DNA of 33,150 nucleotides from a virus. Each line of letters begins with the position of its first letter. The first letter of the stretch is position 1. This document shows positions 1-33,150 of the stretch, one piece after another. Location: the IMG/VR virus record IMGVR_UViG_3300030329_000057, positions 1,667 through 34,816 of that record. One strand, 5' to 3'. The position numbers and the translations under genes were made by a program. Under the pieces are notes generated by a model. That model made no database searches and was not told the origin of the DNA. It saw only the letters and a list, made by a program, of their open reading frames with translations.

Positions 1-1
1 A

Positions 2-364
2 CTGCCCTGGAAGGAAGACGAGGAGAACCCCGGTCACGTCGTGATCTCCTTCAAGTTGAAGGCAAAGATCACCGCCAGGAACGGCGACTCTTGGGAGCAA
101 CGCCCGACCCTGCTGGACTCGCAACTCAAGCCGACAACCGCCAAGGTCGGGGGAGGCTCGACGCTACAGGTGTCCACCGAGGTCAACCCCTACTGTACTC
201 CTTCGGGAACCACCGGGGTCACCCTGTGGTGCAAGGCAGTCAAGGTGATCGAGTTGGTGGAGTACGGCGGAGGCGGTGGACACGGGTTCACAGCGTCCGA
301 AGGTTTTACCGCCGACGAGGATCTCGTTACGGAATCACAGGCGGAGGACGCCTCTGGATTCTGA
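2..364 (+). CDS. Single-stranded DNA-binding protein, C-terminal part (gp2.5-like, 5' truncated)
   Basis: The frame is open from the window edge, so the true start lies upstream; 120 codons are visible. A GTG at 41 exists but nothing suggests it is the start. The visible part is beta-rich and ends in a glycine-rich linker followed by an acidic tail with a terminal phenylalanine (…EDASGF). Acidic tails ending in an aromatic residue are typical of phage T7 gp2.5 and other SSBs, where the tail contacts polymerase and helicase. The position ahead of a resolvase and the primase-helicase matches gp2.5 in T7. Stop and next start overlap (TGATG, 362-366). The role, coating ssDNA at the fork and in recombination, is inferred from the tail and context. 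Confidence 0.72.
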   Translation: MPWKEDEENPGHVVISFKLKAKITARNGDSWEQRPTLLDSQLKPTTAKVGGGSTLQVSTEVNPYCTPSGTTGVTLWCKAVKVIELVEYGGGGGHGFTASEGFTADEDLVTESQAEDASGF

Positions 365-750
365 TGCTGTTGATCCTGCCGTTGAACCCCGTACCCGCCA
401 GCCGTCCTAGGGTTGCCCGTAATGGTCGCGTTTTCTACGCGAAGACCTACCGGGACTTCAAGAGACAGGCGGATCATGTGGTTCCTACGGCGATGATCGA
501 GCAGGGACTGGAGGGTTGTCCTCTGACGGGACCTCTCAGCGTGGACCTCAAGTTCTTCGCCAAGAGACCTAAGAAGACAATCCTTCAGTACCCCAAGCCC
601 GACACGGACAACTTCTGCAAGGCGGCGCTAGATGCCCTGAACGGAAAGTTGTTTGTCGATGACCAGCAGGTTGTCCAGCTCACCGCCACGAAGGCCTGGG
701 CTGAACCAGAACAAGACGGATGGATCGAAGTCAGAGTGGAGGACTACTGA
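364..750 (+). CDS. RusA-like Holliday junction resolvase
   Basis: A 128-residue protein whose ATG overlaps the SSB stop. It has the RusA signature: PxRPRxxRxGRVFYxKxYRxFK near the N-terminus, then PDTDNFCKAALDALNG with D80 and D82, then a downstream acidic pair D99/D100 followed by QVVQL. These aspartates match the metal-binding catalytic residues of RusA enzymes, which cut four-way junctions as dimers. The length is normal for the family (about 120 residues). T7 has the unrelated endonuclease I (gp3) at this position, so this is probably a functional replacement for debranching DNA before packaging. An open reading frame extends upstream inside the SSB gene, but homology begins only at this ATG. 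Confidence 0.9.
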   Translation: MLLILPLNPVPASRPRVARNGRVFYAKTYRDFKRQADHVVPTAMIEQGLEGCPLTGPLSVDLKFFAKRPKKTILQYPKPDTDNFCKAALDALNGKLFVDDQQVVQLTATKAWAEPEQDGWIEVRVEDY

Positions 751-959
751 TGAAATCAACACAGACCCAAAAGATTCTTGAGTACCTAGAAAGCGGCAAG
801 ACGATCTCACCGGCAGAGGCCCTGGTATGGGCTGGCTGTTTCCGGTTGGCGGCTCGCATCAAAGACCTGAGAGATGCCGGGTACGAGATCGAGACCGACA
901 TGAAAGCCGATGAGAACGGCAGGCGATATGCAAGATACCGGCTCATTCCTCAGGCATGA
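750..959 (+). CDS. Small helix-turn-helix protein
   Basis: A 69-residue protein, ATG overlapping the RusA stop (TGATG at 748-752). The sequence …QKILEYLESGKTISPAEALVWAGCFRLAARIKDLRDAGYEIET… matches the small winged-helix family common in phages (Pfam HTH_39 type): a helix, a turn, a recognition helix with RLAARIxDLR, then a wing ending in YRL. It probably binds DNA. No target can be named; replication-linked regulation is only a guess from its position. The next gene starts inside its end. Confidence 0.75.
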   Translation: MKSTQTQKILEYLESGKTISPAEALVWAGCFRLAARIKDLRDAGYEIETDMKADENGRRYARYRLIPQA

Positions 960-2556
960 GTCCTGCGTCTGCGGATCGTCTGATGGTCGTGCTGTCTATG
1001 GTGACCCCGACACTCTGGAGGTTCACCATTCATATTGCTTCTCCTGCGGTGTCCATTTCTGGCCTGATGGAACTGAAGCTGTCAAGGAAGTGAACTGGAT
1101 GGCTAAGGATCTCATTCAGCATTCCCCGGTGGCCCTGACTGCTCGCAAGATCAGCCGGGACACCTGTGCCCGAGCTGGCTACGGGGTCGGAGAGGTTCGT
1201 GGTAAGCCCGTGCAAGTGGCAGATTACTGCGATGACTCCGGCTCCGTGATTGCCCAGAAGCTACGCTACCAGGGCAAGAAGTTCGAGATCCGGGGAGACG
1301 CCCAGGCCATGGGGCTCTGGCAGTCCCACCGATTCCGCAACGACCGGGGCAAGTACATCACGATCACCGAAGGTGAGATTGACTGCCTTGCGATGGACCA
1401 ACTGTTCTCTGGCAAGAGGCCCGTGGTCTCCTTACCCAACGGCGCACAGTCGGCCAAGAAGGTGATCGCCAGACATATCGAGATGCTGGAGACCTACGAG
1501 CGTGTGGTCTTCTTCTTCGATGCCGACGAAGCTGGGAGGAAAGCAGCCATTGAGTGCGCGGGTCTACTGACTCCCGGCAAGGCGCGGATCGCCAACGTCC
1601 CCAAGGGGTCGAAGGACATCTGTGAGGCACTACTGAACAAGCAGCATGAGGAGGTAGTGAACGCATGGTGGGAAGCCAAGGTCTACCGACCCGATGGCAT
1701 CCTGACCGTGAACGACTTGTGTGAACTGATAACCAACGAGGTCGAGATCCCCTCGATCCCTTGGCAATTCCCGAGGCTCCAGATGACCTTGCGGGGTATC
1801 CGCCAGGGAGAGATCGTTGTCCTGTCTTCAGGAACGGGCATGGGCAAGTCTCAGTTCTGTCGGGGTCTCGCGGTTCACATGATCCGGGAGGGGGCCAAGG
1901 TTGGATACATCGGTCTCGAAGAGTGTGTGACTCAGACCATCCTTGGCCTCCTCGGGCAGGTCTTGGGGAGGCCGCTGCATCTGGATCGCGGGGAGTTATC
2001 CCCGGAGGAACTGGCGGACACACTCAAGGAAGAATTCGAGGGGGCTCTCATTGTCCTCAAGCATGACCCGAGTGGAGGCATCGGGAATCTCCTGGCTCGC
2101 ATCAAGTACATGAGGATCTCCGAGGGCGTCGAGTATGTCGTTCTGGATCACCTGCATATGCTGGTCTGCGCCGGGGGGTCAGACAATGAGCGGCAGCTCA
2201 TCGACAGCATCATGTCGAATCTTCGGGCACTCGTTGAGTCCTGTGGGGTGGGACTCATTCTCGTTTCCCATCTCCGTAAGTCCCAAGGACAAGCCCATGA
2301 AGAGTCCGGTTCTATTTCTCTCGCTGATCTGCGTGGTTCTGCTGCTATCGCTCACTACGCAGACTCAATCGTCTTCCTTGAGGCTCCCGACCGGGAAGGC
2401 TCACCTAACGACCGAAGGCTCCGGGTTGCTAAGAACCGCTACTCAGGACAAATCGGAACCGCAGACACCCTTAGATACGACGAAGACTCTGGACTCCTTC
2501 ATGTTGTTGAAGAAGCCTTTGAGTCTGTCCCAACGAATGTCGATCCTCCTTTCTGA
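928..2556 (+). CDS. Primase-helicase (T7 gp4-like)
   Basis: Bifunctional replisome protein that unwinds DNA and lays down primers. From the ATG at 928 it has 542 residues (T7 gp4 has 566). An in-frame ATG at 910 is possible; 928 was chosen because T7-type homology (FLxH…CGSSDG) starts just after it and an AGG precedes it. Order of domains: N-terminal zinc-binding segment with cysteines at 13 and 15 and a later C-x2-C; TOPRIM primase fold with ITEGEID (E148) and FDADEAG (D198, D200); RecA-type helicase with Walker A GTGMGKS (K307) and Walker B VVLDH (D407), then the helicase motif around SHLRKSQG. The first zinc pair is C-x-C, one residue shorter than the T7 C-x2-C. It overlaps both neighbouring genes. 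Confidence 0.95.
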   Translation: MQDTGSFLRHESCVCGSSDGRAVYGDPDTLEVHHSYCFSCGVHFWPDGTEAVKEVNWMAKDLIQHSPVALTARKISRDTCARAGYGVGEVRGKPVQVADYCDDSGSVIAQKLRYQGKKFEIRGDAQAMGLWQSHRFRNDRGKYITITEGEIDCLAMDQLFSGKRPVVSLPNGAQSAKKVIARHIEMLETYERVVFFFDADEAGRKAAIECAGLLTPGKARIANVPKGSKDICEALLNKQHEEVVNAWWEAKVYRPDGILTVNDLCELITNEVEIPSIPWQFPRLQMTLRGIRQGEIVVLSSGTGMGKSQFCRGLAVHMIREGAKVGYIGLEECVTQTILGLLGQVLGRPLHLDRGELSPEELADTLKEEFEGALIVLKHDPSGGIGNLLARIKYMRISEGVEYVVLDHLHMLVCAGGSDNERQLIDSIMSNLRALVESCGVGLILVSHLRKSQGQAHEESGSISLADLRGSAAIAHYADSIVFLEAPDREGSPNDRRLRVAKNRYSGQIGTADTLRYDEDSGLLHVVEEAFESVPTNVDPPF

Positions 2557-2905
2557 AGATGGTCTGCGTCCCCTGTACCGAGCGATCCGACAGGTTGAGA
2601 CCGGAGGCGAGCGGAACCCGTGGGCAGCTAACGGCTCCCATGGAGAGATCGGCCCCTACCAGATCACCCTGGCTTTCTTTGAAGATGCCGCATGGTTCTA
2701 CCCGGACATGGGGTTGGTCTTCGAGGACTGCCGGGGGATGCGGAATGCCGAGCTGGTCATGTTTGTCTACTTCCTACGGTGGGAGCCGAACGCTCTGTAC
2801 GCAGAGGACTACGAGACGCTGGCCCGTCTGTTTCACGGCGGACCCAACTGGAAGAACCGCGAACACACGAAGGACTACTGGAAGAAGGTGAAGGCTAACC
2901 TGTGA
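2537..2905 (+). CDS. Lysozyme-like / transglycosylase-fold protein, candidate endolysin
   Basis: 122 residues from the ATG at 2537; an in-frame ATG at 2501 would add 12. Neither start has a clear ribosome-binding site, and both lie inside the end of the primase-helicase gene. The segment AIRQVETGGERNPWA (candidate catalytic E21), then GEIGPYQIT, and a C-terminal LFHGGPNWKN…DYWKKV resemble the lysozyme superfamily layout: glutamate, then G-x-x-G-x-x-Q-I, then an asparagine/glycine-rich helix. There is no signal peptide, so if it is the endolysin it needs a holin. T7 also keeps its lysozyme (gp3.5, an amidase) among replication genes, next to gp4, but that is an unrelated fold. The next gene starts at the overlapping GTGA. 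Confidence 0.65.
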   Translation: MSILLSEDGLRPLYRAIRQVETGGERNPWAANGSHGEIGPYQITLAFFEDAAWFYPDMGLVFEDCRGMRNAELVMFVYFLRWEPNALYAEDYETLARLFHGGPNWKNREHTKDYWKKVKANL

Positions 2906-3720
2906 TCCCCCTGCTCGATCTCTTCTCAGGCATCGGAGGTTTCTCTCTGGGCCTAGAGCGAACCGGCGGCTTCGAGACAGTGGCGTTCTGCGAGTTGGAC
3001 AAGAAGGCCCAGCAGGTCTTGAACAAACACTGGCCCGATGTGCCGATCTATGAAGACATCAAGGAGCTTACGCTTGAGAGACTGCAATCAGATGGAGTTC
3101 CCCTTCCACGGGCAATCTGCGGGGGATTCCCTTGCCAAGACATCAGCTTCGCAGGGAGGGGCGAAGGAATCGTTGGGGAGAGATCTGGTCTCTGGTCGGA
3201 GATGTTTCGACTCATCCGAGATGTACGGCCAGCGTGGGCGATTATTGAAAATGTATCAGCCCTTCGATCTAAGGGGCTTACCCTGGTCCTTCAAGATCTC
3301 AGCGAGATCGGGTATAGCTGTGAATGGCATTGCATACCCGCTAGTGCCGTTGGCGCTCCTCACCGCAGGGACCGCGTCTGGATCACCGCTTATAGCAACG
3401 CCGACAGCAACGGCGAACCAACTGTGTCCCAGCATGATGAAGCATCCGGGGTGTCGGAATATGTGGCCCACCCCGAGAGCCTCAGAGTGGAAGGGTGTGG
3501 GGCCGCTGGGGTCCAAGTCACACAACCACCGTTTAGAGAAGGGCTACTTAGATGCTTGCGTACAGCACAGGGAGCAAGCCACTGGCAAATTGAACCCAGC
3601 GTGGGTCGAGTGGCTCATGGGGTTCCCGGCAGGGTGGACCGACTTAAGCAACTCGGGAACGCCGTAGTCCCCCAGATCCCCGAGATGATCGGCAGAGCAA
3701 TCCTGGAGGCTAACCTGTGA
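2902..3720 (+). CDS. DNA (cytosine-5-)-methyltransferase
   Basis: A 272-residue C5 cytosine methyltransferase starting at GTG (GTGA overlap with the previous stop). Motifs in order: I, DLFSGIGGFSLGLE (residues 6-19, AdoMet site); IV, GGFPCQDIS with catalytic C78; VI, ENV (E116); VIII, HRRDRVW from H154; X, LKQLGNAVVP near residue 247. The recognition domain between VIII and X is short (about 85 residues), so the target cannot be predicted. No restriction endonuclease gene is visible nearby. It is probably a solitary phage enzyme that protects the genome from host restriction. All catalytic motifs are intact. Confidence 0.95.
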   Translation: MIPLLDLFSGIGGFSLGLERTGGFETVAFCELDKKAQQVLNKHWPDVPIYEDIKELTLERLQSDGVPLPRAICGGFPCQDISFAGRGEGIVGERSGLWSEMFRLIRDVRPAWAIIENVSALRSKGLTLVLQDLSEIGYSCEWHCIPASAVGAPHRRDRVWITAYSNADSNGEPTVSQHDEASGVSEYVAHPESLRVEGCGAAGVQVTQPPFREGLLRCLRTAQGASHWQIEPSVGRVAHGVPGRVDRLKQLGNAVVPQIPEMIGRAILEANL

Positions 3721-3977
3721 ACGAGTGGGTCGAACAAAACTGCCCCGAGGCTCTCCTGGCTGACGGGTTCGAGGAGGCCTTGGTGGGGTTCGGCTGCCAA
3801 TACACCGGGTCTATCGTGGCGGTCTACGACATCAGCAAGTGTCTCAAGATCTTAGAGGATCGAGACGGTATGTCCCGAGAAACGGCAGAGGAGTTTCTTC
3901 ACTTCAACACTCTGTCAGCATGGTGTGGGAAACACACGCCGATCTTTATGACACCGATGGAAGAGATAAATCCGTGA
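3717..3977 (+). CDS. Conserved-looking hypothetical protein, 86 aa
   Basis: Starts at GTG overlapping the methyltransferase stop (GTGA) and ends just before the polymerase. The protein is acidic, starts MNEWVEQNCPEALLADGFEEAL and contains DGMSRETAEEFLHFNT, which looks like a small helical fold with a substrate-independent EF-like acidic loop. There are no membrane segments or catalytic motifs. Similar short proteins are common beside phage polymerase genes, but no function is recognised. Tight coupling on both sides supports that it is real. Confidence 0.7.
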   Translation: MNEWVEQNCPEALLADGFEEALVGFGCQYTGSIVAVYDISKCLKILEDRDGMSRETAEEFLHFNTLSAWCGKHTPIFMTPMEEINP

Positions 3978-4020
3978 CCAAACGCTGGCATAGCTGCGAC
4001 TTCTGTTCACCCAAACCTGA

Positions 4021-4027
4021 GGAGGAG
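4021..4027 (+). promoter_or_regulatory. Shine-Dalgarno site for DNA polymerase
   Basis: GGAGGAG lies 6 nt before the GTG at 4034. It is the strongest ribosome-binding site in this part of the window and decides the polymerase start in favour of 4034 over the in-frame GTG at 3974. Confidence 0.7.
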
Positions 4028-4033
4028 AAAAAG

Positions 4034-5776
4034 GTGACATCACTAATATTCGACATCGAGACCGACAGTCTGGAACCCGATGTGATCCACTGTCTCGTCA
4101 CCATGGACGCCGACACCGGGGACATCCGCCGGTACAACCATGAGAACGAGGGCAACTTCTACAACGGTCTCAAGGCCTTGCAGGAAGCTGACATAATCAT
4201 CGGCCACAACATCATCGGGTTTGACCTTGTGGCTATCCGCAAGCTGTACCCCGAGTGGACTACGCGAGCTGAGATCAAGGACACCCTGATCTACTCCCGG
4301 CTGATCTGGCCGCACCTCCGCGAGTTGGACCACCAGAAACACTGGGGTAAGAACATCGAGGTCACCGCCGGGTCTCACTCCCTGGATGCCTGGGGATGTC
4401 GGTTGGGGTTTGCGAAGTGGACCCACATGACCGAGGACAAGTCCATTTTCGAGAAGTGGTCTAAGGACCTAGAGGACTACTGCGCCAGGGATGTCGCGGT
4501 GACCTGGAGGCTTTGGAACGAGATCATACACAAGGAGCCGACCGAGGGGTCTGTCGCCCTGGAGCATAAGTTCACGGTTCTCATGGAGGACATGAGCCGC
4601 CATGGTTTCCTGTTCCACCGCGAGGGGGCCGAGAAGCTATACGCTCGGTTGACCAAGAGACAGCGGGAACATGAGGAAGCTCTGGCGGTGGCCTTCCCTC
4701 CCAAGACCATCGAGCGGTACTCGGAGAAGACGGGCCGTCGCCTGAAAGACAAGACCGAGGTGTTCAACCCAGGTTCCCGTAAGCAGATCGCAGAGCGTCT
4801 CCAAGAGCATGGCTGGGTCCCTGAGGAGTTCACCCCGGATGGACGCCCGAAGGTCTCCGAGACAATCCTGAGGGGGCTGGGGGAGTGCATCCCGGAAGCC
4901 TGGGTTCTGATGGATTACCTTGTGACCCAGAAGAAGATCGGGCAGTTGGCCGAGGGGAAGAACAGCCTACTGGGGCTCTGCGAGATGGACGACAGAATCC
5001 ATGGTCGGGTGATAGCCAACGGTACGGTGTCCGGCAGGTGCGCCCACCACTCCCCGAATGTCGCACAGATCCCAGCGGACGAGGAGTTCCGCAGTCTCTT
5101 CATCGTGCCGGAGGACCGGCTGCTGGTTGGCTGCGATGCCTCGGGGTTAGAGCTGCGGTGTCTGGCGCACTATATGCACCCCTGGGATAACGGACAGTAT
5201 GCCCAGCAGATCCTGGAGGGTGACATCCACACGCAGAACATGGAGGCCGCTGGACTGACTGACAGGTCTCAGGCGAAGACCCTGATCTACGCGCTGATCT
5301 ATGGGGCAGGGGACGCCAAGCTGGGGGAGATCGTGGATGGCGGCATGAAGGAAGGGCGAGCCCTCCGCAAGCGGTTCATGGACAACACCCCGGCTCTCAA
5401 GAAACTGACGGATGCCGTCAAGCACAAGGCGAAGACCGAGGGTGTCTTGCTGGGCCTTGATGGCCGCAAGTTGCACTGCCGGTCCCAGCACTCAGCTCTC
5501 AACCTGCTGCTCCAGAGTGCCGGGGCACTCCTTATGAAAACAGCGACGTGCATCCTGTCCGACAGGCTGGCTCGCAAGCAGTTATACAAGGGCCAGGACT
5601 GGGCACTGGTCGCCCACGTGCATGACGAAGTCCAGATTGAAAGCTGTGCGCTGGCTGCGGACATCGTGGCTGACAATGCCGTGTGGGCGATTGAAGACGC
5701 CGGTATTACTTTCGACTTCAACATCCCCTTGGCAGCCGAGGCCCGTATAGGAAGCAACTGGTGGGAGACGCACTGA
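4034..5776 (+). CDS. Family A DNA polymerase with 3'-5' exonuclease (T7 gp5-like)
   Basis: The replicative polymerase, 580 residues from GTG 4034. An in-frame GTG at 3974 overlaps the previous stop and would add 20 residues (containing C-x2-C), so that start remains possible. Exonuclease motifs: Exo I FDIETD (D7, E9), Exo II GHNIIGFD, Exo III YCARD (Y149, D153). Polymerase motifs: A, DASGLELR (D368); B, KTLIYALIYG (K415, Y423); C, HDE (530-532). All catalytic residues are present, so it should synthesise and proofread. T7 gp5 has 704 residues; this protein is shorter, and no thioredoxin-binding insert is obvious. The gene is uninterrupted, unlike some T7 relatives with introns here. The homing endonuclease gene overlaps its end. 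Confidence 0.96.
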   Translation: MTSLIFDIETDSLEPDVIHCLVTMDADTGDIRRYNHENEGNFYNGLKALQEADIIIGHNIIGFDLVAIRKLYPEWTTRAEIKDTLIYSRLIWPHLRELDHQKHWGKNIEVTAGSHSLDAWGCRLGFAKWTHMTEDKSIFEKWSKDLEDYCARDVAVTWRLWNEIIHKEPTEGSVALEHKFTVLMEDMSRHGFLFHREGAEKLYARLTKRQREHEEALAVAFPPKTIERYSEKTGRRLKDKTEVFNPGSRKQIAERLQEHGWVPEEFTPDGRPKVSETILRGLGECIPEAWVLMDYLVTQKKIGQLAEGKNSLLGLCEMDDRIHGRVIANGTVSGRCAHHSPNVAQIPADEEFRSLFIVPEDRLLVGCDASGLELRCLAHYMHPWDNGQYAQQILEGDIHTQNMEAAGLTDRSQAKTLIYALIYGAGDAKLGEIVDGGMKEGRALRKRFMDNTPALKKLTDAVKHKAKTEGVLLGLDGRKLHCRSQHSALNLLLQSAGALLMKTATCILSDRLARKQLYKGQDWALVAHVHDEVQIESCALAADIVADNAVWAIEDAGITFDFNIPLAAEARIGSNWWETH

Positions 5777-6147
5777 GTCCTCAGTACATCGCCGGGTTCC
5801 TCGATGGCGAGGGATGCTTCCGGTTCCACCACACGCCCATCATTGAGTGTGCGACTACATACCCCGAGACCCTGGAGTCTCTCCAGCGGTTGTATGGCGG
5901 CAGCTTCAATCAGTTCCGGCACCCAGAGGGCAAGCCGATGTTCCGCTGGTCTATCACGGGACCGGGGGCGATCCGGGTGATCGAAGACATCTACCCGCAT
6001 CTGAAGGAAAAGCAAGTACAGGCGGCTCTCTTAAGGAAGGTTCTCCGGTATCCACCTAAGACAGCGATGCGATCAGCGCACCTGCGAGAACTTAAGGCCC
6101 TCAAGAGAATCCCCTATACACAATGGTTCGCTCGATTGGAGACCTGA
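5761..6147 (+). CDS. LAGLIDADG-type homing endonuclease, single-motif
   Basis: 128 residues from GTG 5761, overlapping the polymerase stop. The N-terminal YIAGFLDGEGCF is a clear LAGLIDADG motif, with the GEG/acidic end that binds catalytic metal. One motif and a short length imply action as a homodimer. The middle (TYPETLESLQRLYGG…, RWSITGPGAIRVIEDIYPHL, QAALLRKVLR) fits the usual alpha-beta repeat after the motif. Such enzymes cut intron- or gene-free alleles so that their own gene, or a linked intron, is copied in. It is free-standing here, directly behind the intact polymerase gene. Its cleavage site is unknown. Confidence 0.85.
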   Translation: MGDALSPQYIAGFLDGEGCFRFHHTPIIECATTYPETLESLQRLYGGSFNQFRHPEGKPMFRWSITGPGAIRVIEDIYPHLKEKQVQAALLRKVLRYPPKTAMRSAHLRELKALKRIPYTQWFARLET

Positions 6148-6149
6148 CG

Positions 6150-6392
6150 ATGCAAGAGCTGATACTGGAGATCCAGCGTCGCAGCGGCTCTAGCGTCATC
6201 TTTGTGCGCCAGAAGACCAACATTCAGAACGAAAAGTACCTCCTCGGTTGCAGCGGTAATCCCATGGAAATTACCAAGCTGATGATCATGGGGAGTGACC
6301 ACATCATAAACCGATTAGACGAGGAAGAGGATGACGACGACTCTACTACTGGATGGGGACATCCTGATTCACCAGACGGCAGCATCGTGTGA
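6150..6392 (+). CDS. Hypothetical protein with acidic C-terminus, 80 aa
   Basis: The ATG at 6150 lies 2 nt after the homing endonuclease stop; an in-frame ATG at 6123 is less likely because it overlaps more. The N-terminal 50 residues could form a small alpha-beta fold (MQELILEIQRRSGSSVIFV…). The C-terminus has a run of acidic residues (LDEEEDDDD). The last 62 nt overlap the exonuclease gene in another frame, and the acidic run is coded by the purine-rich ribosome-binding region of that gene. Function not recognised. Confidence 0.55.
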   Translation: MQELILEIQRRSGSSVIFVRQKTNIQNEKYLLGCSGNPMEITKLMIMGSDHIINRLDEEEDDDDSTTGWGHPDSPDGSIV

Positions 6393-7080
6393 ACAGATCA
6401 TTTGCTGGGACCAAGACCAGGACATCTGGTCGGTGACCGCAGATGCCCGAGAGGCCAAGCAGCGGGTGGACTGCGATATCCGGTGGTACAAGGATTTCCT
6501 GGAGGCAGACAAGGTCATCGTCTGTTTCACAGCCCCGGACAACTTCCGGCATGACGTGGCGGAATACTACAAGTCCAACCGCAAGGGCCAGCGGAAGCCC
6601 ACGATCTTCCCTGAGTTGCGGCGGTACTGCCTTGATGCCTACCAGTGCCGGGTGATTGACCGGCTGGAGGCGGATGATGTTATGGGCATCCTCAGTACCT
6701 CCCGGTCGATCAAGGGGACGAAGATCATCGTCAGCGAGGACAAGGATATGCTCCAGATCCCTGGCTATGTCTACCGGCCCTCTGAGGGAGAGGTCAGGAA
6801 GATCACTAGGAAGCAGGCGGATCGGTGGTTCCTAACCCAGGTCCTCTGTGGGGACTCGACTGACGGATACCCAGGTCTCCCCGGATGTGGTCCCAAGACA
6901 GCCGAGAAGATCCTGGAGGTGGGCTGCTGGGACGAGGTTGTCCAGGCGTATGACAAGAAGGGCCTGGGGGAAGACGAGGCTATCCGTCAGGCTCGCATGG
7001 CCCGTATCCTGCGGTCATCCGAGTACAATCTGAGGACCAAGAAACTGAAGCTGTGGACACCTGAGAGGAGGACGGTATGA
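6331..7080 (+). CDS. 5'-3' exonuclease / flap endonuclease (T7 gp6-like)
   Basis: A 249-residue nuclease of the FEN/5' exonuclease family. The ATG follows a purine-rich site (GAGGAAGAGG). Metal-binding acidic residues are visible in order: LLLDGD (D8, D10), RLEADD (E113, D115, D116), SEDKD (D137, D139), then GDSTDGYPG (D175, D178), which opens the helix-hairpin-helix GLPGCGPKTAEKIL. The length is slightly under T7 gp6 (300 residues). In T7-like phages this enzyme removes RNA primers and degrades host DNA. It overlaps the next gene by ATGA. Confidence 0.93.
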   Translation: MTTTLLLDGDILIHQTAASCEQIICWDQDQDIWSVTADAREAKQRVDCDIRWYKDFLEADKVIVCFTAPDNFRHDVAEYYKSNRKGQRKPTIFPELRRYCLDAYQCRVIDRLEADDVMGILSTSRSIKGTKIIVSEDKDMLQIPGYVYRPSEGEVRKITRKQADRWFLTQVLCGDSTDGYPGLPGCGPKTAEKILEVGCWDEVVQAYDKKGLGEDEAIRQARMARILRSSEYNLRTKKLKLWTPERRTV

Positions 7081-7403
7081 ATCAGCAAGAGCTATTTGAG
7101 TTCCATGAGACCATGACAGGCAAAGCCCTGGCTATCTGTAAGAAGAAGAACAACGACTACACGTCGGCGGCGGGTGGTGGGAACGACCCCTTTGCCAACT
7201 TCAGCCGGGTGGAGGCCATGGGGATCATGTCTACGGAGCAGGGGTTTCTGGTCCGCATGACCGACAAGATGTCCCGCCTGTCCACCTATGCTGACCTGGG
7301 GAGACTGGAGGTGGGTGACGAGACAGTCGAGGATACCCTGCTGGATCTCGTCAACTACGCAGTCCTCCTGGCGGCTTACCTGAGGCACCGTGATGGTAGA
7401 TAA
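7077..7403 (+). CDS. DUF1599-like protein (nucleotide-modification associated)
   Basis: 108 residues, ATGA overlap with the exonuclease. The sequence KKKNNDYTSAAGGGNDPFANFSRVEAMG followed by RMTDKMSRLSTYAD and EDTLLDLVNYAVLLAAYL is typical of the DUF1599 family, which resembles MazG/all-alpha nucleotide pyrophosphohydrolases (acidic pair near LLDLVNYA). A role in nucleotide-pool handling is plausible; the substrate is unknown. Its position at the end of the replication genes fits. Confidence 0.78.
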   Translation: MNQQELFEFHETMTGKALAICKKKNNDYTSAAGGGNDPFANFSRVEAMGIMSTEQGFLVRMTDKMSRLSTYADLGRLEVGDETVEDTLLDLVNYAVLLAAYLRHRDGR

Positions 7404-7596
7404 GGGCGGACTTACGGAACACGCATTCCCTCATATTACCAAGGCCCTGCTGGCTGAGTTGGAAGAGAGGTTCCCGGCGAGATATCCAGCATTGGACTGG
7501 AAGGACCGGGAAATCTGGTTTCGAGCTGGTCAAAGAGCCGTGGTGGACTTCTTGAGGGAACTTCACAACGAACAAGTGGAACGAAGCAAACCATAA
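7393..7596 (+). CDS. Hypothetical protein, 67 aa
   Basis: Starts at ATG 7393 (GTG 7390 is also possible) inside the end of the DUF1599-like gene. A short protein with LLAELEERFPARYPALDWKDREIWFRAGQRAVVDFLREL. This tryptophan/arginine-rich pattern is familiar from small phage proteins of unknown function. No membrane segment or cofactor motif. It bridges the replication and head modules. Confidence 0.65.
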   Translation: MVDKGGLTEHAFPHITKALLAELEERFPARYPALDWKDREIWFRAGQRAVVDFLRELHNEQVERSKP

Positions 7597-7598
7597 CC

Positions 7599-7781
7599 AT
7601 GTGTCTATTCAGTACGCCGAAGATGCCGGAGATGCCTGCGCCTCCCCCGCCTGCACCCCCGGCCCCGACGCGGATGACCCGCAAGGTCCGGCCTACCCCG
7701 ATAGCACGGTCTCGAATGGGCGCTGGCCGGTCTCAGGGCTCTCTGAGCCGCCTTCGTATCCCCCTGAATCTACCCCAGTAA
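7599..7781 (+). CDS. Proline-rich small protein upstream of portal
   Basis: 60 residues: starts MCLFSTPKMPEMPAPPPPAPP and ends in a basic LSRLRIPLN. Short proteins with a proline-rich N-terminus and a conserved LRIPL end often sit right before the portal gene in T7-like phages. Function unknown; a virion or assembly role is inferred from position only. The ATG follows a C/A-rich CCATAACC rather than a Shine-Dalgarno site. Confidence 0.7.
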   Translation: MCLFSTPKMPEMPAPPPPAPPAPTRMTRKVRPTPIARSRMGAGRSQGSLSRLRIPLNLPQ

Positions 7782-7782
7782 C

Positions 7783-9321
7783 ATGGACAAAAGCACCGCC
7801 GCAGGGCTCTACACGAAGCTGGAGCATAAACGCGACAGCTACCTGCGCCGAGGTCGGGATGTGGCGCGAGTCACGATCCCCCACCTGTTGACTGAAGACG
7901 GTCATTCTCACTCCACTAAACTGGCGACTCCCTACCAATCCGTTGGTGCCAGAGGCGTGAGTAACTTGGCGAGCAAGCTCCTCCTCTCCTTATTGCCGCC
8001 TTCCCAACCGTTCTTCCGTCTTCAGGTGGACCCTTTCACCCTTGAGCAACTCACGGGTATGGAGGACGCCAGAACGGAAGTCGAGGCGTCCCTGGCAGAG
8101 ATTGAGAACGCCGTACACGGCGAGATCGAATCGATGGCCCTCAGGATTCAGGTCTTTGAGGCCCTGAAACAACTGGTCATTTGCGGCAACGCCCTGCTGT
8201 ATCTCCCGCCGGATGGTCAGATGCGTGTCTACAAGATGGACCGCTATGTGATCCAGCGGGATTACTCAGGGAACATCGACCTGATCGTCATTAAGGAGAC
8301 CATCTCTCCGGCAGCTCTCCCCGAGGAGATCCGCGAGATGCTGCCTTCGGAGTCCACCGGTAGCCCTGATGGTGTAGACATCTACACCTGTGTCCACCGG
8401 CAAGACGAGGACACCTACGAGGTCTACCAAGAGGTCGCCGGTCAGACCGTTGAGTCTACCTACGGCACCTTCAAAGCCGACAAACTCCCCTATCTGGCTC
8501 TCCGTATGAACGGAGTGACCGGGATGGACTGGGGGTACGGCTACTGTGCTGAACTGCTGGGAGACCTCCAGAGCCTTGAGGCGCTGTCTCAGGCCATGAT
8601 TGAGGCTGCTGCTGCGGCCTCCAAGGTCTTGTTCTTGGTGGACCCAGCGTCCCCCACAAGAGCCCGTACATTGGCTGAGAGCCCCAACGGAGCGATCCGA
8701 GAGGGTCGAGCCGACGATGTCTCCGTGCTGTCCATGGGCTCTAAGGCGGCTGACATGAGGATTGCCTACGAGGCAGTCAACAACATCGCAGAGCGCCTCG
8801 GGTTCGCCTTCATGCTGAACACCAGTATCCAGCGGAAAGGCGAGCGGGTCACTGCTGAAGAGATCCGGTTCATGGCTCAAGAGCTGGAGGATTACCTCGC
8901 AGGGGCTTACTCCCTGTTGAGCCAGGAACTCCAGCTTCCGCTGGTGAATCTGGTGATGGACCGCATGAGGTCTCAGAACCGCTTGCCGAAGATCCCCAAG
9001 GAGATCGTCAAGCCCACCGTGGTCACAGGGATTGAAGCCCTGGGCCGTGGGCATGACCTGACGAGACTGGATGTGTTCATCGCCGGTGCCATGCAGACCT
9101 TTGGTCCCGAGATGCTCAACCAGTACATAGACGTCCGGGATTACCTAGAGCGTCGAGCGACGGCCCTGGGTCTGCCGATGAAGGGTCTGGTGAAGACCCA
9201 AGAGCAGATCCAGCAGGAAACCCAGCAGGCACAGATGCAGAACATGGTCCAGCAGTTTGGACCGCAGGTCATGGATATGGCCCAGAAGAATATGGAGGCC
9301 CAACCACCCGAGGAGGGATAG
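7783..9321 (+). CDS. Portal protein / head-tail connector (T7 gp8-like)
   Basis: 512 residues (T7 gp8 has 536). Starts …GLYTKLEHKRDSYLRRGRDVARVTIPHLL and includes KLLLSLLPPSQPFFRLQ, the conserved opening of T7-type connectors, and later EAAAAASKVLFLVDPAS and TSIQRKGERVTAEEIRFMAQELE. It forms the ring at one capsid vertex through which DNA is packaged and ejected. The glutamine-rich C-terminus (QEQIQQETQQAQMQNMVQQ) is usual. It is followed without a gap by the scaffold gene. Confidence 0.95.
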   Translation: MDKSTAAGLYTKLEHKRDSYLRRGRDVARVTIPHLLTEDGHSHSTKLATPYQSVGARGVSNLASKLLLSLLPPSQPFFRLQVDPFTLEQLTGMEDARTEVEASLAEIENAVHGEIESMALRIQVFEALKQLVICGNALLYLPPDGQMRVYKMDRYVIQRDYSGNIDLIVIKETISPAALPEEIREMLPSESTGSPDGVDIYTCVHRQDEDTYEVYQEVAGQTVESTYGTFKADKLPYLALRMNGVTGMDWGYGYCAELLGDLQSLEALSQAMIEAAAAASKVLFLVDPASPTRARTLAESPNGAIREGRADDVSVLSMGSKAADMRIAYEAVNNIAERLGFAFMLNTSIQRKGERVTAEEIRFMAQELEDYLAGAYSLLSQELQLPLVNLVMDRMRSQNRLPKIPKEIVKPTVVTGIEALGRGHDLTRLDVFIAGAMQTFGPEMLNQYIDVRDYLERRATALGLPMKGLVKTQEQIQQETQQAQMQNMVQQFGPQVMDMAQKNMEAQPPEEG

Positions 9322-10101
9322 ATGGCTGAATACGCAAAAGTCCAATTTCAGGAAGGTATGAACGGTGAGCCCCCGGTGGACTCCGCGATGGAAGAAGCTA
9401 AAGCCGAGGCTCAAGCTCAAGAAGAATCAACTCCCTCAGAAGGACTCGGGATCGAGACCGGGGACGGACTCCAGAACGTCATCGACAAGTTCGGGGGCGA
9501 CATGGACAAGATGGCAGAAGGCTATCGAGAACTTGAGAAGAAGCTGAGTTCTCGCTCTGAGACTGAAGAGGCCCCAAAGTCGGCGGGTCTGGAGGACATC
9601 CAGCCGTATGTTGAGGAGTGGCAGAAGACCGGCGAACTCAGCGATGAAAGCCGCAAGGCTCTTGAGGAGCGGTTCCCCAAGGATCTGATCGATGACTACC
9701 TCGCCAAGTCCGCCCAGGCTGCGGAGTTCCAAGAGACTCAGGCAGCCACTGAACTAAAGAACATCTACGACTCTGTCGGTGGTGAGCAAAGCTACCAAGA
9801 GATCGTGGCGTGGGCTTCTGAGAACCTTACGGATGCTCAGATCGAAGCCTACAACGAGGCGGTCAACTCCGGGTCTTTTGCCCAAGCCGACCTCGCAGTC
9901 AAGGGTTTGGCGGCTCAATACGCCCAAGCCTCAGGGAACAAACCCCAGCTCCTTCGGTCTAAGCCGGAAGGATCGCCGGGTGCTGCCCCCTATGAATCCC
10001 TCGCCCAAGTGACGGCTGACATGAAGAAGCCTGAATACAAGACGGACCCTGCCTTCCGGGCTCAGGTCCAGGCGAGGCTGTCCCGCTCCCAGGTAATGTA
10101 A
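9322..10101 (+). CDS. Capsid assembly / scaffolding protein (T7 gp9-like)
   Basis: 259 residues, acidic, with a good ribosome-binding site (CGAGGAGGGA) before the ATG. The N-terminal third is Glu/Ala-rich and helical (MEEAKAEAQAQEE). The middle has QNVIDKFGGDMDKMAEGYRELEKKLS, and the end carries YKTDPAFRAQVQARLSRS, similar to the C-terminal helix that contacts the capsid in this family. T7 gp9 has 307 residues. It directs procapsid assembly and then leaves. Position between portal and capsid genes agrees, but five small genes separate it from the capsid gene here. Confidence 0.88.
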   Translation: MAEYAKVQFQEGMNGEPPVDSAMEEAKAEAQAQEESTPSEGLGIETGDGLQNVIDKFGGDMDKMAEGYRELEKKLSSRSETEEAPKSAGLEDIQPYVEEWQKTGELSDESRKALEERFPKDLIDDYLAKSAQAAEFQETQAATELKNIYDSVGGEQSYQEIVAWASENLTDAQIEAYNEAVNSGSFAQADLAVKGLAAQYAQASGNKPQLLRSKPEGSPGAAPYESLAQVTADMKKPEYKTDPAFRAQVQARLSRSQVM

Positions 10102-10103
10102 AC

Positions 10104-10307
10104 ATGGAAACACCCAAATTCTCAGTAGGCAGTCTGACGAACACCTCGGAAGGTGTTTCTCAAACCGGCCTCCTTGGCCTGTGCAGTTATGTACTCATGG
10201 GCGACTTCTCTGACTCCGTCAAGACTGCGGCTCTTATTGCTGTCGCCGTGGGCTCTGGACTTTATGCCATCAGCCGTGGCCTCAGTAAGGCTAAGAAAGA
10301 TGCGTAG
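10104..10307 (+). CDS. Small membrane protein, holin candidate
   Basis: 67 residues with two hydrophobic stretches, TGLLGLCSYVLMG (weak) and TAALIAVAVGSGLYAI (strong), then a basic tail SRGLSKAKKDA. Small size, one or two membrane segments and a charged C-terminus are holin features. It is the first of five consecutive small membrane or lipoprotein genes. The stop overlaps the next gene. Holin function is inferred only. Confidence 0.6.
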   Translation: METPKFSVGSLTNTSEGVSQTGLLGLCSYVLMGDFSDSVKTAALIAVAVGSGLYAISRGLSKAKKDA

Positions 10308-10611
10308 AAACCTTGTAGCACTGGGTCTTGTCCTTAGTTTGGCAAGTTGCTCTGCGATGGAGACGGTCCTTGATTACCCGATGTCCTTCTTTGACGAAGA
10401 AAGCGGGGAGGTCGTAGAGACCACGGTTGGGGACGCGATAGCTGACAACGCTGAAGGAGCCAGTGGCTTGGTGTCCAACGCTCTCAGCAGCGTACACCCC
10501 GGACTGGCCCTGCTTGGTGGTGGAGCTGCCGCCGCCCTTTTCGGTAAAGCCCGACGCCGTAAGACGGTCGAGGTTGTTGCCGAAGAGCCGAAGGAGACCC
10601 CCGAAGCGTAA
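10300..10611 (+). CDS. Predicted lipoprotein with C-terminal hydrophobic segment
   Basis: 103 residues from ATG 10300, inside the end of the previous gene. The start MRRNLVALGLVLSLASC is a lipoprotein signal with lipobox LASC at Cys17. A periplasmic region of about 50 residues (acidic, FFDEESGEVVE) is followed by HPGLALLGGGAAAALFG and a basic KARRRK, which could be a second membrane anchor. This N-terminal lipid plus C-terminal anchor layout is that of unimolecular spanins, though the hydrophobic segment is short. An open frame extends upstream to 10153, but the signal peptide marks the real start. Confidence 0.7.
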   Translation: MRRNLVALGLVLSLASCSAMETVLDYPMSFFDEESGEVVETTVGDAIADNAEGASGLVSNALSSVHPGLALLGGGAAAALFGKARRRKTVEVVAEEPKETPEA

Positions 10612-11045
10612 TGCTGCGGCCCCTCTTGGTTGGTCTACTAGCCTTGGGGGGCTGCGCCGCTCCGGGCGGCTGGGGGAATGCTATGACTCCCGATGAGTTC
10701 ACCCTCGGCCACGGTAATTCGACCACGGGTCTTGATGGCAAGATGAACACGGGTTGGGGGGACGACTCCTTCGACTCCACCTATGTGGGTGAGACTGAGT
10801 CCACCTACATGGCGCTGACCTGGGACCTCCCTACATGGGACTCACCGGAGACCCGTGAAGACCGCAGGAGGCTCCGTGAGGAGTCCCTGGTTCTCAGCGA
10901 GACCGCCGAAAAGGCCCCGGCAGAAGCCACAGATGGGCCGGTCTTCAGTCCGCCCGAGTGGCTCCCTAAGGCCTTCGGCGCGATGATCGGGCTGCTCTTG
11001 ATCTACGTCTGGTTCAAACTCAAGAGGAGCAACGGATGGCACTAA
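10611..11045 (+). CDS. Predicted lipoprotein with C-terminal transmembrane helix, u-spanin candidate
   Basis: 144 residues, TAATG overlap with the previous stop. The N-terminus MLRPLLVGLLALGGC has lipobox LGGC at Cys15. About 105 residues of acidic, Ser/Thr-rich sequence follow, with a helical EDRRRLREESLVLSETAEKA. Then comes a clear transmembrane helix AFGAMIGLLLIYVWF and a basic KLKRS end. A lipid anchor in the outer membrane plus a C-terminal inner-membrane helix is the topology of unimolecular spanins such as T1 gp11, which fuse the envelope membranes at lysis. Homology is not shown; the topology is what supports the call. Confidence 0.7.
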   Translation: MLRPLLVGLLALGGCAAPGGWGNAMTPDEFTLGHGNSTTGLDGKMNTGWGDDSFDSTYVGETESTYMALTWDLPTWDSPETREDRRRLREESLVLSETAEKAPAEATDGPVFSPPEWLPKAFGAMIGLLLIYVWFKLKRSNGWH

Positions 11046-11155
11046 GAATTTTTCTCCTGGCCCCCCTCTTCTCATGCGTAAGCCAACCGGATATGGGCCT
11101 ATGTCTGTCTGGAAACGATTGTCCTCTTTGCTCCTGCGAGCCCTCTTCGGAATAG
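11036..11155 (+). CDS. 39-residue mini-lipoprotein (overlapping ORF)
   Basis: A small ORF that starts inside the end of the 10611 gene and overlaps the next one. The ATG has a strong ribosome-binding site (AAGAGGAG, 7-8 nt upstream). The protein starts MALRIFLLAPLFSCVSQP, a lipoprotein signal with lipobox LFSC at Cys14, and continues with a Cys-rich tail containing CPLCSC. Size and overlap recall Rz1-type outer-membrane spanins. It ends 2 nt before an alternative ATG (11158) of the next gene. The ribosome-binding site and lipobox support it; nothing else does. Confidence 0.5.
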   Translation: MALRIFLLAPLFSCVSQPDMGLCLSGNDCPLCSCEPSSE

Positions 11156-11475
11156 AAATGAGTGAATCAGAACAAAGGCAACGTGCCCAGGTAATCGACA
11201 CTAGAGCCGAGGTACTCCTTCGGGAGGTCGAGGCGAAAGCCAAGCTGGCAGAGATCAAGGCCAGCCAATCTGCATCAGAACTTGCAGCTCTCCACCTGAG
11301 CCAGTTCGCGGGTCTCTACTTGATGATCCTCGTTCTCGCCTTCATCGGGAGCTGCCTCTATCTCCCTAAGGATTCCATCGCTGTGGTGGCCGGTCTAATC
11401 ACGCTCGTCACCACGTCGATGAGCGGAATCCTCAGGTCCATCGTCACTTCTAACAAAGAAGACGGCGAATCTTAA
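11074..11475 (+). CDS. Membrane protein with coiled coil and two TM helices, holin-like
   Basis: 133 residues from ATG 11074; ATG 11101 and ATG 11158 (105 residues, directly after the mini-lipoprotein stop) are alternatives and none has a strong ribosome-binding site. The N-terminus is amphipathic (SVWKRLSSLLLRALFG). A charged helix follows (SEQRQRAQVIDTRAEVLLREVEAKAKLAEIK), then two membrane helices, GLYLMILVLAFIGSCLYL and IAVVAGLITLVTTSMSGIL, and a short polar tail. This layout resembles holins of the gene-transfer-agent type and similar phage membrane proteins. Holin or i-spanin partner roles are both possible. Confidence 0.65.
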   Translation: MRKPTGYGPMSVWKRLSSLLLRALFGIEMSESEQRQRAQVIDTRAEVLLREVEAKAKLAEIKASQSASELAALHLSQFAGLYLMILVLAFIGSCLYLPKDSIAVVAGLITLVTTSMSGILRSIVTSNKEDGES

Positions 11476-11538
11476 GAACACGACACTAAGAACCTTACTG
11501 TCTGACCCGGCCCGTCAAGGCGGATAACCGGCTGCTCC

Positions 11539-11585
11539 AGGGTTTGCGTGATGGTGGCGTTTGTAACTTTCTGTAACGCAACCCT
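11539..11585 (+). promoter_or_regulatory. Inverted repeat in the capsid-gene leader
   Basis: The 132-nt leader (11476-11607) before the capsid start has no gene. It contains an inverted repeat, AGGGTTTGCG (11539-11548) against CGCAACCCT (11577-11585), with a 28-nt loop and one bulged T. No T-run follows, so it is more likely a leader structure, RNA-processing site or part of a promoter region than a terminator. Confidence 0.4.
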
Positions 11586-11593
11586 AACTGTTT

Positions 11594-11600
11594 AAGGAGA
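11594..11600 (+). promoter_or_regulatory. Shine-Dalgarno site of the major capsid gene
   Basis: AAGGAGA, 7 nt before the ATG at 11608. It marks the capsid start at 11608 even though the frame hits a stop 30 codons later, and so supports the view that the gene is interrupted and spliced. Confidence 0.75.
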
Positions 11601-11607
11601 TTGACCA

Positions 11608-12884
11608 ATGGTCGATATCTCACGTCTCGGCACAACTAACGGCGCAGCAGCTGATGGTTCAGCCGAATATGCTCTTTTCCTGAAGGTGTTCTCGGGTTGA
11701 CTGAGCCCCCTAGAGCCGCAAGGCCCTAGAGCAAATCGTGTGAATTCAGGGAAACTCTCTCGTAGACAATCCTGAGCCAAGCCGCGTAAGCGGAAGGTGC
11801 AACGACTATCCCTTCGGGGAGTAGGATCAAGTGATCCGAAGCGCACGACACCCCTAGCGGGTGATGATATAGTCTCATCTGCATAGCGATATGCAGCAGC
11901 CGTAAGGCGGTATAGGTTTAACGAGCCTGTACGAAGATTCTGGAAGTCCTTTCTACTTTCCAAGAGACCAACCTCTTCATGGACAAGCACATGGTCCGCA
12001 CGATCTCGTCGGGCAAGTCCGCGCAGTTCCCCGTTCTCGGGACCGCCAGCACGAAGTATATGTCCCCTGGAGACTCCATCGTTGAAACCGCTGGATACCT
12101 CTCCCAGGTCAAGCACAACGAAAGGGTCATCCACATCGACCAGTTCCTCACGTCTAACGTGATGATTGCTGACGCCGATGAGCTGATGAACCACTACGAT
12201 GTTCGCTCTGAGTACGCTTCCGCCATCGGACGTGCCCTCGCCAAGCAGATGGACCAGAACATCATCTCGACGGTGTATGGTGCTGCGGCCACTTCGGAGA
12301 CCATTACCGGTTCCGGCAACGGTGGAACGCAACTCATCTCAGGAGCGGAAACCTCCGCTGTTACGGGTGCCAACCTGATCTCAGCGGCCTTTGACGCTGC
12401 CGAAACCCTTGACCTCCGAGATGCTCCCAAGGAAGACCGCATCATGGCTGTCCGTCCTTCGGAATACTACAAGCTGATCGAAGCGAGCGGCTCAGGCACC
12501 AGCCTTGTCAACCGCGATTACGCTGCCGGTAACGGCGGTATCGCTGACGGCAACGTCTTCCGTGTCGCCGGATTCCAGATTGTTTCCACAAACAACCTGA
12601 ACGGCACCGACACCACGGCAACCGGCTCTTCTGACGCAGGTATCCGAAACGACCCCCTTGGGGGCAGCGGAACCGGCTACCAGGAAGGTATCGCGTGGGA
12701 CGAACTCCACGCGCTGTTCTTCCACAAGTCAGCCGTTGGTACCGTCAAGCTCGCTGACCTTAGCGTCGAGAGCGAGTACCAGCTTGAGCGCCTTGCGACC
12801 CTCTTCGTCGCCAAGTATATGTGCGGTCACGGCGTTCTTCGCCCTGAGTCCGCCGTGTCTTACGCGAAGGCGGCGATGGCCTAA
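11608..12884 (+). CDS. Major capsid protein (T7 gp10-like), split by a group I intron
   Basis: Two exons: 11608-11697 and 11943-12884, joined in frame to 343 residues (T7 gp10A has 344). Exon 1 codes 30 residues ending …YALFLKVFSG, then a TGA follows in frame. Exon 2 resumes EVLSTFQETNLFMDKHMVRTISSGKS. The joined sequence lines up with T7 gp10A, where LFLKVFGGEVLTAF…HMVRSISSGKSAQFPVLG is continuous, so the splice point falls between residues 30 and 31. Further conserved parts are VIHIDQFLTSNVMIADADELMNHYDVRSEYAS and the HK97-fold body. It forms the icosahedral shell. Annotated without splicing, the gene would wrongly appear to start at ATG 11979. A strong terminator follows. Confidence 0.93.
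11698..11942 (+). ncRNA. Group I self-splicing intron (245 nt, no ORF), probably subgroup IA
   Basis: The last exon base is T (11697) and the last intron base is G (11942), as group I splicing requires. Pairings read from the sequence: P1, exon GGGU with GCCC (11705-11708); P2, 11710-11729 with a GCAA loop; P3, 11736-11742 with 11842-11848; P4, UCAGG (11746) with CCUGA (11771); P6a, 11782-11793 with a GUAA loop; P7, GACUAU (11804-11809) with AUAGUC (11869-11874); P8, 11850-11862; P9, 11881-11894 with a GCGA loop; a further GUAA hairpin at 11899-11908. Two extra hairpins between P7 and P3' (CCC-UUCG-GGG at 11810; GGAUCA/UGAUCC at 11824-11837) suggest subgroup IA. AGUC of exon 2 could form P10 with GACU at 11699. 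Confidence 0.93.
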
Positions 12885-12913
12885 TCGGAGTCCTTCCTCC
12901 TCTGATGCCTCCT

Positions 12914-12957
12914 GGGGGCACCTTCAGTTTCGACTGGGGGTGCCCCCTCTTCATTTC
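12914..12957 (+). terminator. Intrinsic terminator after the capsid gene
   Basis: A perfect 9-bp stem, GGGGGCACC (12914-12922) with GGTGCCCCC (12939-12947), a 16-nt loop, then the T-rich TCTTCATTTC. It lies 30 nt after the capsid stop, the same place as Tphi in T7, where partial termination sets capsid mRNA high relative to tail genes. Confidence 0.82.
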
Positions 12958-12968
12958 CTGAGAGACCT

Positions 12969-13586
12969 ATGGCAATCACAAACACGACCAAGATAGAAGC
13001 AGTCAACACGATGCTGTCTGCGGTGGGCTCCAGCCCCGTCAGCACTCTTACAGGTCAACAGACCGCTGATGCCGTAGTCGCTCAGAACATCCTTGACGAA
13101 GTAGTCCGCGAAGTCACCTCCCAGGGGTGGGCTTTCAACTACGAGAGGAAAGTCGAACTGGCCCCCGACAGTGACAACCAGATTGTCCTCGGCACCGATG
13201 TGGCTCGTATCGACAACACCCCCGGCTATAACACGGACTACGATGTGGTCCAGCGGGGGAACAAGCTGTACGACCGCAAGTCCCACAGTTACACCATCAG
13301 TGAAACGCTGACTTGCGATGTCATCTACTTCATGGAGTTCGATGACACTCCTGAGGCCGCTCGTAGATACATGATGATCCGAGCTGCCAGAATCTTCCAA
13401 GACCGCATGGTCGGCTCTGGTAACCACCACACCTACAACATGACTGACGAGGTCAAGGCTTTGACTGATCTCAAGGAGCATGAGGGCGATACGGCGGACC
13501 ACAGTATCTTTGACAACTACGATGTATACCGCGTCATAGATCGCCCGACAGCTCTCCGCTCTAACACCAGCATCGAGACTCTCTGA
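12969..13586 (+). CDS. Tail tubular protein A (T7 gp11-like adaptor)
   Basis: 205 residues (T7 gp11 has 196). Starts MAITNTTKIEAVNTMLSAVGSSPVSTL, the conserved opening of this family, followed by DAVVAQNILDEVVREVTSQGWAFNYE and the characteristic PEAARRYMMIRAARIFQDRMVGS. It forms the ring that joins the portal to the nozzle. The stop overlaps the next start (TGATG). Confidence 0.93.
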   Translation: MAITNTTKIEAVNTMLSAVGSSPVSTLTGQQTADAVVAQNILDEVVREVTSQGWAFNYERKVELAPDSDNQIVLGTDVARIDNTPGYNTDYDVVQRGNKLYDRKSHSYTISETLTCDVIYFMEFDDTPEAARRYMMIRAARIFQDRMVGSGNHHTYNMTDEVKALTDLKEHEGDTADHSIFDNYDVYRVIDRPTALRSNTSIETL

Positions 13587-16114
13587 TGGCCTTGATTAGT
13601 TCTCCGGTCCCCAACCTGATCGGAGGAGTCAGCCAGCAACCTGCGGCTCTCCGGTTCCCCGGTCAGGCGGAGGCCCAGGAGAACGCGATGGCTACGGTGG
13701 TCGAGGGGCTGACCAAGAGACCCCCGACAGAACACATAGCCAAGGTCTTCTCCGATGACGCCGGAACCGTGGTTGCCCACACGATCAACCGGGATACCTC
13801 CGAGAGGTACGTGGTTGTCCTGGGTGACCAGAGTGCGCTTGGAGACAACACCGTGCGTGTCTATGACATCGCCGGTAACGTCAAGGCAATCAAGGACAAC
13901 ACTGAAACGACTGGTGACCCGGCGACATCGGACGACTTCACCTACTTGAACTGTGATGATCCCGCTCAGGACCTCAAGGTCCTCACGGTGAATGACTATA
14001 CGTTCATTGTGAACCGCAAGATCACCCCGGCGATGAAGGCGGACCTGACAACCGCCCAGAAGCATCAGGCCATGGTCTCGATTGTCCAAGGTAACTATGC
14101 CACCAAGTACACCGTCAAGGTCACCTATGATGGGTCGTCCTTGACAGTCACCAAGACTACGGCAGACTCGACTAAGGCTGACATCCAGACCACTGAGATT
14201 GCCTCAGACCTGAAGGATGGACTGGATGGTACCACCAGCACCGGATCAGATGGCCTGACGGTCTCTGGCAGCTTGGGGGTTCTCTCCTCAGGCAACGGGT
14301 GGTCTCTTGAGGTCTCCGGGTCTACCCTGCTGATTAAGCGCACAGACACCACCCAAGACTTTGACATCACCCTGGAGGACTCTGTCGGCAACGGGAATGC
14401 CACCCTGGTCAAAGACACCGCCCAGTTGTTCACGGACCTTCCGGTGGTTGCGCCTCACGACTTTGTCACGAAGATCGTGGGAGACCCCGAGTCTGGCGTG
14501 GATGACTACTATGTGAAGTTCATAGCCGACTCCGGGTCGGGCTTTGAGAACGGTACTTGGGAAGAGACCGTGGCTCCTGGGATCAAGCACAAGATCGACC
14601 CGGCGACCATGCCGCATCTCTTGCTGCGGACGGCTGACGGTAACTTCCAGTTCACCCCGGCTGATGGTCATACCTATGACATCTCCGGGACAGACTACAC
14701 GGTCCCCGAGTGGACCTACAGGCAAGCCGGGGACACCACGACCAACCCGGACCCTGGGTTCATCGGGGAACCGATTAACGACATCTTCTTCTTCAAGAAC
14801 CGCCTGGGGTTCCTGGCGGGTGAGAAGGTGATCCTCAGTGAGGCCGCTGAGTTCTTTAACTTCTTCAGGACCACCATCACGTCTCTGTTGGACTCAGCAG
14901 TCATCGACGTGACCGCAGCTCACACGAAGGTCTCCATCCTACGTCATGCGATCCCCTATGTGGAGGTCCTGGTGTTGTTCTCGGATCAGACCCAATTCGT
15001 CTTGAGGTCCGAGGGTCTGTTGACCCCGAAGACCGTGAGCATCACCCCATCGACAGAGTTCGAGTCGGATCGTTATGTTGCTCCTGAAGCTAACGGTGAC
15101 TCAATCTTCTTCGCCACGACCCGAGGGTCTTATGCCGGTATCCGAGAGTACCGGGACGTGTCTAGCCAACGCCTGAGCTTTGAGGCAACCGAGGTCTCGG
15201 CCACGGTGCCTACTTATGTTTCAGGCTCCATCTCTAAGATGGCCTCCTCTACCAAGGAGGATGTACTGGTGATCCAGGCGTCTGGCTCCACGTCAACCTT
15301 GTGGATCTACAAGTTCTTCAACAACGGAGGACAGCGGGTCCAATCGAGCTGGTTCAAGTTCACCTTCACTGATGCCACCATCAAGAACGTGGACTTCATT
15401 GACTCCACGCTGTACCTGCTGGTCCAGAGAACCGAGGGTCTCTTCCTGGAGTCCATGGACTTTGCCCCCGGTCAAGCGGACACCGACAGCACCTTCAAGA
15501 TCGCGCTGGACCGGCGGATCAAGGAGACGGACTGTTCTGCTAGGAACTACGCGCCGTCTACCGACAAGACCACGTTCACCCTGCCGTACAACATCTCCTC
15601 GGGGGCCACCATGCAGGTTGTCTCCAGGGCTACCTCGTCGGTGGAACCGGGGATCAACTACCCGATCACCTCCAGCACCACAAACACCGTGGTTGTCGCG
15701 GGTGATCTGTCGTCCGCCCCCGTGTGGATCGGTGAGAAGTACACCAAGAAATACACATTCACCAAGATCCACCTGCAACAGCCGTCTCAGCGCGGTGGCA
15801 TGGCGGCTGTCTTGAGTGGCCGGTATCAGCTCAGGAATGGCACCCTGTTGTTCGAGGACTCCGGCTACTTCAAGGTGAAGGTCACCCCGAGATACCAGAG
15901 TGCCTATGAGTACCCGTTCACCGGCAGACTCCTAGGGTCTGGTAACAACCTGATTGGCTCCCCGTCCATCGAGGATGGTGTCTTCAAGTTCCCCCTGATG
16001 GGGAAGCACGATGAACTAACGGTAGAAGTGGAGAACGACTCTCCGCTGCCTAGCCGATTACTAGGGGCAGAGTGGGAAGCAAGCTACAACCCCAGAAGCA
16101 CACGCATGGGGTAG
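13586..16114 (+). CDS. Tail tubular protein B (T7 gp12-like nozzle)
   Basis: 842 residues (T7 gp12 has 794). Starts MALISSPVPNLIGGVSQQPAALRFPGQAEAQENA, the family hallmark (PNLxxGVSQQPxxxRxxGQxxxQxN). Later parts include NDIFFFKNRLGFLAGEKVILSEAAEFFNFF and the beta-rich C-terminal half. It forms the tail nozzle that closes the DNA channel and carries the fibres. A Ser/Thr/Asp-rich beta insert around residues 180-270 may account for the extra length. Confidence 0.95.
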   Translation: MALISSPVPNLIGGVSQQPAALRFPGQAEAQENAMATVVEGLTKRPPTEHIAKVFSDDAGTVVAHTINRDTSERYVVVLGDQSALGDNTVRVYDIAGNVKAIKDNTETTGDPATSDDFTYLNCDDPAQDLKVLTVNDYTFIVNRKITPAMKADLTTAQKHQAMVSIVQGNYATKYTVKVTYDGSSLTVTKTTADSTKADIQTTEIASDLKDGLDGTTSTGSDGLTVSGSLGVLSSGNGWSLEVSGSTLLIKRTDTTQDFDITLEDSVGNGNATLVKDTAQLFTDLPVVAPHDFVTKIVGDPESGVDDYYVKFIADSGSGFENGTWEETVAPGIKHKIDPATMPHLLLRTADGNFQFTPADGHTYDISGTDYTVPEWTYRQAGDTTTNPDPGFIGEPINDIFFFKNRLGFLAGEKVILSEAAEFFNFFRTTITSLLDSAVIDVTAAHTKVSILRHAIPYVEVLVLFSDQTQFVLRSEGLLTPKTVSITPSTEFESDRYVAPEANGDSIFFATTRGSYAGIREYRDVSSQRLSFEATEVSATVPTYVSGSISKMASSTKEDVLVIQASGSTSTLWIYKFFNNGGQRVQSSWFKFTFTDATIKNVDFIDSTLYLLVQRTEGLFLESMDFAPGQADTDSTFKIALDRRIKETDCSARNYAPSTDKTTFTLPYNISSGATMQVVSRATSSVEPGINYPITSSTTNTVVVAGDLSSAPVWIGEKYTKKYTFTKIHLQQPSQRGGMAAVLSGRYQLRNGTLLFEDSGYFKVKVTPRYQSAYEYPFTGRLLGSGNNLIGSPSIEDGVFKFPLMGKHDELTVEVENDSPLPSRLLGAEWEASYNPRSTRMG

Positions 16115-16539
16115 TTCTGCCGACCGAGTACGGGGACATCTTGAAGATGTACCACCGGCTTCGGAAGGCAGATGAGGTGGAACTGAGGGCTCATGGGGAG
16201 CCCAATAACTTCCTTGCTCTCTACAAGGCCGTCAAACGCTCTCAGAAGGCTTATACGGTTTGGATCGACCGGATGCCTGCTGCCATCTTTGGTGTCGGCA
16301 GAGCGCCTCAGGATGCGTCTGTGGGAGTCATATGGCTCCTGGGGACGCCCGAGATAGAGACCATCAAGATCCAATTCCTCCGGGAGTCACGCAAGTGGCT
16401 GGAGGAGATGTCACAGGGATATGACCTGCTGACCAATGTTGTCCATGAGGACAACCAACTGCACATCCGCTGGCTGAAGTGGCTGGGGATGTCATTCATC
16501 CGTCATCAACCCCCGTTCGTGGAGTTCGTCAAGATATGA
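16072..16539 (+). CDS. DUF2833-like internal virion protein (T7 gp13-like)
   Basis: 155 residues from GTG 16072, which lies inside the end of the nozzle gene behind a G-rich site; no nearer start in frame is convincing. The core ADEVELRAHGEPNNFLALYKAV…VWIDRMPAAIFGVG…SVGVIWLLGTPEIE…FLRESRKWLEEM…LTNVVHEDNQLHIRWLKWLGMSF is the pattern of DUF2833 proteins, a GNAT-like fold. In T7, gp13 is needed for correct assembly of internal proteins. Acetyltransferase activity is not implied. The next ATG overlaps the stop (ATGA). Confidence 0.8.
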   Translation: MGSKLQPQKHTHGVVLPTEYGDILKMYHRLRKADEVELRAHGEPNNFLALYKAVKRSQKAYTVWIDRMPAAIFGVGRAPQDASVGVIWLLGTPEIETIKIQFLRESRKWLEEMSQGYDLLTNVVHEDNQLHIRWLKWLGMSFIRHQPPFVEFVKI

Positions 16540-17150
16540 TCTTTTCAGGGCTGTTAGCTCCTGCAATTCAGACGGCCATGAGTGCCTCTATGATGCAGAC
16601 GATGTTTGCTATCAGCGCCCTCCAAAGTGCCGTCCAGTTCTTTGGTCAGCAACAGCAGGCCTCCGCCATGGCTGACTACCAGCAGCGGATGTATCAGCAG
16701 AACAAAGAGATCGCGGATCAGGCGGCTGTTGACCAATACCAAGGTCTGGGGACCCGGACTTACCAGGAGCGTGAGGCGGCTGCCCTGGACATTATGAATG
16801 CCTCCAGAGCTGCCAGAGAAGCCATGAGTACCGCCCGAGTCTCCGCTGGTGAAGCTGGTGTCTCTGGGGCGTCTGCCGATGCCCTGCTGCAAGACTTTGA
16901 GAGACGCCAGTTCGAGTACACCTACGGACGCTCTAGGTCCCAAGACTTCCGCGAGCAAGCCTTTGAGGACCAGAAGAAGGGCATTCGGTCCCAACAGCAG
17001 GGTCGCGTCCTGTCCATGCTGCCGAAACCCGTAGAACGTCCCAGCTTCCTCGGGGCTGCCTTGAGGATCGGCGCGGGATACATGGATGCCAAGAGAATGT
17101 TCAGCGTTCCGGTATGGGACGGCAGTAAATACAACCTCCAGTCCTACTAA
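16536..17150 (+). CDS. Internal virion protein B (T7 gp14-like)
   Basis: 204 residues from ATG 16536 (ATGA overlap). It has a hydrophobic N-terminus (GLLAPAIQTAMSASMMQTMFAISALQSAVQFF) followed by a Gln/Ala-rich helical body (QQQQASAMADYQQRMYQQNKEIADQAA) and ARVSAGEAGVSGASADALLQDF. Length (T7 gp14 has 196) and place match. In T7, gp14 is ejected first and forms a channel in the outer membrane. The stop overlaps the next start (TAATG). Confidence 0.87.
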   Translation: MIFSGLLAPAIQTAMSASMMQTMFAISALQSAVQFFGQQQQASAMADYQQRMYQQNKEIADQAAVDQYQGLGTRTYQEREAAALDIMNASRAAREAMSTARVSAGEAGVSGASADALLQDFERRQFEYTYGRSRSQDFREQAFEDQKKGIRSQQQGRVLSMLPKPVERPSFLGAALRIGAGYMDAKRMFSVPVWDGSKYNLQSY

Positions 17151-19747
17151 TGGCCGAACAGCAGTTTCCTCAATACCGCCCGGTACGCCGCAAGCAGGTC
17201 GGCCTGAATCTCCCTGGTGCCTCGGTAACCCCGGCGGCTTCCCCGGTTGACACATACTTCAGGACGAACCTGCCGCAACCGTCGCAGTCCAATGAGTTGC
17301 TGCAATTAGCCGGGGCTCTCGCGCCGTTCTCCAAGTCACTGGGGAACTACCTCCAGTTTGAGATGGAGAACCAGCAGGACGAGGCGAAGATCCAGGCGGA
17401 GATGGATGTCAAGGAGTGGTCTGCTGAACAGGTCAAGGATTTCCTTGAGATGTCCCAGGAGGAGTTGGAAGCCTCTGGTCTCCTGAAAGGTCCCGTGGCT
17501 AGTCGCCCGGATTACTATATCTCCGCCAAGATCAACGCCGGTAAGCGTCTTGGAGACATCGCCCAGCAGGACATCATCGCCAAGCACGGCGAGATGCTGG
17601 CGGATCTGACAGACCCCTCTAAAGAGATCAACATCGCGGAGGCCATCGGGCAGATTCGACAAGAGGTCTTGGGGGAGTTCGGGGAGCTGGGGTTCTACTC
17701 CCAGAAGGGCGCGTCGGCTGCTATTGATCCCCTGATTGACAGCTTGACTAGGAAGACCATTGAGGCAAAACAGCAGAGGGTCGAAGGGGAGAACATTGAG
17801 AACCTGACGGTCGGAGTTACGGAGGCATACACAAGGGCTGCGGCTGATGGCACTATTACGCCGGGTGAGACGCAGATGCTTCTAGGGATCACCCAGGCTC
17901 AACTGCAAAAGTACAAAGCGGTCGGCGGTAAGAAGCCCCAAGACATCCTGTTCGACGCCCTAGAGAGATCGGCTGGTGAACTGGTGGAAGACGGTTCTGA
18001 ATCTGTGGCTGTGGCTCTGATGGAGATGGCTAGGACGACCCTGGGACCCGGCGGTAAACCGCTGGCTAAACCGGGGACCAAGGCGCATGAGCGTCTGCTG
18101 GAGCTTGAGGACCGGATTGAGAAGAGGGCAGAGGAGAACCGGAACAAGGCCCTCCGCTCTGAACTTGACAAGAACAATGCGTTTGAACTCTGGGCTAATG
18201 ACGAGAAGGCTCGAATCATCCGTTCTGGGGAGATGGCCGACGAGGACATCGAAGCCATCCAATCCAAAGCGGTAGAGCTTGGCCTGCTTAGTAGAGACGC
18301 CGAAAACATCCTTTTAGAAATTGAGGACGCTCTTGAGCGGAAAGAAAGATCGGGCGTCGTTTCAGACGAACAAACCCTGCGGCGTATTAGACGGAGGCTT
18401 GCCTCAGGGGATGTCCCGACTGTGGCTGAGTTGTTGGACTTTAATGAAAACGAGATGTTGAGCTGGGCCGACACGGAGAAGTTTATTGAAGAAGCCCAGG
18501 CTATAGCCCCCGGTGAGGTGGAGGCACGGAACCTTCTTACCAAACAAGTAATGACATCTATGGAGAAAGCCGCCTTCCCCGGTGGAATCCAAGCATACCA
18601 TGAGGGCGACCAGCCTTTCCTCCAAGCCCTGCTGAACCGGGCTGGGGGAGAGTTCCTTGAAGAACTTCAAAGAGCCCAACAGTCTGGCGACAGGTCCGCA
18701 GTCGAAGAAGTGTATAAGAATTGGTCAGCCGGGGGTGCGCGAATTAAGGCGCTGACTGATCAAGCGCAGGGCGACGACCGACTACACAAGCGATCCGAAA
18801 ACCTGCCGGAAAACCTTTCTGTCCACCCGCTAGTGGTCAAAGCTCAAAAAGAATGGGAGGGGATTATAGACGATGTCGATGTGGGAGCGGCTAGTCGATC
18901 TAAAGCCCGTAAATTCGGCAAAGACTTATGGAGGGCGGAACTGGCAACGGCGATAAGCAGTGCCACCAAAGAGGCAGAGCGTCCAGGCCAAGTCCCCGGC
19001 CTTGTGGCAGAAAAAATGGAAGCAGCCGGAGAGCGCATGACCGAAGCTATGGAAGTCCACTTCCGGCAGGCTGTGGGTGAGGAGACTCGCGGCATGACAG
19101 TTCTGCAAACGGGCGTTGAGGTAGACGAGGACCTGCTTCCGGGCGAGGAGTTCTGGTTTGAGACTACCCGCTGGAAGTCCCGACGAGAGCGTCTGCGAGA
19201 GCATATGATTGAGTTAAGCCGTCGCGCAAAGGAAGGCGAGGGCAGCGTATCCCATACGGCGCGAGCCCTTAGAAAAGACTTTGAGGAAGAAAACGCAGCC
19301 TTTGATCTTCAAGTCTTAGGCAGTTTCGTTGCCTCTGGAGGGCGCACGTTCCAGAGAGATGCAGGCGGTCCCACCTTTAAGGTGCAACGACAGGGAGTCA
19401 TTTCGTTTTCCGGCGGCAAATGGACTATGGCTGAAGCCCGTGAAGAGATCGGCCTTCTCCACATGGGCACCGGAGTTTCTGCCGAAAAGATCCTTGCTGG
19501 AGAGATGCCGCTCGGCCTGAGGGCTGGCGATCTCCGCCTAGACCTGATGAAAGCCTTCAAGGATCGAGCGGAGTACGACGAGTGGAAGGGAGAGGTAGAC
19601 ACTGCCAGCAACAACGATGACCTAGAGGGTATCTTCAATTCCAAAGCCGGACGCCTTATGCGTCAACTGGACATCCCCGACACTATCGACGGAGAACCCT
19701 CCGCTTCCCTGTTTCTGAAACTTCAAGCACAACTCCTAGAGGACTAA
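17150..19747 (+). CDS. Internal virion protein C (T7 gp15-like)
   Basis: 865 residues (T7 gp15 has 747), starting at the TAATG overlap. Starts MAEQQFPQYRPVRRKQVGLNLPG, then a long, highly charged alpha-helical protein rich in Glu, Lys and Arg with no obvious enzymatic motif. Such length and composition between the gp14 and gp16 counterparts identify it as the core/ejection protein that forms the periplasmic part of the ejection channel. Base and codon use in the middle (about 18290-19400) looks more A/T-rich than the flanks. Confidence 0.85.
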   Translation: MAEQQFPQYRPVRRKQVGLNLPGASVTPAASPVDTYFRTNLPQPSQSNELLQLAGALAPFSKSLGNYLQFEMENQQDEAKIQAEMDVKEWSAEQVKDFLEMSQEELEASGLLKGPVASRPDYYISAKINAGKRLGDIAQQDIIAKHGEMLADLTDPSKEINIAEAIGQIRQEVLGEFGELGFYSQKGASAAIDPLIDSLTRKTIEAKQQRVEGENIENLTVGVTEAYTRAAADGTITPGETQMLLGITQAQLQKYKAVGGKKPQDILFDALERSAGELVEDGSESVAVALMEMARTTLGPGGKPLAKPGTKAHERLLELEDRIEKRAEENRNKALRSELDKNNAFELWANDEKARIIRSGEMADEDIEAIQSKAVELGLLSRDAENILLEIEDALERKERSGVVSDEQTLRRIRRRLASGDVPTVAELLDFNENEMLSWADTEKFIEEAQAIAPGEVEARNLLTKQVMTSMEKAAFPGGIQAYHEGDQPFLQALLNRAGGEFLEELQRAQQSGDRSAVEEVYKNWSAGGARIKALTDQAQGDDRLHKRSENLPENLSVHPLVVKAQKEWEGIIDDVDVGAASRSKARKFGKDLWRAELATAISSATKEAERPGQVPGLVAEKMEAAGERMTEAMEVHFRQAVGEETRGMTVLQTGVEVDEDLLPGEEFWFETTRWKSRRERLREHMIELSRRAKEGEGSVSHTARALRKDFEEENAAFDLQVLGSFVASGGRTFQRDAGGPTFKVQRQGVISFSGGKWTMAEAREEIGLLHMGTGVSAEKILAGEMPLGLRAGDLRLDLMKAFKDRAEYDEWKGEVDTASNNDDLEGIFNSKAGRLMRQLDIPDTIDGEPSASLFLKLQAQLLED

Positions 19748-22700
19748 GTGGCAATACTCTCAGACAACTATTGGGACACGCCGCCCACCCGAGGGTTGCG
19801 CGACACAGAGAAACCTGTAGCCGAGCAACAGGAAGAAGACTTCGGCTTCTTCGACTATGCCGGGGACATCGCGGCGGCACCCTTCAGGGGTATCGCAGGA
19901 GCCGTCGAAGGCATCGCGGAGATCGGCAACATCATCCCCGGTGTTGACTACGACATCGCCGCGAACCTCGGGTTGGGTCAGAGTAAGACCTTCGTTGGCG
20001 GAGCCCTTGAGGGAATCAGCGAGTTTGCCATCGCGTTTGTCCCGGTGGTTGGCTGGGTCGGTCGGGGAGCCAAGGTTGCCCGGATGGGCAAGATGGCCGG
20101 TGGTCTAGAGAAAGCCGCCAAAGCCAAGGGAGCCAAAGGCTGGGCAGCTCGCAGAGGTCAGGAAGCCATCGCGGGTGGTATCGCTGACTTCGGGGTTATG
20201 CAGGGACATGAGGCCAGACTGTCGGATCTCATCGAGCAGTACCCCGGTCTCCAGAACCCGGTCACCGCATTCCTCCAGTCAGACGAGGATGACCCCGAGA
20301 TCGTGGGGCGTCTCAAGGCGGCTGTGGAAGGCCTCGGTGCGGGGATCGTCTTTGATTCCTTCCTGTTGGGCATGAAGGCTCTCCGTAAGGGTAAGCAAGC
20401 GTTCAACGACGGGGTAGCTGAGGGGCTGTCGGAGGAGGTCGCCGGTAAGAATGCGGTAGATGCTGCAAACGGCGTGTACGGAGCCGAGGAAGTCTCCCAG
20501 GTCGCTCGGTCTCTCAATGTCTCCGACGATCAAGCGGTTGGCGTTCTGGGTCTGGCGGATGCCATGGGTCTTGACCGGAACTCCATCGAGTTCACCAGGG
20601 GATCTGAAGCAGGGACCACATCTCTCCGCCAGCTACCTGATGGCCGCGAGGTAGAGACCCGGCAACTGGGGGTATTCTCCTCGCAGTTAGACCGGGCTCT
20701 CAGGGACGCTCCCCAGCGGAAGATGACCAAAGGTCAACTGGAGAAGTACCTCCAGAAGTCCGGGGTCAAAGCTGAAGAGATCGAGTGGTCTGGTCTGAGG
20801 GACATCCTGGATGAGAACCCCAATGTGGATCTCGATGAGGCCATGAAGATGGTCTCGGGGATTCAGGTTGAGGAGGTTGTTCTGGGAAAATCCCGTGAGG
20901 AGATCCAACGAGCCACAGCGGCCAAGAAGCGGATAGCCGAATTAGAAGCTCGGCTGGATCAGGACCAAGCCGCTAAAGAAGTTCAACTAGGCTTTAAGTC
21001 TACGACCGGCGCATCACCCGCACCCCTAACTGACGCGGAATTTCAGGACATACTTGCGGAGATTCGAAGGTTACGGGGGACTCCTGACACTTCCCGGTCC
21101 CCAAAATACCCAGGCTCATCCTACAACCTCCCCGGCGGTGAGAACTACCGGGAGCTGTTGATTACGCTACCTAGGAGGCCTGTATTTGAGGGCCACCCAT
21201 CTGCCGGTAAGCCCTGGGGAGTTGAAGAATTTGAGGGCCGTTGGTACAGCAAGGCTCCTAGTGGGGCACGGACAGGCGGCTATGCCACAATGGAGGAAGC
21301 TGCCGCTAACAGCCGCCTTCAAGAGCAGCAGATCCAGGATTTCAGGAAAGAGGTCCCGCAGGAAGAATTCCAAGGAAGCCACTTCGACGAACCCAACATC
21401 CTGGGACACATCCGGTTTGACGAGCGGGTCGGGGCTGACGGCAAGAAGACCCTGTTCATCCAGGAGATCCAGAGTGACTGGCATCAGGCCGGGAGGAAAG
21501 AGGGGTATGGTCCTGCCTCCCTCCCCGCTGGCTACACAGTCGCTCAGGAAGACTACTATGGCATCGAGGGCCGCTGGGTTACGCGAGACGGAGATGGACT
21601 GGTCGCGTCAACCGGGGCATCCCGCCAAGAAGCCATCGCCAACGCCCCGGCCAACCAGGACGTAGTCCCCGACGCCCCCTTCAAGAAATCATGGCCTGCC
21701 CTGATGATGAAGCGGATGATTGCCTGGGGTGTCGATAACGGATTCGACAGTGTCGCGTGGACCACGGGACGCCAGCAGGTCGAGCGATACGAAGGTGGTC
21801 TCCGGCAGGTTGTTGATGAGATTACCTGGGATGGCACTATTCAGGGGTCAGTCGGGCAAGTAGCCACCCCTAAGGGCCAAAAGCGGGTCCGTGTAAAGAA
21901 ATCTGGAGAAGTCACAGCTTCCTTCCAGATTGACGAGCGTGGTATCGTAGTCCGAGGGGATGGCACATGGAACGACGCCGCAGCCATCGGCAAACCCCTG
22001 GAAGACGTAGTTGGCAAGCGGATGGCCCAGCAGATTCTCGATGACGCCACAGGGACCATCGCGGAAGACGGGATCACCATCGGTGGCCGTGGGATGGAGG
22101 GGTTCTACGACGAGATCCTGGTGAAGATTGCGAATAAACTGGGGAAGAAGCATGGGGCTAAGGTTGGGCAGACTTCCATTCGGACGAATGAAGTGGATGT
22201 CGTAAGAGATATGGAGGGGAACCCCCTAGACGAACTTATTGGGGACGCTATTGACGAAACAGTCCACTCCCTGGATCTCACAGACAACCTCAAGTCCTCC
22301 GTCAAGACCGAGGGCTTCCCGCTGTTCCAACGCGAAGGTCAACCCAAGGGATTCGTCGATTTCCAAGAGGATGGCAAAGCGGTCATCTCGGGCCTGGAGA
22401 ACCCCGATTTCTCCACGGGTGCCCATGAGCTGTCTCACGTTGCCCGGAGGCGTCTCTTCGACCGCACGGTTGACCCTGAGCTTCGCCGTGGTATCTCCGA
22501 CGATGACATCCTGACAGCCGAGAAGTGGGCTGGCGCGAAAGACGGCAAGTGGTCCGTGGAGGCCGAAGAGAAGTTCGCCAGAGGCTTTGAGAAGTACCTC
22601 AGGACCGGCAAGGCTCCGACCAAGGGTCTCCAGGGGATGTTCGACAAGATGGCCGCGTGGATGCGCGAGGTCTATCAGTCGGTCACGGGGTCCTCTATCG

Positions 22701-25700
22701 ACATCGACATCTCCCCCGAGATGCGCGAGGTGTTTGACAAGCTGGTGTCCCGTGGTGATCTGCCTGATCTTCCGGGTCCCAGGAATATGCCAGCGTCTCG
22801 GTTGTTCCAGGGAGCTGAGGACGCCGCTGGTTCCGGTGTACCCGAAGAAGAGGTCCTGCGGTTCAACGAGAGATTCGATGAGTTGTCCCGTGATGGCTTT
22901 GAAGACCGCGATTATCCCCTGTTGAACACCTCTCAATTCGAGGGCGACTTGGGGACGTACCTGCGGACAACTGAAGAATTGGCTGGAGCCCGGATCACTG
23001 ACGATGTGGTCCGACAGACAGACGCCAGTGTCATCGAGGAGGCCCGAGCGGCTGGTGCTGAAGTCATGGGGATGTCTGACGAAGCCTTTGAACGGGCGAT
23101 GAGTCAGGGTGTCCGCGACCAGCACGAATTGAACAAGAGATACCTCCAGTTTGACTGGAAGATTCAGAACATCCTAGACGGGCGCATCATGCCCAACTTG
23201 AGGGAAGCCCTTGAGAACGGGGATGCCGACCCGCGCCTGTGGGTCCGAGCGGCTCAAGACATCCAGATCATGGAGGGCCTGGAAGCTCAGATGAAGGGCA
23301 TCCGGTCAAAGGTCTCCCAGAGTCTCCGGTTGTTCGGCAAGAGCGGCGGGATTGTTGACCCCCGAGAGATCAATGTGCCGCCCCGCAGGGCCGAAGCCGG
23401 GGCTGGACCTGGAGCCGGACCTGGAGCTGGACCTGGAGCTGGGGGTGTTGCCCAGAGACAGACTGAAGAGATGGTGGAAGACGCTGTCCAACAGGCGGGT
23501 GGGCCTAAAGCTCTCCAGAGAAAGATCACAGCGATTGTCGAGGTCTATGATGATGTAGCCAAGACTCGCGGCAAAGCGGCAGCCCGAAGAGCTGTCGGTA
23601 AGGCTATCCAAGACCAGAAGAAGTTCCCGCTCATGGGGCTGTTCAATGAGTTGCTCATTAACAACGCCCTGAGTGCTATCACAACCCCGGTGACGAACGT
23701 GATCGGCCCGGTGTTGACTTCGCTTTACAACGGTATCGAAACCATCGCGGGTGCCCGGTTGGTGAAACTTCTAGACTCTGCTGGAGCCAAGGCCACCAGA
23801 GCGCAGATTGAAGAAGACCAACGCGCCATTGACCACGGGGTCCGTGAACTGCGCATGGTTGTCGAGGGGTTGTTCTCGGCCCAGGCCTGGGGCTCCGGCA
23901 TGGAATCGCTCAAAAAGAGCGAGGGCATCTTGGACCCCGGAATGGGGCAGCTAGATCTTCCGGCCAACCAACGGCGTATGTGGTCTGCCCATACCTTCGG
24001 TATGAGCGATGAGTCCGGGATGGGACGCTTAATGAATGCCTTTGGCGCTGCGATCAACGTGCCTGGGAGAGTCCTGAGTGCTTCTGATGATGCGATCAAG
24101 GTCGCAAACTTCATGGCTAATGCCCGAGCCACCCTTACGGAAGAAGGTATCAATCGCGGTATGTCTCCAGAGGCTGCCACGAAGTGGGCGGCTGATAAGG
24201 CAAACAGCCTGTTGATTGACGGAGCTGCGAAGTCCCTAAAGAATCTTCAGGCCAAAGCGGACCAGATGAATCTTACGGGTGAAGCAAGGACCTCCTGGAT
24301 CAACGGACAACTGGCAAACCCGGACAACCTCGATATCCTGGGGATTGCTGACACAGCTCTGAGAGCCGCCCGAGAGAACACAGCCACTCGAACATTGGGC
24401 CGCGATGAATCATCGTTCCGGCAACTCTCTCGATCTGCTCAGAACATTGTCAACCAGCACCCGATACTGCGTCCGTTTGCCATGTTCATCCGAACCCCGG
24501 TGAACTTGCTGTCGTGGTCCGGCGAGCGGGTGGTTGATCCCGCAGTTACCCTGGCTCGAATGATTCGACCGAAGATGCGCGGGATGTCCACCAAGGAATC
24601 ATTAAGGCATCTCAAGTCTATCCACGGGAACCGCTCGCGGATGATCGCTGATCTTGCCTCTGAAGATCCCATCCGTAGAGCCCAGGCGTATGGTCGGATG
24701 CTTTCGGGACTGGGGTTGACCACCACAGGCCTGTGGGCAGCCTCTCAGGGCAAGATCACCGGAGGTGGTCCTGATGACTTCGAGCAGCGTAAGCGTCTTG
24801 AGGCGACCGGCTGGAGGCCCTACAGCATCCTAGTGGGTGACACCTACATCAGCTACCAGAAGCTCGATCCGTTCGCCACGGTCTTCGGTCTTCTCGCAGA
24901 CTACTTCGACATCAGCCGATATGCCCCGCCCGAGAAACAAGCGGACCTGGAGGATCTCACCATGGATCTCGCTATCTCCTTGGGTCGTATGTCTGAGTCC
25001 AAGAGTTACCTCCAAGGTGTCCAAGACTTTACGGGGTTGATCTTCAACACCGATGTCCAGGTCCCCAAGTTTTCCAAGAAGCTGGCCCGGGGTATCGTCC
25101 CGTTCTCAGGGTTTACCCGGAAGACCGTCCCCGCTCTATTGGATGACAGGGATGCCCGTGAGTTGAACGACATCATGGATGGCTTTAAGTCCGCTATTCC
25201 GGGATACATGGGCAACCTGGATAAACAGCGAAACTTCATGGGTGAAACCATTGAACGGTTTGACTCAGGAAGCCCTTGGACGGACTTCTGGTGGCCTATT
25301 ACCAGTTCAAAGACCAGCAGTGATCCCATCAACCGGGAAATCGCCCAGTTGCGCCACGGGTTTGCACCCCCGGACTCTGCCAGATACGGCGAAGACCTGC
25401 GGGAGATTAAAGGACCCGGTGGTCAATCCGCCTATGACCGCTGGATGGAGCTGCACCAAGAGGTCCGCATCGGTGGCCGCAGCTTGAACCAAGCGGTGAA
25501 CCGCCTGATCCGTTCAGCGAAGTACAGGCGGATGTCGGCAGAAGGCTTTGGTGACGAGAAGTCACCCAGGGTCCGCGAGATCAACAAGCTGGTCGGACGG
25601 TACCGCGCCAAAGCTGAAGCCCAGATGCTACGGGAGTTCCCCCAAGTGAACACCGCCAAGAAGAACAAGATGGTCATCCGCAGAGCCCAGCGGACAGGCC

Positions 25701-25744
25701 AGTCCACAGACTCAATCCGAGCCTCCCTATTCCCCCTTGACTAG
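19748..25744 (+). CDS. Giant internal virion / ejection protein (gp16 counterpart) with metallopeptidase-like domain
   Basis: 1998 residues from GTG 19748, far longer than T7 gp16 (1318). Parts in order: amphipathic N-terminus with FFDYAGDIAAAPFRGIAGAVEGIAEIG; a helical region; a conserved-looking module at about 540-830 with FIQEIQSDWHQ (Q575-H579) and KRMIAWGVDNGFDSVAWTTG; a zincin-type HEXXH (STGAHELSHVARR, H893-H897) followed by EEKFARGFEKYL (E940/E941); a GPGA-repeat linker near 1217-1232; a hydrophobic part LLINNALSAITTPVTNVIGPVL from about 1302; and a long helical C-terminus. No N-terminal transglycosylase like that of T7 gp16 was seen. It should be ejected with the DNA and span the inner membrane. 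HEXXH with a trailing glutamate pair suggests protease activity; this is inferred. Confidence 0.9.
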   Translation: MAILSDNYWDTPPTRGLRDTEKPVAEQQEEDFGFFDYAGDIAAAPFRGIAGAVEGIAEIGNIIPGVDYDIAANLGLGQSKTFVGGALEGISEFAIAFVPVVGWVGRGAKVARMGKMAGGLEKAAKAKGAKGWAARRGQEAIAGGIADFGVMQGHEARLSDLIEQYPGLQNPVTAFLQSDEDDPEIVGRLKAAVEGLGAGIVFDSFLLGMKALRKGKQAFNDGVAEGLSEEVAGKNAVDAANGVYGAEEVSQVARSLNVSDDQAVGVLGLADAMGLDRNSIEFTRGSEAGTTSLRQLPDGREVETRQLGVFSSQLDRALRDAPQRKMTKGQLEKYLQKSGVKAEEIEWSGLRDILDENPNVDLDEAMKMVSGIQVEEVVLGKSREEIQRATAAKKRIAELEARLDQDQAAKEVQLGFKSTTGASPAPLTDAEFQDILAEIRRLRGTPDTSRSPKYPGSSYNLPGGENYRELLITLPRRPVFEGHPSAGKPWGVEEFEGRWYSKAPSGARTGGYATMEEAAANSRLQEQQIQDFRKEVPQEEFQGSHFDEPNILGHIRFDERVGADGKKTLFIQEIQSDWHQAGRKEGYGPASLPAGYTVAQEDYYGIEGRWVTRDGDGLVASTGASRQEAIANAPANQDVVPDAPFKKSWPALMMKRMIAWGVDNGFDSVAWTTGRQQVERYEGGLRQVVDEITWDGTIQGSVGQVATPKGQKRVRVKKSGEVTASFQIDERGIVVRGDGTWNDAAAIGKPLEDVVGKRMAQQILDDATGTIAEDGITIGGRGMEGFYDEILVKIANKLGKKHGAKVGQTSIRTNEVDVVRDMEGNPLDELIGDAIDETVHSLDLTDNLKSSVKTEGFPLFQREGQPKGFVDFQEDGKAVISGLENPDFSTGAHELSHVARRRLFDRTVDPELRRGISDDDILTAEKWAGAKDGKWSVEAEEKFARGFEKYLRTGKAPTKGLQGMFDKMAAWMREVYQSVTGSSIDIDISPEMREVFDKLVSRGDLPDLPGPRNMPASRLFQGAEDAAGSGVPEEEVLRFNERFDELSRDGFEDRDYPLLNTSQFEGDLGTYLRTTEELAGARITDDVVRQTDASVIEEARAAGAEVMGMSDEAFERAMSQGVRDQHELNKRYLQFDWKIQNILDGRIMPNLREALENGDADPRLWVRAAQDIQIMEGLEAQMKGIRSKVSQSLRLFGKSGGIVDPREINVPPRRAEAGAGPGAGPGAGPGAGGVAQRQTEEMVEDAVQQAGGPKALQRKITAIVEVYDDVAKTRGKAAARRAVGKAIQDQKKFPLMGLFNELLINNALSAITTPVTNVIGPVLTSLYNGIETIAGARLVKLLDSAGAKATRAQIEEDQRAIDHGVRELRMVVEGLFSAQAWGSGMESLKKSEGILDPGMGQLDLPANQRRMWSAHTFGMSDESGMGRLMNAFGAAINVPGRVLSASDDAIKVANFMANARATLTEEGINRGMSPEAATKWAADKANSLLIDGAAKSLKNLQAKADQMNLTGEARTSWINGQLANPDNLDILGIADTALRAARENTATRTLGRDESSFRQLSRSAQNIVNQHPILRPFAMFIRTPVNLLSWSGERVVDPAVTLARMIRPKMRGMSTKESLRHLKSIHGNRSRMIADLASEDPIRRAQAYGRMLSGLGLTTTGLWAASQGKITGGGPDDFEQRKRLEATGWRPYSILVGDTYISYQKLDPFATVFGLLADYFDISRYAPPEKQADLEDLTMDLAISLGRMSESKSYLQGVQDFTGLIFNTDVQVPKFSKKLARGIVPFSGFTRKTVPALLDDRDARELNDIMDGFKSAIPGYMGNLDKQRNFMGETIERFDSGSPWTDFWWPITSSKTSSDPINREIAQLRHGFAPPDSARYGEDLREIKGPGGQSAYDRWMELHQEVRIGGRSLNQAVNRLIRSAKYRRMSAEGFGDEKSPRVREINKLVGRYRAKAEAQMLREFPQVNTAKKNKMVIRRAQRTGQSTDSIRASLFPLD
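23405..23440 (+). repeat. Three tandem 12-bp repeats coding a Gly-Pro-Gly-Ala linker
   Basis: GGACCTGGAGCY is repeated three times in a row without change except the last base. It codes a flexible GPGA linker between the protease-like and hydrophobic parts of the ejection protein. Slippage could vary the copy number. Confidence 0.9.
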
Positions 25745-25752
25745 AGAAACCA

Positions 25753-27363
25753 ATGGCTGACTCCTATGTAACCCATACCGGCAACGGTACGGCAGGGCCG
25801 TTCTCCTTCAGCGCCCTGGACTACCTGTCGGTAGATCACTTGGTCGTCAAGGTGGACGGAGTAACAAAGACTCTTACGACTCACTACACGGTTGCCGCAC
25901 CGAACGTCACGTTCACTTCGGGTAACTTCCCGGCGTCTGACGCTGTCATCAAGATCCAGCGGGACACCCCGAGAACCAAGGCCACCCGAGTGGTGGACTT
26001 TGCAGACGGCGCGGTGTTGACCGAGGCCGACCTCGATAACGCCCACCTGCAAAACCTGTACATCGCCCAGGAGTCCTTTGAGAACACCAGCACCTCCCTG
26101 GTGTACGACGAGAGCCTCGGGGCTTATACCGCTGACTCCAAAGAGATCAAGGTTCTGGGGGACCCGACCACGGATGCCTCTGCGGTCCACCGGAAGTATG
26201 TCACGGATGTCGCTACATTCGGGGTCCCCGCAGTTCCCCAGCAGCACAACGAGGAACTAGACGGCAGTACCACGATTGTCACCCTGTCTGGGTGGACCGG
26301 CGTTAGCCAGAACATGATCGTGGTGACTCTTGACGGAGTCTTGCAGGTCCCCGGTACGGACTTCACTGCGGCTGCTGCCGGGTCAGACACCACGTTGACT
26401 CTGATCGGATCGCCAGCTCCTGCGGATGGCACCGTGTTGAACGTCCAGAACTTCGGTGTCGCTAAGTCATACGCGACCCTAGGTACTGGGTCGGTGGACT
26501 CTGACCAGATTGTCTCTGGAGCCGTGGACCTGGGACACCTGAATCAAACCGGCGGATCTGAGGCGGTGGACACTGCTGCTATTAGAGATGACGCCGTGAC
26601 ATCCGCCAAGATTGCCGATGACTCTGTGGACTTTGCGAGGCTGAAAGATACAGCGTTTACTTCGGCCCCTGGGGGTGCCGTTGACCACGGCTTGATGATC
26701 GCCAAGGCTTCGGGAAACATCAGCACACGGGCTCTGGTTGTAGCTGATGTAAGCGACTTCAACTCGACGCTGAACGCCCGAGCTGTCTCCAGCTTTGGTG
26801 AGGCCGAGGGCAACTTAGTGATGGGTGATGGCACGACCAACTACAAGATTACCCGCCTTCAAGATGGGACGGCCCTCACGGATGCCGTTAACCTCAAACA
26901 ATTAAACGATAAGACTGTCGGGGCGGCTGCGGTCATCAACGGGCCTTCTTTGACCTGTACCACCAGTTATCAAAACCTAGGCCTGACGGCTTTCCAGACA
27001 GAATATGACCCTGATGGAGTGATCTCTGTAGACACTTCGGCAGACACCGTCGCATTAGCCTCAGGTGTCTGGCGTATGGACGGGCATTTGTCTGCTGCAT
27101 CCACAGACTCTAACGAAGCGTCCTTGATCTACAAAGTTGTAGAGGTCGGCGGGTCATCGGCTACCTTTTTCCCCGAAACAACCCTGCCCCTTCAGGACGA
27201 TAACAACACCATTCAATCTGCTACGGCACACTTTTCCGCTGTCATCAACGCTTCGTCTGCGGCGGTTACTCTCAAGATTGAAGTAAAAGAGGCAACGGGA
27301 AGCAGTGAAAACGCTCAAGTAAATGCCGCCGGTTCCTGCATCACCTTCCAAAGGATCGCCTAA
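25753..27363 (+). CDS. Tail fibre protein (T7 gp17-like N-terminus)
   Basis: 536 residues. The first 150 match the T7 gp17 N-terminal domain that docks on the nozzle: MADSYVTHTGNGTAGPFSFSALDYLS…VKVDGV…TFTSGNFPASDAVIKIQRDTPRTKATRVVDFADGAVLTEADLDNAHLQNLYIAQES. A repetitive beta region follows (…SDQIVSGAVDLGHLNQT…, DDAVTSAKIADDSVDFARLKD), and a C-terminal domain (from about residue 385) ends in AGSCITFQRIA, likely the receptor-binding tip. It determines host range. Confidence 0.93.
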   Translation: MADSYVTHTGNGTAGPFSFSALDYLSVDHLVVKVDGVTKTLTTHYTVAAPNVTFTSGNFPASDAVIKIQRDTPRTKATRVVDFADGAVLTEADLDNAHLQNLYIAQESFENTSTSLVYDESLGAYTADSKEIKVLGDPTTDASAVHRKYVTDVATFGVPAVPQQHNEELDGSTTIVTLSGWTGVSQNMIVVTLDGVLQVPGTDFTAAAAGSDTTLTLIGSPAPADGTVLNVQNFGVAKSYATLGTGSVDSDQIVSGAVDLGHLNQTGGSEAVDTAAIRDDAVTSAKIADDSVDFARLKDTAFTSAPGGAVDHGLMIAKASGNISTRALVVADVSDFNSTLNARAVSSFGEAEGNLVMGDGTTNYKITRLQDGTALTDAVNLKQLNDKTVGAAAVINGPSLTCTTSYQNLGLTAFQTEYDPDGVISVDTSADTVALASGVWRMDGHLSAASTDSNEASLIYKVVEVGGSSATFFPETTLPLQDDNNTIQSATAHFSAVINASSAAVTLKIEVKEATGSSENAQVNAAGSCITFQRIA

Positions 27364-27384
27364 GGCCCCCAACCCCCACACTAA

Positions 27385-27993
27385 ATGACTACTAAAGTAT
27401 CCGATGGGATGACCACGGGCCTTGTTAAGACCTCCAATCTCGCATCAAAAACGCCGACTTCTAAAAGCTCCGGCGACGAAGGTAAGGTTGTCCAGCTCAA
27501 CGCCTCAGGAACCATCCCGACTGTCTATGGAGGCGGTCGGGTTCTTCAGGTTGCCCAGGCTGTTGTAACCGCTGCTGTCAGTGGAACTGGCACAGTCCCT
27601 GCTGATGACACGATCCCCCAGAACACCGAGGGGAACGAGGGGATGACCCTAGCTTTCACCCCGAAGGCCGCTAGTTCGACGCTCTATATCGACATTCGTG
27701 CCAGCGTCCGAAACAACCACTCTGGTAACAATCAACTGTGTGTCGCCTTGTTTGTAGACAGCACGGCAAATGCTCTTGCGGCGGTCGGGCAACTTACGGC
27801 TGCGGACGAAGGAGGAGTCTTCAGTATCAACCATTCAGTCAGTGCCGCCTCAACAACAGCGCGGACCTATAAGGTGCGGTTCGGCGGGAATAACTCCGCG
27901 ACAACCACACTGAACTGTGTGCAGGGAGGGACCACTCGCATCTATGGCGGGGTGGCCTCTTCCACCATAACGATCACAGAGATCGGAGCCTGA
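27385..27993 (+). CDS. Probable virion appendage or fibre-associated protein
   Basis: 202 residues, no Cys-rich or enzymatic motif. The N-terminus has a linker-like stretch (SKTPTSKSSGDEGKVVQLNASGTIPTVYGGGRVLQVAQAV). The rest is beta-rich with TLYIDIRASVRNNHSGNNQLCVALFVDSTANA and ends GGVASSTITITEIGA. Similar folds occur at fibre tips and in small head or tail decorations. The final residues resemble the end of the fibre gene (a short beta strand), so it might be a second receptor-binding subunit. The ATG has a C/A-rich leader, not a Shine-Dalgarno site. Confidence 0.62.
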   Translation: MTTKVSDGMTTGLVKTSNLASKTPTSKSSGDEGKVVQLNASGTIPTVYGGGRVLQVAQAVVTAAVSGTGTVPADDTIPQNTEGNEGMTLAFTPKAASSTLYIDIRASVRNNHSGNNQLCVALFVDSTANALAAVGQLTAADEGGVFSINHSVSAASTTARTYKVRFGGNNSATTTLNCVQGGTTRIYGGVASSTITITEIGA

Positions 27994-27996
27994 TAG

Positions 27997-28215
27997 ATGA
28001 CACCTCAAGACGACCTCCTGCTGGCCCTGGGCCGTCTTGAGGGCAAGGTGGATGCCCTGATATCTGCCCAGCGGACTCAGGACAACACCTTGAATCACCA
28101 CGACAAACGGATACGAACCCTAGAAAACAGCCGGTCCCTCATGTTGGGAGCGGCAGCCGTAATCGGCGCACTTTCCTCCCAACTCTTTGAACTCTTAGGA
28201 ATCAACAATGGCTGA
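27997..28215 (+). CDS. Holin-like small membrane protein
   Basis: 72 residues. A charged helical N-terminus (LGRLEGKVDALISAQRTQDNTLNHHDKRIRTLENSR) is followed by one membrane helix, LMLGAAAVIGALSSQLFELLG. This coiled coil plus C-terminal helix layout is that of XhlA-type and some T7 gp17.5-like lysis proteins. T7 has its holin gene right after the fibre gene, as here. It could be a holin or antiholin alongside the cluster at 10.1-11.5 kb. The next ATG overlaps its last codons. Confidence 0.7.
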   Translation: MTPQDDLLLALGRLEGKVDALISAQRTQDNTLNHHDKRIRTLENSRSLMLGAAAVIGALSSQLFELLGINNG

Positions 28216-28573
28216 TAATAGTTACTACCCGCAAACCCAAGGTGACAGCTCCAAAGCGGAAGCTGAGAAGCACGTTACGACCATCAGTTCCGCTATTGCA
28301 ACGGAGGATCGAATCGGCCCCTACTATCCGGGCAACGCCAAGAGCGTCTTTGTTGTCGCGGACCAGACCTGCCAGATTCAGTGTCGAGGCGCAGGGAGCC
28401 CCGGCATCGCTGACGATGTTTTCCGCAACGCCCAAGTCCAGTACGCAGACATTCAGAACCCTAACGCGACGAAAGCTGGCGTTATCACCAGCACCGCGAT
28501 GCCGCACGAATTCTATGTCTACAACACGTCTAGCAGTTCGGCGGCAGCCTGCACCATCTACATCAACTACTAG
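28208..28573 (+). CDS. Hypothetical small virion-like protein
   Basis: 121 residues: MADNSYYPQTQGDSSKAEAEKHVTTISSAIATEDRIGPYYPGNAKSVFVVADQ…, then a beta-rich C-terminus ending ACTIYINY. No known motif. Composition (Ser/Ala/Thr-rich beta) and position between holin-like and terminase genes fit a minor structural or appendage protein. It has an AGGA-type site and overlaps the previous gene. Confidence 0.6.
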   Translation: MADNSYYPQTQGDSSKAEAEKHVTTISSAIATEDRIGPYYPGNAKSVFVVADQTCQIQCRGAGSPGIADDVFRNAQVQYADIQNPNATKAGVITSTAMPHEFYVYNTSSSSAAACTIYINY

Positions 28574-28582
28574 AGGCCTCTC

Positions 28583-28807
28583 ATGGATCTCCAAGACCTC
28601 CTGGCAGAACTCCACCTGAGTACGGTGGAATGTCTGCTGGACCGGGTGAAGTCCGGGGAGGCCACGGCACAAGAGCTGTCAGTGGCCTGTAAGCTCCTCA
28701 AGGACAACGGCATCGACGCCTCGATGTCCGAGGGAGCCCCGATCACCCAGTTGGCTGTCGCTATGCCGTTTGATGACCCCGAGCAACCTGTAGGACAAGT
28801 AGGATGA
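28583..28807 (+). CDS. Small terminase subunit (T7 gp18-like)
   Basis: 74 residues (T7 gp18 has 89). It has the helical pattern LLAELHLSTVECLLDRVKSGEATAQELSVACKLLKDNGIDA, typical of gp18-type DNA-packaging proteins in which …ARQFLKDNGI… is conserved. It recognises concatemeric DNA and hands it to the large subunit. Its stop overlaps the ATG of a tiny basic ORF. Confidence 0.85.
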   Translation: MDLQDLLAELHLSTVECLLDRVKSGEATAQELSVACKLLKDNGIDASMSEGAPITQLAVAMPFDDPEQPVGQVG

Positions 28808-28872
28808 AGAAGAAGGGAAAAAGACCCGCACTTAAGATCCCCAAGAAAAAGAAGCGTGTCGCAGGGTATTGA
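28804..28872 (+). CDS. 22-codon lysine-rich ORF between terminase genes
   Basis: ATG overlaps the small terminase stop (ATGA) with AGG upstream. The peptide is very basic: MKKKGKRPALKIPKKKKRVAGY. It runs into the start of the large terminase gene in another frame, so it could be a coupling peptide that delivers ribosomes to the GTG at 28856, or a real small basic protein. T7 has its Rz/Rz1-like genes here instead. Confidence 0.35.
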   Translation: MKKKGKRPALKIPKKKKRVAGY

Positions 28873-30559
28873 CCCCAGGCTTCAGGGGGAGAAGGGATTT
28901 CTAAATTTCCTGTATGTCGCCTGGACCCAGGGCCTGGGATTACCCGAGCCTACTGCGGTCCAGTACGACATAGCCGACTATGTAGCCAACGGTCCTCGCC
29001 GTGGTTGCATCCAGGCGTTCCGGGGTGTTGGTAAGTCGTACATCACTAGTGCGTTCGTTGTATGGAAGTTGTTGCTAGATCCCTCCCTGAACTTCCTGGT
29101 GGTGTCTGCCAGTAAGTCCAGGGCCGATGACTTCTCGACGTTCACCCTGAGGCTCATGCAGGAACTCCCGTTCCTGAACCACCTGTTACCCGATGACACC
29201 GGCAGAGCCTCGAAGGTGTCTTTCGATGTCGCGCCGGCCCCGGCCTCTCACAGCCCTTCTGTAAAGTCCTGTGGTGTCTTCTCCAGTGCCCTGACGGGTT
29301 CCCGAGCTGACTACCTGATCGCGGATGACATCGAGTCCTGGAACAACTCGCAGACCCAGAATATGCGGGAGAAGCTGTCGGAGACCATCAAGGAATACGA
29401 CGCCATCATCAAGCCCGGAGGACGCATCCTGTTCCTCGGGACACCGCAGACACAGGAGTCTGTCTACAAGCAGCTTGGAAGCCGTGGTTTCGAAACTCGC
29501 ATCTGGCCTGCTAGGATGCCTTCCGAGCGCGAGATCCAGGGTTACGGGTCAGCCCTGGCTCCATACATCAAGTCTCAGGAGGTCGAACCAGGGAAGCCCA
29601 CGGACCCCCTGCGGTTCAATGAGCTTGAACTGGTGGAACGGGAGATGTCCTACGGACGCTCTCTGTTCGCCCTGCAATTCCAGCTAGACCAGAGTCTGGC
29701 GGACACCGACAGATACCCCCTGAAGATCAACGATCTCGTCGTGACCGACCTGGACACCGAGGTCTGCCCCGAGAAGGTCCTGTGGTGCAACGACCCGGAC
29801 AAAGCCTGGAAAGACCTCCAGTGTGTGGGGTTCAACGGGGATCGCTACTACAGACCCTTTGACACCGTGGGGTCCCTGGTTCCCTATCAGAACTCCGTGA
29901 TGGCTATTGACCCCTCGGGTCGTGGTGCCGATGAGACCTCGTATGCCGTGGTCAAGTCCTATGGGGGCCAGCAGTTCATCTTGGACTGCGGAGGCCTGAA
30001 GGGTGGCTATGGACCCGAGGTCCTACAGAAGCTGTCAGACATCGCCAAGAGACATCAGGTCCAACGGATCATCGTGGAGTCCAACATGGGTGACGGGATG
30101 TTCACCTCCCTGTTGACCCCGGTTCTCCTGAAGACCCACCGCTGTGGCATCGAGGAGGTCCGACACTCGGTCCAGAAGGAACGCCGGATCTGTGATGTCA
30201 TGGAGCCACTGCTGAACTCCCACAAACTGGTGATCGACCGCAGGGTCATCGAGAGAGACTTCCAGTCCACTCAGGATCTACCAGCCGAGCAAGCCATCAA
30301 ATACCAACTGATGTACCAGCTCTCCAGGATCACAAGGCTACGGGGGGCTCTCCGGCATGACGACCGGCTGGACGCCCTGAGTATGGCCTGCCAGTGGCAC
30401 ACAGACGCCATGGCAAGAGACACCGACAAACAGATCCAAGACCGCAAGAGTGACCTGCTGGATCAGGAGATGGAGAAGTTTCTACAAGGGGCTGTGGGTA
30501 GACAGTACAAACCCCAGGGGAACACCTGGATCTCTCAGAAGAACGGTAGGAGGTTCTGA
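28856..30559 (+). CDS. Large terminase subunit (T7 gp19-like)
   Basis: 567 residues from GTG 28856 (T7 gp19 has 586). ATPase: Walker A AFRGVGKSY (K60), Walker B YLIADDIES (D157, D158), coupling motif LFLGTPQT. Nuclease (RNase H-like): MAIDPSGRGADET with D352, then VESNMGDG and a late HDDRLDALSMA. All catalytic residues are intact. It pumps DNA into the procapsid and cuts the concatemer. Confidence 0.96.
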   Translation: MSQGIDPRLQGEKGFLNFLYVAWTQGLGLPEPTAVQYDIADYVANGPRRGCIQAFRGVGKSYITSAFVVWKLLLDPSLNFLVVSASKSRADDFSTFTLRLMQELPFLNHLLPDDTGRASKVSFDVAPAPASHSPSVKSCGVFSSALTGSRADYLIADDIESWNNSQTQNMREKLSETIKEYDAIIKPGGRILFLGTPQTQESVYKQLGSRGFETRIWPARMPSEREIQGYGSALAPYIKSQEVEPGKPTDPLRFNELELVEREMSYGRSLFALQFQLDQSLADTDRYPLKINDLVVTDLDTEVCPEKVLWCNDPDKAWKDLQCVGFNGDRYYRPFDTVGSLVPYQNSVMAIDPSGRGADETSYAVVKSYGGQQFILDCGGLKGGYGPEVLQKLSDIAKRHQVQRIIVESNMGDGMFTSLLTPVLLKTHRCGIEEVRHSVQKERRICDVMEPLLNSHKLVIDRRVIERDFQSTQDLPAEQAIKYQLMYQLSRITRLRGALRHDDRLDALSMACQWHTDAMARDTDKQIQDRKSDLLDQEMEKFLQGAVGRQYKPQGNTWISQKNGRRF

Positions 30560-30967
30560 GACGCTCTGTAAGACGCTGTAAGACGATATCTAGGAAAACA
30601 TGAGCCATGAGTCGTCTTAGACCGAAAGTCTCTTAGAGAGGCTTACAGAGGCCTTAGAAGGAAAGACGGTTCTTGGGGACCTAGGGTGTCTGTAAGATTC
30701 AGACAGATTCTGAACTAGCTACCCATACCAGTCTCCACACAAGACAAAATAATTGGGTCCACCTTACGGAGGGACGGAAACCCTTAAGATAACCTAGAGA
30801 AGACCCAGAGAGGAAGAGGGAGGAGGGAGGCCCCTGCCTCCCCACCTCTGAGAACTCTGGGATATCTCTAGGACAACTGTAAGACATCTTAAGATACCTA
30901 AGGACTCTGTCAGTAATCTTAAGGTACTTGAAGATACTAAAAGATACTTAAAGATACTGGAGGCCTC
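30560..30967 (+). repeat. Non-coding repeat-rich region after terminase, likely near the genome end
   Basis: 408 bases without a credible gene. It holds four copies of CTGTAAGA (30566 and 30576 in tandem with ACG, 30690, 30877), palindrome-like TCTTAGA/CCTTAGAAGG elements around 30612-30660, and A/T-rich units of TTAAGATAC type. Composition differs sharply from the genes. T7 keeps short repeats (CCTAAAG) beside its terminal repeats, so this may be the equivalent packaging or end-formation region. Confidence 0.65.
30919..30958 (+). repeat. Four contiguous 10-bp repeats
   Basis: Units TTAAGGTACT, TGAAGATACT, AAAAGATACT and TAAAGATACT follow each other without gaps. Further diverged units lie at 30784 and 30889. 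A period of 10 bp is about one helical turn, so a protein could bind on one face. The array ends right at the ribosome-binding site of the next gene. Confidence 0.88.
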
Positions 30968-31279
30968 ATGCAGAAGCTGGAAGGTAAACCTCTGGTCATG
31001 GTCAAGTGGGCCGACATCACAGGCCACGATACTCCCTGGGTCCAACCAGAAGAGGTCTTAGAGATGACGCCAGCTCCCATGGTGACCGTGGGGGTCCTGG
31101 TGAATCTGAATGATGACTATTTGACCGTCGCGGGGACCTGGGAGACCGGGGATGAACAGCAGTTCGGGAATGTCAACTGCATACCCAGGGGATGCGTGGT
31201 TGATCTGACGGAATTGCTGGTTCCGCTGGAGGGCCAGGAGGGACCGGGGGATTTTTGGTCGAAAAATGTGAGTGGGTAA
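30968..31279 (+). CDS. Conserved-looking hypothetical protein, 103 aa
   Basis: The ATG follows GGAGG by 4 nt. The protein starts MQKLEGKPLVMVKWADITGHDTPWVQPEEVLEM, then VTVGVLVNLNDDYLTVAGTWETGD and NCIPRGCVVDLTELL: a small all-beta fold of a type often seen in phages and of unknown role. It lies between the repeat array and the terminator at 31504, so it is probably the last gene of the late transcript. Confidence 0.72.
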   Translation: MQKLEGKPLVMVKWADITGHDTPWVQPEEVLEMTPAPMVTVGVLVNLNDDYLTVAGTWETGDEQQFGNVNCIPRGCVVDLTELLVPLEGQEGPGDFWSKNVSG

Positions 31280-31503
31280 CGTGTAGGTCCCGGCTGGCGG
31301 TTCCCCCCGGCGGGGGTCTCCCTATCATCCGCGCGACGCGCGCGCTGGCCTGTCGCGCGATAACAAGGCCAGCCCGAACCGCCCCCGGTCCTCGAGGCGT
31401 CCACGGGACCCGCGCGATTCCTTGGGGGAGGGGTGCAAAACGGGGGAGGGGCGCAGGGTGAAGACCTGCGATCACCAGGGGAGGGGGTCCAATTCCAGCC
31501 AAC
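31280..31503 (+). other. GC/G-rich non-coding stretch with inverted and direct repeats
   Basis: No credible gene. It contains a CCCCC/GGGGG hairpin (31303-31316), a CG-only stretch with CGCGCGACGCGCGCG, an inverted repeat CTGGCC (31345-31350) / GGCCAG (31367-31372) enclosing TCGCGCGA, and a direct repeat GGGGGAGGGG (31424-31433 and 31442-31451) with a related run at 31478. An open frame here (31255-31461) codes only Arg/Pro/Gly-rich sequence and is rejected. Confidence 0.6.
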
Positions 31504-31553
31504 GGGGGATGGTATCCACAAGTAGACCTTGTGGGTGTTGTCCCCCATTTTTC
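31504..31553 (+). terminator. Strong intrinsic terminator between late and early regions
   Basis: Inner stem CCACAAG (31516-31522) with CTTGTGG (31528-31534), 5-nt loop TAGAC; outer stem GGGGGA (31504-31509) with TCCCCC (31541-31546); then ATTTTTC. It should stop transcription coming from the late genes before the early region. Confidence 0.85.
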
Positions 31554-31622
31554 GGATTGACCTAAGCGGCTGCAAACTCACCCGGTTAGGACCGCCGGGG
31601 TAAAGTTCTCTGGGCTAGGGGG

Positions 31623-31650
31623 TTGCAGGACTCTAGGCAGACCCTAGGAT
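31623..31650 (+). promoter_or_regulatory. Possible early promoter
   Basis: TTGCAG (31623-31628), a 16-nt spacer and TAGGAT (31645-31650), 57 nt before the first early gene and just past the terminator. The match to sigma-70 consensus is weak (3/6 and 4/6); position is the main argument. The rest of 31554-31707 shows no gene. Confidence 0.25.
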
Positions 31651-31707
31651 CGTCGATGTACCAAGCACCGAGCGAGAATTTCTCTCACTCCCAACCCCGA
31701 TCCACCT

Positions 31708-31896
31708 ATGACCACATCCACAAGCACCGAACCCGCGCAAATCATCCCCTGCTCCTGCAAGTACTGGGAGGGTGAGACTCAGGGCTTCGGGTCCGATGAC
31801 GATACCCCGATGATTCCACAGGCCTTGTACGATCCTGAGACCGGGCACATCTGCTGCATCGAATGCGGTGCGGCTCTCCTTACAGTCTCCCGCTAA
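31708..31896 (+). CDS. Small early protein with Cys pairs, possible zinc-binding
   Basis: 62 residues. Cysteines at CSC and HICCIECG (C-x-C … C-C-x2-C) could bind zinc; the fold is not recognised. It is the first gene after the terminator and possible promoter. The start has no Shine-Dalgarno site; a GATCCACCT sequence precedes the ATG. Probably an early host-takeover or defence-evasion gene by position. Confidence 0.65.
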   Translation: MTTSTSTEPAQIIPCSCKYWEGETQGFGSDDDTPMIPQALYDPETGHICCIECGAALLTVSR

Positions 31897-31904
31897 ACCC
31901 CGAA

Positions 31905-31917
31905 CCCACGATCCACC
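31905..31917 (+). promoter_or_regulatory. Repeated SD-less leader motif, copy 1
   Basis: CCCACGATCCACC directly before the ATG at 31918. The same 13 bases precede the ATG at 32398, with the same 21-nt distance from the previous TAA. No AGGAG-type site is present. Confidence 0.7.
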
Positions 31918-32376
31918 ATGAAACTCAAGCGCAACTCTTGGACCCTTTTCGGGTCCCCCGACGATACACCCGTCATTGAGGTCTACCCCGATTCTCAGCC
32001 GGATACCTTGGCTTCCTACTGGACCCTCGGACTCGACGAATACGGAACCGTCGATCCCTTGGCGGCTTCCCATTGGAGCGCGTGTGGAGAGGTCTTGCTA
32101 GGCACCCTGACTCTAGATAAGGCTGGGCCTTTCCTTCCGGCAATACAGAAGCACCGCTCCATGCGGGGCACCAAGGCTCTCACCAAGGAACTCAACGCTT
32201 ACTATAAGGCCCACGGGATGTCGCCGATGTGCGCCCTAGAGGCTCAACATTGGATTTGCGCCGAAGAGCGTTTTCGAAGCCCTGACGGCTCCTTGAATCA
32301 AGCCGGAGTTGCCCACATTGAATACCTAGAGGAGTTCTCTACCCTCTGGCAGTTCGCAGAAACTCTCGGCATCTAA
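31918..32376 (+). CDS. Hypothetical early protein, 152 aa
   Basis: Starts MKLKRNSWTLFGSPDDTPVIEVYPDSQPDTLASYWTLGLDEYG and has a helical C-terminal half (GTKALTKELNAYYKAHGM, HIEYLEEFSTLWQFAETLGI). No motif recognised. It lies in a row of early genes separated by short C/A-rich leaders and ending in TAA. Confidence 0.7.
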   Translation: MKLKRNSWTLFGSPDDTPVIEVYPDSQPDTLASYWTLGLDEYGTVDPLAASHWSACGEVLLGTLTLDKAGPFLPAIQKHRSMRGTKALTKELNAYYKAHGMSPMCALEAQHWICAEERFRSPDGSLNQAGVAHIEYLEEFSTLWQFAETLGI

Positions 32377-32384
32377 ACCCCAAC

Positions 32385-32397
32385 CCCACGATCCACC
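32385..32397 (+). promoter_or_regulatory. Repeated SD-less leader motif, copy 2
   Basis: CCCACGATCCACC directly before the ATG at 32398, identical to the motif at 31905. Variants precede the ATGs at 32516 (ACAAACCACC) and 32760 (ACGATCTATC). Confidence 0.7.
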
Positions 32398-32493
32398 ATG
32401 ACCCTCTTCCAGACAATCAGCGAGCTGCTCCGCCATGAATGGCGGGATCTGCTGTTCTTCGCTGGACTCTTCCTGATCGTTCTCTACGTCTAA
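32398..32493 (+). CDS. 31-residue single-pass membrane peptide
   Basis: A small ORF with the full repeated leader motif. The sequence MTLFQTISELLRHEWR leads into a membrane helix DLLFFAGLFLIVLYV that ends at the stop. The conserved leader and in-line spacing with its neighbours argue that it is translated. Function unknown; small early membrane peptides can act on host envelope or exclude other phages. Confidence 0.62.
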   Translation: MTLFQTISELLRHEWRDLLFFAGLFLIVLYV

Positions 32494-32515
32494 CCCCAAA
32501 CACTCACAAACCACC

Positions 32516-32677
32516 ATGAACACCCCCACAAAATCTTGGGTAATCATCCGAGACAACGCCGGACGCCTGAAGATATGGCGCGATTATGGCACCGCTTGGG
32601 GCTCCCCGGCTTACACCGTCCTGGGATACTTTGACGGTTCCCGGCGTGAAGCCCTGGCCTACTCTCGGACCCTGTAA
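32516..32677 (+). CDS. Hypothetical early protein, 53 aa
   Basis: ATG after ACAAACCACC, a variant of the leader motif. The sequence MNTPTKSWVIIRDNAGRLKIWRDYG…TVLGYFDGSRREALAYSRTL looks like a small beta-alpha protein with a C-terminal helix. Such …F.GSRREALAYS… ends occur in small phage proteins of unknown role. An 82-nt stretch follows, with a CCCGC/GCGGG inverted repeat (32708-32712, 32738-32742). Confidence 0.65.
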   Translation: MNTPTKSWVIIRDNAGRLKIWRDYGTAWGSPAYTVLGYFDGSRREALAYSRTL

Positions 32678-32759
32678 ACCCCAAATCACTCACAGAACCC
32701 AGGAGAACCCGCTCCCGCCGGACTCCGCCAAACATCTGCGGGAACACTCACGATCTATC

Positions 32760-33062
32760 ATGGAACGCTTACCGAACCTTCGCTCTCTTGAAGTCAAATT
32801 CTACGGACCCACGAATCACCGGGGGGATCGTATCCGAATTCGAGACCTTCGAGGGATCATCGAGAAACCTCTCTGGATCGATTACAACTACGACCACGAC
32901 AACGCTCACGATCAGGCCCGTGATCATCTGGAGAGCCTGGGGTGGTCTTTCGTAGGCCAGACGATGCTACCCGAGACGAACCTACTGTTAACCGATGACT
33001 TCTGCCGGGAGTCTTGGGAGATGCCTGAGGTCTCCTCAGCATCTCAGGAGGTCTCAGCATGA
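32760..33062 (+). CDS. Hypothetical early protein, 100 aa
   Basis: ATG 32760 follows ACGATCTATC, again a leader-motif variant; the frame is open further upstream but the intergenic motif marks the start. The protein starts MERLPNLRSLEVKFYGPTNHRGDRIRIRDLRG and has NYDHDNAHDQARDHLESLGWSFVGQ in the middle. No function recognised. Its stop overlaps the next ATG (ATGA). Confidence 0.68.
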   Translation: MERLPNLRSLEVKFYGPTNHRGDRIRIRDLRGIIEKPLWIDYNYDHDNAHDQARDHLESLGWSFVGQTMLPETNLLLTDDFCRESWEMPEVSSASQEVSA

Positions 33063-33150
33063 GCAAGTACAAGATCACACACATCGTGGCCGAATGGGTG
33101 GCCTACACCTACGAGGTCGAAGCCAAGGACGAGGCGGCTGCCCTTGAGGC
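33059..33150 (+). CDS. Start of a further early gene (truncated by window end)
   Basis: ATG 33059 follows a perfect AGGAGG (33047-33052). The visible 30 residues, MSKYKITHIVAEWVAYTYEVEAKDE…, resemble the start of a small conserved phage protein. In contrast to the genes just before it, this start has a classical Shine-Dalgarno site. Confidence 0.65.
   Translation, partial: MSKYKITHIVAEWVAYTYEVEAKDEAAALE

Follow-up and report, generated by a model that had tools for sequence, protein, structure and literature searches.

Why do several small early genes of one phage start directly behind the same C/A-rich word, where a Shine-Dalgarno (SD) sequence would be expected? The question arose from a virus record of 34,816 bases, of which we analysed positions 1667-34816, a stretch of 33,150 nucleotides referred to here as the window. 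The window is a T7-like phage: it encodes a helicase-primase, a family A DNA polymerase and a terminase large subunit of T7-like type, and the end of a single-subunit RNA polymerase gene lies just before the window start. By terL, the closest cultured relatives are Autographiviridae of Roseobacter, Pelagibacter and Rhizobium, all below 60% identity. The RNA polymerase as sole query returned one relative, whose contig likewise breaks at the early region, and a search for the host among bacterial genomes that carry a related RNA polymerase gene gave only matches of 30-45% identity, none of them close. Because the record ends cut through the early region, 31.6-33.15 kb (Table 1) represents its first part only. 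Its layout is like that of T7, where short early genes read by the host RNA polymerase precede the phage RNA polymerase gene.

Table 1. Early region of the window (31504-33062) and one late leader of the same style; positions are those of the window.
Feature	Position	Strand	Remarks
Strong intrinsic terminator	31504..31546	+	19-pair stem and T-run; end of the late (right) operon, shortly before the early region
Probable early promoter region	31555..31662	+	TTGACCTAAG (31558-31567), GGGGTTGCAGGA; TAGGAT 16 nt after TTGCAG
Leader, early gene 1	31688..31707	+	CTCCCAACCCCGATCCACCT; variant with 2 mismatches, no SD
Early gene 1, 62 aa, no known family	31708..31896	+	coding score z 2.8
Leader, early gene 2	31897..31917	+	ACCCCGAACCCACGATCCACC; exact 13-mer at 31905-31917
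Early gene 2, 152 aa, no known family	31918..32376	+	coding score z 5.2
Leader, early gene 3	32377..32397	+	ACCCCAACCCCACGATCCACC; exact 13-mer at 32385-32397
Early gene 3, 31 aa, hydrophobic C-terminal segment	32398..32493	+	coding score z 3.3
Leader, early gene 4	32494..32515	+	CCCCAAACACTCACAAACCACC; G-free, variant with 3 mismatches
Early gene 4, 53 aa	32516..32677	+	coding score z 3.5
Long leader, early gene 5	32678..32759	+	ACTCACA, possible G+C-rich hairpin, then ACTCACGATCTATC abutting the ATG
Early gene 5, 100 aa	32760..33062	+	coding score z 4.1
SD-less C/A-rich leader of a late gene (27385-27993)	27365..27384	+	GCCCCCAACCCCCACACTAA; same style, different word

The repeated word and the genes behind it

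The initial annotation had pointed to one word before two start codons, each 21 nt after a TAA, and this was confirmed: CCCACGATCCACC occupies 31905-31917 and 32385-32397, abutting ATG 31918 and ATG 32398, and the TAA codons lie at 31894-31896 and 32374-32376. The repeat is longer than the 13-mer, as CTAAACCCCRAMCCCACGATCCACCATGA, which extends from the upstream gene's stop codon into the beginning of the downstream gene, is identical at 27 of 29 positions, and the identity is still 88% over 34 nt. The looser variants that had been listed were found as well, namely ACCCCGATCCACC (2 mismatches) one base before ATG 31708, CTCACAAACCACC (3 mismatches) directly before 32516, and CTCACGATCTATC (3 mismatches) directly before 32760. 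The two exact and three looser copies all lie on the plus strand within 1.1 kb. The distance from the word to the ATG is fixed, being 0 nt in four copies and 1 nt in the copy before 31708, whereas the distance to the upstream gene is variable. Among the 536 ATGs of the window, CCCACGATCCACC is the sole 13-mer found directly before more than one. An identical pair arose in none of 20,000 Markov simulations of 31600-33150 and in 1 of 300 simulations of the whole window.

All five early ORFs look coding in their assigned frames by the coding score. Early gene 1 had neither a PHROG match nor a gathering-level Pfam match, and early gene 2 had no relative among viral contigs. All-against-all BLASTP with the early proteins of five phages revealed no homology among the early genes of the window, apart from a single match of 10 residues between genes 1 and 2 (FGS.DDTP, E 0.016). 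Gene duplication, one of the origins first proposed for the repeat, was rejected because the genes behind the repeated leaders are without homology and hence not paralogues. Inside genes 1 and 2, the 30 nt that encode FGS.DDTP are 77% identical (31786-31815 versus 31948-31977), a likeness that appears too short to show common origin. The related proposal, that cassettes travel together with their leader, could be upheld in part, as non-homologous genes share the leader and nothing else.

Leaders of related phages

A search of other early genes and of relatives recovered the motif in L009, the closest relative, whereas in phages farther away the style persists with different words. The terL of L009 is 88% identical to that of the window in amino acids and 85% in DNA. 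L009 carries CCCACGATCCACA, which has 12 of the 13 bases of the word, before ATG 10587 and ATG 10997, the starts of two further unrelated early genes. Past about position 31373 of the window, the sole DNA similarity found between the two phages is that of these two leaders, with 19 of 20 bases each. The L009 gene at 10587 has an L015 orthologue (57% amino acid identity) that is colinear from the first Met, and its start codon is therefore probably the true one. Its membership in Pfam Phage_L5_gp82 (L009:10587-10982) supports this start as well; the early gene at L099:96-770 belongs to GP88, and both families were first named in mycobacteriophages.

A single one of the 19-mer matches in viral contigs is a leader, that in L191 (the L009 contig). 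The matches in L190 and L193 run antisense inside terL, and those in L189 and L192 share a near-identical context on contigs that have no match to the window proteins tested. A wide spread of the exact word was also rejected, since its eight exact 16-mer matches in viral contigs come without homology to six conserved window proteins; most of them precede no real ORF.

The distant relatives L015, L016 and L099 have SD-less, G-poor repeated words of their own before their proximal early genes: TAACCACAAGAAACCA in L015, TCTAACCACAA in L016 and CCTAACTCACTA in L099. In L015 and L016, the leader is often preceded by a hairpin cassette of about 108 nt, located between unrelated early genes. Seven near-identical copies with three hairpins each lie in L016:5579-7857 and L015:4272-4769. 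All seven copies preserve the pairing of the hairpins: two base pairs differ by compensatory changes, and none is broken. As evidence for RNA structure this is moderate, because dinucleotide shuffles fold nearly as stably (z about -1). A scan of viral contigs with a 30-base pattern found the cassette only in these phages, and Rfam held no family for either the cassette or the window leaders. The L015 gene at 4005, orthologue of the L016 gene at 5702, is without the cassette, and such modules therefore come and go. RNase III sites, antitermination RNAs and recombination modules are all possible identities of these cassettes. RNA processing had also been suggested as a role of the motif in the window. 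The window leaders themselves are unstructured, and it is only in L015 and L016, and possibly ahead of 32760, that hairpins occur upstream of the leader; a processing hairpin is therefore not what the motif itself forms.

We also surveyed 150 T7-like loci for ORF pairs that differ in coding sequence but have an identical 12-mer at equal distance before the ATG. Such pairs were found in 17 loci, compared with 0 to 10 loci (mean about 4) for each of 16 control codons, and ATG-locked repeated leaders are thus enriched in T7-like phages. Most of them contain an SD, for example ATAGGAGGATAA in L019 and AAGGATGCACACA in L034. SD-less, C/A-rich repeated leaders before early ORFs also occur outside the clade, in L024, L060, L146 and L154. 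T7 itself differs from the window, as the SD energy is at or below -4.9 kcal/mol at each of the 16 early and class II starts that we checked, and no 12-mer is repeated. Within a partial coverage of the literature, we found no paper that describes repeated leaders without an SD on early genes of Autographiviridae.

Shine-Dalgarno strength and openness of the start sites

We compared 22 proximal early leaders of five phages with 41 other starts. With sets that were picked by hand and not blind, repeated leaders that are non-independent and one of the 41 entries (L016:12911) not being a start codon, the early leaders had a mean SD energy of -0.9 against -6.4 kcal/mol (the SD usage of the host may differ), 1.3 against 5.4 G in the last 20 nt, and a TIR fold (-25 to +20) of -1.0 against -6.6 kcal/mol, each with a Mann-Whitney p below 1e-6. 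The SD energy of the CCCACGATCCACC leader is about 0. None of the five early starts of the window reaches -4 kcal/mol, the copy before 32760 coming nearest with -3.8, and folding indicated that the leaders in the window are unstructured. The start sites thus combine the lack of an SD with low structure, the two marks of a leader for SD-independent initiation.

The rest of the genome had been described as using purine-rich sites. This holds for 18 of the 29 other window starts (SD energy of -4 kcal/mol or lower) but was overstated, as about a third of the other window genes have no clear SD; SD-less examples are the genes at 7599, 7783 and 17150, besides 27385. The major capsid gene, whose 5' exon begins at ATG 11608 behind the SD AAGGAG, contains a group I intron (gene at window 11608-12884; Rfam RF00028, 88.7 bits, 11681-11896). 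Exceptions exist among the early starts, too: the first early gene of L009 has an SD-like AAAGGA, and L016 5702 and L015 3580 are borderline in SD energy. Farther into the early region, L016 and L099 use SD-bearing, overlapping starts, and so it is the proximal early block that stands apart from all other starts; the divide is not strictly one of early against late genes.

Candidate roles of the leader

A precedent for words linked to start codons is the start-associated sequence (SAS) of cluster K mycobacteriophages (Pope et al. 2011, PMC3203893), with a similar motif in cluster EF Microbacterium phages (PMC7302621). The SAS is a 13-nt asymmetric word of unknown function, found in one orientation near the starts of non-structural genes only, of different families, and conserved among related phages (PMC3203893, PMC7302621). 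The window word is likewise asymmetric, occurs in one orientation at starts before different families of non-structural genes, and is conserved in related phages. However, the SAS words GGGATAGGAGCCC and GGGAAAGGACCCC hold an SD core, whereas the window word is C/A-rich without an SD. The copy number differs as well, with 10 to 19 SAS copies per genome compared with two exact and three loose ones in an incomplete early region, and so do the hosts of the element, the window being a T7-like phage with its own RNA polymerase. The word is not the cluster K SAS proper, as CCCACGATCCACC lacks both the consensus GGGATAGGAGCCC and its SD core. From its position and distribution in the sequences, we file the window element as an SD-less variant of the SAS kind.

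About half of the SAS copies are preceded by an ESAS with inverted repeats, whose arms do not covary as RNA, so that its authors favour a DNA-binding site (PMC3203893). The L015 and L016 leaders similarly often follow a repeated element with inverted repeats, but their hairpins maintain pairing through the two compensatory changes. Within the window, the only site that may be ESAS-like is 32678-32759, with a fold of -14.9 kcal/mol (z -1.1, not significant).

We consider it likely, with a probability of roughly 60%, that the element is a lineage-specific, SAS-like start-associated sequence, that is, an unstructured leader for SD-independent initiation that is shuffled with gene cassettes. Transcription by the host RNA polymerase would begin at a promoter near 31560-31660 and yield a polycistronic early mRNA. 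Two sequences, ACCTAAG/ACCTAGG and GGG..CAGGA, form conserved blocks before the first early gene of four phages; the promoter call is tentative because the early region has no plus-strand match to the sigma-70 consensus. On such a transcript, an unstructured leader, poor in G and rich in C and A, would stand before every small early gene, and 30S subunits could start there without SD pairing and uncoupled from the upstream gene. Gene and leader would move as cassettes, and selection together with recombination would keep the leader, so that the word recurs. We favour a role in the mRNA at initiation because the word is locked to the ATG, has one orientation and is also present in the 5' UTR of the first gene. 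The function at starts that had been proposed from the repetition is partly borne out by an SD-less, unstructured element that abuts the ATG and recurs before unrelated genes, including those of L009.

The GATCC in the word could presumably pair with a GGAUC of the 16S rRNA 3' end. Such pairing outside the CCUCC core was rejected, as GATCC is not kept in the other leaders (ACAAACCACC, GATCTATC and CTAACCACAA). SD-independent initiation on open, A-rich leaders has been described in E. coli and Bacteroidetes (PMC7043885, PMC6847099). Those leaders also lack an SD and have little structure at the start site. The window leaders are not simply this known A-rich enhancer, because they hold more C than A, with one exact word repeated, and changing upstream A to C abolished expression of E. 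coli reporters (PMC7043885).

What speaks against SD-independent initiation as the whole explanation is that the constancy of the word goes far beyond what an unstructured leader would require. This constancy, in a word that overlaps the initiation region, is also why an operator for a translational regulator has to be taken seriously as the main rival, together with the C-rich composition of the leaders, which is unfavourable to generic A-rich initiation in E. coli (PMC7043885). In this reading, a small RNA, or an RNA-binding protein of either phage or host, would switch several early genes together in the manner of T4 RegA, which acts at about 30 initiation regions. RegA sites, too, are unstructured and lie at or just 5' of the AUG (PMC3014915), in the initiation regions of several early mRNAs, although they are A+U-rich and poorly conserved in sequence, unlike the window word (PMC3014915). 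As an operator would predict, the two closest phages both retain the core CCCACGATCCAC ahead of genes that are unrelated. We nevertheless regard an operator as unlikely: no candidate regulator was found in the record, from which the early-region part possibly encoding one is missing; minus-strand near-matches to the word are scattered in the window, with no evident complementary RNA; and the words of L015, L016 and L099 differ both between and within phages, so that a regulator would have to co-diverge with them.

The leader might also have no role in expression and merely provide short homology for the exchange or insertion of early cassettes, as a neutral by-product of mosaic recombination. 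Non-homologous genes that share only leaders, the cassette of about 108 nt that is nearly identical between unrelated genes of L016, and its absence before L015 4005 would all suit such a history. Recombination by itself seems improbable, however, since the repeats are locked to the start codon and not to the stop or to the middle of the gap, in T7-like phages ATG-locked repeats are more frequent than repeats at control codons, the leaders are open and consistently lack an SD, and the L015/L016 stems include two compensatory pairs and no broken one. A transcription signal for each gene, a promoter or operator that gives leaderless or very short-leader transcripts, could be imagined from a word repeated in one orientation before each gene and from the promoter-like conserved blocks upstream of the first, but is very improbable given the lack of sigma-70-like sites on the plus strand here, the 0-1 nt to the ATG with a variable distance to the upstream gene, and a first gene that has the word in addition to those blocks; the same style in the 5' UTR of this gene fits a role in RNA instead.

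The SD-less word bears on two further questions. The SAS has been reported in a few actinobacteriophage clusters and has an SD inside, and might be just a strong ribosome-binding site. An SD-less case at that position, in another kind of phage, keeps the two possibilities apart and opens the role of start-linked repeats to testing. A further suggestion is that the early gene cassettes of T7-like phages come with a start leader specific to their lineage, a feature that could assist the prediction of small early genes in metagenomic phages. That the clade has a dedicated SD-independent signal for its first early genes, with early and later genes on different initiation modes of the same ribosomes, is a speculation that we hold to be quite unlikely; if true, the phage could favour or shut off early synthesis through one initiation mode, for example by a regulator of its own word.

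Short direct repeats around CTGTAAGA/CTTAAGATAC follow terL in both the window (30560-30960) and L009 (L009:9461-9540, period about 10 nt) and are reminiscent of the short repeats near the T7 genome ends. Upstream of the RNA polymerase gene, L016 (L016:9409-10440) and L099 (L099:2625-3659) contain a tyrosine-integrase-like gene, on account of which the clade may integrate; an integrase-like gene is annotated at the same place in Roseobacter phage CRP-227 and Rhizobium phage RHEph01.
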